DNA from: Rhizobium sp. CC-YZS058
Lineage (GTDB): Bacteria > Pseudomonadota > Alphaproteobacteria > Rhizobiales > Rhizobiaceae
Direction: 5' to 3'
DNA: 64,000 nt
Assembly (NCBI RefSeq): GCF_034720595.1
Contig: NZ_JAYESJ010000001.1
Coordinates: forward strand, 2,134,001 to 2,198,000
Part shown: in pieces, positions 1 to 64,000 of the stretch
Position numbering within the stretch: the stretch's first letter is position 1
How the letters are laid out: each line of letters starts with the position of its first letter
Program-made: the position numbers and the translations under genes
The notes under the pieces: generated by a model
What the model was told of the DNA's origin: nothing
Databases searched by the model: none
Seen by the model: only the letters and a program-made list of their open reading frames with translations

Positions 1-720
1 TTTGCAATCCGGCTTGCCAAGATCGTCGCCGCGGCGCTGGTCATCACCATTGCCACCTCTGTTCTCTTCCCCGACAGCTACATCTTCTTCGGCATTCTCC
101 ACGCCATCGCCGCCGCAAGCCTGATCGGCCTGCTGTTCCTGCACCTGCCGATCGCGGTGACGCTGATCGTCGCTCTTGCCGTCTTTATCGCGCCGGATTA
201 CCTGCGCGGCCCCGCCTTCGACCACCCGGCCCTCCTCTGGCTCGGCCTGCCGCAAACCCTGCCACGCTCCAACGACTATGTCCCGCTGCTGCCCTGGCTG
301 GCGCCGTTCCTGGTCGGCATCGTGCTGGCGAAACTCTACCTCCGCTTCGCCCAGCGTTCGACCGAACCCGCGGCCGATCGATCCGCCGCAGCACCGGCCC
401 GTGCGCTCGCCTGGGCCGGGCGGCACAGCCTGCCGATCTACCTGATCCACCAGCCGCTGCTTTACGGCATTGTCTATGCGGTGAGCCTGGTTTCGCCGCC
501 CGATCTCGGCCCCGCCTATCTGTCGAGCTGCGTGGCAAGCTGCAGCCAGACCTCCGACAGCGCCTTCTGCCAGAGCTTCTGCGGCTGTACGCTCGACCAG
601 ATGCGGGCACAGTCGCTGTTCGAGCCCTTCAACCGGGGCCAGGTGACGATGGAAGATCCGCGGATCGGCGCGCTGGCCAATCAATGCACCAGCAAGGCGC
701 TGGAGCAGCCGCCGCAATGA
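1..720 (+). CDS. DUF1624 / heparan-alpha-glucosaminide N-acetyltransferase-like membrane protein (5' end cut off)
   Basis: The reading frame is open from the first base of the window, so the start lies outside it; 239 codons are visible. Hydrophobic segments follow one another (IFFGILHAIAAASLIG, then VTLIVALAVFIA, then a segment near LAPFLVGIVLAKLYL) and the final helix carries LPIYLIHQPLLYG, as in the catalytic membrane domain of HGSNAT/DUF1624 proteins, which move acetyl groups across the membrane in the characterised eukaryotic member. The bacterial substrate is unknown. After the last helix comes a tail of about 60 residues with five closely spaced cysteines (C-x3-C-x8-C-x3-C-x-C) and one more near the end. 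Family assignment is from sequence pattern only. Confidence 0.8.
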   Translation, partial: FAIRLAKIVAAALVITIATSVLFPDSYIFFGILHAIAAASLIGLLFLHLPIAVTLIVALAVFIAPDYLRGPAFDHPALLWLGLPQTLPRSNDYVPLLPWLAPFLVGIVLAKLYLRFAQRSTEPAADRSAAAPARALAWAGRHSLPIYLIHQPLLYGIVYAVSLVSPPDLGPAYLSSCVASCSQTSDSAFCQSFCGCTLDQMRAQSLFEPFNRGQVTMEDPRIGALANQCTSKALEQPPQ

Positions 721-763
721 AGGATAGGGCGCCTCTCTGCGAGGCGATGCAGCTGCCGATGGC

Positions 764-1159
764 TCAGGTGCCGACGCCGATTTCGGCAAGGCGGGTCAGG
801 CAGGCTTCCTCGACGCTGTTCAGCTCATCGAGCGTCTCGTCGATATCGCGACGCTTCTGCACGAGTTCGGCGCGTTTCTCTTCCACACGCTTCATCAGCA
901 GGCGCAGCTGCCCCGCCTCGCCTGGCGGATCCTTGTAGACCTGAATGATCTCGCGGATTTCGGCGATGGTGAAGCCGATGCGCCGGCCGCGCAGGATCTC
1001 CTGGATCAGCCGACGATCGGCCGGGCGAAACAGCCGCGTGCGGCCACGCCGTTCTGGATGAATGAGCCCCTCGTCCTCGTAGAACCGCAGGGTCCGGGTC
1101 GAAACGCCGAACTCGCGCGTCAATTCGGTGATGGTATAAAATCGTTCCAAGGCACTCAT
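764..1159 (-). CDS. MerR-family transcriptional regulator
   Basis: 131 residues. An N-terminal winged helix-turn-helix (residues about 4-70, with FYTITELTREFGVSTRTLRF and YEDEGLIHPERRG) is followed by a long charged helix (about 85-122) suited to the antiparallel dimer coiled coil of MerR proteins. The only cysteine is near the C-terminus (EEACL), so the metal-binding cysteine pattern of MerR/CueR is absent; the size and helix-turn-helix are closer to the LiuR-like subgroup, but the effector is unknown. Start chosen at MSALERF because family members begin just before FYTI; an in-frame ATG lies 18 bases upstream. It follows mgtE on the same strand, but has its own candidate promoter/operator in between. 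Confidence 0.88.
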   Translation of the reverse strand: MSALERFYTITELTREFGVSTRTLRFYEDEGLIHPERRGRTRLFRPADRRLIQEILRGRRIGFTIAEIREIIQVYKDPPGEAGQLRLLMKRVEEKRAELVQKRRDIDETLDELNSVEEACLTRLAEIGVGT

Positions 1160-1191
1160 TCCGCTCAGTCGAGGCATCCCCCACCCTCGCA

Positions 1192-1219
1192 GCTTTATTG
1201 ACTTGCACGTAAATGTCAA
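1192..1219 (-). promoter_or_regulatory. Candidate autoregulated merR promoter with palindromic operator
   Basis: On the minus strand TTGACA (1214-1219) is separated by 16 bases from TAAAGC (1192-1197). The stretch 1198-1219 is an imperfect 22-bp palindrome with perfect outer arms TTGAC/GTCAA and a central ACGT; 16 of 22 positions are symmetric. It covers the -35 box and the whole spacer, the usual place for a MerR-family dimer, and ends about 40 bases before the regulator's start codon. Operator function is inferred. Confidence 0.6.
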
Positions 1220-1251
1220 ACAGCGGCTGGGGCGCGATCGATGTTGCAGGC

Positions 1252-2679
1252 TCAGGAGATGCTGAACCACCAGGTGGCGAGGCCGAGGAAGGAGGAAAAG
1301 CCGGTCACGTCGGTCACCGTCGTCACGAACACGGCCGAGGAAACGGCCGGGTCGGCTCCAAAGCGATCGAGCAGAAGCGGGATGAAGATGCCGGCCAGCG
1401 CCGCTGCGATCATGTTGATCAGCATGGCGGTGGCGATGATGCAGCCGAGATCGACGCTCTGGAACCAGGTTCCGGCGGCGATGCCGATCAGGCAGCCGAA
1501 CAGAAGACCGTTCAGCAGCCCCACGCCCGCCTCGCGCCGGATCACCCGGAAGGCGTTGTGGATGTCGAGATCGCGGGTCGCCAGCGCCCGCACGGTCACG
1601 GTCATGGTCTGCGAGCCGGCATTGCCGCCCATCCCGGCCACGATCGGCATCAGCACGGCGAGCGCCACGATCTTTTCGATGGCCATGTCGAAAATGCCGA
1701 TGACGGAGGCGGCGAGAAAGGCGGTGACGAGATTGACCGACAGCCAGACCATGCGCGAGCGCGAGGTGACGAGGATCGAGTCGGACAGCTCTTCGTCGCC
1801 GACGCCGCCGAGGCGCATGATGTCCTCCTCGGCCTCTTCCTGAATCACGTCGACGACGTCGTCGATGGTCAGCACGCCGACCAGACGGCCATTGTCGTCC
1901 ACCACGGCGGCGGAGAGCAGGTCGTATTGCTCGAAGAGCTGCGCCGCCTCTTCCTGGTCCATCTCGGCCGGCACCGGATGGTTGGTCTCGCGCATGATCG
2001 TCTCGATCTTGATCGAGCGCTTGGTGCGCAGAATGCGGTCAAGATCGACGGCGCCGAGCAGGCGGAAGGTCGGGTCGATGACAAAGATCTGCGTGAAGCT
2101 CTCCGGCAGGTCGGAATCGTCGCGCATGTAGTCGATGGTCTGGCCGACGGTCCAGAAGGGCGGCACGGCGACGAATTCCGTCTGCATGCGCCGGCCGGCG
2201 GTGGCTTCCGGATAATCGAGCGAGCGGCGCAGGCGCACGCGCTCGGTAAAGGGCAGCTTGGAGAGGATCTCTTCCTGGTCTTCCTGGTCGAGATCCTCGA
2301 GGATATAGACCGCGTCGTCGGAATCCATCTCGCCGAGTGCTGCGGCGATCCGTTCGTTCGGCAGGTGTTCGACAATGTCGAGGCGGATCGCCTCGTCCAC
2401 CTCGGTCAGCGCCGAAAGATCGAATTCGTCACCGAGCAGGCTGACGAGCGCGTTGCGCTGGTCGGGGCTGATCGCCTCCAGCAGGTCGCCCATTTCGGAG
2501 GCGTGCAGGCGCGCGACATGCTGGCGGAGATAGAGCACGTCGCGGTCGGCGATCGCCGCGCCGACATGCATCAGATAGTCGGATCGGACGGAGCCTTCCT
2601 CGGAATAGATGTCGGCCTCTTCCGCCGTCAAAGCGGGTTCGAGGACGCGCAGGTCCTTCTCGTCGCCGGTGTCGCTCAT
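1252..2679 (-). CDS. mgtE: Magnesium transporter MgtE
   Basis: 475 residues, normal for the family. In order: an acidic N-terminal helical domain (about 35-150, with repeated charged helices), a pair of CBS domains (about 150-285), then a five-helix membrane domain containing the signature GGNAGSQTMTVTVRAL. MgtE is a Mg2+-gated channel of the inner membrane; the cytosolic domains sense Mg2+ and close the pore. The ATG at 2679 was chosen over the longer open frame because it is preceded by a GAGGCGGG ribosome-binding sequence and gives the normal N-terminus. No Mg2+ riboswitch was recognised upstream. Confidence 0.95.
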   Translation of the reverse strand: MSDTGDEKDLRVLEPALTAEEADIYSEEGSVRSDYLMHVGAAIADRDVLYLRQHVARLHASEMGDLLEAISPDQRNALVSLLGDEFDLSALTEVDEAIRLDIVEHLPNERIAAALGEMDSDDAVYILEDLDQEDQEEILSKLPFTERVRLRRSLDYPEATAGRRMQTEFVAVPPFWTVGQTIDYMRDDSDLPESFTQIFVIDPTFRLLGAVDLDRILRTKRSIKIETIMRETNHPVPAEMDQEEAAQLFEQYDLLSAAVVDDNGRLVGVLTIDDVVDVIQEEAEEDIMRLGGVGDEELSDSILVTSRSRMVWLSVNLVTAFLAASVIGIFDMAIEKIVALAVLMPIVAGMGGNAGSQTMTVTVRALATRDLDIHNAFRVIRREAGVGLLNGLLFGCLIGIAAGTWFQSVDLGCIIATAMLINMIAAALAGIFIPLLLDRFGADPAVSSAVFVTTVTDVTGFSSFLGLATWWFSIS

Positions 2680-3023
2680 CCGCCCGCCTCGCGATCCTTG
2701 GAGCTGCCGCGGCGAACCCCGTGCGCCGGACAAGCCCTGTCTATTCTCTGTCGCAGGGGCCGAGCATGGGAAGGCCCGCCCGCTCGCTCCTGCGCATGGC
2801 ACCGTCGAGGCGGCGGTTGCGCCGCTTGCGATGGCAATGTCCGGTGAAGGTTCGTTCGCAGTTCCACATAGAGCCCGAACCCTTTCCTGCTAGCCCAAGG
2901 CGGGGGCGAGGTCCACCCATCCTGCGGCTCTTCTCGTCCTCCCCGCGCCCTTTTCTTTAAGCTGTTGCAAAAGCTTCAAAATCCGATAGCTCTTGCCGGG
3001 TGCACCAAGCTGGGAGTACCCCC
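2680..3023. other. Intergenic region between divergent mgtE and the deformylase-like gene
   Basis: 344 bases holding the start regions of two divergent genes. I found no convincing -35/-10 pair, riboswitch or repeat; only TTGCAA near 2963 on the plus strand is vaguely -35-like. No RNA gene is apparent. Confidence 0.5.
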
Positions 3024-3521
3024 ATGGCGATCCGCGAGATCCTGCGCTACCCTGACCCCCGCCTGACCCTTCGGGCCGCCCCCGTCACCATGTTCGACGA
3101 AGCTCTTGCGGCGCTCGTAGCGGACCTGACGGAGACGATGCAGGCGGCTCCGGGCGTCGGCATCACCGCGCCGCATATCGGCGTGCCGCTCGCCGTTACC
3201 GTGATCGCGCTCGACCCGGCGGCGGAACGCCGCGTCTATGTCAATCCGCAGGTGATCGCGACCGGCCCCGGCACGATTCGCCACGTGGAAGGCAGTGTGT
3301 CGATGCCCGGCTTCACGGACGAGGTCGAGCGCGCGCGTCCTGTCACCATTCGCTTCCAGAGGCTTGACGGCACGCAGGCGGAGGAGACGGCAGATGGGTT
3401 CATGGCCTCCTGCCTTCAGCACGAGATCGACCAGATCAACGGCATCTTCTGGATCAACCGCCTCTCGCGCCTGCGTCGCGACCGCCTGGTAAAACGCGCC
3501 CTCAAGTCTTCTCGCGGCTGA
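3024..3521 (+). CDS. Peptide deformylase-like protein, probably without deformylase activity
   Basis: 165 residues with the fold-level sequence of peptide deformylase (N-terminal IREILRYPDPRL; C-terminal alpha helix with the HE motif), but all three active-site motifs are altered. Motif I, normally GxGLAAPQ, reads GVGITAPH (His51 for the Gln). Motif II, normally EGCLS, reads EGSVS, so the metal-ligand Cys is Ser91. Motif III, normally QHExDH, reads QHEIDQ, so the second metal-ligand His is Gln137. His133 and Glu134 remain. With two of three metal ligands lost, standard Fe2+/Zn2+ deformylation is unlikely; a housekeeping def gene should exist elsewhere. Start ATG has GGGAG upstream. Confidence 0.85.
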   Translation: MAIREILRYPDPRLTLRAAPVTMFDEALAALVADLTETMQAAPGVGITAPHIGVPLAVTVIALDPAAERRVYVNPQVIATGPGTIRHVEGSVSMPGFTDEVERARPVTIRFQRLDGTQAEETADGFMASCLQHEIDQINGIFWINRLSRLRRDRLVKRALKSSRG

Positions 3522-3531
3522 ACCTTCGGGC

Positions 3532-4878
3532 TTATTGCGTCAGCCTTGGCGTCATGATCTGGCCGGCGATGGTGCGGAAGATGTGCACCAGGCGGCTGGA
3601 TTCGCTCACCGTATAGACTTTGGACGAATCGCTGGCGCAGTGCTCCAGCGCGCCGGCGGTCGATCCGCTGACGCCGACGGCAACAGTGAAGATCGTAATG
3701 CCTGCAGCCTTCGCATTGGTGCACACCCTCTCCATCAGGAGGTCGGCTTGCGCGGTACTGGATCCGTTATGGTATGTGTAATTGCTGGCACTCGGGGACA
3801 GGGTGTTCGCCCCATCGGTCATCACGACCATATATTTGCTGAGTGAGCGCGACGGCGGCTCAGCGCCGCCGATGGATGAAAGCGTGTTCCAGCCCCAGAG
3901 TATCCCGGCCGTTATGTAGGTCTCGTCAGACGCAGACATGGCTGCGATCGACTTGCGCAGCGAATCGAAATCGCTGGTCAGAAAGACAATCGGACGGCCG
4001 CAGCCGACATTGATAAGGCCGGTATAGCGAACCTCAGGAGCCGCATCCGAGACGTCCAGCGGGCTCCGCCGGGAACCGACGCAGCCAGACCATGTGTAGG
4101 TCGTGGTTTTCGGTGCGCAGACGGTGACAGGATCGCCATAGACATAGTTTGTGCAGGTTTCCTTTTTGGATATTTGCGGGATGCCGTCCTTGAAGGTCTG
4201 GACCGTGCTGATCGTGCAACCGGATTTGGACAGCACCTTCGTCGTCGTGCTGCAGGCCTGCGACGTGGTCGAGGAATCTGGCTGAACCGACAACCAGGGC
4301 TGGCTTCTGTTTTGCAAGCCGACATTCACGTACCGTGCGAACGGCACGACCGAGATGCGTATCGTGCCACTTTTTGCCGCCTCGATGACCTGGATCAATT
4401 CGGTGGCCGCAGCTTTGAGATCGATCAGCTTCTGCCCCGTCATCGAATAGGTGTTGTCGAGCACCAGGGCGATCTCACCCTTCTGAGTGTCGCCGCGGAT
4501 CGACTGGGAGATCACTTTGACATCGACGGCCTTGCCGAAGGCAATCCGGCCCACGGTCAGCGGCACCTCCGCATGCGCCGTCATGGTGATGAGGTTGGCG
4601 GTCGACAGATCGAAGGAGTCGACGACGGCCGTCGTGCGCAGTTCGCCGGGCAGATTGGCGCGGAAAACTTTGGTCGCCTCCGCCTGCATCACGAGAGCCG
4701 TCGTCTTCGGCATCGAAGCGGCGGCGAGCACGCCGGCATCGAGCGCCGCCTGAACCTGCGCCTTGCGCGAGAGCGCCAGACCGAAATCGACAGCCATGGC
4801 CGACACCGCCAGCAGCGGCACCATGACCAGCGCAGCCATGATGCTGAAATTCCCGGACCGGTCACGCCAGAATAGCAT
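3532..4878 (-). CDS. TadE/TadG-family pilus-assembly-like protein with von Willebrand A domain
   Basis: 448 residues. The N-terminus has the TadG-type leader: charged residues, then a single transmembrane helix (MAALVMVPLLAVSAMAVDFG) and the region QVQAALDAGVLAAA. A von Willebrand A domain follows, with the metal site DNTYSM and later MTDGAN. A cysteine-containing insertion of about 70 residues sits inside that domain. TadG proteins belong to Flp/Tad pilus systems, but no other tad gene is nearby, so this is an orphan copy. I start it at 4878, where GGAG lies 10 bases upstream; an in-frame ATG at 4911 has no ribosome-binding site and would fall almost at the transcript start if TATAAA at 4924-4929 is the -10 box. 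Confidence 0.82.
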   Translation of the reverse strand: MLFWRDRSGNFSIMAALVMVPLLAVSAMAVDFGLALSRKAQVQAALDAGVLAAASMPKTTALVMQAEATKVFRANLPGELRTTAVVDSFDLSTANLITMTAHAEVPLTVGRIAFGKAVDVKVISQSIRGDTQKGEIALVLDNTYSMTGQKLIDLKAAATELIQVIEAAKSGTIRISVVPFARYVNVGLQNRSQPWLSVQPDSSTTSQACSTTTKVLSKSGCTISTVQTFKDGIPQISKKETCTNYVYGDPVTVCAPKTTTYTWSGCVGSRRSPLDVSDAAPEVRYTGLINVGCGRPIVFLTSDFDSLRKSIAAMSASDETYITAGILWGWNTLSSIGGAEPPSRSLSKYMVVMTDGANTLSPSASNYTYHNGSSTAQADLLMERVCTNAKAAGITIFTVAVGVSGSTAGALEHCASDSSKVYTVSESSRLVHIFRTIAGQIMTPRLTQ

Positions 4879-4984
4879 AGGGATCGAGCTCCGATTTTTG
4901 AGCGCGATCATAAACGCAGAATCTTTATAAGCGATGAGTCAATAAGAGAGCCGATATGCAGGCAGCTCGGCTCCCGCGGGCGCC

Positions 4985-5290
4985 TTAGCGCTTCACGGTG
5001 GCGAGCATGTTCCAGAGATCGGCACCGGTCGCGAACACGTCGGCGGTCAGCGCGAAGCTGGCTGCGCTTTCGATGATGCCGAGCACATCGTCCTGCACAT
5101 TGCCCTCGCCCGGCTCCTTCTCCGTCACCCGCGCCTCGACGCCGCCCTCCGCCTGCGCGCTGAGAAGCACGGACTGCGGCCTGTAGCCGGTAGACTGGAG
5201 GTTGGCGATGTTGTTCGCCTGGGCAGAGAGCCGCGTGCTCTGCGCCTGCATGCCTTGGGTGGAGATGGAGAAAAGGGACGCAAGAGACAT
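4985..5290 (-). CDS. Minimal flagellar basal-body rod (FlgC-like) protein
   Basis: 101 residues, shorter than FlgB or FlgC (about 130-140). It joins an N-terminal rod signature (residues about 8-38: GMQAQSTRLSAQANNIANLQ then STGYRP) directly to a C-terminal rod helix ending ADVFATGADLWNMLATVKR, with little of the central domain. Such short orphan copies have both helices needed for axial-protein packing but no flagellar neighbours here. ATG at 5290 has AAGGA at proper distance. Whether it enters the flagellar rod is unknown. Confidence 0.75.
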   Translation of the reverse strand: MSLASLFSISTQGMQAQSTRLSAQANNIANLQSTGYRPQSVLLSAQAEGGVEARVTEKEPGEGNVQDDVLGIIESAASFALTADVFATGADLWNMLATVKR

Positions 5291-5513
5291 GAAACGATCC
5301 TTCAGCCGAAAGGTCTGCGTCAGGGTGGAACGAGTCTTGAACCAGTCAGGGGGACGACCAAAGGATCGGCGATGGCGGACGAAGGCTGCGTGATGGTCTC
5401 TGTACCACGCAAACTTCAAGCGATCCTCAAAGCCATCGCTCAAATGCCGATGAAAGAAGAACCGAGGATGGAAAGCAGGCCTCAAAAGCGCGCAGATCGT
5501 CGGAAGGAAGACA

Positions 5514-5537
5514 CAAAAAAACCGGCCGAAGCCGGTT
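5514..5537 (-). terminator. Intrinsic terminator after tRNA-Leu
   Basis: On the minus strand a perfect ACCGGC-TTCG-GCCGGT hairpin (5521-5536) is followed by a run of T, immediately downstream of the tRNA 3' end. Confidence 0.85.
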
Positions 5538-5541
5538 CTGT

Positions 5542-5626
5542 TGGTGCGGTCGAGAAGACTCGAACTTCCACGGGTTGCCCCACAGCGACCTCAACGCTGC
5601 GCGTCTACCAATTCCGCCACGACCGC
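5542..5626 (-). tRNA. tRNA-Leu (anticodon GAG)
   Basis: 85 nt including an encoded CCA. Acceptor stem begins GCGGTCG and pairs with CGACCGC; the anticodon stem CAGCG/CGCTG encloses loop TTGAGGT, giving anticodon GAG. A long variable arm typical of leucine tRNA is present. Reads CUC/CUU codons. Confidence 0.96.
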
Positions 5627-5822
5627 ATCGTGGTAGGCGCCGAATTGCTCCGGCGCGGCTGCATGTAGCAAAAGGTTCTGGGGCACACAAGGGCGATGGA
5701 TGAGATTTCTGACAGCGGTGGAAAACTTCTTGGCGGGCCGTCATCCTGTGCCGTCCTCCCCGCTTTACACGCCTGCAAACCCGTACCATCTAAGGCAAAA
5801 TTGCCACGGAGCCTTCGATCCC

Positions 5823-6548
5823 ATGCAGCGCGACAGCCTCGACAGCCGCTTTCTCCCCGCGCCCGGCCATCCGCCGGTGCGCTGGCGGATCGCGCCGGAT
5901 CTCGTCCCCTATTCTGAGGCGGTCACGCGGATGGAAGCCGAGCTCGAGCGGATTGCGCGTGGCGAGGCCGATGAGCTCGTCTGGCTGGTCGAGCACCCGC
6001 CGCTCTATACGGCCGGAACCAGTGCCGATGCCGCCGACCTCGTCTCGCCCGATCGTTTCCCGGTCCATGCCACCGGCCGCGGCGGCGAATATACCTATCA
6101 TGGGCCAGGACAACGCGTGGTCTACGTGATGCTGGATCTGAAGCGCCGCCGGCAGGATGTGCGCGCCTTCGTCGCCGCGCTCGAATCGCTGGCGATCGGC
6201 ACGCTGGCGGCCATGAACGTCACGGGCGAGCGGCGGGAGGATCGCGTCGGGGTCTGGGTGCGGCGGCCGGAAAAACCGCCTCTGCCCGATGGCTCACCCG
6301 CGGAGGACAAGATCGCGGCGATCGGCATCCGCCTGCGGCGCTGGGTCAGTTTTCATGGCCTGTCGCTGAACGTCGATCCGGAACTCGACCATTTCGACGG
6401 GATCGTTCCCTGCGGCATCCGGGGCTATGGCGTCACCAGCCTTGCCGATCTCGGCCTGCTCATCTCCATGCCGGAGGTCGACATGCAGCTGCGCGGCGCC
6501 TTCGAGGAAATTTTCGGCCCGACGCGGCTCGATCGCGAAGCCGGCTGA
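5823..6548 (+). CDS. lipB: Octanoyl-[acyl carrier protein]:protein octanoyltransferase LipB
   Basis: 241 residues. Transfers octanoyl groups from acyl carrier protein to the lipoyl domains of 2-oxoacid dehydrogenases and GcvH, the first step of lipoate synthesis. Conserved elements are [28 protein letters not shown], the lysine in the [11 protein letters not shown] block, and the catalytic cysteine Cys197 in [13 protein letters not shown]. The ATG at 5823 (GGAG 12 bases upstream) is preferred to longer starts because the family N-terminus begins near here; the frame is open further upstream. A lone gene between tRNA-Leu and a convergent transporter. Confidence 0.95.
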
Positions 6549-6556
6549 CGGGGCGA

Positions 6557-7483
6557 TCAGGGCACGCTCGGTTCCGGCACCGCGCGGCGTTCCCGCCAGA
6601 TCATGAACAGGCCGGACCCGACGATGATCGCGACACCGAGCCATTTCGAGGCGGTGGGAAACTCTCCGAACACCAGAAAGCCGAGCGCGGTCGCGCTGAC
6701 GATCTCGAAATAGTGGAACGGTGCGAGCAGCGAGGCGGGCGCGGCGCGGAAGGCTTTCACCACCATCAGATGCCCATAGCCGGACAGCGTGCCGAGCGTC
6801 ATGACCAGCAGCCAACCGAGCGGCGTCTGCGGCAGGGACGGGGCGAAATCCGGCAGCGCTGCCCCGTGTCCGAGCAGAATCGTCGCCCCCATGAACAGCG
6901 TGCCGCCGATGCCGGCGAAGGTCTGCATGGCGAGCGGCGTGTCGGCCGGGCCGGAGGCGCGGTTCATCAGCAGATAGCAGGCAAACAGAAAGGCACAGCC
7001 GACAGGCAGAAGCGCCGTCAGGCCGAAAGCTTGGAAACTCGGCTGGATGACGATCATCGCGCCGCCGAAGCCGACCGCGATCGCCACCCAGCGCGGCCAG
7101 CCGACCCGTTCGCCGAGAATTAAGGCCGAAAGGCAGGTCAGCATGAAGGGCTCGACGAAATAGATCGCGAAGACATCGGCGAGCGGCATGTATTTGACCG
7201 CGGTGAAGAAGAGCAGCGCCGCGGCGGCCAGCAGCACGCCGCGCAGGAGATTGAACCACGGCCGCTCCGGCGTCAGTGCCCGAAGTCCGCCCAGCCTGAC
7301 GAGCATCGGCAGCGTGGCGACGAGCTGGAAGAAGAACCGGTAGAAGGTCACCTGCGCTGGCGACATGCCGGCCGAGACGGCCATGTATTTGGCGATCGCA
7401 TCCATGCCGGGCAGAATGAGCATGGCGCCGAGCATGATGGCCATGCCCGTCGCGCGTGCGGAGTCGGACGAGGCCTGTTGCAT
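6557..7483 (-). CDS. DMT (EamA) superfamily transporter
   Basis: 308 residues with ten predicted hydrophobic helices arranged as two EamA repeats (first repeat from GMAIMLGAMLILPGMDAIAK, second from LAMQTFAGIGGTLFMG). Substrate cannot be told; members export amino acids, nucleosides or other metabolites. Two starts compete: ATG at 7483 preceded by AGGAAG, and a TTG at 7528 preceded by a very good GGAGG six bases upstream, which would add 15 residues. I give the ATG. It converges on lipB with only eight bases between stops. Confidence 0.88.
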   Translation of the reverse strand: MQQASSDSARATGMAIMLGAMLILPGMDAIAKYMAVSAGMSPAQVTFYRFFFQLVATLPMLVRLGGLRALTPERPWFNLLRGVLLAAAALLFFTAVKYMPLADVFAIYFVEPFMLTCLSALILGERVGWPRWVAIAVGFGGAMIVIQPSFQAFGLTALLPVGCAFLFACYLLMNRASGPADTPLAMQTFAGIGGTLFMGATILLGHGAALPDFAPSLPQTPLGWLLVMTLGTLSGYGHLMVVKAFRAAPASLLAPFHYFEIVSATALGFLVFGEFPTASKWLGVAIIVGSGLFMIWRERRAVPEPSVP

Positions 7484-7670
7484 GCGGTTGCTTCCTGCGG
7501 CTGCGTGGCTCAGAGTTAGCCGATTCAACCCTGTCCTCCAAGCGTCCCCGGCCCCGCAAAATTCAGCCTCTCCTTGACCTTGAGCGGCGCGAACCGGCGC
7601 AATTTCGATGCTTTTCCTGCGGCGGCTCGTCTATGCTTTCTTCTCCCTCGCGGCTTTAGTGGAGACGACC

Positions 7671-8066
7671 ATGCGCATGTCGACGGAGAAGATGCTGTCC
7701 CTGATCGGGCAGCGACAGGACGACGACACGCTGGGCGGACGGATCTGGCGGGCGCGCACCGCGCTCAATCTTTCGACCGCCGACCTCGCCCGGCAGCTCG
7801 GCGTGCGCCCCGACACGATCTCTGCCTGGGAGCGCGACCGATCCGAACCAAGAACCAGCCGTCTCTTCGTTCTGGCCGGCCTGCTGAAGGTCACGCCGGC
7901 CTGGCTGATGGAAGGCCGCGGCGAAGCGCCGCGCGATGGACTTTCGCTCGGCCCTGCCGAGGCCCTGGCCGAAGAGCTGTCAAAAATCAGGGCGCTGCAC
8001 GCCGAGACGGCTCGCGCAATCGCCGCCCTGGAGCTTGCGCTTTCCCGCGTTCTGCAAGACATCTGA
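7671..8066 (+). CDS. XRE-family helix-turn-helix regulator
   Basis: 131 residues. An HTH_3/XRE domain lies at about 24-82: LGGRIWRARTALNLSTADLA, RQLGVRPDTISAWERDRSEP, then LAGLLKVTPAWLMEG. The rest is an alanine/leucine-rich helix that may dimerise. It ends 65 bases before the formaldehyde-detoxification gene adhC on the same strand, so it could regulate that gene; no operator was identified. Start ATG at 7671 has GGAG just upstream. Confidence 0.88.
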   Translation: MRMSTEKMLSLIGQRQDDDTLGGRIWRARTALNLSTADLARQLGVRPDTISAWERDRSEPRTSRLFVLAGLLKVTPAWLMEGRGEAPRDGLSLGPAEALAEELSKIRALHAETARAIAALELALSRVLQDI

Positions 8067-8131
8067 CCCCATCGCGGCGAATCTTCTTGCCGCCCTTGCA
8101 TCGAACCGAACACTTCGCAGGAGGAAACCCC

Positions 8132-9259
<1,128 letters not shown>

Positions 9260-9264
9260 CCGTG

Positions 9265-9293
9265 TTGCATGGAGTTACATTTGTAACTACACT
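9265..9293 (+). promoter_or_regulatory. brnTA promoter with palindromic operator in the spacer
   Basis: TTGCAT (9265-9270), a 17-base spacer, and TACACT (9288-9293). The spacer is almost filled by the perfect palindrome AGTTACA-TT-TGTAACT (9273-9288). Transcription should start near 9300, one or two bases before the brnT start codon at 9302. BrnA is known to repress its own operon, so this palindrome is the likely BrnA site. Confidence 0.7.
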
Positions 9294-9301
9294 GGCGGCT
9301 C

Positions 9302-9589
9302 ATGTTCGAATGGGACGATGCCAAGAATGAGCTGAACATTGCCAAGCACGGCGTCGGCTTTGCCACCGCCGTGCGGATCTTCGATGGGCCCGTCTTCACC
9401 AGCATCGACCGTCGTTTTGACTATGGCGAAGTCAGGGAAAACAGTCTTGGTATGGTTGACGGCGTGTTGTGCCTCGCGGTGACCCATACCAACAGGCACG
9501 GCGTGCGAAGACTGATCTCCGCCCGTCGCGCCAGCCGCAGGGAGAGAGCTCGCTATGCCGAAGAACTTCGAAAAGGAACTGAGTCTTGA
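9302..9589 (+). CDS. brnT: BrnT-family ribonuclease toxin
   Basis: 95 residues, normal size. The BrnT hallmark opening FEWDDAKNELNIAKHGVGF is present, followed by the RelE-like core and VRRLISARRASRRERARY, which carries the conserved basic residues of the RNase site. BrnT cleaves RNA and is neutralised by BrnA. There is no ribosome-binding sequence before the ATG, and the predicted transcript start is at or just before the codon, suggesting near-leaderless translation. It overlaps brnA by 35 bases and sits between adhC and yaiI. Confidence 0.93.
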   Translation: MFEWDDAKNELNIAKHGVGFATAVRIFDGPVFTSIDRRFDYGEVRENSLGMVDGVLCLAVTHTNRHGVRRLISARRASRRERARYAEELRKGTES

Positions 9590-9824
9590 GGAGCTCGCCG
9601 CTCTTCCGGATGATGAGATCGATATGGGCGATCTGCCCGAGCTGAACGAGACGTTCTGGCAGGACGCGCGCTTGGTCCGTCCCGAAGGAACAGAACAGAT
9701 CACCCTCCGCGTGAAAAAGTCTGTGCTGCAGGCCTATCGAGAGACCGGTAAAGGCTACCAGACCCGCATGAACGCGGTTCTCGAATCCTACGCCCGGACC
9801 ATGTCCAAGCAGAAGCAACGCTGA
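9555..9824 (+). CDS. brnA: BrnA-family antitoxin
   Basis: 89 residues. An acidic N-terminal half (LPDDEIDMGDLPELNETFW) that should wrap the toxin, then a ribbon-helix-helix DNA-binding half (EQITLRVKKSVLQAYRETGK, then GYQTRMNAVLESYA). Starts inside the last codons of brnT; the ribosome-binding sequence GGGAGAGAG is within the toxin gene. Expected to bind BrnT and the palindrome upstream of the operon. Confidence 0.93.
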   Translation: MPKNFEKELSLEELAALPDDEIDMGDLPELNETFWQDARLVRPEGTEQITLRVKKSVLQAYRETGKGYQTRMNAVLESYARTMSKQKQR

Positions 9825-9829
9825 CCGCA

Positions 9830-10279
9830 ATGCCCGAAATCTATGTCGATGCCGATGCCTGTCCGGTCAAGCCGGAGATCCTCAAGGTCGCCGAGCGGCA
9901 CGGGATGAAGGTGACCTTCGTCGCCAATTCCGGGTTGCGGCCGTCGCGGGATCCGATGGTGGTCAATGTCATCGTTTCCGCGGGTTTCGATGCGGCCGAC
10001 GACTGGATCGCCGAGCGGGCGCGTCCAGGCGATGTGGTGGTGACGGCCGACGTGCCGCTGGCCGGTCGCTGCGTAGCGGCGGGCGCGCTGGTGACCGGGC
10101 CGACAGGCCGGATCTTCGACACCGCCAATATCGGCATGGCGACCGCCATGCGCGAACTCGGGGCGCACCTGCGTGAGACGGGGGAGAGCAAGGGCTACAA
10201 CGCCGCTTTTTCCCCCCGCGACCGCTCCGCCTTTCTCGAATCCCTCGACCGGCTCTGCCGGCGGGCGAAACAGGCCTGA
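9830..10279 (+). CDS. YaiI/YqxD family protein (UPF0178)
   Basis: 149 residues. Begins IYVDADACPVKPEILKVAER, the signature of the UPF0178 family, and contains VTADVPLAGRC and a conserved FSPRDRSAFLESLDRL end. The fold is PIN/NYN-like with clustered aspartates, so a nucleic-acid function is possible, but none is established. Starts five bases after brnA and is followed three bases later by the DUF1345 gene, so the three are probably co-transcribed. Confidence 0.9.
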   Translation: MPEIYVDADACPVKPEILKVAERHGMKVTFVANSGLRPSRDPMVVNVIVSAGFDAADDWIAERARPGDVVVTADVPLAGRCVAAGALVTGPTGRIFDTANIGMATAMRELGAHLRETGESKGYNAAFSPRDRSAFLESLDRLCRRAKQA

Positions 10280-10282
10280 CCG

Positions 10283-10969
10283 ATGGCCGATGCCCTGACG
10301 CTTCTGCACCGCCGCCACCGACCCTTTCTGGTGGCCTTCGGCGTCGCCAGCCTTGCGCTGGTCCTCGGCCTTGCCACGCTCGATAGGCGGCTTGCCATCG
10401 AGCTTGCTGCGGTGTCGTTCTTCTTGACCTATCTGATCCTTGCGGCTCTGAAGGTACCGCGGCTCGACGGGCCCTATCTGCGCGACAATGCGGCCGGCAC
10501 CGACGAGCCGGCCATCGTCATCTTCCTCGTTACCGTGGCCGCAGTCGTCATCAGTCTCGGCGCGCTCTTCCAGGTGCTGAACGAACAGAAGGGGGCGCCG
10601 ATCATCGAGCGTTTGCTCGCCTTTTCGGCGGTGGCGAGCGGCTGGCTGACCGTGCACACCATGGCCGCCTTTCATTATGCCCACCGCTACTGGAGCCCGG
10701 ACATGCTGTCCCCCGCGGCCAAGACGGGCGGAGAAACCACGGAAATGAACACGCCGAACCGCGGGCTCGATTTTCCGCGCACGCCTCTGCCCGGCATCGT
10801 CGATTTCCTCTATTTTGCCTTCGTGATCGGCATGACGGCACAGACCTCGGATGTCGCAATCACCTCGACCGAGATGCGAAGCGTCAATCTGGTGCACGCC
10901 ATCGTCTCGTTCTTCTTCAATGCGGTGCTGGTGGCGGTTGCGGTGAACGCGGCCGTGGCCCTGCTCTAG
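10283..10969 (+). CDS. DUF1345 membrane protein
   Basis: 228 residues with about five hydrophobic helices (FLVAFGVASLALVLGLATL, AVSFFLTYLILAAL, IVIFLVTVAAVVISLGALF, VASGWLTVHTMAAFHYAH, and a C-terminal FFFNAVLVAVAVNAAVALL). The loop between helices has the family's YWSPD and PDFLYFAFVIGMTAQTSDV-like block (here DFLYFAFVIGMTAQTSDV). Function unknown. Three bases after the UPF0178 gene. Confidence 0.88.
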   Translation: MADALTLLHRRHRPFLVAFGVASLALVLGLATLDRRLAIELAAVSFFLTYLILAALKVPRLDGPYLRDNAAGTDEPAIVIFLVTVAAVVISLGALFQVLNEQKGAPIIERLLAFSAVASGWLTVHTMAAFHYAHRYWSPDMLSPAAKTGGETTEMNTPNRGLDFPRTPLPGIVDFLYFAFVIGMTAQTSDVAITSTEMRSVNLVHAIVSFFFNAVLVAVAVNAAVALL

Positions 10970-11058
10970 AGAATCCGGTCGAAGCAGAGACCTTCACGAG
11001 TGGGAGCAGCCTTCGGTGAACCGACCCTCACCCGTGGCGCTTCAGAAAAGGATCATGG

Positions 11059-11892
11059 ATGAAAACGATTTCAGAAGCCGTTGCCTTCGGCGGTCGCCAG
11101 GTCGTCTACAGCCATGCCTCGACGGCATGTGCCTGCGAGATGACCTTCGCGGTCTTCGTTCCGCCACAGGCGGCCGAAGCGCCCTGCCCCGTTCTCTGGT
11201 ATCTCTCCGGCCTGACCTGCACCCATGCCAATGTCATGGACAAGGGCGAGTACCGGCGGATGGCGGCGGAGCTTGGTCTGATCATCGTCTGCCCGGATAC
11301 GAGCCCACGCGGACCGGACGCCGCCGACGAGCCGGACAATTGGCAGATGGGCAAGGGCGCCGGCTTCTACCTCGACGCGACGGAGGAACCTTGGGCGCAA
11401 CACTACCAGATGTCGCGCTATCTGACCGAAGACCTGCCTGCGCTGATCGCCGCCGCCTTTCCCGCCGATATGAGCCGTCAGGGAATCTTCGGCCACTCCA
11501 TGGGCGGCCATGGCGCGCTGACGATGGCGCTGAAGAACCCGAGCCGCTTCCGCTCCTGCTCTGCCTTCGCTCCGATCGTCGCCCCGTCCACGGCCGACTG
11601 GTCGATCGGTGCCTTCGAGGCCTATCTCGGGCCAGACCGCGCGGCGTGGCGGGCCTATGACGCCTGCGCGCTGGTCGAGGATGGCGCCCGCTTCCCGGAG
11701 ATCCTGATCGACCAGGGCTCGGCCGACGGGTTCCTCGAGAAGGGCCTGCGTCCCTGGCTGTTCGAGAAAGCGGTTGAAGGCACGGAGATCGCCCTGACGC
11801 TGCGCATGCAGCCGCATTACGATCATTCCTATTTCTTCATCTCCACCTTCATGGACGACCACTTGAGATGGCATGCCACACGTCTCGCCTGA
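11059..11892 (+). CDS. fghA: S-formylglutathione hydrolase
   Basis: 277 residues, an alpha/beta hydrolase of the esterase D family that splits S-formylglutathione into formate and glutathione, completing the pathway begun by AdhC. Visible are YLSGLTCTHANVMDKGEYRR, the nucleophile elbow GHSMGGHG (Ser147), the acid in DQGSADGFL and the histidine in HYDHSYFF. Start ATG has AAAGGATC before it. Separated from adhC by the brnTA-yaiI-DUF1345 group, all on the same strand. Confidence 0.95.
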   Translation: MKTISEAVAFGGRQVVYSHASTACACEMTFAVFVPPQAAEAPCPVLWYLSGLTCTHANVMDKGEYRRMAAELGLIIVCPDTSPRGPDAADEPDNWQMGKGAGFYLDATEEPWAQHYQMSRYLTEDLPALIAAAFPADMSRQGIFGHSMGGHGALTMALKNPSRFRSCSAFAPIVAPSTADWSIGAFEAYLGPDRAAWRAYDACALVEDGARFPEILIDQGSADGFLEKGLRPWLFEKAVEGTEIALTLRMQPHYDHSYFFISTFMDDHLRWHATRLA

Positions 11893-11946
11893 CCGGAAAC
11901 CCTCAAGGGCGCCCCGGATGCTCTGACAGAGCGGTGCGCGTCCGTC

Positions 11947-12264
11947 CTATCCGGCTGACTGTGCCCTTTGAGCGGGCGCGGCATCGATGACGCGGATTTT
12001 CGACTGCGCCAAGCCGTTCAGGCCCTGCATGTCGACCACAAGGTGCCAATGACCGGAGGCGGGCACGGCAAGCCGCAGCGGCGACTTCTTGGCCACTCCG
12101 CCGAGAAACTGGTGCTTGGCGGCCTGCTTGTAGAGCTTGAAGTTCGCGTCCGTCATCAGGCGGACATTGGCGACCGCTGAAAGCGTGATTTCGACGACCG
12201 TATCAGCGCGCTGCTCCTTGAGATCGTAATGGGTGAAGTTGATGGATTGCGATGTGGATGCCAT
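11947..12264 (-). CDS. DUF1883 domain protein
   Basis: 105 residues. The central block (NFTHYDLKEQRADTVVEITL, NVRLMTDANFKLYK, GGVAKKSPLRLAVPASGHWH, LVVDMQGL) matches the DUF1883 pattern. Likely a small soluble beta-rich protein of unknown function; in some bacteria the domain accompanies TIR domains, but none is present here. Divergent from crcB with 255 bases between. Confidence 0.85.
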   Translation of the reverse strand: MASTSQSINFTHYDLKEQRADTVVEITLSAVANVRLMTDANFKLYKQAAKHQFLGGVAKKSPLRLAVPASGHWHLVVDMQGLNGLAQSKIRVIDAAPAQRAQSAG

Positions 12265-12310
12265 GCTCAGCCCTGCGTTCAGCTCCCAAATATCGAAACC
12301 ATGGACGGAA

Positions 12311-12362
12311 GCGTCCGGAGCTCTCCCACTCCGGACGCCATGTCGCCCGGCTCATGGGCGAC
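12311..12362. repeat. Two strong inverted repeats between DUF1883 gene and crcB
   Basis: First hairpin: perfect 10-bp arms GCGTCCGGAG/CTCCGGACGC (12311-12338) with an 8-base loop. Second: 7-bp arms GTCGCCC/GGGCGAC (12342-12362). They lie 50-100 bases upstream of the DUF1883 start and about 160 bases upstream of crcB. No U-run follows on either strand. Confidence 0.6.
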
Positions 12363-12519
12363 GTGAGTATGAGGCATGAGCGTTTAAGAAAAGGTTTGCA
12401 AACCCGAACCTGTTTCACACCCCTTGAACGCGTCTTCGTCCAGATCGCCTAACTCTGGTCCTGACCTCATTCCTGCACCGTGCGCCGCCGTCTCGCCTCT
12501 GCCCGCAAAGGAAACTGCC

Positions 12520-12897
12520 ATGCTGAATATCGCCCTCGTCGCCGCAGGCGGCGCCATCGGATCGGTTCTGCGCTATCTCGTGGGATTGGCCGCCGCCCGC
12601 AGCCTCGGCCCCGTCTTCCCCTTCGGAACACTGACCGTCAACCTCGTCGGCGGATTCCTGATCGGCCTGGTGGCCGGCGTCTTCGCCATACGGGCGGAAG
12701 CGCCGCAGGAGCTGCGGGTCTTCCTGATCACCGGGTGCCTCGGCGGCTTCACGACCTTCTCCGCCTTTTCGCTCGACGTCGTCACGCTCCTGGAGCGTGG
12801 AGACAGCGGGTTGGCGGCGCTCTATCTGCTCGTGAGCGTCGGTTTTTCCATTGCCGCGGTCTTTGCGGGACTGGCCCTGATGCGGACCATTCTGTAG
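12520..12897 (+). CDS. crcB: Fluoride channel CrcB/Fluc
   Basis: 125 residues, four hydrophobic helices. Contains GGAIGSVLRYLVG, GTLTVNLVGGFLIGL (with the pore asparagine), and GGFTTFSAFSLD (with the conserved phenylalanines and the Na+-binding turn). Dimeric, exports fluoride through the inner membrane. ATG at 12520 has AAAGGAA upstream. The upstream sequence does not match the fluoride riboswitch consensus. rluC follows by 72 bases on the same strand. Confidence 0.94.
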   Translation: MLNIALVAAGGAIGSVLRYLVGLAAARSLGPVFPFGTLTVNLVGGFLIGLVAGVFAIRAEAPQELRVFLITGCLGGFTTFSAFSLDVVTLLERGDSGLAALYLLVSVGFSIAAVFAGLALMRTIL

Positions 12898-12969
12898 GAA
12901 CGGGGCGACAGAGCAAGCGATGACGGGCGCCGCGATGGATGCGCCAGCGACGGACTGAAGGAAGACGAC

Positions 12970-13956
12970 GTGGCCGGAATTGAGCACAGGACTGTGGACG
13001 CCGACGAAGCCGGCATGCGGCTGGACCGCTGGTTCAAGCTGCATTTCCCCGGCCTCGGCTTTGGAGCCCTGCAAAAGCTGTTGCGCTCCGGCCAGATCCG
13101 CATCGATGGCGGGCGGGTCAAATCCGATACGCGGATCGAGCCCGGCCAGTCGATCCGCATTCCGCCGATGGATGTCGACGCCAAGCGTGCCGCCGGTCCG
13201 ATCGCCGGACGCGACCTGAAACATGCGCCCGATGCCGAATTGCTGCGCCGCATGGTGCTGCACGAGGATGCGAAGGTCATCGTGCTCAACAAGCCGGCCG
13301 GCATCGCCGTACAGGGCGGCTCGGGCGTCAATCGCCATATCGACCAGATGCTGGACGCCTGGGTCAGCCCGAAGGGCGAGAAGCCGCGTCTCGTCCACCG
13401 CCTCGACCGCGACACCGCCGGCGTTCTCGTCATCGCCCGCACCCGCGGCGCGGCGCAGAAACTGACTGCTGCCTTCCGCGAGCGCGACACGAAGAAAACC
13501 TACTGGTCGCTGGTCAAGGGCGTGCCGCGCAAGCGCGAGGACAAGATCTCGACCTGGCTCGTCAAGGAGCAGACACCGGATGGCGACCGCATGCGCATCG
13601 CCAAGCATGGCGAGGACGGGGCCGACCACGCGATCTCCTACTACCGAATCCTTGAACAGGCCGGGCAGGATTTTGCCTGGCTGGAGATGGAGCCCTATAC
13701 GGGTCGCACCCACCAGCTGCGCGTCCACGCCGCCCATATCGGCCATCCGATTCTGGGCGATCCGAAATATTTCGACGCCGATCTCAACTGGACCTTCCCG
13801 GGCGGGGTGCAGAACAAGCTCCACCTGCTTGCCCGCCATATCGATATTCCCCATCCCGATGGCGGCCGGTTAAGCGTCACCGCGCCCCTGCCGCCGCATA
13901 TGCAGCAGAGCTGGAACCTGTTCGGCTTCGACCTCGACAATGCCGGGGAAGACTGA
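12970..13956 (+). CDS. RluA-family pseudouridine synthase (RluC-like)
   Basis: 328 residues. N-terminal S4 RNA-binding domain (MRLDRWFKLHFPGLGFGALQ to about 75), then the RluA catalytic domain with KPAGIAVQGGSG, and HRLDRDTAGVLV containing catalytic Asp146, then GRTHQLRVH. Converts uridine to pseudouridine in 23S rRNA; the exact sites cannot be told, RluC type (955/2504/2580) being most likely. Starts at GTG 12970 with AAGGAAG upstream. Its stop overlaps the next gene's ATG (TGATG). Confidence 0.92.
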   Translation: MAGIEHRTVDADEAGMRLDRWFKLHFPGLGFGALQKLLRSGQIRIDGGRVKSDTRIEPGQSIRIPPMDVDAKRAAGPIAGRDLKHAPDAELLRRMVLHEDAKVIVLNKPAGIAVQGGSGVNRHIDQMLDAWVSPKGEKPRLVHRLDRDTAGVLVIARTRGAAQKLTAAFRERDTKKTYWSLVKGVPRKREDKISTWLVKEQTPDGDRMRIAKHGEDGADHAISYYRILEQAGQDFAWLEMEPYTGRTHQLRVHAAHIGHPILGDPKYFDADLNWTFPGGVQNKLHLLARHIDIPHPDGGRLSVTAPLPPHMQQSWNLFGFDLDNAGED

Positions 13957-14618
13957 TGCATCTCGTCCTCTTCGATTGCGACGGCACGCTGGTCGACAGC
14001 GCGGCGCTGATCAACGAGACCATGGCCCGCACGTTCCGCGCCTTCGGCCTTACCCCGCCGAGCCTGTCCGAGACCAAGTCGATCATCGGCCTAACCCTCG
14101 ATATCGCCATCGCAAAGCTCAAAGCCTCGCCGCATGTGGACGATGAGGCGATCGCGATGACGGCCCATTACAAGAGCATCTATGCGGCCGTGCGGGCAGA
14201 CGGATTCATCGAGCCGCTCTTTTCCGGCATCGCGCCGATGATGGCGACGCTCGAGCAGGATCAACGCTGCGTGCTCGGTGCCGTCACCGGCAAGTCGCGC
14301 CGCGGGCTTGTGATGATCGAGACCAGCCATGGGATGGAACGGAGCTTCCGCGTCAGCCGCACGGCGGATGATTGCCCCTCCAAGCCGCACCCGGCCATGG
14401 TCAGCGAATGCTGCGCCGAAGCCGGCATTTTGCCCGGGCGAACGGTTGTTATCGGCGATGCGGTTTACGATATGCAGATGGCCAAAGCCGCGGGTGCGCT
14501 GGCTGTCGGCGTCGCCTGGGGATATGCCCCGGTGGACTCCCTGGTTGCCGCCGGCGCCGACCGGATCGTGCGCGACCCGCAAGAGATCCTCGACATGCTG
14601 GAGACCCTGCATGACTGA
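13956..14618 (+). CDS. HAD-family phosphatase (phosphoglycolate-phosphatase-like)
   Basis: 220 residues, HAD subfamily IA. Motif I is FDCDGTLVD (nucleophile Asp7, acid/base Asp9), motif II in GAVTGKSRRG, motif III lysine in CPSKPHPAM, motif IV IGDAVYDMQMAKAAG. A helical cap spans about 15-80. Substrate is uncertain. Overlaps rluC by one base and the following ATP12 gene by eight bases, so the three form a tight operon. Confidence 0.88.
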   Translation: MHLVLFDCDGTLVDSAALINETMARTFRAFGLTPPSLSETKSIIGLTLDIAIAKLKASPHVDDEAIAMTAHYKSIYAAVRADGFIEPLFSGIAPMMATLEQDQRCVLGAVTGKSRRGLVMIETSHGMERSFRVSRTADDCPSKPHPAMVSECCAEAGILPGRTVVIGDAVYDMQMAKAAGALAVGVAWGYAPVDSLVAAGADRIVRDPQEILDMLETLHD

Positions 14619-15396
14619 TATACGCGATGAGCTCGCCAATGCCTTCAGCGATCCCGACCCGGTGCGCCGGGCCCAAATCCAGATGCTGAAGCCGCTGCCG
14701 AAGCGCTTCTACAAAGATGTGACCGTGGGCCGGGACGAGACTGGCGCCCACCAGATCCTGCTCGACGGGCGCAGCGTGCGCACGCCGGCACGCCAGCCGC
14801 TGACCGTGCCGACGGCAAGCCTGGCCGAGCTGGTCGCGGAGGAATGGCGCGCCCAGGCCGAGGTGATCGATCCCGGCGCGATGCCGGTGACCCGGCTCGT
14901 CAACACGGCGCTCGACGGCGTTGCCAAGGATGTGCGCGGCGTCTTCGACGATATCCTCGCCTTCTCGGGCACCGACATGCTCTGCTACCGCGCCGCCGAG
15001 CCCGAGGGCCTGGTAGAGCGGCAGACGGGCCGCTGGGATCCGGTCCTGCGCTGGGCGGCGGAAACCCATGGCGCCCGCTTCATCCTGGCGGAAGGCATCA
15101 TGCACCAAGCCCAGCCGCGCCCGGCAATCGACGCCTTCGCCGAAGCGCTGCGCGCCTATGCGACCCCACTCGGCCTTGCCTGCCTCCATGCCATGACCAC
15201 GCTCACCGGCTCCGCCATCCTGGCGCTCGCCGTCGCCGACGCTCGCCTCTCCGCCGAGGAGGCCTGGTCGCTCGCCCATCTCGACGAAGACTGGCAGATC
15301 GAGCACTGGGGCACCGACGAAGAAGCCTTCCAGCGACGCGAAGCCCGCTGGAAGGACATGCAGGCCGCAGCAAAGGTGCTGGGCACGCTGCGGTAA
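14611..15396 (+). CDS. ATP12-family F1-ATPase assembly chaperone
   Basis: 261 residues. Matches the ATP12 pattern: KRFYKDVTVGRDETGAHQIL, LLDGRSVRTPARQPLTVPT, VAEEWRAQ, MPVTRLVNTALDGV, and a C-terminal helical part with HLDEDWQIEHWGTDEEA. In mitochondria Atp12 protects the alpha subunit before F1 assembly; the alphaproteobacterial homologue is presumed to act likewise. Begins at ATG 14611 inside the end of the phosphatase gene. Confidence 0.9.
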   Translation: MTDIRDELANAFSDPDPVRRAQIQMLKPLPKRFYKDVTVGRDETGAHQILLDGRSVRTPARQPLTVPTASLAELVAEEWRAQAEVIDPGAMPVTRLVNTALDGVAKDVRGVFDDILAFSGTDMLCYRAAEPEGLVERQTGRWDPVLRWAAETHGARFILAEGIMHQAQPRPAIDAFAEALRAYATPLGLACLHAMTTLTGSAILALAVADARLSAEEAWSLAHLDEDWQIEHWGTDEEAFQRREARWKDMQAAAKVLGTLR

Positions 15397-15548
15397 ATGG
15401 GTTCGCAGCTTCGTAGGTGTTTGTGCGATCTGCGAGCCACGCAACAGGACGATAAGCGGAGTTTCCGCCGTCCTCAACTGGTCGTATCCAGCGTTGTCTT
15501 GAAATTTAGAATCTCCTAAGGTTCCGACCACCGCAGGAGTTTCCAAGA

Positions 15549-16695
15549 ATGTGCCCATCTTCTCTCTCGAAGCAGGCTGCCGCCCTTGATGCAGCTTTCG
15601 ATCAAGCTCTGGCTGAGCAGCGTCTCGTCGGCGCTGTTGTCATCGTCTCGCGCCACGGCGAGATTGTCTACTGCAGAGCCGGTGGCTATGCAGACCGGGA
15701 GGCTGGCTTGGCCATGCGCGAGGATGCAGTTTTTCGTCTTGCGTCGATCACGAAACCGATCGTTTCTGCCGCGGCGATGCGGCTTGTCGAAAAAGGGACC
15801 ATCACCCTCGATGAGCCGATCACGCGCTGGCTGCCGGGCTTTCGTCCGCGTCTGCAAGATGGCTCTTCTCCTGAAATCACCATCGCCCACCTGCTAACCC
15901 ACTCATCTGGGCTGAGCTATAGGCTCTCTGAGTTCGAAGGCAGTGACTACCACAGGCTGAACGTATCGGATGGGATGGAGCAACCCGGCTTGTCCCTCGC
16001 TGAGAATCTCGAAAGAATTGGAAGCACGACCCTGCGATTCCGTCCCGGCAAAGGGTGGCGATATTCTCTAGCACTCGATGTGCTCGGCGGCGTCCTGGAG
16101 AAGGCGACAGGTCATGCGCTCTCGGAACTTGTTCGAGAGCATGTGACAGAGCCGTTGGAAATGTTCGAAACCGGCTTTTCGGTGAGAGACCCCTCGCGGC
16201 TTGTTACACCTTACGTCAACCGAAGCGACGGACCGGAGAGGATGCAGGACGGAACGATCGTCACCCTCCCGACGATGACGTTGAGTTTCTGGCCCAGCTG
16301 GATCTTTGGTGCCAACTCCTATGAGTCGGGGGGGAGGAGGAATGGTCGGCACCGCAGGTGACATTCTCACCTTCTTGGACGTCATTCGAGCTGGCGGCCA
16401 GCCGATCCTCTCCACGGACACCGTGTCTCAGATGACGCATAACCACGTTGGACTCGAGGCCGAGACGCAAGGCCCTGGTTGGGGTTTCGGATACGGATGG
16501 GCAGTGCTCTGTGATCCCACCGGAACCGGCACCCCGCAGGCGCGTGGAACACTGCAATGGGGCGGCGTGTACGGCCATCGTTGGTTTGTCGATTCCGCGA
16601 ATGGATTCTCCGTGGTCATCCTCAGCAACACGGCACCGGAAGGACTCGCAGGCGCCTTTCCGACGGCTGTTCGAGACGCGGTGTACGCTGTATAA
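15549..16695 (+). pseudogene. Serine hydrolase (beta-lactamase/class C-like), frameshifted
   Basis: Two adjacent frames together make one protein of about 380 residues. The first (15549-16361) carries the SxxK motif in LASITKP, the THSSGLSYR loop and the middle of the domain; the second frame (to 16695) resumes at GGMVGTAGDILTFLD and carries the C-terminal part with WGGVYGHRWFVD, the usual HxG-like region. They join in a run of seven G at about 16328-16334; deleting one G restores a continuous reading ...YESGGGGMVGTAGD. Either a recent frameshift, a phase-variable tract or a sequencing error. Start ATG has AGGAG upstream. Codon use is less GC-rich than the neighbours, hinting at later arrival. 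Confidence 0.82.
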
Positions 16696-16858
16696 ATGGG
16701 AAGCGGTTGGGACCGTATGCTCCGCGCACGTCGTGGGAGGCCCGCTTCGAGCAACGGAGAATCGACCGCTGTAACAATGGTCAGCGCGCTCAGGAGCGTG
16801 ACCAAGCTCAAGACCCACTCACTTTGCGGACGTCCAGATGGGGACCTTGGAGTCGCCC

Positions 16859-17173
16859 TCACGCCGTCAGCTTCAACCCCGCGATCCCTGCCACGATCAG
16901 CCCGATGCAGCCGAGTCGTGCTGCCGTGACGGGTTCTGCGAAGAGGAAGATGCCGAGCGCGACCGTGCCGACCGTGCCGATGCCGGTCCAGATGGCGTAG
17001 GCCGTGCCGAGCGGCAGGCTGCGTACGGCGAGCCCGAGCAGCGCGACGGAGAGGACCATCGAACCAACGGTCAGAACGGTCGGCAAAGGCCGTGTGAAGC
17101 CGTCGGTATATTTAAGCCCGACGGCCCAGCCAATTTCGAGAAGTCCGGCGAGGAAGAGGGTGAACCAGGCCAT
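16859..17173 (-). CDS. sugE: SMR-family guanidinium exporter (SugE/Gdx)
   Basis: 104 residues, four transmembrane helices. The opening AWFTLFLAGLLEIGWAVGLK has the essential Glu13 and the tryptophan of the Gdx subgroup, and the block GTAYAIWTGIGTVG is typical of SugE rather than EmrE. Gdx proteins exchange guanidinium for protons. ATG at 17173 is preceded by AAGGAG seven bases upstream, and immediately before that lies a two-hairpin element matching the guanidine-II riboswitch, which fits the substrate. The gene follows rarA but has its own candidate promoter. Confidence 0.95.
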   Translation of the reverse strand: MAWFTLFLAGLLEIGWAVGLKYTDGFTRPLPTVLTVGSMVLSVALLGLAVRSLPLGTAYAIWTGIGTVGTVALGIFLFAEPVTAARLGCIGLIVAGIAGLKLTA

Positions 17174-17194
17174 GATGTCGCTCCTTTGCAAGAA

Positions 17195-17247
17195 GCGAGG
17201 CCGTCCCCGCGGGCGTTGCGCGTGATCGCGCCCGCGGCCGTCCGCGG
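17195..17247 (-). ncRNA. Guanidine-II (mini-ykkC) riboswitch
   Basis: On the minus strand two hairpins each carry an ACGG tetraloop flanked by GG/CC. P1 (17232-17247): CCGCGG-ACGG-CCGCGG, a perfect 6-bp stem. P2 (17195-17210): GCGGGG-ACGG-CCTCGC, six pairs including one G-U. The linker is 21 nt. Tandem hairpins with ACGR loops define mini-ykkC RNAs, which bind guanidinium and release a ribosome-binding site; here AAGGAG begins eight bases after P2 and leads directly into sugE. Confidence 0.88.
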
Positions 17248-17254
17248 TCCGTGT

Positions 17255-17283
17255 TTTATGCCACACCCGCCCCTGATCGGCAA
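17255..17283 (-). promoter_or_regulatory. Candidate promoter for the riboswitch-sugE transcript
   Basis: Minus-strand TTGCCG (17278-17283), spacer exactly 17 bases, CATAAA (17255-17260). The predicted start is a few bases before the first riboswitch hairpin. Confidence 0.55.
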
Positions 17284-17307
17284 GACCGGGACCCAAGTAC
17301 GGGCGGC

Positions 17308-18621
17308 TCAAGCGCCGCCGCGCTCCTTGCGAAGCTTCGACCACCAGTCGAGCCGCTTGCGAATCTCCCGCTCGAAACCGCGCTCCGGCGGATCGTAGAA
17401 GGTGCGGCGGCCCATCTTTTCGGGGAAGTAATCCTGGCCTGAGAAGGCGTCCGGCTCGTCATGGTCGTAGCGATAGCCGTCGCCATATCCCTCGCCCTTC
17501 ATCAGCTTGGTCGGCGCGTTAAGGATGTGCTTGGGCGGCAGCAGCGAGCCGTGTTCCTTGGCTGCGCGCAGTGCCGCCTTGTAGGCCGTGTAGACGCCGT
17601 TCGACTTCGGTGCGGTGGCCAGATAGACGCAGGCCTGGGCCAGCGCCAGTTCGCCCTCCGGGGAGCCGAGATAATCATAGGCATCCTTGGCGGCATTGCA
17701 GATGACGAGCGCCTGCGGATCGGCAAGCCCGATATCTTCGACCGCCATGCGCACCAGCCGCCGCCCGAGATACAGCGGGTCCTCGCCGGCGTCGAACATG
17801 CGGCAGAGATAATAGAGGGCGGCGTCCGGATCAGAGCCGCGGACCGACTTATGCAGCGCCGAGATCAGATTGTAATGGCCGTCCTGGCTCTTGTCATAAA
17901 CCGGGGCGCGGCGCTGGACGATCTCCTGCAAGGCCGCTGCATTGAAAATCTCCTTCGTGCGGGCGGCACGCCAGACCTCCTCCGCAAGCGTCAGCGCGGC
18001 GCGTCCGTCGCCATCCGCCATGCGGATCAGGCTGGCGCGCGCCTCGTCGTCCAGCGGCAGCGCCCTGCCCTCGGCTGCCTCCGCGCGGGCCAGCAGCTCG
18101 CGCAGGCTCTGTTCGTCATGGGCGCGGAAGGTGAGAACGCGGGCGCGGGAGAGAAGCGCGGCGTTGAGCTCGAAGGACGGGTTCTCCGTGGTGGCCCCGA
18201 CCAGGATGATCGTGCCGTCCTCCATCACAGGCAGAAAGCTGTCCTGCTGGGCGCGGTTGAAGCGGTGGATCTCGTCGACGAACAGCAGCGTCTGGCGGCC
18301 GGACATGCGCCGTGCGCGCGCGCCTTCGAAAACCTTCTTCAGATCGGCGACGCCGGAGAAGATGGCCGAGATCTGTTCGAAGGCGAGTCCGGTTTCGCCC
18401 GACAGCAGCCGCGCGACCGTTGTCTTGCCGGTGCCGGGCGGGCCCCAGAAGATCATCGAGCCGAGCGAGCCCGACTCGATCATTCGCCGAAGCGTGCCAT
18501 CCTCGCCGGTCAAATGCGGCTGGCCGGTTACCTCGCCGAGCGTCTTCGGCCGCAGCCGGTCGGCCAGCGGCCGCTTCGCCTCCATGGCCGGCGGCTCATG
18601 CGGGGCGAAGAGATCGCTCAT
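17308..18621 (-). CDS. rarA: Replication-associated recombination protein A (RarA/MgsA)
   Basis: 437 residues. AAA+ ATPase related to clamp loaders: ADRLRPKTLGEVTGQ opening, Walker A GPPGTGKTT, Walker B LLFVDEIHRFN, sensor 1 VGATTENPSF, then the MgsA C-terminal tetramerisation domain (from about 260, with SALHKSVRGSDPDAALYYL). Acts at stalled replication forks. Its ATG overlaps the stop of the Do-type protease gene (ATGA), so the two are co-translated. Confidence 0.95.
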   Translation of the reverse strand: MSDLFAPHEPPAMEAKRPLADRLRPKTLGEVTGQPHLTGEDGTLRRMIESGSLGSMIFWGPPGTGKTTVARLLSGETGLAFEQISAIFSGVADLKKVFEGARARRMSGRQTLLFVDEIHRFNRAQQDSFLPVMEDGTIILVGATTENPSFELNAALLSRARVLTFRAHDEQSLRELLARAEAAEGRALPLDDEARASLIRMADGDGRAALTLAEEVWRAARTKEIFNAAALQEIVQRRAPVYDKSQDGHYNLISALHKSVRGSDPDAALYYLCRMFDAGEDPLYLGRRLVRMAVEDIGLADPQALVICNAAKDAYDYLGSPEGELALAQACVYLATAPKSNGVYTAYKAALRAAKEHGSLLPPKHILNAPTKLMKGEGYGDGYRYDHDEPDAFSGQDYFPEKMGRRTFYDPPERGFEREIRKRLDWWSKLRKERGGA

Positions 18622-20096
18622 CGGAAGAACTGGCGGATGCGCTGCCCATCCCGCTCGATTTCCACCCGCCAGAAGGAGGGATCATCCTGCGAGACCTTCT
18701 CCAGCGTCTGCGTCGTATCGATGGCCACGCCATTGACGGCGACGATGATATCCTTCGGCGCAAAGCCCACGCGTGCGGCCGGCGAACCGCGATTGACCGC
18801 GGTGACCACCACGCCGCTGGAGGTGGCCGGCAGGCGCAGCTCGTCGGCAAGCCGCGGCGACAAATTGCCGACGACCGCGCCGGCAAACGGGCTGCGGCCC
18901 TCGATCAGCCGCTCGTCGCGCGGCTGGGTTTCGGGAGCCCGGTCGAGCTTCAGCGTGACTTCATGCGTCTTGCCATTGCTGGCGATCGTCAGGCGTACCT
19001 CCTTGCCGATGCCGACAGTGGTCAGGCGATAGCCGAGCGCATCCGGATGTTCGACAGCGATGCCGTTGACGGCGGTCACGACCTCGCCCGGCTTGATGCC
19101 CGCCTGTTCGGCTGGTCCGCCCTCGATCACGGCGCTGACCAGCGCACCGCGTGCGCGATCGAGTCCCAGCGATTCGGCAACGTCGGAGGTGACCGGCTCG
19201 AAGGTTGCGCCGATGAAGGGACGCACGAAGCTGCCATTGCCGCCCTTGGCCGATTCGACGAAGACCTTGACGAGATTGGCGGGAATGGCGAAGCCGACGC
19301 CGTTCGATCCGCCGCCGCGGGAGAAGATCGCCGTATTGATGCCGATCAGCCGGCCCGACATATCGATCAGGCCGCCGCCCGAATTGCCGGGATTGATGGC
19401 GGCGTCCGTCTGGATGAAGAAGCCGAAATCGCTGCCCGGCGTCACCTGGTTACGCGCCAGCGCCGAGACGATTCCGCTCGTCACCGTCTGGCCGACGCCG
19501 AAGGGATTGCCGATGGCAAGAACCAGATCGCCGACCTCGACCCTGTCGGAATCGCCGAGCGGGATGGTTTCGAAAGGGCCGCCATTCTGGATCTTCAGCA
19601 CCGCCAGATCCAGCCGGTCATCCTTCAGCACCACCTTCGATTCGAACTCGCGACCATCGGCGAGCGCGACCTTGATGTCGTCCGCGCCCTCGATGACGTG
19701 GTTGTTGGTCACCACCGTGCCGTCCGCGCCGACGATGACCCCGGAGCCGAGCGAGGATTGCTTTTCCGAACGGTTCGGCATGCGCTGGCCAAAGAAGCGC
19801 TCGAAGAAGGGGTCGCCATCGAAGGGAGAGGCCCGCTCCACGAGCTTCTCGGCATAGACGTTCACCACCGCATTGGCCGTCTGCTTGACGAGCGGCGAGA
19901 AGGACAGCTGCATCTCCGTCCGGCTTTCCGGAACGGCCTTGGGCGGCACGCTCTGCGCCACGGCAGCCGTCTCCATCGGATCGACAGAGGGCGAGGACTC
20001 GCTGAGGCCCGTGGGTGCCACCGCGTGCGAGAGAAGGAGAATGAGGACCAGCCCGGCGATACCGGACAGAACGAGCGACAGGGGAGTACGGGACAT
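18618..20096 (-). CDS. Do-family periplasmic serine protease (DegP/DegQ-like)
   Basis: 492 residues. An N-terminal hydrophobic segment (LSLVLSGIAGLVLILLLS) serves as signal anchor or signal peptide. The trypsin-like domain has the triad His in TNNHVIEGADD, Asp in DRLDLAVLKI and Ser in NPGNSGGGLID; two PDZ domains follow (from about 290 and 400). Degrades or chaperones misfolded envelope proteins. ATG at 20096 chosen because the signal segment starts right after it; the longer frame upstream has no such feature. Overlaps rarA by four bases. Confidence 0.93.
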   Translation of the reverse strand: MSRTPLSLVLSGIAGLVLILLLSHAVAPTGLSESSPSVDPMETAAVAQSVPPKAVPESRTEMQLSFSPLVKQTANAVVNVYAEKLVERASPFDGDPFFERFFGQRMPNRSEKQSSLGSGVIVGADGTVVTNNHVIEGADDIKVALADGREFESKVVLKDDRLDLAVLKIQNGGPFETIPLGDSDRVEVGDLVLAIGNPFGVGQTVTSGIVSALARNQVTPGSDFGFFIQTDAAINPGNSGGGLIDMSGRLIGINTAIFSRGGGSNGVGFAIPANLVKVFVESAKGGNGSFVRPFIGATFEPVTSDVAESLGLDRARGALVSAVIEGGPAEQAGIKPGEVVTAVNGIAVEHPDALGYRLTTVGIGKEVRLTIASNGKTHEVTLKLDRAPETQPRDERLIEGRSPFAGAVVGNLSPRLADELRLPATSSGVVVTAVNRGSPAARVGFAPKDIIVAVNGVAIDTTQTLEKVSQDDPSFWRVEIERDGQRIRQFFR

Positions 20097-20276
20097 GCGT
20101 CGGACCCTACAGGATGCAAACGGGATGCGTGTCGAGATAGGCGATAAACGACGAAAAGCAAAGACAAGAGAGGATCCCCGAGCCTGGTCGGCACCCGGCT
20201 GACCCTCAACACGCCTCTCCACCCGGAGCCGACCGCCCTTCCCACTCAAGCTCCGACGTCCAGGCTTGCACACACG

Positions 20277-20305
20277 AAAAAAGCCGGACGGTTTACCGCC
20301 CGGCT
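20277..20305 (-). terminator. Intrinsic terminator of the alpha operon (after rplQ)
   Basis: Minus-strand 10-bp stem (20282-20305, one mismatch) with a TAAA loop, followed by TTTTTT, 25 bases past the rplQ stop. Confidence 0.88.
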
Positions 20306-20329
20306 TCTCGTCGGTCTGCAATCGATCGA

Positions 20330-20755
20330 TCAAGCGGCTTCGGCAGCAGCCTGCTCGTCGGCAACGCGGGCCTTGTCGGCGGCGCCCTTGGCGTCCACGT
20401 CACGGTCGACGAATTCGACGACGGCCACGGCGGCATTGTCGCCATAGCGGAAGCCGGCCTTCATGATGCGGATATAGCCGCCATTGCGGGTGGCGTAGCG
20501 CGTGGCGATCGTGTCGAACAGCTTGGCGACGACGGCGACGTCACGGATCTGGGCGATGGCCTGACGACGGGCGTGCAGGTCGCCGCGCTTGCCGAGCGTG
20601 ACGAGCTTTTCGACGATCGGGCGGATTTCCTTGGCCTTCGGCAGGGTCGTGACGATCTGCTCGTGCTGGATCAGCGACGCCGCCATGTTGGCGAACATCG
20701 CCTTGCGGTGGCTGGCGGTCCGGTTCAGCTTGCGGCCGGCTTTACGATGGCGCAT
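20330..20755 (-). CDS. rplQ: 50S ribosomal protein L17
   Basis: 141 residues; opens [20 protein letters not shown], the invariant bL17 start, with the conserved [16 protein letters not shown] block. An alanine-rich C-terminal tail extends beyond the E. coli protein. AAAGGAG precedes the ATG. Last gene of the alpha operon, 130 bases after rpoA; the spacer holds a hairpin with AAAGGCA/TGCCTTT arms but no minus-strand U-run. Confidence 0.98.
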
Positions 20756-20885
20756 TGCTAGTCTCCTTTGGTGCAGGTGCCCCTCTGATGGGCCTGCCGT
20801 TTCCTGGCACATACAGGCACCATCCTCTTCGGGAGGGCCTGCTGTTTGACGGGGAAAGGCAAGTCACACCTGCCTTTTTTGTTTT

Positions 20886-21896
20886 TTAGTACTGGTCTTC
20901 GTAGCGCTTGGCGAGGTCTTCGATGTTCTCCGGCGGCCAGGCCGGCACTTCCATGCCGAGATGCAGGCCCATGGAGGCGAGGACTTCCTTGATCTCGTTC
21001 AGCGACTTGCGGCCGAAGTTCGGCGTGCGAAGCATTTCGGCTTCCGTCTTCTGGATGAGATCGCCAATGTAGACGATGTTGTCGTTCTTCAGGCAATTGG
21101 CCGAGCGAACCGAAAGTTCGAGTTCGTCCACCTTCTTGAGGAGCGCCGGGTTGAAGGCCAGTTCGGTGACGGCTTCCTCTTCGGTTTCCTTCTGCGGCTC
21201 GTCGAAGTTGACGAAAACGCCGAGCTGGTCCTGAAGGATGCGCGCCGCGAAGGCCACGGCGTCTTCACCGGTGACGGAGCCGTCGGTCTCGATGGTCATC
21301 GACAGCTTGTCATAGTCGAGAACCTGGCCTTCACGGGTGTTTTCCACCTTGTAGGAGACCTTCTTGACCGGCGAGTAGAGGCTGTCGACCGGAATGAGGC
21401 CGATCGGCGCGTCTTCCGAGCGGTTGCGCTCGGCCGGCACGTAGCCCTTGCCGTTGTTGACCGTGAACTCCATGCGGATCTCGGCGCCCTCGTCGAGCGT
21501 GCAGATCACGTGGTTGGGGTTCAAAATCTCGATGTCGCCGACCGTCTGGATGTCGCCGGCGGTGACGACGCCCGGACCCTGCTTGCGGACAACCATGCGC
21601 TTGGCATCGTCGCCGTCCATCTTGATCGCGATTTCCTTGATGTTCAGGACGATGTCGGTGACATCTTCGCGAACGCCGGGAATGGAGGAGAACTCGTGCA
21701 GAACGCCGTCGATCTGCACGGCGGTCACGGCCGCACCGCGCAGCGACGACAGCAGCACGCGACGCAGCGCATTGCCGAGTGTCAGACCGAAGCCACGCTC
21801 CAGCGGCTCCGCCACAAGGCTTACCTTGGTGCGGCCGGAAGACGTGAACTCGACCTTGTTCGGCTTGATCAATTCCTGCCAGTTTTTCTGAATCAT
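20886..21896 (-). CDS. rpoA: RNA polymerase alpha subunit
   Basis: 336 residues. The N-terminal dimerisation domain (to about 235) contains [20 protein letters not shown]; after a linker the C-terminal domain (about 255-320) has [20 protein letters not shown], then [15 protein letters not shown] residues (here [20 protein letters not shown]) that contact UP elements and activators. Lies between rpsK and rplQ; rpsD, which precedes rpoA in E. coli, is absent. Confidence 0.99.
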
Positions 21897-21993
21897 AATT
21901 TTGCCTTCCGTTCGTTGCCACCATTCAATCGTGGCAACCGAGCCCTGAAGCGCCGGAGAGAGGGTTCAATCTCTCCGGAGACACGACGGTAAA

Positions 21994-22383
21994 TCAGACG
22001 CGACGCTTCTTGCGCGGACGGCAGCCATTGTGCGGGATCGGCGTCACGTCACGGATGGAGGTGATCATGAAGCCGGCAGCCTGCAGAGCGCGCAGTGCCG
22101 ATTCGCGACCGGAACCCGGACCGCAAACTTCGACTTCCAGCGTCTTCATGCCGTGTTCCTGCGCCTTCTTGGCAGCATCTTCAGCAGCGATCTGAGCGGC
22201 GAAGGGGGTCGACTTGCGCGAACCCTTGAAGCCCTTCGAACCGGCCGACGACCAGGCAATCGCATTGCCCTGCGCGTCGGTGATGGTGATCATGGTGTTG
22301 TTGAACGAGGAGTTCACGTGGGCAACGCCCGACGAGATATTCTTGCGTTCGCGACGGCGGACGCGTGTGGCTTCCTTGGCCAT
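21994..22383 (-). CDS. rpsK: 30S ribosomal protein S11
   Basis: 129 residues with [20 protein letters not shown] near the start and the C-terminal signature [21 protein letters not shown]. Binds 16S rRNA on the platform near the mRNA exit. 97 bases upstream of rpoA. The 128-base spacer to rpsM holds an unusual palindrome (22439-22505). Confidence 0.99.
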
Positions 22384-22438
22384 GGATTCCCTTTCGTTGA
22401 TCTCTTCGCCGCCGTAATTCCAGCGGCTCCACCTTCGA

Positions 22439-22505
22439 AGCGAATAGTCAAAGGCGAATAGCGAATAGATCGAGCCTATCCGCTATTCGCCAATCGCTAT
22501 TCGCT
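22439..22505. repeat. Palindromic element made of GCGAATAG repeats, between rpsM and rpsK
   Basis: A 67-bp imperfect palindrome. Inner arms GGCGAATAGCG (from 22453) and CGCTATTCGCC (to 22491) continue through one mismatch into ATAG/CTAT around a 7-base loop; outer arms AGCGAATAG and CTATTCGCT add nine pairs. The octamer GCGAATAG or its complement occurs five times. It begins seven bases after the rpsM stop and resembles a REP-type extragenic repeat. Confidence 0.75.
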
Positions 22506-22511
22506 CAGAAA

Positions 22512-22880
22512 TTACTTCTTCTTACCGGCGATCGCCTTGGCCGGACCCTTGCGGGTGCGGGCATTGGTGTGCGTGCGCTGGCCGCGAACCGGCAGCGAGC
22601 GACGATGACGCAGGCCGCGATAGCAGCCGAGGTCCATCAGGCGCTTGATGTTCATCGAGGTCTCGCGACGCAGGTCACCTTCGACCTGGTATTCGCGGTC
22701 GATGGCTTCGCGAATCTGCAGAACTTCTGCGTCGGTCAGCTGATGCACGCGGCGCTCGGCCGGGATGCCGACCTTCTCGACGATTTCCTGTGCGAATTTC
22801 GGTCCAATCCCGTGGATATAGGTCAGCGCGATTACAACGCGCTTTGCCGTCGGGATGTTGACGCCAGCGATACGTGCCAC
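22512..22880 (-). CDS. rpsM: 30S ribosomal protein S13
   Basis: 122 residues: [20 protein letters not shown], a helix-two-turn-helix core, and the basic tail [20 protein letters not shown] that reaches the decoding-site tRNA. First gene of the alpha block, separated from adk by 253 bases that contain candidate promoters. Confidence 0.99.
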
Positions 22881-23042
22881 GTCCGTTCTCCTTGCTTCCA
22901 GTTGCCATCCGGCAATAGGTGCTTTGATGCAGCCTTAAATAGCCGTCCGTTTCAGTTGTCGGTTCGGAACACGTGAAAAAGATCGCGCCCGGACTTCCTC
23001 TCGAAATCCGCGCCGATCTCTGCATGTTGCGAGTTAGCGCGG

Positions 23043-23072
23043 TCTTTACGCGGAATCGGCCGGAAAAGTCAA
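23043..23072 (-). promoter_or_regulatory. Candidate promoter of the alpha operon (rpsM)
   Basis: Minus-strand TTGACT (23067-23072), 18-base spacer, TAAAGA (23043-23048), about 160 bases before rpsM. A second possible pair lies nearer adk: TTGACG (23132-23137, over the adk stop) and TGTATA (23109-23114), 17 bases apart, the latter within the palindrome CCTGTATACAGG. Confidence 0.5.
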
Positions 23073-23133
23073 CTCCCGGCCGGGTCCTTTTTCCCGGGCA
23101 AGCCCCTGTATACAGGCACTTCGCCCCTGTTCG

Positions 23134-23730
23134 TCAAGCCTCCGCCGCAGCGGTGGCCAGGATGTCGCTGATCTGGCGCGTCACGGTTTCGACCGAGGCC
23201 ATGCCATCGACGGTCCGCAGATCGCCGGTCGAGGCGTAGTGCTGGGACAGCGGCGCGGTCTTCTCGCGATACTCGACCAGACGCTTGCGCACCGATTCGG
23301 GGTTGTCGTCGGCGCGAACCTTGCCCCCGGCCGCCATCGTCTCGGCCACGCGATTCTCGATTCGCCGCACCAGAGCGGCTTCGTCGACCTTGAGCTCGAT
23401 CACGGCATCGAGCTTCAGCCCCTTGCCTTCGAGCATGCGGCCGAGCGCCACGGCCTGCGGCACGGTGCGCGGATACCCGTCGAGGATGAAGCCTCGAGCG
23501 CAATCATCCATATCGATGCGCTCGGAAACGATCTCGTTGACGATCTCGTCCGACACGAGCCCGCCGGCATCCATGACCGCCTTGGCCCGCTTGCCGACAT
23601 CGCTTCCTTCCGCGACAGCCGCTCTCAACATATCCCCGGTCGAGAGTTGCGGAATGCCGAACCGTTCGGTCAGCAGCTTCGCCTGGGTCCCTTTTCCGGC
23701 CCCCGGCGGCCCCAGAAATATCAGTCTCAT
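23134..23730 (-). CDS. adk: Adenylate kinase
   Basis: 198 residues. P-loop GPPGAGKGT at residues 7-15, then [10 protein letters not shown] (AMP binding), [11 protein letters not shown] (Asp/Arg) and a short LID region lacking the zinc cysteines, i.e. the short-form enzyme common in alphaproteobacteria. Balances ATP, ADP and AMP. Its ATG overlaps the secY stop (ATGA), so translation is coupled. Confidence 0.98.
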
Positions 23731-25067
23731 CGTCCCCTCTTTCCTCCACGCAGCTTCGACTTCTTGATCAGCCCTTCATATTGCTGGGCGATCAGATGAC
23801 CCTGGATCTGTGCTACCGTATCGAGCGTAACGCTGACAACGATCAACAGCGATGTACCACCAAGGTAGAATGGCACGCCGGTGCGAGCGATGAGGAACTC
23901 AGGCAGAATGCAGACGAAAATCAGGTAGATTGCGCCGACCACCGTGATGCGGGTGAGGACGTAATCGATATATTCCGCGGTCCGTTCGCCCGGCCGGATG
24001 CCGAGGATGAAGCCGCCATGCTTTTTCAGATTGTCGGCCGTGTCCTTCGGATTGAAGACGATGGCCGTGTAGAAGAAGGCGAAGAAGGCGATCAGCGCTG
24101 CATAGAGCACCATGTAAAGCGGCTGACCATGGGCGAGCGACCCGACGATCGCGGTCGCCCAGGACGGCAGGGTGGCGCTGTTGGCGAAACCGGCAATGGT
24201 GGCAGGCAGCAGGAGTAGCGAGGACGCGAAGATCGCCGGGATGACGCCGGCCGTGTTGAGCTTCAGCGGCAGGTGCGAGGTGTCGCCCTGGAACATGCGG
24301 TTGCCCACCTGGCGCTTCGGATACTGGATCAGAAGGCGGCGCTGGGCGCGCTCCACGAAGACGATCAGCGCGATGACGCCGACGACCATGACGATGATGG
24401 CGAGGATCAGCGGCGTCGACAGGGCGCCAGTGCGGCCGAGCTCGAGCGTACCGGCGAGCGCCGTCGGCAGATGGGCGACGATGCCGGCGAAGATGATCAG
24501 CGAGATACCGTTGCCGATGCCGCGCGAGGTGATCTGCTCACCGAGCCACATCAGGAACATCGTGCCGCCGAGCAGCGAGATGATGGTGGAAATGCGGAAG
24601 AACCAGCCAGGATCGGCCACCAGGTTCTGCCCGCTTTCAAGGCCCACGGCAATGCCATAGGCCTGCAGCAGGCCGAGCAGCACCGTTCCGTAGCGGGTGT
24701 ACTGGTTGATGATCTTGCGGCCCTGCTCGCCTTCCTTCTTCAGCTGCTCGAGCGAGGGAACGACCGACGTCATGAGCTGAACGATGATGGAGGCGGAGAT
24801 ATAGGGCATGATGCCGAGCGCGAAGATCGCCATGCGCGACACGGCGCCGCCCGAGAACATGTTGAAGAGGCCGAGGATACCGCCGCTCTGCCCCTGGAAG
24901 GCCTGCGCGAAAGCTTCCGGATTCAAACCGGGCAGAGGGATATAGGTGCCGAGACGATAGACCAGCAGCGCGCCGAGCGTGAACCAGAGGCGCTTCTTCA
25001 GATCCTCCGCCTTGGCGAAGGTCGAGAAATTCAAATTGGAGGCGAGCTGTTCCGCTGCAGAAGCCAT
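23727..25067 (-). CDS. secY: Protein translocase subunit SecY
   Basis: 446 residues, ten transmembrane helices. Conserved [12 protein letters not shown] near helix 1, the plug-helix glycine-rich segment with [20 protein letters not shown], and the cytoplasmic loop [21 protein letters not shown]. Forms the inner-membrane channel with SecE (encoded at 52.9 kb) and SecG. Preceded by a 303-base gap containing the rplO terminator, so it is likely transcribed separately from the spc ribosomal genes. Confidence 0.98.
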
Positions 25068-25370
25068 GCGATTCTCCGCGTAGCCAGTTCCGAACCCGCG
25101 GCGTCAGACCCGGCCGACTCCGGAAAAGCTTTCATTTCGTGGATGCAGTCTTTCCCAAATTCAAATCGGTTGAAAGGGAAAACATGCGTGACATCAAGTT
25201 TATGGGGGCGCTGTGTCGCATCCGTGACGCAATCGAGCCGATTCCCCCCGGCCCCTTCGCGATCCCGTCTGTCCGCCTGCCCTTCCCTATCCGGCCGGCT
25301 GGCGATCCGCCTCCTCCGGACATGAAAAACCGCCCGGTGCTTAACACTCCGGGCGGCTCATCTTCAAGGC
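25068..25370. other. rplO-secY spacer
   Basis: 303 bases. The half next to rplO holds an intrinsic terminator (25325-25356). The remainder must contain a secY promoter if transcription really stops there; no box pair stands out (weak TTGATG and TTGAAT hexamers only). No gene is seen. Confidence 0.5.
25325..25356 (-). terminator. Intrinsic terminator after rplO
   Basis: Minus-strand stem CCGCCCG/CGGGCGG with an inner GTG/CAC pair set and TTAAG loop, followed by TTTTT. It lies 15 bases past the rplO stop and splits the spc operon from secY. Confidence 0.82.
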
Positions 25371-25847
25371 TTATTCAGCGGCAGCAGCGGCGGCGAGCAG
25401 CTTGATCGAGCCACCGGCCTTTTCGATCTTCTCGACAGCCGACTTGGAGGCGCCAGCCACTTCAAGCGTCAGCTTGAAGGAGACATCGCCGTCGGCGAGG
25501 ACGCGAACGCCATCCTTGACGCGGCGGATCACGCCGGCAGCCTTCAGCGCTGCGGCATCGACCGTCTGGCCAGCGTCGAGCTTGCCGGCTTCGATCGCCT
25601 TCTGAATACGGCCGAGCGAGACGACGACATAGTCCGAGGCGAAGATGTTGGTGAAGCCGCGCTTCGGCAGACGACGGTAGATGGGCATCTGACCGCCTTC
25701 GAAGCCGTTGATGGCAACGCCCGAGCGCGCCTTCTGGCCCTTCACACCGCGGCCGGCCGTCTTGCCGGAGCCGGAGCCGATACCGCGACCCAGACGCTTG
25801 CGCGAATGGGTGGCGCCTTCATTATCCTTGATTTCGTTCAGCTTCAT
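25371..25847 (-). CDS. rplO: 50S ribosomal protein L15
   Basis: 158 residues. Glycine/arginine-rich N-terminus ([19 protein letters not shown]) that threads into 23S rRNA, then [18 protein letters not shown] and a globular C-terminal domain with the L15 signature region. 13 bases after rpmD; followed by a terminator. Confidence 0.99.
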
Positions 25848-25860
25848 GATCTGATCTCCC

Positions 25861-26064
25861 TCACTTCTCGTCGATAACGCGAACGAGGTGCTGGACGGAC
25901 CGGATCATGCCGCGAACGGACGGGGTGTCCTCGAGCGTGCGAACCCGGTGCATCTTGTTGAGACCCAGGCCGATCAGCGTGGCGCGCTGGACGGCGGGGC
26001 GGCGGATGGGGCTGCCGATCTGCTCGACAGTGACCGTCTTACCGGTGTTTTCCGACTTAGCCAT
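25861..26064 (-). CDS. rpmD: 50S ribosomal protein L30
   Basis: 67 residues: [20 protein letters not shown], then [20 protein letters not shown], the full uL30 pattern. 14 bases after rpsE and 13 before rplO. Confidence 0.98.
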
Positions 26065-26078
26065 CGATCGGGTCTCCC

Positions 26079-26648
26079 TTATTCTTCGGAGGACACGCCG
26101 GCGGACTCGCGACGAGCCTGCAGGGTGGCGTATTTGAGACCGCGCTGGGCAGCGATGTCCTTCGGGTGCATCTGGTTCTTCAGAGCGTCGAAGGTGGCGC
26201 GGATCATGTTGTAGGGGTTCGAGGACCCGGTCGACTTGGCGACGACGTCGTGCATGCCGAGGGTTTCGAAAACGGCGCGCATCGGACCGCCGGCGATGAT
26301 GCCGGTACCGGCCTTGGCCGAACGCAGCAGGACCTTGCCGGCGCCGTGGCGGCCATGCACGTCATGATGCAGGGTGCGGCCGGAGCGCAGCGGAACGAAG
26401 ATCAGTTCGCGCTTGGCGGCTTCGGTGGCCTTGCGGATGGCTTCCGGCACTTCGCGTGCCTTGCCGTGGCCGAAGCCGACGCGGCCCTTCTGGTCGCCGA
26501 CGACGACGAGAGCAGCAAAGCCGAAACGACGGCCGCCCTTCACCACCTTGGCGACGCGGTTGATGGCGACGAGCTTGTCGACGAATTCGCTGTCGCGCTC
26601 CTCGCGGTTCTGGCGATCCTCGCGAGAACCTCTTCTTTCTTGTGCCAT
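26079..26648 (-). CDS. rpsE: 30S ribosomal protein S5
   Basis: 189 residues. N-terminal double-stranded-RNA-binding fold with [20 protein letters not shown] and [19 protein letters not shown], then a C-terminal domain with GVKAV-like [20 protein letters not shown]. Takes part in decoding fidelity. 130 bases separate it from rplR, longer than elsewhere in the block. Confidence 0.99.
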
Positions 26649-26778
26649 TGTCCTTTTCCTTTTTCTTTTCCGGGTGCAATCGGCAGATTGACTGGATGCC
26701 GCCCTTGTTGCCCCTCGCTGGAGGCAGGCGGCGCGACCAAGGCATGGCTCGGCCCGGACAAGCCGGGCCGAACGAACC

Positions 26779-27141
26779 TTAGAAGTTCAGGCCACCCTCG
26801 CGGGCAGCGTCGGCAAGCGCCTTGATGCGGCCGTGATAGATGAAGGCGCCACGGTCGAAGACCACGTCCTTTACGCCGGCCTGAGAGGCGCGTTCGGCAA
26901 GGAGCTTGCCAACCGCAGCGGCGGCTGCGGTGTCGGCACCCGTCTTCAGATCGCCGCGCAGACCCGTGTCGAGCGTGGAGGCGGACGCAAGCGTGCGGCC
27001 GGCCACGTCATCGATGACCTGAGCGTAGATGTTCTTCGACGAGCGATGAACCGACAGGCGCGGACGACCGTTGGCGACCGCCTTGAGCTGACGACGCACG
27101 CGGGTGGCGCGACGTACAAGAGTATCTTTCCTGCTAGCCAT
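26779..27141 (-). CDS. rplR: 50S ribosomal protein L18
   Basis: 120 residues; [20 protein letters not shown] and the C-terminal [20 protein letters not shown] are the uL18 signatures. Binds 5S rRNA with L5. 12 bases after rplF. Confidence 0.99.
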
Positions 27142-27153
27142 TTCGCGTGATCC

Positions 27154-27687
27154 TTACTTCTTCTTGCCTTCTTTGCGGACGATCCGCTCTTCCGCATACT
27201 TGACGCCCTTGCCCTTGTAGGGCTCAGGACCGCGATATTCGCGGATCTCGGCAGCGACCTGGCCGACCTGCTGCTTGTTGATGCCGGAGACGATGATTTC
27301 CGTCGGCTTCGGGACAGCGATCGTGATGCCCTGCGGCGTCTGATAGACGACGTCGTGGCTGAAACCGAGCGCCAGCTGCAGGTTCTTGCCCTGCATGGAC
27401 GCACGATAACCGACGCCGTTGATTTCGAGCTTGCGCTCGTAACCGTCCTTGACGCCCTTGAAGAGGTTTTCGATCATCGTGCGGGACATGCCCCACTTCG
27501 ACCGAGCATCCTTCGTCTGGCCGACCGGCTGGACGACAACGGCGTTGTCTTCCAGCTTCACGGAGACTTCGTCATTGGCGACGAAGACGAGTTCGCCCTT
27601 CGGGCCCTTCGCGGTGACCTTCTGTCCTTCGACAGATGCGGTGACGCCGGCCGGAACCTGAACGGGTTTTTTACCGATACGAGACAT
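27154..27687 (-). CDS. rplF: 50S ribosomal protein L6
   Basis: 177 residues, two repeated L6 domains. Opening [20 protein letters not shown] and the C-terminal signature [16 protein letters not shown] are present. Near the sarcin-ricin loop of 23S rRNA. 41 bases after rpsH. Confidence 0.99.
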
Positions 27688-27728
27688 TGTTCAACCTGTC
27701 TGTTCGTTATGGAGATTCCTGATCCGTC

Positions 27729-28127
27729 TTAGAATACGGAGCAGAGAACCTCGCCGCCAACGTTCTGTTCGCGTGCCTGGTGATCAGCCATCACACCCTT
27801 CGGGGTCGAAAGGATGGTGATGCCGAGACCGTTCGCGACCTGCGGAATGGACTTGACCGAGACATAGACCCGGCGGCCCGGCTTGGAGACGCGGCCGATC
27901 TCGCGGATCACGGACGCACCTTCATAGTACTTGAGCTCGATGGAGAGCTCGGTCTTGCCGTTGTCGAATTCGACTTCGGAATAGCCGCGGATGTAGCCTT
28001 CGGCCTGGAGAACGTCGAGCACGCGCGCGCGCAGCTTGGAGGCCGGCGTCGTGACGCTGGACTTGCGGCGGGCAGCACCGTTGCGGATACGGGTGAGCAT
28101 ATCGCCCAAGGGATCAGTCATAGTCAT
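27729..28127 (-). CDS. rpsH: 30S ribosomal protein S8
   Basis: 132 residues: [13 protein letters not shown] start and C-terminal [20 protein letters not shown], the S8 signature. In E. coli S8 represses the spc operon at the rplE start; no such site was examined here. An internal ATG two codons in is an alternative start. Confidence 0.99.
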
Positions 28128-28139
28128 GTGCCCGTCTCC

Positions 28140-28445
28140 TTACCAGCTCGACTTCACGATGCCCGGAACCCGGCCGAAGTTGCCGAGTTCGCGCAGCGCG
28201 ATACGGGACATCTTGAGCTTCCGGTAATAGGCGCGCGGACGGCCGGTGACTTCGCAACGGTTGCGAATGCGGGTCTTCGACCCGTCACGCGGCAGGCTTG
28301 CCAGCTTCAGAGTTGCCTGGAACCGCTCTTCGATCGGAAGAGACTGGTTCATGATGATTGCCTTCAGCTCGGCACGCTTGCCGGCCTGCTGGGCAACCGT
28401 CTTGCGGCGGCGCTTGTTCTTTTCGACTGCGCTCGTTTTCGCCAT
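28140..28445 (-). CDS. rpsN: 30S ribosomal protein S14
   Basis: 101 residues, the long zinc-independent form (no CxxC pairs). Conserved [20 protein letters not shown] and [20 protein letters not shown] at the C-terminus. Binds the 16S head. Confidence 0.99.
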
Positions 28446-28476
28446 GAAACGTAATCCTTCTGCTTGTCGTTACGGC

Positions 28477-29037
28477 TTACTGGCGAAACGGGAAGTTGAA
28501 TTCCGTGAGCAGAGCCCGCGCTTCCTCGTCCGTCTTTGCCGTCGTGCAAACGATGATGTCCATGCCCCACATCTGATCAACCTTGTCGTAGTTGATCTCG
28601 GGGAACACGATGTGCTCCTTGATGCCCATGGCGAAGTTGCCACGGCCGTCGAAGGACTTCGGATTCAAGCCCCGGAAGTCGCGAACGCGCGGCAGAGCGA
28701 TGTTCACGAGACGGTCCAGGAACTCATACATGCGGGCGCCGCGAAGGGTGACCTTTGCGCCGATCGGCATGCCTTCGCGCAGCTTGAAGCCGGCGATGGA
28801 GGTGCGGGCACGGGTGATGACCGGCTTCTGGCCGGCGATCGCTGCAAGATCGGCCGCCGCAACGGTCGGCTTCTTGCTGTCGCCGGTGGATTCGCCGACG
28901 CCCATGTTGATGACGATCTTTTCGAGCTTCGGGATCTGCATCTCGTTGGCGTAGGAGAACTTCTCCTTGATCGCCGCGCGGATCCGCTCGTTGTATTCCT
29001 TCTTGAGCCGCGGCTCGTAGGTCTTGGCGTCAGACAT
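28477..29037 (-). CDS. rplE: 50S ribosomal protein L5
   Basis: 186 residues; [20 protein letters not shown] and [20 protein letters not shown] are the L5 signatures. Binds 5S rRNA and contacts the P-site tRNA. Overlaps the end of rplX by eight bases. Confidence 0.99.
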
Positions 29038-29338
29038 CGATCACTTCTCCCGAACGCTTGGCCACGCGGACCTTCTTGTCGCCTTCGATCCGGAAACCGA
29101 CGCGGGTCGGCTTGCCGTCCTTGTCGGCGATCGCGATGTTGGACAGGTGGATCGGCGCTTCCTTGGTGATGATGCCGGCTTCCTGGCTCTGGGTCTGGCG
29201 CTGGTGGCGCTTGACCAGATTGATGCCGCGCACGACCGCGCGATCTTCCTTCGGCATGACCTGGACAACTTCGCCGGTGCGGCCCTTGTCCTTGCCGGCG
29301 AGTACGACGACCTTGTCGCCCTTGCGAATCTTGTTCAT
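29030..29338 (-). CDS. rplX: 50S ribosomal protein L24
   Basis: 102 residues. KOW motif [20 protein letters not shown] at the start, then [14 protein letters not shown]. An early assembly protein of the large subunit. 14 bases after rplN. Confidence 0.99.
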
Positions 29339-29352
29339 CTCTCGTCGCTCCC

Positions 29353-29721
29353 TTACAGTACTTCCGGAGCCAGCGAGATGATCTTCATGTGGTTCTTGGC
29401 GCGAAGTTCGCGCGGAACCGGTCCGAAGATGCGGGTGCCGATCGGCTCTTTCTTGTTGTCGATAAGAACGGCTGCGTTGTTATCGAAGCGGATGACGCTG
29501 CCGTCGGCGCGGCGGATGTCCTTGGCGGTGCGAACGACGACCGCCTTCATCACGTCGCCCTTCTTCACGCGGCCGCGCGGAATAGCTTCCTTGATCGACA
29601 CGACGATCACGTCGCCGACCGAAGCATATTTGCGCTTGGAGCCGCCCAGCACCTTGATGCACATGACACGACGTGCGCCGGAATTATCCGCCACGTCGAG
29701 GTTTGTTTGCATCTGAATCAT
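29353..29721 (-). CDS. rplN: 50S ribosomal protein L14
   Basis: 122 residues: [20 protein letters not shown], and [20 protein letters not shown] with FDNNAAVLI, the full uL14 pattern. First gene of the spc block, behind a 345-base gap with a terminator, so it probably has its own promoter. Confidence 0.99.
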
Positions 29722-30066
29722 GTCAGGTCGCCTTCTTGTTGAACCGGACCGGTTGGAGCGCTGCGCCTTGCGGCAGGGCTCCCCTGTTCCAGCTATGAAA
29801 AATCACCTGCGCCGCAGCGCCCTCCCCTCACCGAGGAGAAGGTCCTCTTCGACACAGTGCCTTGTTTTGGCATTTCCCGTCCGGGCGGTGAACGCCAGGC
29901 AGACGGCATGCGACAGCGCGGGATGGTTTTGCCAGGGTGGTTTCCTGAAACCAGGACCTTCCGTGCGCTCAAAGCAAAAGAACGCCCGTCCCTCCGAGCG
30001 TTCCGTGGCTGCTTCATACAGGATTCGGCGCCGGGCGCAAGGCCCAACGCGTCATCTCAGGCGTCT
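29722..30066. other. rpsQ-rplN spacer (S10/spc junction)
   Basis: 345 bases. Next to rpsQ is a terminator-like hairpin (29972-30003). Nearer rplN there is a short palindrome GGTTTC-CT-GAAACC (about 29939-29952). No gene or clear promoter was recognised; the region should carry the spc-block promoter if the terminator is efficient. Confidence 0.5.
29972..30003 (-). terminator. Probable terminator after rpsQ
   Basis: Minus-strand stem GAACGCTCG/CGGGCGTTC (29980-30003, one G-T pair) with a short loop, followed by TTTTGCTTT. About 65 bases past the rpsQ stop. Confidence 0.65.
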
Positions 30067-30309
30067 TTACGCCTCGGCAGAGGTCGTGACGACCGTCCAG
30101 CGCTTGTCCTTGGAGATCGGAGCGCATTCCTGGATGGAAACGACATCGCCGACCTTGAACTGGTTGGCTTCGTCATGCGCCTTGTACTTCTTGGAACGGC
30201 GGACGGTCTTCTGGAGCAGCGGGTGTGCGAATCGGCGCTCGACGCGAACGACGATGGTCTTGTCGTTCTTGTCGGAAACAACCGTGCCCTGCAGAATGCG
30301 TTTCGGCAT
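30067..30309 (-). CDS. rpsQ: 30S ribosomal protein S17
   Basis: 80 residues: [20 protein letters not shown], then [20 protein letters not shown], the uS17 OB-fold pattern. Last gene of the S10 block; 12 bases after rpmC. Confidence 0.99.
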
Positions 30310-30321
30310 TGTTCTTGGTCC

Positions 30322-30522
30322 TTAGGCCTTGGCTTCTGCCGCCTTCTGGCGGGCAATGGTTTTGATGCGCGCGATGTCCTTGCGGACTTCGTTGATGCGC
30401 GACGACTTCTCAAGCTGGCCGGTCGCCTTCTGGAAGCGCAGGTTGAACTGCTCCTTCTTCAGCTTGGCAAGCTCGTCGTTGAGCTGATCGGCGCTGAGCG
30501 CCCGAACGTCACTGGCTTTCAT
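30322..30522 (-). CDS. rpmC: 50S ribosomal protein L29
   Basis: 66 residues, two helices: [20 protein letters not shown] and [18 protein letters not shown]. Sits at the polypeptide exit tunnel near trigger factor. The ATG at 30522 is chosen over the longer frame since bL29/uL29 proteins start with MKA. Confidence 0.98.
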
Positions 30523-30532
30523 CTCGGTCTCC

Positions 30533-30946
30533 TTACTCCGCAATGCGCTGAACGAAGCGCGTCTTGACGGAGAGCTTGGCCGCGCCGAGGCGAAGAGCTT
30601 CGCGAGCAAGTTCTTCGCTCACGCCGTCGATTTCGAACATCATGCGGCCGGGCTTGACCTTGCAGGCCCAGTATTCGACCGAACCCTTACCCTTACCCAT
30701 GCGGACTTCGGTCGGCTTCGCAGTGACCGGAACGTCCGGGAACACGCGGATCCAGACGCGGCCGGCACGCTTCATATGACGCGTGATCGCGCGGCGGGCC
30801 GCCTCGATCTCGCGTGCATTGACGCGGTTGGGCTCCAGCGACTTCAGGCCGAATTCGCCGAATGCGAGATCGAAGCCGCCCTTGGCCACACCCTTGATGC
30901 GGCCCTTGAACTGCTTGCGATATTTCGTACGCTTTGGCTGCAACAT
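30533..30946 (-). CDS. rplP: 50S ribosomal protein L16
   Basis: 137 residues: [19 protein letters not shown], and [20 protein letters not shown], the L16 signature. Binds near the A-site tRNA and 23S helix 38. 38 bases after rpsC, 10 before rpmC. Confidence 0.99.
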
Positions 30947-30984
30947 TTTTTTACTTCTCCGATATTGGCTGCCAAACGCGACTG

Positions 30985-31719
30985 TTACGCGTTTTCACGA
31001 CGACGGTCGCGATCGCGGTCACCGCGTTCGCGGCTGCCCGGACCCTGACTGTCATTCTCGCTCGCGCGACGCTCCGAAGCCATCGGATCATGCTCGAGGA
31101 TTTCGCCCTTGAAGATCCAGACCTTGATGCCGCAGATCCCGAAGGCGGTTTCGGCTTCGGCAACGCCGTAGTCGATGTCGGCCCGCAGCGTGTGCAGCGG
31201 AACGCGGCCTTCGCGGTACCATTCGGTCCGGGCGATTTCTGCACCGCCGAGACGGCCGGCGCAGGTGATCTTGATGCCTTCGGCGCCGAGACGCATGGCC
31301 GACTGGACCGAACGCTTCATGGCGCGGCGGAACGCCACGCGGCGCTCGAGCTGCTGGGCGATCGACTGGGCGACGAGCGTCGCGTCCACTTCCGGCTTAC
31401 GCACTTCAACGATGTTGAGGTGCGTTTCGGAATTGGTCATCTCGGAAAGCTTGCGACGCAGCTTTTCGATGTCCGCGCCCTTCTTGCCGATGATGAGGCC
31501 CGGGCGAGCCGAGTGGATCGTCACGCGGCACTTCTTGTGCGGGCGCTCGATGACCACCTTGGAGATGCCGGCCTGCTTCAGTTCGGCCATCAGATACTTG
31601 CGGATCTTCAGGTCTTCGTGGAGCAGCTGACCATATTCGGCATTGTCCGCGAACCAGCGGCTGTCCCAGGTCCGGTTGATGCCGAGACGGAAACCGATCG
31701 GATTAATCTTCTGGCCCAT
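30985..31719 (-). CDS. rpsC: 30S ribosomal protein S3
   Basis: 244 residues. N-terminal KH domain with [19 protein letters not shown], then the C-terminal signature [21 protein letters not shown] charged tail rich in Arg, Asp and Asn extends past the E. coli end. Lines the mRNA entry channel. Its start overlaps the rplV stop by one base (TAATG). Confidence 0.99.
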
Positions 31720-32108
31720 TATGCGGCCTCCCCTTTGGCTTCCACTTCACGAACGACGATCGTCAGGTGGGCGAACGGCTTTTCGATGCGCGACGCGCGG
31801 CCGCGGCCACGCGCGTGGAAACGCTTCATGGTGATCGACTTGCCGACGAACGCTTCCGCGACGACGAGTGCGTCGACGTCGAGGTCGTGGTTGTTTTCGG
31901 CGTTCGCGATCGCCGATTCAAGCGTCTTCTTGACGGTGCCGGCGATGCGCTTGCGGGAGAATTCCAGCTCAGCGAGGGCGCGATCAACCTTCTTGCCGCG
32001 GATCATCGCGGCAACCAGGTTCAGCTTCTGCGGGCTGACGCGGATCGTGCGGGCGACGGCCTGCGCCTCGTTATCCGCCAGGCGGCGTGCGGCTTTAGCC
32101 TTGGCCAT
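31719..32108 (-). CDS. rplV: 50S ribosomal protein L22
   Basis: 129 residues: [20 protein letters not shown], and the hairpin [20 protein letters not shown] that reaches into the exit tunnel, where macrolide-resistance changes arise; this copy looks ordinary. Two bases after rpsS. Confidence 0.99.
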
Positions 32109-32110
32109 CG

Positions 32111-32389
32111 TTACTTCCTCTTCGCCTTCTTGTCCGCACCGTGACCGTAATAGGTCCGGGTCGGAGAGAATTCACCGAACTTGTGACCGACCATGTCTTC
32201 GTTGACGCTGACCGGAACATGCTTCGAGCCATTGTAGACACCGAAGGTCAGGCCGACGAACTGCGGCAGGATCGTGGAGCGACGGCTCCAGATCTTGATC
32301 ACTTCATTGCGGCCGCCTTCGCGCACCTTCTCAGCCTTCTTGAGAAGATAGCCGTCGACGAACGGACCTTTCCAAACTGAACGAGCCAT
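32111..32389 (-). CDS. rpsS: 30S ribosomal protein S19
   Basis: 92 residues: [20 protein letters not shown], and [17 protein letters not shown], the uS19 signature. Binds the 16S head with S13. 15 bases after rplB. Confidence 0.99.
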
Positions 32390-32404
32390 TTCAGACTACC
32401 TCTC

Positions 32405-33241
32405 TTACTTCTTACGCTGGTGGCGCGAGCGCATGATGAACTTGTCGGTCGACTTGTTCGAACGGGTGCGCTTGCCCTTGGTCGGCTTGCCCCACGGGGA
32501 GACCGGATGACGGCCACCCGAGGTGCGGCCTTCACCACCGCCGTGCGGGTGGTCGACGGGGTTCATGACAACGCCGCGGTTGTGCGGGGTCTTGCCGCGC
32601 CAGCGCGTGCGACCGGCCTTGCCGTCGTTGATGTTGCCGTGGTCGGGGTTCGACACGGCGCCGACGCTGGCCAGGCACGAGGCGTGCACGAGGCGCTGTT
32701 CGCCCGAGTTCAGGCGAAGGATCGCCATGCCCTGGTCGCGACCGACCAGCTGCACATAGGTGCCGGCCGAACGGGCGATCTGGCCACCCTTGCCGGGCTT
32801 CATTTCCACATTGTGGACGATGGAGCCGACCGGGATGTACTGCAGCGGCATCGCATTGCCGGGCTTCACGTCAACCGCCTTTTCGGACGCGATGACCTTG
32901 TCGCCGACGGCGAGGCGCTGCGGGGCGATGATGTAGGCCTGCTCGCCGTCCGCATAGGTGATGAGCGCGATGAAGGCCGTGCGGTTCGGGTCGTATTCCA
33001 GACGCTCGACCGTGCCTTCCACGTCGAACTTGCGACGCTTGAAGTCGATCAGACGGTAGGTCCGCTTGTGACCGCCGCCGATGAAGCGGGCGGTGATACG
33101 GCCGAGGTTGTTACGACCGCCGCTCTTGGTCAGACCCTGGGTCAGCGCCTTGACAGGCTTGCCCTTCCAGAGGTCCGACCGGTCGACGATGACCAGCTGG
33201 CGCTGGCTCGGGGTCGTCGGATTGTAGCTTTTCAATGCCAT
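32405..33241 (-). CDS. rplB: 50S ribosomal protein L2
   Basis: 278 residues. Starts [17 protein letters not shown]; the C-terminal [20 protein letters not shown] includes the conserved histidine near the peptidyl-transferase centre. 58 bases after rplW. Confidence 0.99.
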
Positions 33242-33299
33242 TTTCTTGTTCCCTTGAGAGGCTTTGTCAGGGGTTGTTCAAACCGCGCTGGACGAAACC

Positions 33300-33593
33300 T
33301 TAGAGCCCGGTGGAGACGTCGATCGACTGACCGTCCGCAAGCGTGACGATCGCCTTCTTCACGTCCTTCTGCCGGCCGGCGAAACCACGGAACCGCTTCG
33401 TCTTGCCCTTGCGGACAAGCGTGTTGACGGCCATGACCTTGACGCCGAACAATGCTTCGACCGCAGCCTTGATCTCAGGCTTGGAGGCACCCTTGGCGAC
33501 GTTGAACACGATCTGGTTCTGCTCGGAGATGAGCGTCGACTTTTCGGTGATCGACGGAGAGACGATCACATCGTAATGGCGAAGATCCGTCAC
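33300..33593 (-). CDS. rplW: 50S ribosomal protein L23
   Basis: 97 residues: [20 protein letters not shown] and a loop [20 protein letters not shown]. Docking site for SRP and trigger factor at the tunnel exit. Overlaps the rplD stop by four bases (ATGA). Confidence 0.99.
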
Positions 33594-34210
33594 TTGAACC
33601 GCTCCTCCAGAGCCTCGATCGCTGCCTTGGAAAGCACGAGCTTGCCGCGGCGCAGAATGTCGTACACGTTGATGCCCTGAACCGGCAGCACATCCACGTT
33701 CGGGATGTTCTTGGCAGCGAGCGCGAAGTTGTTGTCGAGCTCGGCGCCGCCGATGATCAGCGCATTGGTGAGGCCGAGGGTCGCGAAGTGACCCGTCAGC
33801 AGCTTGGTCTTGGCTTCGGCAGCAACCAGGTCGTCGACGACGATCAGTTCGGCAGCCTTTGCCTTGGCCGAAAGCGCGTGACGCAGGCCGAGCGCGCGGA
33901 CCTTCTTGGGAAGATCATGCTCGTGGCTGCGGACAACCGGGCCGTGGGCCTTGCCGCCGCCGCGGAACTGCGGAGCGCGGGCAGAGTGATGGCGGGCGCG
34001 GCCCGTACCCTTCTGCTTGTACATCTTGGCGCCCGTGCGGGACACTTCGCCACGCGTCAGGGTCTTGTGCGTGCCCTGCTGCTTCTTGGCGAGCTGCCAG
34101 CGAATAACGCGGGCGATGATGTCTTCACGCGGCTCGAGGCCGAAGATGGCGTCGGAGAGGGAGACCTTGCCGGCGTCCTTCCCTTCCAGGGTGGTGACGG
34201 TGAGATCCAT
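33590..34210 (-). CDS. rplD: 50S ribosomal protein L4
   Basis: 206 residues. The tunnel loop ([20 protein letters not shown]) is at about 60-80. In E. coli L4 also represses its own operon; whether it does here is unknown, though the rpsJ leader has a hairpin. Its ATG overlaps the rplC stop by one base. Confidence 0.99.
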
Positions 34211-34905
34211 TATTCGGCTCCCTCATTGGCTGCTGCACGGACACCGGCCGGACGCGGAGCGTTTTCCGGGATGCTGGCCTTGATGGCGTCGCGGACGACG
34301 ATCCAGGAGCCCTTGGAGCCGGGAACGGCACCCTTGACGAGGATCAGACCGCGGTCTTCATCGGTGGATACGACTTCGAGGTTTTGGGTGGTGATGCGGG
34401 TCTGGCCCATGTGGCCGGCCATGCGCTTGCCCTTCCAGACGCGGCCCGGATCCTGGTTGGAACCGGTCGAACCATGCGAACGGTGCGAGACCGAGACGCC
34501 GTGGGTCGCACGCAGACCGCCGAAGTTGTGGCGCTTCATGGCGCCGGCGAAGCCCTTACCGATCGAGGTGCCCGTGACGTCGACCAGCTGGCCGGCGACG
34601 AAATGGGACGCCGTCAGCTCGGCGCCGATGTCGATCAGGTTGTCTTCGGTCACGCGGAATTCGACGAGCTTGGCCTTCGGCTCGACGTTGGCAGCGGCGA
34701 AGTGGCCGCGCTGTGCCTTGGTCGTGTTCTTGACCTTCGTCTGGCCGGCGCCGAGCTGAACGGCAACGTAGCCGTTCTTTTCTTCGGTCCGGTGAGAGAC
34801 GACCTGGCAGTTCTCCATCCGCAGGACGGTTACCGGGATATGTTCGCCGGCGTCGTTATAGACCCGGGTCATTCCCACTTTCTGTGCAATCACACCTGAA
34901 CGCAT
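34210..34905 (-). CDS. rplC: 50S ribosomal protein L3
   Basis: 231 residues, with a C-terminal extension ([20 protein letters not shown]) beyond the usual 210. Conserved [18 protein letters not shown] and the loop [20 protein letters not shown] that approaches the peptidyl-transferase centre. Start ATG at 34905 matches the family N-terminus [14 protein letters not shown]; the frame is open upstream. A 227-base spacer with no recognised element separates it from rpsJ. Confidence 0.98.
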
Positions 34906-35132
34906 CGGTTCATTCCTCTTCGAGTCCCTGTCGGGGCAAGCCCCTCCAGCCTCTTGTTCAAGGCTTCCATCCGGCATTTCCGCCTTTGGTCACCCGTTTC
35001 TGGAAGCCGTTGAGCCTTGGGCTCACGTACCTTCCTTGTTATATCCGCCGGCAAGAGCCCGATCGCCGCCACACGAAGCAGCGGAATCACACTCTGTCCT
35101 GCGGAGGCCTTCTATCGCCGCTCGCGCGGGAC

Positions 35133-35441
35133 TTAAAGCTTGATTTCGACGTCGACACCAGCGGCGAGGTCGAGCTTCATCAGGGCGTCGACCGTCTGGG
35201 GGGTCGGATCGACGATGTCGAGAAGGCGCTTGTGGGTGCGCATCTCGAACTGCTCGCGGCTCTTCTTGTCGATGTGGGGCGAGCGGTTGACGGTGAACTT
35301 CTCGATCCGCGTGGGAAGCGGAACCGGGCCGCGAACGCTGGCGCCGGTGCGCTTGGCGGTCGACACGATTTCGCGCGTGGAGGCATCGAGGATCCGGTGA
35401 TCGAACGCCTTCAGGCGGATGCGGATATTCTGGCCGTTCAT
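35133..35441 (-). CDS. rpsJ: 30S ribosomal protein S10
   Basis: 102 residues: [34 protein letters not shown]. Also the NusE partner of NusB in antitermination. First gene of the S10 block, with a promoter overlapping the tuf1 terminator and a leader hairpin. The ATG at 35441 is the family start; the longer frame reads through the leader hairpin. Confidence 0.99.
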
Positions 35442-35463
35442 TCGACTAGTCCTTGCTGGTTTC

Positions 35464-35482
35464 CGTATGGCAGTGCCATACG
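35464..35482 (-). promoter_or_regulatory. Leader hairpin of rpsJ
   Basis: Perfect 8-bp stem CGTATGGC/GCCATACG with a 3-base loop, between the predicted promoter and the rpsJ start. Could be a ribosomal-protein binding site or simply stabilise the 5' end. Confidence 0.6.
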
Positions 35483-35494
35483 CCAAATCTTCAA

Positions 35495-35522
35495 ATTGTT
35501 ACGGCCGGCCGCTCTTTGTCAA
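35495..35522 (-). promoter_or_regulatory. S10-operon promoter
   Basis: Minus-strand perfect TTGACA (35517-35522), 16-base spacer, AACAAT (35495-35500). The TT of the -35 box is the end of the T-run of the tuf1 terminator. Confidence 0.68.
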
Positions 35523-35556
35523 AAAACGCAGGGACCGGAGAAGCTCCCGTCCCTGC
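35521..35556 (-). terminator. Intrinsic terminator after tuf1
   Basis: Minus-strand 13-bp stem (35528-35556, one mismatch: GCAGGGACGGGAG/CTCCGGTCCCTGC) with a 3-base loop, followed by TTTTTT. 31 bases past the tuf1 stop. Confidence 0.9.
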
Positions 35557-35587
35557 TTGAGGCAAGCGGCCCTGCCCGCCCGGTCGA

Positions 35588-36763
<1,176 letters not shown>

Positions 36764-36828
36764 TTTCGGCTCTCCATTTCTTGCCCCAGAAGGGGTCGAA
36801 TTCTGTTGCGGCTAGAGGGTCGCTCCGG

Positions 36829-38928
<2,100 letters not shown>

Positions 38929-38958
38929 GATGGACTGCCTTTCGAAAGATGTCGTCGA

Positions 38959-39429
38959 TTACCAGCGGTAGTGCGAGAAAGCGCGGTTGGCGTCAGCCAT
39001 CTTGTGGGTGTCTTCACGCTTCTTCACAGCGCTGCCGCGGTTGTTGGCGGCATCCATGAGTTCGCCGCAGAGGCGATCGATCATGGTCGTTTCATTGCGC
39101 TTGCGGGCAGCGGAGATCAGCCAGCGGATGGCGAGAGCCTGACGGCGCTCCGGACGCACATCGACCGGAACCTGGTAGGTCGCACCGCCGACGCGGCGGG
39201 AGCGGACTTCGACATGGGGAGCGATGTTGTCGAGAGCCGAATGGAACACGGTCACCGGTTCCTGCTTCATCTTCGCCTGAACGGCATCGAAGGCACCGTA
39301 CACGATGTTTTCGGCAACAGACTTCTTACCATGAAGCATGATGGCGTTCATGAACTTCGTGACGACCAGATCACCGAACTTCGGATCCGGGTTGATCTCA
39401 CGCTTTTCTGCACTGTGGCGACGGGACAT
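38959..39429 (-). CDS. rpsG: 30S ribosomal protein S7
   Basis: 156 residues: [20 protein letters not shown] and [20 protein letters not shown], the uS7 signatures. Binds the 16S head beside the E site; in E. coli it regulates the str operon. 57 bases after rpsL. Confidence 0.99.
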
Positions 39430-39486
39430 AGGTTTCGTCTCTCAACTTTATCTTTGTTTGCCCGGCGAAATGGCGCCGGTGATCGA

Positions 39487-39858
39487 TTACTTCGGACGCT
39501 TCGCGCCGTACTTGGAGCGGCGCTGCTTGCGGTTCTTGACGCCCTGGGTGTCGAGAACGCCGCGGATGATGTGGTAGCGAACGCCCGGCAAGTCCTTGAC
39601 GCGGCCGCCACGGATCATGACGACGGAGTGTTCCTGCAGGTTGTGGCCTTCGCCTGGAATATAGCCGATGACTTCGAAGCCATTGGTCAGACGGATCTTG
39701 GCGACCTTACGCAGAGCCGAGTTCGGCTTCTTCGGCGTCGTCGTGTAGACGCGGGTGCAGACGCCACGCTTCTGCGGGTTTTCCTGCAGAGCCGGGACCT
39801 TGTTGCGCTTGACCTGTGCCTGACGCGGCTTGCGGATCAGCTGGTTTACGGTAGGCAT
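39487..39858 (-). CDS. rpsL: 30S ribosomal protein S12
   Basis: 123 residues. [20 protein letters not shown] start. Lys43 in [10 protein letters not shown] and the lysine of RVKDLPG (about 88) are the wild-type, streptomycin-sensitive residues. First gene of the str operon. The ATG at 39858 fits the invariant N-terminus; the frame runs open a further 57 codons upstream. Confidence 0.99.
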
Positions 39859-40415
39859 AGAACCATCCCTTGCAAATCTTAATCTCAATGCCCTTTCGGG
39901 CGGATCGATGCCGTCTCCGGCGGGCGCGAACGCGTGCAAATGCGCAAAACAAGGGCCGATCCGCCTTTTCGCGGATGGCCCCACCAAAGCAGAGGACGCC
40001 GCTTCAAAACGGCGTCGTGCGTGCAGCATTCTTGGTCTTCAGCGTGCGTTTGAACCTTGTTTGAGGCGAACTCCAGAACGCGTCGTTCCGAACCAGCCAG
40101 CCTCACATGGGCTCCGATGGGGCGGGGTTTACTGATTTCACCCCTCCCCGTCAAGGGTTCAGGCACAAGATTCTCCCCGCCGATCGCACGCCAACCCCGA
40201 GAAACAGGGCTTTCGAGCTGGTTTTTGCGGTGGATGCGGCCCCACTCGCTAGCCATGGGCGCGGCCATTCCGTTCCCCGCCGCGGGAATCGCTTTGACAG
40301 GGGCTTGGCGAGAATCGATGCCGGCACGGTTGTTTTTCCGGGAACGAATTGTGGCGGCCGGATCTTCTGCTATAGGTCGAACATTACCCTCCCGGACAGT
40401 CAGCAAGGACCTGCC
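39859..40415. other. Divergent intergenic region rpsL / small conserved gene
   Basis: 557 bases. Toward rpsL there is a candidate promoter (40126-40154) and, nearer the gene, a hairpin with GACGCCG/CGGCGTC arms around 39990-40016. Toward the plus-strand gene, TTGTGG (40349-40354) and TATAGG (40371-40376), 16 apart, are a possible promoter. No other gene is seen; the long str leader may be regulatory. Confidence 0.5.
40126..40154 (-). promoter_or_regulatory. Candidate str-operon promoter
   Basis: Minus-strand TTGACG (40149-40154), spacer 17, TAAACC (40126-40131), about 270 bases upstream of rpsL. Confidence 0.5.
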
Positions 40416-40712
40416 ATGAGCGTCATCCCCGACAACGACAACAATTCCGATGGGCCCATGGTCTTCATCATCATCGGCAAGGCCTTCGAAAAGGAGACCG
40501 GCGAAGAAGGCGTGGATATCCACGTCATCCTGCGCGCCCCCGATGACGACACCGCCGTCCGCGAGGCCCTGAACGCGCTCGCCGACGAAGGCTTCCTCGA
40601 AGCCGACCTCGACCAGATCGGCGTGCTGGAAGGCGAGCCTGACGAAGAGCCGCATGCTTCGGCCTACAAGGGCGCCCTGACGGGTGAAGTCGCGATCATC
40701 CGGTTTGGATAA
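40416..40712 (+). CDS. Small conserved acidic protein of unknown function
   Basis: 98 residues. MVFIIIGKAFEKETGEEGVD, then VILRAPDDDTAVREALNALA and repeated acidic residues; the alternating strand-helix pattern suggests a compact alpha/beta fold. I do not recognise a named family. ATG at 40416 has AAGGA eight bases upstream; the frame is open for another 103 codons 5' but without matching signals. It faces away from rpsL and converges on rpoC through a shared terminator. Confidence 0.75.
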   Translation: MSVIPDNDNNSDGPMVFIIIGKAFEKETGEEGVDIHVILRAPDDDTAVREALNALADEGFLEADLDQIGVLEGEPDEEPHASAYKGALTGEVAIIRFG

Positions 40713-40788
40713 TGCCCATGCCTCCACTCGACCACGTTTGATGCGCGAGCTGCGCACCGCGCTGTTCGACTGCTTCTGAACGAATACC

Positions 40789-40823
40789 AAAAAAGCCGCC
40801 CGGATCGCTCCGGGCGGCTTTCT
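40789..40823. terminator. Bidirectional terminator between the small gene and rpoC
   Basis: Perfect 11-bp stem AGCCGCCCGGA/TCCGGGCGGCT (40794-40819) with a 4-base loop. On the minus strand TTTTTT follows (for rpoC); on the plus strand TTTCTT follows (for the small gene). Confidence 0.9.
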
Positions 40824-40848
40824 TCATGCCTGCACTCCTTGCCCCGGC

Positions 40849-45054
<4,206 letters not shown>

Positions 45055-45223
45055 GCCTGTCTCCTTGTGGGCGTGACGCCCTTATCATGAGCGGGTTGCC
45101 GGCTTTCCCGGGCGCCGGCCCTGCTCGTCTATCGGATGACGCCGCTCGTTCGAGCGGCCCTGCCCTGCCCTCATCGGGTGGGCAGCGCGCGCCGCAGAGG
45201 AGCGGCACGCGCCTTTTCGATCC

Positions 45224-49363
<4,140 letters not shown>

Positions 49364-49522
49364 CGTCGCTCCTTCAATGTTTTGCATCCGGGCCTGCAAC
49401 GGACGGGAACAGATGGCCAGTCGGCCCCGTCGACATGAGTGGCTCAATCTCGTTCAACGTCCGAAAACGCACAGCGCGGATTGCTGAGCTGCCTTCGGCC
49501 GGAACCATCCTCTTGAGAACCC

Positions 49523-49559
49523 ATTACCCAAAAGCCTCAATCAAGGGCTTTTGGGTAAT
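49523..49559. repeat. Long perfect inverted repeat in the rplL-rpoB spacer
   Basis: 14-bp perfect arms ATTACCCAAAAGCC / GGCTTTTGGGTAAT with a 9-base loop. In RNA it forms a long stem about 160 bases before rpoB. Possible RNase III processing site or attenuator. Confidence 0.7.
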
Positions 49560-49582
49560 ACGTTCGGAAAACGGTCAAAGAG

Positions 49583-49604
49583 AGGCAGCCCTTTCGGGCC
49601 GCCT
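49583..49604 (-). terminator. Attenuator-like hairpin after rplL
   Basis: Minus-strand 9-bp stem AGGCGGCCC/GGGCTGCCT with a GAAA loop, followed by CTCTTTG. The weak U-run suggests partial termination, which would set the ratio of rplJL to rpoBC. Confidence 0.5.
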
Positions 49605-49624
49605 CCCCCTGATATGGAGCACGA

Positions 49625-50002
49625 TTACTTGACGTCGACCTTGGCGCCAGCGTCTTCGAGCTTCTTCTTGAGGTCGGCAGCTTCGCCCTTGGACACGCCT
49701 TCCTTGACGGCCTTCGGAGCAGCTTCGACCAGGTCCTTGGCTTCCTTGAGGCCAAGGCCGGTGATCGCGCGGACTTCCTTGATGACGTTGATCTTGTTCG
49801 CGCCGGCATCAGCGAGGATGACGTCGAACTCGGTCTTTTCTTCTTCAGCCGGAGCAGCAGCGGCACCACCGCCGGCAGCAGCAACGGCAACCGGAGCAGC
49901 GGCGGAAACGCCCCACTTTTCTTCGAGCATCTTCGACAGTTCTGCAGCTTCCAGAACGGTCAGCGAGGAGAGGTCTTCAACGATCTTAGAGAGATCAGCC
50001 AT
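49625..50002 (-). CDS. rplL: 50S ribosomal protein L7/L12
   Basis: 125 residues. N-terminal dimer helix ([20 protein letters not shown]), an Ala/Gly-rich hinge (about 32-55) and the factor-binding C-terminal domain with [20 protein letters not shown]. 59 bases after rplJ. Confidence 0.99.
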
Positions 50003-50061
50003 TGTCTTTAGTCCTTTTGTTCAGTTCGAACCGATGTTGATGTAAACAGCGAAAAACCGCC

Positions 50062-50583
50062 TCACGCGGCTTCTTCGTCCTTCTTGGCATAGGCCGCGAA
50101 CACGCGGGCAAGCTGGCTTGCCGGTGCCGCAACAACGCCCGCGATCCGGGTGGCCGGGGTCTGGATCATGCCCAGCAACCTGCCACGCAGCTCGTCCAGC
50201 GAAGGCAGGGTCGCAAGCGACTTGACAGCTTCCGCATTGAGCGTTGTCGTTCCCATGGCGCCGCCCAGAACAACGACCTTGTCGTTGGTCTTGGCGAAAT
50301 CCACGGTGACCTTGGGAGCCACGATCGGGTCGACGCTGTAAGCAATCAGCGTCTGGCCCTTGAAGAGATCGACGATCCCTTCGGACTCCGTACCCTGAAG
50401 GGCAATCTTGGCCAGGCGGTTCTTCGCGACTTTGACGGTGCCGCCCGCAGCGCGCATCTTCGAACGGAAGTCGTTCATTTGCGCAACGGTGACGCCGGCA
50501 TAGTGGGCCACGACAACCGAACCGGAAGCCTTGAAGACTTCGTTCAGCTCCGTGACGAATTCGCGTTTTTCCGCTCTTTCCAC
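50062..50583 (-). CDS. rplJ: 50S ribosomal protein L10
   Basis: 173 residues; [20 protein letters not shown] and the C-terminal helix that binds L7/L12 dimers ([19 protein letters not shown]). Starts at GTG 50583 with GGAG nine bases upstream. The 323-base leader fits autogenous control by L10. Confidence 0.98.
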
Positions 50584-50906
50584 TGCCTATCTCCAGTTGG
50601 CAGACCGCAATCCTGCAGGCCTGCCGGGTTTGCCTTTGCCGCGCGGGACCGAAACCGATCCCGAGCGACGCTCGAGGATCCTGTCCCCTGCGAAGCGCTG
50701 ACAGCGCTCACAAGGCAAGCCGAGGTTCGAACCGAAAGTGCCCGGAGGCACCGAAATTTCGGGTCTCACCCGTCTCATGCAGGCAAAAGTGATTAAGGGA
50801 TAACCACCTGCAATCTCGGACAGGAGTTCCGGGCCTTTGAGAGCCCGGATATCCGGCCCCGAAGGGCCGGAATTCATGCGCGCCGACCGATGGCCGGCTC
50901 GTGCGA
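50584..50906 (-). promoter_or_regulatory. rplA-rplJ spacer, likely L10 leader
   Basis: 323 bases without a gene. Just after rplA come two GC hairpins (CCGGCCC/GGGCCGG near 50854-50871 and CCGGGC/GCCCGG near 50830-50848) without U-runs. The rest can fold extensively before the rplJ ribosome-binding site, as expected of the L10(L12)4 binding leader, but I cannot assign the exact site. Confidence 0.5.
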
Positions 50907-51605
50907 TCAGGCGACGCTCAGCGTCGACGGATCGATCTTGACGCCCGGACCCATGGTCGAGGAGATCGCGACGCGCTTGACGTAGTTGCCCTTGGCACCC
51001 GTCGGCTTCGCCTTGATCACGGCATCCGCGAAAGCGCGGATGTTCTCTTCCAGAGCGGCCGGTGCGAAGGAGGCCTTGCCGATGCCGGCATGCACGATGC
51101 CTGCCTTCTCGACGCGGAACTCGACTGCGCCGCCCTTCGATGCCTTGACGGCGCCGGCGACGTCCATGGTCACGGTGCCGACCTTCGGGTTCGGCATCAT
51201 GCCGCGCGGGCCGAGCACCTTACCGAGGCGGCCGACGAGCGGCATCATGTCCGGAGTGGCGATGCAGCGATCGAAATCGATCTTGCCGCCCTGGACGATC
51301 TCGACGAGATCTTCCGCACCGACGACGTCTGCGCCGGCGGCCTTGGCTTCGTCAGCCTTGGCGCCACGCGCGAAGACGGCGACGCGAACGTCGCGACCGG
51401 TGCCGTTAGGCAGGTTGACCACGCCGCGGACCATCTGGTCGGCATGACGCGGATCGACGCCGAGGTTCATGGCGACTTCGATGGTTTCGTCGAACTTGGC
51501 GACAGCCCGTTCCTTGACCATCGAGACAGCCTCGGTGAGGCCGTAGGTCTTGGTCGGATCAACGCCTTCGCGGATCTTCTGGATGCGCTTTGCTACCTTC
51601 GCCAT
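50907..51605 (-). CDS. rplA: 50S ribosomal protein L1
   Basis: 232 residues: two-domain L1 with [20 protein letters not shown] and [20 protein letters not shown]. Forms the L1 stalk at the E site and, in many bacteria, represses rplKA. Starts two bases after rplK. Confidence 0.99.
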
Positions 51606-51607
51606 GA

Positions 51608-52039
51608 TCAGCCCACCACTTCCAGACCCATGGCGCGGGCAGAGCCCTCGATCATGGTCATTGCACCGTCGATGTCAGCGGCATTCAGGTCCTTCATCTT
51701 GGCTTCGGCGATCGACTTGATCTGAGCCTTGGTGAGCTTGCCTGCAAAGCCACCCTTGCCCGGCGTCTTGGAGCCGGAGGTGATCTTGGCTTCCTTCTTG
51801 AGGAAGTAGCTGACCGGCGGCTGCTTCATCGCGAAGGTGAACGACTTGTCCTGGTAATAGGTGATGACGACCGGGATCGGCATACCCTTTTCCATTTCCT
51901 GCGTAGCGGCATTGAACGCCTTGCAGAATTCCATGATGTTGATGCCACGCTGACCAAGCGCAGGACCGATCGGCGGAGACGGATTGGCCGACCCTGCCTT
52001 GACCTGAAGCTTGAGCTGACCGGCGACTTTCTTAGCCAT
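51608..52039 (-). CDS. rplK: 50S ribosomal protein L11
   Basis: 143 residues: [20 protein letters not shown] with [17 protein letters not shown], then the RNA-binding C-terminal domain. Part of the GTPase-associated centre. A 239-base spacer with several GC hairpins separates it from nusG; an L1 binding site could be there. Confidence 0.99.
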
Positions 52040-52278
52040 TGCTCTCTGCCTTTGTCTTGAGCCTGCGCTTCAACCTCGCAAGGAGGCGTCGGCAGGCCGT
52101 GATGGCCGGTTGCCCGGCCCCTATGCCGCCGGCCTCTCGGGCTCAGCGGCGGCTGCGGTTGCGTGGTGCGGCTCGAAAGAGACCCGGCTTGAAGGCCCCT
52201 CGCCTTCCACGCGCTGTGGCGGCAACGCCGCCGAAAGCCGGACGCTCGCGCGGCCGGCTTCCATTCCGTGTCAGATCG

Positions 52279-52809
52279 TCAAACCTTCTCGACCTGCGCA
52301 AATTCCAGATCGACCGGCGTGGCGCGACCGAAGATCGACACCTCGACCTTGAGGCGCGACCGCTCCTCGTCCACATCCTGGACCGTGCCGTTGAACGAGG
52401 CGAAGGGGCCATCGGAGACCCGCACCTGTTCGCCGATCTCGAAGGAGATCGAGGGCTTGGGACGATCGACGCCGTCCTGAACCTGGCCGAGGATGCGCTC
52501 GGCTTCGTAGTCCGGGATCGGAACCGGCTTGTTGTCGGAGCCAAGGAACCCGGTGACCTTCGGCGTGTTCTTGATGAGGTGATAGGCCTCATCCGTCAGG
52601 TTCGCACGAACCAGAACATAGCCGGGGAAGAACTTGCGCTCGGCATCGACCTTGCGGCCGCGACGAACCTCGACGACCTTCTCGGTCGGAACAAGGATCT
52701 TCTCGAACAGATGGGTCAGACCCTTCTGCTTCGCCTTCTCCTCGATCGACTCGGCGACCTTCTTCTCAAAATTCGAATAGGCGTGGACGATGTACCAACG
52801 CGAAGCCAT
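52279..52809 (-). CDS. nusG: Transcription termination/antitermination factor NusG
   Basis: 176 residues. NGN domain from RWYIVHAYSNFEKKVAESIE, with FFPGYVLVRANLTDEAYHLI, and a C-terminal KOW domain VRVSDGPFASFNGTVQDVDE. Links RNA polymerase to Rho or the ribosome. Start set at MASRWYIV (52809); an ATG two codons upstream is possible. 16 bases after secE. Confidence 0.98.
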   Translation of the reverse strand: MASRWYIVHAYSNFEKKVAESIEEKAKQKGLTHLFEKILVPTEKVVEVRRGRKVDAERKFFPGYVLVRANLTDEAYHLIKNTPKVTGFLGSDNKPVPIPDYEAERILGQVQDGVDRPKPSISFEIGEQVRVSDGPFASFNGTVQDVDEERSRLKVEVSIFGRATPVDLEFAQVEKV

Positions 52810-52825
52810 GTTCATCCCCACCCGC

Positions 52826-53026
52826 TCAGAACTGTGCATTCAGGACGAGGCCGATCACCCAGCCCATAAGCTGATCCGCAGCGAAGAAGAAGGCTGCAGC
52901 CAGAATGACCATGACGAAGACCATCAAGGTCGAAATCACGGTTTCCCGACGCGACGGCCAGGTCACCTTCGCGGTCTCGGAGCGCACCTGCTTCAGGAAC
53001 GTAACTGGATCGGTTTTGGATGCCAT
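52826..53026 (-). CDS. secE: Preprotein translocase subunit SecE
   Basis: 66 residues, the short one-helix form. FLKQVRSETAKVTWPSRRET is the conserved amphipathic segment, then one transmembrane helix (LMVFVMVILAAAFFFAADQL). Partner of SecY. Between tRNA-Trp and nusG. Confidence 0.97.
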   Translation of the reverse strand: MASKTDPVTFLKQVRSETAKVTWPSRRETVISTLMVFVMVILAAAFFFAADQLMGWVIGLVLNAQF

Positions 53027-53233
53027 TGAATGCTCACGCCTTAACGGCCCGTAAAGCCGATGAATCAGCCCCACGCGCCGCGTGTCTGTTGAACCCTACA
53101 TAAAGACCGATTCCGAAAACCACAAGGGCTTTCCAGCCTTTTCACGACAAGTGGACGCATGGGCGTCCGGCCTCTTCCCTGTCGTCTTGCTCGCCGCTGC
53201 CGAGGGGCGCTGATCGAAAAAGCCTGGGAAGAC

Positions 53234-53309
<76 letters not shown>

Positions 53310-53447
53310 ATCCCGTTCGTCCGGGGCATCAAGTGCCGCCCCGTCTGAACCGTGGTGCTCCTTTAAGGCGGAGAAGGCAGGTTGGCAAGAGCTTTGTCGC
53401 GCCAGCCCTCGCCTTTTCCCCATGCTGCGATCGCGAAGGCCGGAGGG

Positions 53448-54335
53448 TCAGACTTTCACATAGCGCCGCCAGTCATGCTCCTCCGTAAAACCGAGAACCT
53501 CGCGAATCTTGCGGTTGGAGAGCAGCCCCTCATAGGTGTCGATCTCGCGGCGGAAGGGGACGTTCGGGAAGAATCGCTCGGCCAGCTCGCGGGTCGGCGT
53601 GTTGGCGGAGACGGTATTGTTGCAGGCGTTGAAGATCTCGAAGCCGAGTCCGTCCTTTTCGATGCACAGTTTGCAGATCTGGCCGAGGTCGCGGGCGTCG
53701 ATATAGCTCCAGGCGATTCGCTTGCGCATCTCCGGATGGGCGAAATAGGTCGGAAAATTGGCATATTCATGCGGTTCGATGACATTGCCGATCCGCAAGG
53801 CGTAGATGTCGAAGCCGGAGCGCTCGGCGAAGGCCCGCGCGGTCTTCTCGTTCAACACCTTGGAGAGCCCGTAGCTGTCCATCGGGTTGACGTCGTAATC
53901 CTCTTCCAGAGGGAAGTGATGGAAGTCGCGATGGCCCTCGGCGAAGCAGACGCCGTAGGTGGTCTCGCTGGACGCGACGATGATCTTGCGGATGCCGAGC
54001 TTCACCGCCGCTTCGACGATGTTGTAGGTCCCCATGGTGTTGATGCGGAAGGTCTCGTTGTCCGGCTTGATGAGGATGCGCGGAATGGCGGCGAAGTGGA
54101 CGACGGCATCATAGGGGCGGCCGCCCGTGTCGAGGTCGTCGAGATCGCGATGCATGCTGAGCGCGCTGTACACCTGACCAGCGTCGGTGATGTCGACGAT
54201 CAGGTTGCTGACGCCCGGATGATCGAGCGGCACGAGGTCGAGATTGTGAACCTCGTATCCGGCGTCCACCAGATAGGGCACCACGTGCCGCCCCGCCTTG
54301 CCTGCGCCACCGGTAAAGAGAATACGCTTGCCCAT
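53448..54335 (-). CDS. NAD(P)-dependent epimerase/dehydratase (extended SDR)
   Basis: 295 residues. N-terminal Rossmann motif TGGAGKAGRHV, catalytic YGLSK with the serine in ASSETTYG, and AYSYIDARDLG-type end (here AWSYIDARDLGQI). Substrate unknown; probably a nucleotide or free sugar. ATG at 54335 has GGAGG eight bases upstream. The gene lies between tuf2 and tRNA-Trp, where nothing in its function links it to translation, so it may be a later insertion at this junction. Confidence 0.88.
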   Translation of the reverse strand: MGKRILFTGGAGKAGRHVVPYLVDAGYEVHNLDLVPLDHPGVSNLIVDITDAGQVYSALSMHRDLDDLDTGGRPYDAVVHFAAIPRILIKPDNETFRINTMGTYNIVEAAVKLGIRKIIVASSETTYGVCFAEGHRDFHHFPLEEDYDVNPMDSYGLSKVLNEKTARAFAERSGFDIYALRIGNVIEPHEYANFPTYFAHPEMRKRIAWSYIDARDLGQICKLCIEKDGLGFEIFNACNNTVSANTPTRELAERFFPNVPFRREIDTYEGLLSNRKIREVLGFTEEHDWRRYVKV

Positions 54336-54730
54336 GTCGGGTCCTCCACTGCGTTCGTTGCAACCGACATAGCGCCCTGCCCCGCGCAAGACAGGGCATG
54401 GCTTGCCCCATCCACAACGAAAAACGCGCCACCCGTCCGGGCAGCGCGTCTTCCAAAGTCTATCATGTCATCCGTGCCGTCGGCTTGCTGACGGCATCGT
54501 GGATCGTCGCTTACTCGACGATCGAAGCGACGATGCCGGCGCCGCGTGCAGATCGCGCTTGCGCGCCATCTGCACATCCTTCAACGCCGTCGGCTCGCTG
54601 ACGGCATCGTGGATCGTCGCTTACTCGACGATCGAAGCGACGATGCCGGCGCCGCGTGCAGATCGCGCTTGCGCGCCATCTGCACATCCTTCAACGCCGT
54701 CGGCTCGCTGACGGCATCGTGGATCGTCGA
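54336..54730. other. tuf2-epimerase spacer
   Basis: 395 bases filled by the tuf2 3' array (54476-54730) and the tuf2 terminator (54418-54449); the last 80 bases before the epimerase gene show no clear promoter. Open frames on the plus strand here are only the repeat read through. Confidence 0.7.
54418..54449 (-). terminator. Intrinsic terminator of tuf2
   Basis: Minus-strand 12-bp stem ACGCGCTGCCCG/CGGGTGGCGCGT (two G-T pairs), followed by TTTTT. It comes after the tandem array, so the array is part of the tuf2 transcript. Confidence 0.85.
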
Positions 54731-55906
<1,176 letters not shown>

Positions 55907-56280
55907 GGGTCATTATCCTGTGATCGATAAGGAATGCGTCCAAAGCCCCGTTTTTCTTGCAACGGGCCTCCGGTTTGGGGAGGCACTTAAGGGTTTCGCA
56001 AGGATTGCGCAAGGGCTATTTGCGCCAGCATCGACGGCAAGGCGAACCCGCCGCGCCCTCCCCCGGCGCCCTGCGTGGAACCGGGGACCGATCCCGCCGC
56101 TTGTCGGTCAGTGGGGCGTTTCCATTTGGGACGAAATGGCCGCCAGCGCCCGCCAAGGCTGCGCAAAACAATCGCTTCCTTCAAATGCGACCGATTTTCG
56201 AGAGGTGGATTTCAGCCTTGCCTCATAGATCGGATGGACACGGCCTGCCCGTTGCCGCTCACGGAAAAGGATGACGCGCC
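55907..56280. other. Divergent region tuf2 / FAD oxidoreductase
   Basis: 374 bases. Toward tuf2, TTGCGC (56007-56012) and TTAAGT (55985-55990), 16 apart, are a possible promoter, followed by a CCCGTT/AACGGG leader hairpin near 55938-55960. No promoter was recognised toward the plus-strand gene. No RNA gene seen. Confidence 0.4.
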
Positions 56281-57690
56281 ATGACCCCACCGACAATGCC
56301 AGGACCGGTCTCCGGCGGTGCAGACGGCATGAAGCCGGTCGCCATTCTCGGTGCAGGTCTCGCCGGCCTTGTGGCGGCACGCGAACTCAAGCGCCGCGGC
56401 ATCCCCGTCATCCTTTTCGAAGCCGCCAAGGTCATCGGCGGGCTCGCAGGGTCCTACAAGGATGCCGAAGGCTTCTCCTACGACATGGGCGCGCATTTCG
56501 TCTCGAATCGGCTGGCGCGGGAGCTCGACGCGGAAACCATCTGCCGCACGGTGACGCGCTATGGCGAGGCCGTGCAGGTGGGCGACAGGCGCTATGGCTA
56601 CCCCTTCGGCCTGCTGCGCGCGCCGCATTATGTGGCGAGTGCACTTGCGGCACGGCTTTCGGAACCGCCGGTCCGCAACGCGGCCGATTGGTTCACCCGG
56701 AACTACGGCGCCGCCCTTGCCCGCGACGTCGCCATTCCGCTCGCGGAAGCCTGGTCCGGGGCGAGCGCCGAGGATCTTGCACCCTCCGTGGGCGAGAAGA
56801 TGCGCGGCGGCATGGCCCGCTCGTTGATGCTGAAGGCCGCCGCCCGCCTCACGGACCGCGCCGTCTGCATCGGCTATTCGCATGAGATGCCGGAACGCCC
56901 CTCGGTCTACCATGTCTACCCCGAAGGTGGCATTGCACGCCTACTGGAACCCACAGCCCGCGAGGTCAGCGACACGATCCGCCTCAATGCCCCTGTCGAA
57001 GCGGTGATCGTCGAGGGTGAACGGGTTCGCGCGGTTCGGGTTCGCGGCGAAACCATCGCGGTTTCCGCCGTGATCAGCACCGCCCCCGTCACCGTTCTGC
57101 CGAAGCTGGTGCAGGGCAGCCGCCGGCTCGACCACCTCTCTGCCTTCCGCTATCGGCCGATGATCTTCGTCAATTTGCGCTTTGCCGGTCGCAATCTCCT
57201 GCCGGACACCATGCTTTGGGTGCCGGACCGCAGCCAGCCGTTTTTCCGCCTGACCGAGGCGCCGCGCTCCATGCCCTGGCTGGCGCCGGAGGGAAAAACC
57301 CTGATCACTTTCGATATCGGCTGCGACCGGGATGATGCCGCCTGGTCGATGTCGGACGAGGCGCTCGCTCGGCTCTGCCTGGAAGGGCTGACGCGCCTCA
57401 ACCCTGCTCTGGCGCATCGCTATCTCGGCCTCGGCGGCGTCCTGCGCACGCCGATCGCCTATCCTGTCTATCTCAATGCCTATGAGGACGACCGCAAGCG
57501 CTTCGGCCAGTCGACCGGCATCGACGGTCTCTACAGCATCGGCCGCAACGGCGAATTCGCCCATATCCTCATGGAAGACATCTACTGGCGCAGCCTGCGT
57601 CAGGTCGAGGCGATCGATGGCTATCTGCGCGGCGCCGCGCCGCCGCGTGAGGCTGGCCGCTCTTGGCCGCCACACCGCCAGGCGGCCTGA
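56281..57690 (+). CDS. FAD-dependent oxidoreductase (protoporphyrinogen oxidase/amine oxidase-like)
   Basis: 469 residues. N-terminal dinucleotide-binding motif VAILGAGLAGLVAARELKRR with the acidic strand end FEAAKVIGGLAGS, typical of HemY/phytoene-desaturase-like flavoproteins, and a C-terminal FAD-contact block DGLYSIGRNGEFAHILMEDI. Related proteins oxidise porphyrins, amines or carotenoid precursors, or act on nucleotide sugars (UDP-galactopyranose-mutase-like); the substrate here is unknown. AAAGGAT lies upstream of the ATG; the real start may be the internal MKPVAILG (residue 17). Confidence 0.85.
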   Translation: MTPPTMPGPVSGGADGMKPVAILGAGLAGLVAARELKRRGIPVILFEAAKVIGGLAGSYKDAEGFSYDMGAHFVSNRLARELDAETICRTVTRYGEAVQVGDRRYGYPFGLLRAPHYVASALAARLSEPPVRNAADWFTRNYGAALARDVAIPLAEAWSGASAEDLAPSVGEKMRGGMARSLMLKAAARLTDRAVCIGYSHEMPERPSVYHVYPEGGIARLLEPTAREVSDTIRLNAPVEAVIVEGERVRAVRVRGETIAVSAVISTAPVTVLPKLVQGSRRLDHLSAFRYRPMIFVNLRFAGRNLLPDTMLWVPDRSQPFFRLTEAPRSMPWLAPEGKTLITFDIGCDRDDAAWSMSDEALARLCLEGLTRLNPALAHRYLGLGGVLRTPIAYPVYLNAYEDDRKRFGQSTGIDGLYSIGRNGEFAHILMEDIYWRSLRQVEAIDGYLRGAAPPREAGRSWPPHRQAA

Positions 57691-57877
57691 CCGCCTTCTT
57701 GCGAACCATTCGCACCGGCCCCAGTTTGGCCGCCCAAAGGGAGGGCTCGACAGTGAAGGAGCAAGGGCGCGCTTCAATGCCGGCGTTGCAGCCAAGGGAT
57801 CCGACGCACTCAGGCCTCGGCTGGTCCTTCGTCCTGCCCACTGTCACGCGCAGCGAGCCGCGAAGGGGCAAGCCGGC

Positions 57878-58354
57878 ATGAGTCTCGAGGAGATGGTTTT
57901 CCGGCTTGGTCTTGCCAGCGCGGCTGGCCTGCTGCTCGGCCTTGACCGCGAGGTTCGGGGCATCGCTGCCGGTATCCGCACCCATGCGCTGGTCGCGCTC
58001 AGCGCGGCGCTCATCACCATCTCGGCCCTGCTGATCCATGAGGACCTTGGCCAGCACGGCGCGTCCGGCAGCGATCCGCTCCGGGTGATCCAGGGACTGG
58101 CACAGGCCGTCGGCTTCATCGCTGCCGGCGCCATCTTCGTGTCACGCGGTGCCGTTCACAACCTGACCTCCGCCGCCAATATCTGGCTTGCCGCCGCTCT
58201 CGGCATCGCGGCCGGCGCGGGGCAGACCAAGCTTCTCCTCATCGGCCTCGCCTTCGGCGCAATGATCCTCACCCTCGTCCGTATCAGCGAACGCCTCATT
58301 CCCGGCAGCATCAAATCCGCTCAGGAAGACACGCGCGTCAGCGATAGTGAATGA
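57878..58354 (+). CDS. MgtC/SapB-family membrane protein
   Basis: 158 residues. Starts MSLEEMVFRLGLASAAGLLL, with GLDREVRGIAAGIRTHALVA, the family signature, then helices ending GFIAAGAIFVSRG and ANIWLAAALGIAAGAG. MgtC-like proteins affect ATP synthase and Mg2+ homeostasis in pathogens; the C-terminal ACT-like domain of true MgtC is missing. Follows the flavoprotein gene by 187 bases. Confidence 0.9.
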   Translation: MSLEEMVFRLGLASAAGLLLGLDREVRGIAAGIRTHALVALSAALITISALLIHEDLGQHGASGSDPLRVIQGLAQAVGFIAAGAIFVSRGAVHNLTSAANIWLAAALGIAAGAGQTKLLLIGLAFGAMILTLVRISERLIPGSIKSAQEDTRVSDSE

Positions 58355-58369
58355 AGCAGGATGAATGTG

Positions 58370-58444
58370 TGGAGCGGGTAGCGGGAATCGAACCCGCGTA
58401 TTCAGCTTGGAAGGCTGCTGCTCTACCATTGAGCTATACCCGCG
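58370..58444 (-). tRNA. tRNA-Gly (anticodon TCC)
   Basis: 75 nt with CCA. Acceptor GCGGGTA/TACCCGC, anticodon stem CAGC..GCTG with loop CTTCCAA, T arm GCGGGTTCGATTCCCGC. Reads GGA/GGG. Confidence 0.96.
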
Positions 58445-58468
58445 GGGGTCTCGATCCGAGTGCGGAAT

Positions 58469-58552
58469 GGTGGAGGGAGTTGGATTTGAACCAACGTAGG
58501 CTGAGCCAACGGATTTACAGTCCGTCCCCTTTAACCACTCGGGCATCCCTCC
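58469..58552 (-). tRNA. tRNA-Tyr (anticodon GTA)
   Basis: 84 nt with CCA and a long variable arm. Acceptor GGAGGGA/TCCCTCC, anticodon loop CTGTAAA. Lies 24 bases upstream of tRNA-Gly on the same strand, so the pair is probably one transcript. Confidence 0.96.
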
Positions 58553-58775
58553 AGTCTTCCGTCTGGATCGAGCGACCAGTGTGCAGCATCGTCTTCGGCG
58601 GTTGCTCCGTTGCCGTGCTGCGCGGGCTATATGACCGCCCCGTTTCCTCCTGTCAACACGAGCTTCGGGAAAAAATGCCGGCCGATCCACAGACCGTTCC
58701 GCCCCTGCCCTTCGCGCCGGCCCCTCATGTGTGAAAACGGTTTCGCCTTGCCCTGCCGGCCGCTATAAGCAGCGC

Positions 58776-59648
58776 ATGACAAAAGATATTCCCGGCGACA
58801 AGACCGCCAAGGACAGCCATTACGCCACGCTGCGGCGGGCGCATCGAGACCAGAAGCGGGAGCGCGGCGAGATCCCGACGCCCAAGCACGACCGACGTCG
58901 GCCCGCCGAGCCCTGGTCGCCGCCGGCGGTCAGCCCCGATCTCGTGCAGCTTTACGGCATTCATACGGTGAAAGCGGCAATCGCCAATCCCGAGCGGACG
59001 ATTCTCGGTTTGAAGGTCACGCAGAATGCCCTGGCGCGGCTGGAGATCGGCGAGCCGGAGGCCCTGCCCTTCCCGGTCGAGCTCGTGTCGCCGCAGGCGC
59101 TGGACCGCGTGCTCGGCCCCGATGCCATCCACCAGGGCGCCCTGCTCGAAACGCGGCCCCTGCCGGTGCGCCGCCTGTCCGCGCTGTCGAACAGTCCGCT
59201 GGTGCTTGTCCTCGATCAGGTGACCGACCCGCACAATGTCGGCGCGATCATGCGCTCGGCGGTCGCCTTCGACGCCGGGGCCGTCATCACCACCATGCGC
59301 CACAGCCCGACCGAATCGGGCGTGCTCGCCAAGTCCGCCTCCGGCGCGCTGGAGCTGATCCCCTATATCCAGATCACCAATCTCGCCGATGCACTCGAAG
59401 AGCTGCACGGCCTCGGCTTCTCCTCCATCGGGCTCGATTCGGAGGGGCCGGCGCCGCTCGAAGCCACGCTCTCCGGCACCAAGGTGGCCCTGGTGCTCGG
59501 CGCGGAAGGAAAGGGCCTGCGGCAGAAGACGCGCGCCACCTGCCAGGCGCTCGCAAGGCTCGACATGCCCGGCGCAATAAAATCCCTGAACGTGTCCAAC
59601 GCCGCCGCCATCGCGCTCTACGCCACGCGGCGGCACCTCTGCCTCTAA
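58776..59648 (+). CDS. rlmB: TrmH-family 23S rRNA 2'-O-methyltransferase (RlmB-like)
   Basis: 290 residues. A charged N-terminal extension, then the substrate-binding domain (YGIHTVKAAIANPERTI) and the SPOUT knot: VLDQVTDPHNVGAIMRSA (motif 1), LVLGAEGKGLR (motif 2) and IKSLNVSNAAAIALY (motif 3). Best fit is methylation of G2251 in 23S rRNA. ATG at 58776 is preferred to an upstream start at 58731. Confidence 0.9.
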   Translation: MTKDIPGDKTAKDSHYATLRRAHRDQKRERGEIPTPKHDRRRPAEPWSPPAVSPDLVQLYGIHTVKAAIANPERTILGLKVTQNALARLEIGEPEALPFPVELVSPQALDRVLGPDAIHQGALLETRPLPVRRLSALSNSPLVLVLDQVTDPHNVGAIMRSAVAFDAGAVITTMRHSPTESGVLAKSASGALELIPYIQITNLADALEELHGLGFSSIGLDSEGPAPLEATLSGTKVALVLGAEGKGLRQKTRATCQALARLDMPGAIKSLNVSNAAAIALYATRRHLCL

Positions 59649-59651
59649 CGC

Positions 59652-59678
59652 GAAATCCCCGGACTGGCCGGGGATTTC
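59652..59678. terminator. Hairpin between convergent rlmB and azoR
   Basis: Perfect 11-bp arms GAAATCCCCGG/CCGGGGATTTC with a 5-base loop, four bases after the rlmB stop. U-runs are weak on both sides (GTTGT, GCGTT), so termination is likely but not certain. Confidence 0.6.
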
Positions 59679-59703
59679 GTTGTCTCACGTCGAGAACCGG
59701 CGC

Positions 59704-60285
59704 TCAGGCAGCCCGGGCAAGACCTTCATGGGTCTTGATCGTTTCATGCGCCGCATCGATGGCGGCGGTCCGCGCATCCGGACCGAGCGCCAGGCCCTCG
59801 GCGCGAACGATCTCGACATCCGTCACGCCGATGAAGCCGAGCGTGTTGACCAGCAGCGGCTCCTGGTGGTCCATGATGGCGGCCGGCGATCCCTCGCCAT
59901 AGACGCCGCCGCGCGCCGAGGCGATCACCACCTTGCGGCCGCCCGCCAGACCTTCGACGCCCGCTGCGCCGTAGCGGAAGGTCTTGCCAGCCACGAGAAT
60001 CCGGTCGAGCCAGGCCTTGAGCTGCGTCGGGACGGTGAAATTGTACATGGGTGCGCCGATGACGACGACGTCGGCCGCCAGGAATTCGGCCAGCACATCG
60101 CGCCCCGCCGGCGCGGCGCCGAGATCGGTCGCGGCCAGATGGTCGAGCGGTTCCGAGACCAGATCGTGATAGGTCACGGACGAGCCGGGATGTTCGGCCG
60201 TGAGCCGGGCGACGATTGCCGCCGTCAGGCCGCGCGAGACCGACTGGTCGCCGAGGATGCCGGAATCGAGATGGAGAATGTTCAT
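59704..60285 (-). CDS. azoR: FMN-dependent NADH-azoreductase
   Basis: 193 residues, flavodoxin-like. LHLDSGILGDQSVSRGLT binds FMN phosphate, APMYNFTVPTQLKAWLDRIL and the glycine-rich SARGGVYGEGSP are the other signatures. Reduces quinones and azo dyes; usually an oxidative or electrophile stress defence. Divergent from a LysR regulator with 149 bases between, including a 24-bp palindrome. Confidence 0.93.
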   Translation of the reverse strand: MNILHLDSGILGDQSVSRGLTAAIVARLTAEHPGSSVTYHDLVSEPLDHLAATDLGAAPAGRDVLAEFLAADVVVIGAPMYNFTVPTQLKAWLDRILVAGKTFRYGAAGVEGLAGGRKVVIASARGGVYGEGSPAAIMDHQEPLLVNTLGFIGVTDVEIVRAEGLALGPDARTAAIDAAHETIKTHEGLARAA

Positions 60286-60384
60286 GGGAGCGAGCCTCGC
60301 CTTGCAGGATTGAAGAGTGCGGTGGTCTTGGCTAACCATATGGCGACAGAAACGATGGGGCCGGTAGACGGCCGGATTCCGACA

Positions 60385-60408
60385 CAGCGTTTCCTTTGGG
60401 AAACGCTG
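60385..60408. promoter_or_regulatory. Perfect palindrome between azoR and the LysR gene
   Basis: 10-bp perfect arms CAGCGTTTCC/GGAAACGCTG around TTTG. Lies 27 bases before the LysR start and about 100 before azoR. Likely operator for the adjacent regulator; could instead form an RNA hairpin in its leader. Confidence 0.65.
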
Positions 60409-60434
60409 CCGCCGTTTAAAGAGGGGATGCGCTG

Positions 60435-61409
60435 ATGCAGGACCTGAACGACATCGCCCATTTCGTCGCCGTCGTCCGGCATGGCGGCTTCTCCGCCGCC
60501 GCCCGCGCGCTCGATCTGCCGAAATCGCTGTTGAGCAAGCATGTCGCCGAGCTCGAACGGCAGCTGGGCGTTCGTCTCCTCGAACGCTCGACGCGCATGC
60601 TGCGGGTGACCGATGTCGGCCAGCACTTTTTCGATCACTGCGAACAGGCGCTTGCCAGCATCGAGGCGGCAGAGGCGGCGGCGGCCATGGCGCGGTCCGC
60701 GCCGCGCGGCCTCGTCCGCCTCGCCTGCCCGCTCGGCTTTGCGCCGCTTCTGTCCTTCATCCTTCCCGAGTTTCACCGGCGGTTTCCCGAAGTGACCCTG
60801 CGGATCATCGTGTCCAACCGGCGTGTCGATCTCGTCTCCGAGCGGATCGACGTGGCGCTGCGGGCGCGGCCGGAGGTGGAGATGGACGAGCAGCTCGTCG
60901 TGCGCCGGATGGGGGACAATGCCAGCCATCTCGTCGCCAGCCCGTCCCTCATCGACCGGCTGGGGCAACCGACGATCGATACGCTGTCGCAGTTTCCGAC
61001 CCTCTCCATGGCGGAGGAGCGCGCCGAGGACCATTGGAGCCTGATCAGCACGCATGGGGAGCGCAGGGACATCGTCCACCGGCCGCTGATCGGCTGCGGC
61101 GATTTCAATCTGCTGGAAACGTCGGCCATCGAAGGCATCGGCGTCGCGCTTCTGCCCGAACACATGACCGACCGGGCGATTCGCGCGGGATTGCTCGTCC
61201 GCGTCCTGCCGGACTGGTCGACCGACGCTGCCGTCGCGCATCTCGTCTTCACGACAAGGCAGGGCATGCTGCCCGCCGTGCGCGCCCTGATCGACCACTT
61301 CGCCGAGATGCTGCCCGCAACCATGGCCCGCTGCCGCGAGGTCGACCATCCCCAGGCCGCCAAGGCCCGCACCGCCCTGCCCAGGCCGCTCCCGCAGGCC
61401 GCAGAATAG
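60435..61409 (+). CDS. LysR-family transcriptional regulator
   Basis: 324 residues. N-terminal winged helix-turn-helix (IAHFVAVVRHGGFSAAARAL, then LPKSLLSKHVAELERQLGVR), then a substrate-binding domain of the CrgA/YhaJ type (RGLVRLACPLGFAPLLSFIL). Divergent to azoR, so it probably controls that gene in response to quinones or similar electrophiles. GAGGGG lies before the start; an ATG eight bases upstream is out of frame. Confidence 0.93.
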   Translation: MQDLNDIAHFVAVVRHGGFSAAARALDLPKSLLSKHVAELERQLGVRLLERSTRMLRVTDVGQHFFDHCEQALASIEAAEAAAAMARSAPRGLVRLACPLGFAPLLSFILPEFHRRFPEVTLRIIVSNRRVDLVSERIDVALRARPEVEMDEQLVVRRMGDNASHLVASPSLIDRLGQPTIDTLSQFPTLSMAEERAEDHWSLISTHGERRDIVHRPLIGCGDFNLLETSAIEGIGVALLPEHMTDRAIRAGLLVRVLPDWSTDAAVAHLVFTTRQGMLPAVRALIDHFAEMLPATMARCREVDHPQAAKARTALPRPLPQAAE

Positions 61410-61463
61410 ACCGACCGTCTTTTCGCTTTACACACCAGCTCAATATGCTAGTGCGGTTCCGCT

Positions 61464-61539
<76 letters not shown>

Positions 61540-61610
61540 TTTTTATCTTCGAGCAATTCTTCCGCGCTGACGGCCACGGACTCGCGTTGCCGTCTTAGCG
61601 AACGCGGAAA

Positions 61611-61640
61611 CACCAGGTGAAGCTTCGGCCTCACCCGGTG
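61611..61640. terminator. Bidirectional terminator between tRNA-Thr and the low-complexity gene
   Basis: 13-bp stem with a tetraloop (CACCGGGTGAGGC-CGAA-GCTTCACCTGGTG on the minus strand, two G-T pairs). TTT follows on the minus strand; ATTTTC follows on the plus strand. Confidence 0.72.
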
Positions 61641-61662
61641 ATTTTCGCTCCGCAAGCTGATC

Positions 61663-62190
61663 TCAGTCGTCGAGCGAATCGGCCTGGTCGTCGTTCGAAC
61701 CGGACTGATCGTCGGCGGAGCCCTGCTGATCCTCGTCCGATGCATCGTCTTCGGTCGCGGAATCGTCGTCATCGACCTTCTGCTTCTTTTCGAGCGTCTT
61801 CTTGTCCTTGAGCGCCTTCTTGTCGGCTCTGTCCTGCTCCTGCTTGGCCTTCTTGTCCGCCTTGTCCTGCTCGTGCTTGGCCTTCTTCTCGGACTCCGTC
61901 GTCTGCTTGGTCGCCTTGTCCTCGGCCTTGGTGGTTTTCTTGTCGGATTTCGATTGATCCTTGGTGGCCTTCCTGTCCGATTTGGTCTGGTCCTTGCTGG
62001 CCTTCTTGTCGGACTTCGACTGGTCCTTGGCCGCCTTGTCGGACTTCTGCGACCCGGTTTCGGACTTCGTCTCGCTGCGCGCCTCGCCGCGCTTGGCGAG
62101 AGCCTGGCCGAGCGAAGGCAGGGCGACGCCCGACAGGATCAGGCCTGCCGTCAGCACAGCCGTCAGAAATGCACGCTTTACACGGATCAT
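61663..62190 (-). CDS. Exported low-complexity Lys/Asp/Ser/Gln-rich protein
   Basis: 175 residues. A signal peptide (residues 1-32, hydrophobic core AFLTAVLTAGLILSGVAL, likely cut after QALA) precedes a repetitive basic region (about 35-135) built from KSDKKA-, KDQTKSDRKA- and EQDKADKKA-like units, then an acidic tail (about 138-175; DDDDSATEDDASDEDQQG and more). Probably disordered or coiled-coil and periplasmic. No named family recognised. ATG at 62190 has GAGGAG upstream. Confidence 0.8.
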   Translation of the reverse strand: MIRVKRAFLTAVLTAGLILSGVALPSLGQALAKRGEARSETKSETGSQKSDKAAKDQSKSDKKASKDQTKSDRKATKDQSKSDKKTTKAEDKATKQTTESEKKAKHEQDKADKKAKQEQDRADKKALKDKKTLEKKQKVDDDDSATEDDASDEDQQGSADDQSGSNDDQADSLDD

Positions 62191-62505
62191 GAATGTCTCC
62201 TCATCTGTAAGTTTCTTGTTGCCGAGCACCATCGCCGAAGGGCCCCTAAAAGCGAGTTCCCTGCGATGTTAAGATTTGAGCGATAGGTGAATTTCCGCGG
62301 CGGTGGGCGCAGAGGACACCAGCGTCGCTGCGAGGCACCGAGCCGGAAGGCGAAGGCAATCGGGTCGATCCGCGCCGTGTCATCCGGCAGGCTTTCCCGC
62401 CGTTTCCTCTGCGACCCCGCCACTCGAACATTTTCCCCTTGATCCTGCAGCGTTTTCGGAAAAGATGCGGCGAGTGCTGCGGATCAGGAAAGACGTCAGT
62501 CGGCC
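62191..62505. other. Divergent region low-complexity gene / nadK
   Basis: 315 bases. No clear promoter pair, repeat or RNA gene found; only a small TTTTC-GGAAAA inverted sequence near 62453-62463. Confidence 0.5.
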
Positions 62506-63279
62506 ATGGGAAGACCCTTCGACACCATCGCCTTTGCCGCCTCGCCGACCGAAGAGGCGCAGCAGGCGGCCGAGGAGTTGCGGGCCATCTACGGCTCGGT
62601 GGAACAGGAAGAGGCCGATATCATCGTTGCGCTCGGCGGTGATGGCTTCATGCTCCAGACGCTTCATCAGACCATGAACAGCGGCAAGCGCGTCTATGGA
62701 ATGAACCGCGGCTCGGTCGGCTTTCTCATGAATCGCTACAGCACGGTGGGCCTGCGCGAGCGGGTATCGAAAGCGGTGGAAAACGCGTTCCGTCCGCTCG
62801 AAATGGCGACGACCGATGCGGACGGCCGGCAGTTCAGCGCGCTTGCCATCAACGAGGTCTATCTCTTCCGCCAGTCCTACCAGGCCGCCAAGCTGCAGAT
62901 CAGCGTCGACGGGCGTATCCGGCTGGAAGAGCTGATCTGCGATGGCGTTCTGCTTGCGACCCCGGCCGGATCGACGGCCTACAATCTCTCCGCCCATGGG
63001 CCGATCCTGCCGCTCGAGGCACCGCTGCTGGCGTTGACGCCGGTCAGCCCCTTTCGTCCGCGCCGCTGGCGTGGCGCGCTGCTGCCCAACCGGGTCACGG
63101 TGGAGATCGATATTCTCGAGGCGGAAAAGCGGCCGGTCAATGCCGTGGCGGACCATGTCGAAGTGAAGTCGGTCGTCAAAGTCAGAATTGCCGAATCGGA
63201 GGAAATGACCGCGCGCATCCTCTCCGATCCGGATTATTCCTGGGCGGACCGGATCCTGGCCGAACAGTTTTCCAATTGA
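62506..63279 (+). CDS. nadK: NAD kinase
   Basis: 257 residues, the short proteobacterial form. GGDG at 44-47 in VALGGDGFMLQT, then NRGSVGFLMN and the glycine-rich DGVLLATPAGSTAYNLSAHG. Phosphorylates NAD to NADP with ATP. The ATG follows CAGGAAAG at a somewhat long distance; no other start fits the family N-terminus. Confidence 0.95.
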   Translation: MGRPFDTIAFAASPTEEAQQAAEELRAIYGSVEQEEADIIVALGGDGFMLQTLHQTMNSGKRVYGMNRGSVGFLMNRYSTVGLRERVSKAVENAFRPLEMATTDADGRQFSALAINEVYLFRQSYQAAKLQISVDGRIRLEELICDGVLLATPAGSTAYNLSAHGPILPLEAPLLALTPVSPFRPRRWRGALLPNRVTVEIDILEAEKRPVNAVADHVEVKSVVKVRIAESEEMTARILSDPDYSWADRILAEQFSN

Positions 63280-63406
63280 GGCTTCGCTCGTTTCGGCACA
63301 GCCCTGCTCGTCATGCCAGCGACTTGCCGTTCCGCAGCCAAGCGGTCACAATGGCAACGCCTCGACGAGGCGGAAAGCGGTTCCCCTTCGCGGGCAAGGC
63401 TTATGC

Positions 63407-63946
63407 ATGCTGAAACGGTTTCTCTCATTCGATCGAACGGACTCTCCCATGGCCCGCTGGACCACCCTCGCCGTTTCCGCCCTCCTGCTCCTCTCCGCCC
63501 CGCCGCTGCATGCGCAGCAGAGCGTGCTGCCGGAAAACGTGCTGCCGGAGAACGTGACCTTCGTGACCAGCACCGGCTTCTGGGAAGAAAGCGCCGACGC
63601 GGCAGCCCAATCCGGCGATGCCAAACCTGCGTCCGCAGGGCGGCGTGGCTATTACAAGCTGATCGCGTTGCGCCAGCCGGAAGGCAATGCCCATATCGTG
63701 CTGCAGCAGATCGCGCTCGAAGCCGAAGGCCCCAAGGTGGTGACCTCGGCGGAGCTGGAGGAATTCAGTCGAATGAAAGCCTTCGTCACCGATATCCGGC
63801 CGGAGAGCTCGGATGGCGTCACATCGCAGCCGGGGCTCTTCGCCACCGTCTATCTGCGCACGGACCCGTCCGAAGCCGAGCCGCAGGGATGGACGGTGCT
63901 GATCGACGACATCGGCGATATCCGCATCGAGCGGGCCAGCAACTGA
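63407..63946 (+). CDS. Exported protein of unknown function
   Basis: 179 residues. N-terminal signal peptide with core TTLAVSALLLLSAPPLHA, likely cut before QQS. The mature part begins with a short duplication (VLPEN-VLPEN) and has beta-strand-like segments ending WTVLIDDIGDIRIERASN. No family recognised. ATG at 63407 has AAGG eight bases upstream; an internal ATG at 63449 would start just before the signal core. Confidence 0.75.
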   Translation: MLKRFLSFDRTDSPMARWTTLAVSALLLLSAPPLHAQQSVLPENVLPENVTFVTSTGFWEESADAAAQSGDAKPASAGRRGYYKLIALRQPEGNAHIVLQQIALEAEGPKVVTSAELEEFSRMKAFVTDIRPESSDGVTSQPGLFATVYLRTDPSEAEPQGWTVLIDDIGDIRIERASN

Positions 63947-63967
63947 CCTTTCGCCGGCGGGTGGCCT

Positions 63968-63989
63968 GCCGGCCCCATGAGGGGCCGGC
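63968..63989. terminator. GC hairpin after the last gene
   Basis: Perfect 9-bp arms GCCGGCCCC/GGGGCCGGC with an ATGA loop, 21 bases past the stop. No U-run within the window, so terminator function is uncertain. Confidence 0.4.
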
Positions 63990-64000
63990 GACACGAGGTC

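Follow-up and report, generated by a model that had tools for sequence, protein, structure and literature searches.

The leader of a sugE-type gene in Rhizobium sp. CC-YZS058 carries two hairpins with identical ACGG loops and a third hairpin between them, and raises the questions of whether the pair is a guanidine-II (mini-ykkC) riboswitch and what the hairpin in the linker does. We examined both in a 64,000-nucleotide stretch of this genome, referred to here as the window, and in the gdx leaders of its relatives. Computation yielded the hairpins, their conservation, the covariation of the linker hairpin, the association with gdx and the possibility of a hairpin that hides the Shine-Dalgarno sequence.

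The gdx leader and the guanidine-II class

All elements of the leader lie on the minus strand. A promoter-like site (TTGCCG at 17283-17278, a 17-nt spacer and CATAAA at 17260-17255) is followed by P1, the first predicted guanidine-binding hairpin (17247-17232; CCGCGG-ACGG-CCGCGG, 6 bp), a 21-nt linker (17231-17211) and P2, the second predicted guanidine-binding hairpin (17210-17195; GCGGGG-ACGG-CCUCGC, 6 bp including one G-U). The linker is made up of a hairpin, PL (17231-17218; GCGCG-AUCA-CGCGC), which is flush with P1 when P1 is taken as 6 bp, and of a 7-nt tail, AACGCCC (17217-17211), that joins PL to P2. A gap of 8 nt separates P2 from the Shine-Dalgarno sequence AAGGAG (17186-17181), and gdx, which by homology encodes a sugE-type SMR guanidinium exporter of 104 aa, occupies 17173-16859 with its ATG at 17173-17171. 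The initial annotation had described two minus-strand ACGG hairpins 21 nt apart, flanked by this promoter candidate and by the AAGGAG of a sugE-type gene; each base position agrees with the sequence, and both flanking elements are present as it stated. An upstream ORF, also on the minus strand, stops at 17308.

With the guanidine-II family RF01068 the leader shares two consecutive GC-rich hairpins whose ACGR tetraloops are closed by G-C, their position before the Shine-Dalgarno sequence of a gdx/sugE gene, that is, of a gene for guanidine transport or metabolism, and a linker within the range of 7-40 nt given in the accessible part of the published description (PMC7544219). It differs in having a linker composed of a flush hairpin and a 7-nt tail, in having ACGG in both loops, and in its score. 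RF01068 spans the site end to end at 23.2 bits (E 0.0079 when 261 bases were searched with 4227 Rfam families), under the gathering score of 32, which is a detection threshold and not a structural feature. At the gathering level Rfam has no entry for the site in the window, and RF01068 run over the window's own genome gave no match at E 0.001, nor at E 1 with strict filters. However, a covariance model built from 66 relatives with the window excluded, R2, scored the site at 46.0 bits in the 4.77-Mb genome (E 3.9e-5), with the runner-up at 17.3 bits, these E-values being rough. That R2 finds no other strong match in this genome argues for guanidine-II identity. The covariance-model check that had been proposed for this site therefore gave a divided answer, negative at the Rfam cut-off and positive with the model of the relatives.

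Leaders of 160-200 nt 5' of each gene were assembled from four sources: 30 loci out of 61 genomes, the best 80 of 568 relatives in named records, 22 further loci from 394 genomes of the family, and 80 extra leaders from the better-scoring matches in the family, less similar gdx copies being left out. Removal of 9 duplicates (last 110 nt identical) and of the leaders of 7 non-Gdx SMR genes reduced these 212 leaders to 196 gdx leaders. Tandem ACGR hairpins were found in 169 of the 196 by a rule-based count over these sampled loci, and were absent upstream of all 7 non-Gdx SMR genes, for most of which the true start is unfixed. The rule misses some leaders, since L168, L175 and L204, three of the 27 without a tandem pair by the rule, are still matched by RF01068 (39.0, 36.6 and 21.0 bits). 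The mini-ykkC identity and the gdx target claimed in the initial annotation are well supported by these counts, and the site is almost certainly a guanidine-II switch of gdx. The window leader presumably binds guanidine and is induced by it.

The gdx product belongs to the SMR family (Pfam SMR PF00893, 92.5 bits against a cut-off of 23.7). Its best NCBIfam match is SugE at 124.8 bits, 1.2 below the equivalog cut-off of 126, which is a score threshold and no feature of the protein; the second family reaches 73 bits. The best match among solved structures is Gdx-Clo (6wk5; E 1.6e-28, full-length), EmrE entries standing at 5e-7 or worse, and in the alignment to 6wk5 the window protein retains E13, W16, S42, Y59 and W62. 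The roles of the Gdx substrate residues are set out in the accessible part of PMC7695847, according to which W16 is conserved in Gdx and is G or A in Qac. The window protein, known by sequence alone, shares full-length similarity and the substrate residues with Gdx-Clo and the SMR guanidinium exporters, and it would be expected to export guanidinium.

Adjoining gdx on the plus strand (15549-16695) is a serine-hydrolase gene of the Pfam Beta-lactamase family (PF00144). It is split into two pieces that are read in different frames and overlap at 16306-16361, and it represents either a frameshifted gene or a sequencing error. In the sister species L002, L003 and L008, the DNA just beyond gdx resembles not this gene but the window's frame at 14329-15396, which we take to be ATP12-type.

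The linker hairpin in relatives

The initial annotation had mentioned that the linker can form a third hairpin, and had offered only that it might compete or stack. The hairpin at 17231-17218 does exist, and it is conserved and covarying. We called leaders hairpin-type when the linker folds with at least 4 bp, begins 0-2 nt past P1 and reaches -2.5 kcal/mol or better; 93 of the 169 tandem gdx leaders are hairpin-type by this rule and 76 are plain. Plain linkers measure 11-23 nt (median 15, IQR 14-18). Hairpin-type linkers total 16-41 nt, with an unpaired part of median 8 nt (IQR 8-9, range 1-15), and 53 of the 93 leaders have exactly 7 nt between PL and P2. Among linkers of at least 20 nt (n = 95), 88 have a flush hairpin and 77 a 6-9-nt tail, compared to 43.8 and 11.5 expected after shuffling; the 74 shorter linkers include 5 with a flush hairpin and 1 with such a tail (shuffled expectation 7.7 and 1.5).

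A scan that used only P1 and P2 as anchors, without folding, is a cleaner test of PL than an alignment. Over the 96 long linkers, those with 23 nt or more between the 4-bp arms, it returned a single register of four neighbouring offsets, each with 27-35% fully paired 4-mers and 50-67 unique pairs; 200 shuffles averaged 4-6% and peaked at 12-15%. Over 73 short linkers the best place reached 7%, inside the shuffle range.

Covariation was assessed in a MAFFT alignment, A1, which holds 67 of the 93 hairpin-type leaders and was scored against P1-PL-P2; it omits ten Pseudomonas leaders, aligned separately, and 16 others (distant genera, near-copies and some with unusual tails). For PL alone, with the window excluded and 65 distinct rows, 82.8% of cells are paired compared to 46.3% after shuffling, percentages that are inflated because the rows were chosen by predicted hairpin and are related. 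In the same rows 123 PL cells are changed on both sides (54 after shuffling), and the covariation score is 0.80, against 0.23 for shuffled rows and 0.20 or less when PL is slid by 1-3 columns. All five PL pairs change on both sides, a result that is uninformative alone, as it was reached in 499 of 500 shuffles. Three of the four P1 pairs vary on both sides in relatives, the ACG of both loops is invariant across the 67 rows, and RNAalifold given the alignment alone returns all three hairpins unprompted. The window's own PL sits one column off the family register in A1. In the Pseudomonas alignment (9 distinct rows), whose P1 and PL counts are usable, PL is paired in every row, and two of four pairs vary on both sides. 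We are highly confident that PL is real and selected. As a third guanidine-binding hairpin it was rejected, GACGRC occurring in just 4 of the 93 hairpin-type linkers.

The 65 tandem leaders within L133-L212 comprise 31 hairpin-type and 34 plain ones, of which 4 and 20, respectively, score high enough to pass the Rfam cut-off; of the remaining 104 tandem leaders, the window alone was scored singly against Rfam. We put the misses down to the departures in the linker and to the P1 closing pairs of many relatives. With 27 of the 31 scored hairpin-type leaders below the cut-off, these scores suggest that standard searches under-report rhizobial gdx riboswitches. The window site is of a known riboswitch kind, lies below the standard detection threshold and is a member of a three-hairpin variant.

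At E 0.01, R2 matches 62 of 394 genomes of the family, and many matches are expected by construction, since 65 of its 66 sources or their near-copies are family genomes. By-eye comparison placed 59 R2 matches directly upstream of gdx, four of them in plain-linker sister species; the matched genomes G367 and G187 lack a gdx match at 1e-20, and in G126 the gdx position is unlisted. R1, run over 289 genomes of the class, recovered the window's genome and one other, which says little on wider spread, as R1 includes the window, is tuned to Rhizobiaceae and was used with strict filters. A gdx gene is present in all seven genomes of the window's genus. Six sister species have 14-15-nt linkers, no PL and a P1 of GCGG-ACGA-CCGC, whereas the window has PL and ACGG in both loops; PL is therefore dispensable. 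These natural variants within one genus, with and without PL, offer material for asking whether P1 and P2 kiss intramolecularly. In the poorly resolved gdx tree (104 rows, 104 columns; 8 of 98 inner branches starred), the window Gdx groups with Sinorhizobium/Ensifer, away from its own genus. Linker type requires at least nine changes on this tree, compared to a shuffled mean of 33.9, and the starred branches force only two of them. All ten sampled Pseudomonas gdx leaders, P. aeruginosa not being among them, are hairpin-type, and their gdx genes form a group separate from the rhizobial ones, with no starred support.

The guanidine-II class has otherwise been studied as a minimal two-hairpin switch, and its linker is termed flexible or poorly conserved in the accessible parts of PMC7544219 and PMC9561414. 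The portions open to searching of PMC9300104, PMC7544219, PMC9561414, PMC12186494, PMC5486947, PMC9094411, PMC13064478, PMC12335538, PMC7266159, PMC9481103, PMC7736828 and PMC2864571 present the linker as short, flexible, poorly conserved or anti-SD, with no mention of a linker hairpin. We found no earlier description of the three-hairpin variant in the searchable literature; key papers on the class fall outside it, and earlier notice is possible. An updated guanidine-II consensus comprises 1977 representatives (PMC12335538, accessible part), and mini-ykkC in Mesorhizobium is already in print (PMC5596092, accessible part). In eight Mesorhizobium gdx leaders (L060, L062, L064, L065, L067, L069, L096 and L097), P2 lies 52-91 nt from the start codon and a long hairpin-like insert separates P2 from the Shine-Dalgarno sequence, so that the expression platform differs in these leaders.

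Predicted expression platform and possible roles of the linker hairpin

The minimum-energy fold of the window leader contains no aptamer hairpins. It places the Shine-Dalgarno sequence inside P3, a predicted OFF hairpin (17197-17179; CGCUUCUU-gca-AAGGAGCG) in which the end of the P2 3' arm (17197-17195) and UUCUU face the Shine-Dalgarno region, and it pairs the P1 3' arm and the PL 5' strand with the P2 5' arm. In the free leader the predicted probabilities are 0.26 for P1, 0.49 for PL and 0.01 for P2. Folded locally, P3 reaches -10.4 kcal/mol compared to a shuffled mean of -4.1 (p 0.005), a comparison that favours P3 because the P2 5' arm is omitted. Forcing P1 and P2 costs 3.5 kcal/mol and lifts the modelled probability that the Shine-Dalgarno core is unpaired from 0.00 to 0.31.

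Relatives were folded in the same manner. When P1 and P2 form, the Shine-Dalgarno sequence opens by more than 0.2 in 31 of 88 hairpin-type leaders and closes in 3 (medians 0.15 and 0.27), and in 61 plain leaders it goes up in 9 and down in 5 (medians 0.29 and 0.30); in these models the opening is partial and hardly visible in plain leaders. In local folds, 81 of 88 hairpin-type leaders and 49 of 61 plain ones pair the Shine-Dalgarno region with the P2 3' arm. The mean energies are -7.72 and -6.08, respectively, against -4.25 and -4.26 in shuffles that keep the arm and the Shine-Dalgarno sequence, and 37 of 88 and 16 of 61 local folds reach p 0.05 singly. Over the whole leader, the P2 3' arm pairs towards the Shine-Dalgarno sequence (more than 1.5 expected pairs) in 40 of 84 hairpin-type leaders, and P2 is formed in 47 of 84. 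On this modelling, P3 is a plausible and common OFF state but not a proven one. The G-U wobble of P2 (A1 columns 58 and 67) is found at the same spot in 47 of 66 distinct hairpin-type leaders, the window included, the site otherwise being G-C in 11 and A-U in 8; perhaps it tunes P2 against P3.

From these results we infer the ligand, the kissing of the loops, the direction of control and the role of PL. ON control through release of the Shine-Dalgarno sequence is likely, and the window leader most likely acts at translation, as an ON switch of guanidinium export. Without guanidinium, P2 would be open, and the end of its 3' arm together with UUCUU would pair with AAGGAG and mask the ribosome-binding site. 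Two guanidinium ions would bind the ACGG loops, the loops would kiss, and P1 and P2 would be held together with the site freed; Gdx would then be made and guanidinium pumped out. PL and its short tail would most likely be a rigid stand-in for about half of the usual ~14-nt linker, with PL setting the P1-P2 distance and preventing mispairing of the linker. We consider it very likely that the parts hold jointly, that is, a guanidine-II riboswitch turning gdx translation ON, with P3 as the OFF state and PL as a rigid linker substitute.

This model shares the translational ON mechanism and the gdx target with the E. coli gdx/sugE riboswitch. However, the E. coli linker of 13 nt holds the proposed anti-SD, according to the accessible part of PMC9300104, whereas the predicted anti-SD in the window is the P2 3' arm with UUCUU. 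We liken the predicted mode of control to that of the Pseudomonas aeruginosa switch, for which the available portion of PMC9561414 reports guanidine-dependent translation initiation by RelE cleavage and proposes a P0 helix formed from the 5' and 3' flanks. In the window, the transcript probably starts just 5' of P1 and would adjoin it. A CATA, TATA, AATA or CTAT word stands 5' of P1 in 62 of the 93 hairpin-type leaders and in 46 of the 76 plain ones (raw counts, unshuffled), mostly 16-21 nt ahead of the P1 loop and 19 nt ahead in the window. In Gloeobacter violaceus, the alternative stem that has been proposed overlaps the ribosome-binding site as well as P2, which is also the principle of P3, and the linker is 14 nt, compared to 21 nt with PL in the window (PMC5486947, accessible part).

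As for PL, we give an even chance to a role as spacer or preorganiser, in effect a ruler, over any other role. The ends of a hairpin stay about one helix width apart at any hairpin length, so PL plus 7-8 nt can replace a linker of ~14-15 nt, and the narrow length of the unpaired linker fits such a ruler. With the stems collinear, as they are in the kissing complex, a linker of 14 nt has to bridge ~49 Angstrom (PMC5486947, accessible part). PL may then be free in sequence and fixed in position, with ~8 unpaired nt kept as linker length varies, although we put this at somewhat below even. Equally tentative is our proposal that Rhizobiaceae, and perhaps independently the gdx leaders of Pseudomonas, have a three-hairpin guanidine-II form whose PL, as a ruler, might enable P1 and P2 of the same molecule to kiss. 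If this is true, the spacing rule would be evolutionary evidence for intramolecular kissing, which is debated experimentally, and the rigid linker may offset the weaker pairs between two ACGG loops. Since PL covaries and the unpaired length hardly changes, the linker becomes a testable structural element.

Alternatively, PL could act as an insulator that locks the linker away from an E. coli-like anti-SD role, the anti-SD having shifted 3' of P2. The E. coli model does place the anti-SD in the linker (PMC9300104 and PMC9094411, accessible parts), and the pairing of the Shine-Dalgarno region with the P2 3' arm in 81 of 88 hairpin-type leaders agrees with a shift. However, 49 of 61 plain leaders also use the P2 3' arm, so the shift needs no PL, and the frequent 7-nt tail is left unexplained; we think this role unlikely. 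We also doubt, somewhat more strongly, that PL belongs to the OFF state, with its 5' strand and the P1 3' arm making an anti-aptamer helix with the P2 5' arm that guanidine would break. Complementary segments for such a helix exist in the window, CCGCGGGC (17237-17230) and GCCCGCGG (17214-17207), and this cross helix appears together with P3 in the minimum-energy fold. However, of 84 hairpin-type leaders the window alone shows more than 2 expected pairs between the P1 3' and P2 5' arms, and PL forms in 57 of the 84 when they are folded free; we reject the cross pairing as an OFF state common to the family.

It is very improbable that the hairpins bind another guanidinium-like cation, e.g. methylguanidine or agmatine, rather than free guanidine. 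In favour of such a ligand, an A-U lies next to the loop-closing G-C of P1 in 66 of 93 hairpin-type leaders against 4 of 76 plain ones, and both loops are ACGG in 46 of the former and 8 of the latter (Fisher p 5e-8, a statistic that ignores ancestry). However, these counts follow lineages and are therefore not independent; the ACGR loops, the G-C closure and the gdx partner are all unchanged, and the window has the usual GG..CC closure. Promoter-adjacent inverted repeats can be operators, but to read the palindromes as operators in DNA or as stems of a terminator, rather than as parts of an RNA aptamer, is barely credible, and both readings are out, because pairing of the PL arms persists while their sequence varies, ACG is invariant in both loops of the 67 aligned rows, and TTTT is absent from the 12 nt 5' of the P2 loop in 93 of 93 hairpin-type leaders.

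Other tandem ACGR pairs

Six loci (L215-L220, in G375, G247, G105, G387, G334 and G261) scored over the RF01068 cut-off away from the hairpin-type gdx leader. These are short-linker tandem ACGR hairpins upstream of an atpB-like gene (F0 ATP synthase subunit a), a call based on an HMM for L216 and on a similar N-terminus for L215 and L217-L219, the coding part of L220 being truncated. A short ORF stands between the hairpins and the atpB-like gene in L218. The only atpB of the window's genome at E 1e-20 is 63% identical to the atpB-like gene and has no tandem pair. The terms 'guanidine-II' and 'ATP synthase' occur together in one paper (PMC12342949, accessible part). In L218 (84-132) and L220 (67-118) a further tandem ACGR pair lies upstream of a neighbour of the atpB-like gene that resembles cation/proton exchangers, the exchanger being recognized in L220 by the ChaA and CaCA families, below their curated cut-offs, and in L218 by sequence similarity. 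Finally, tandem ACGR hairpins lie upstream of PACE-family efflux genes in L221 (80-130) and L222 (100-150), which score 136.2 and 128.5 bits against PACE NF033664 (cut-off 80) and come from G367 and G187, respectively, the two genomes without a gdx match at E 1e-20.
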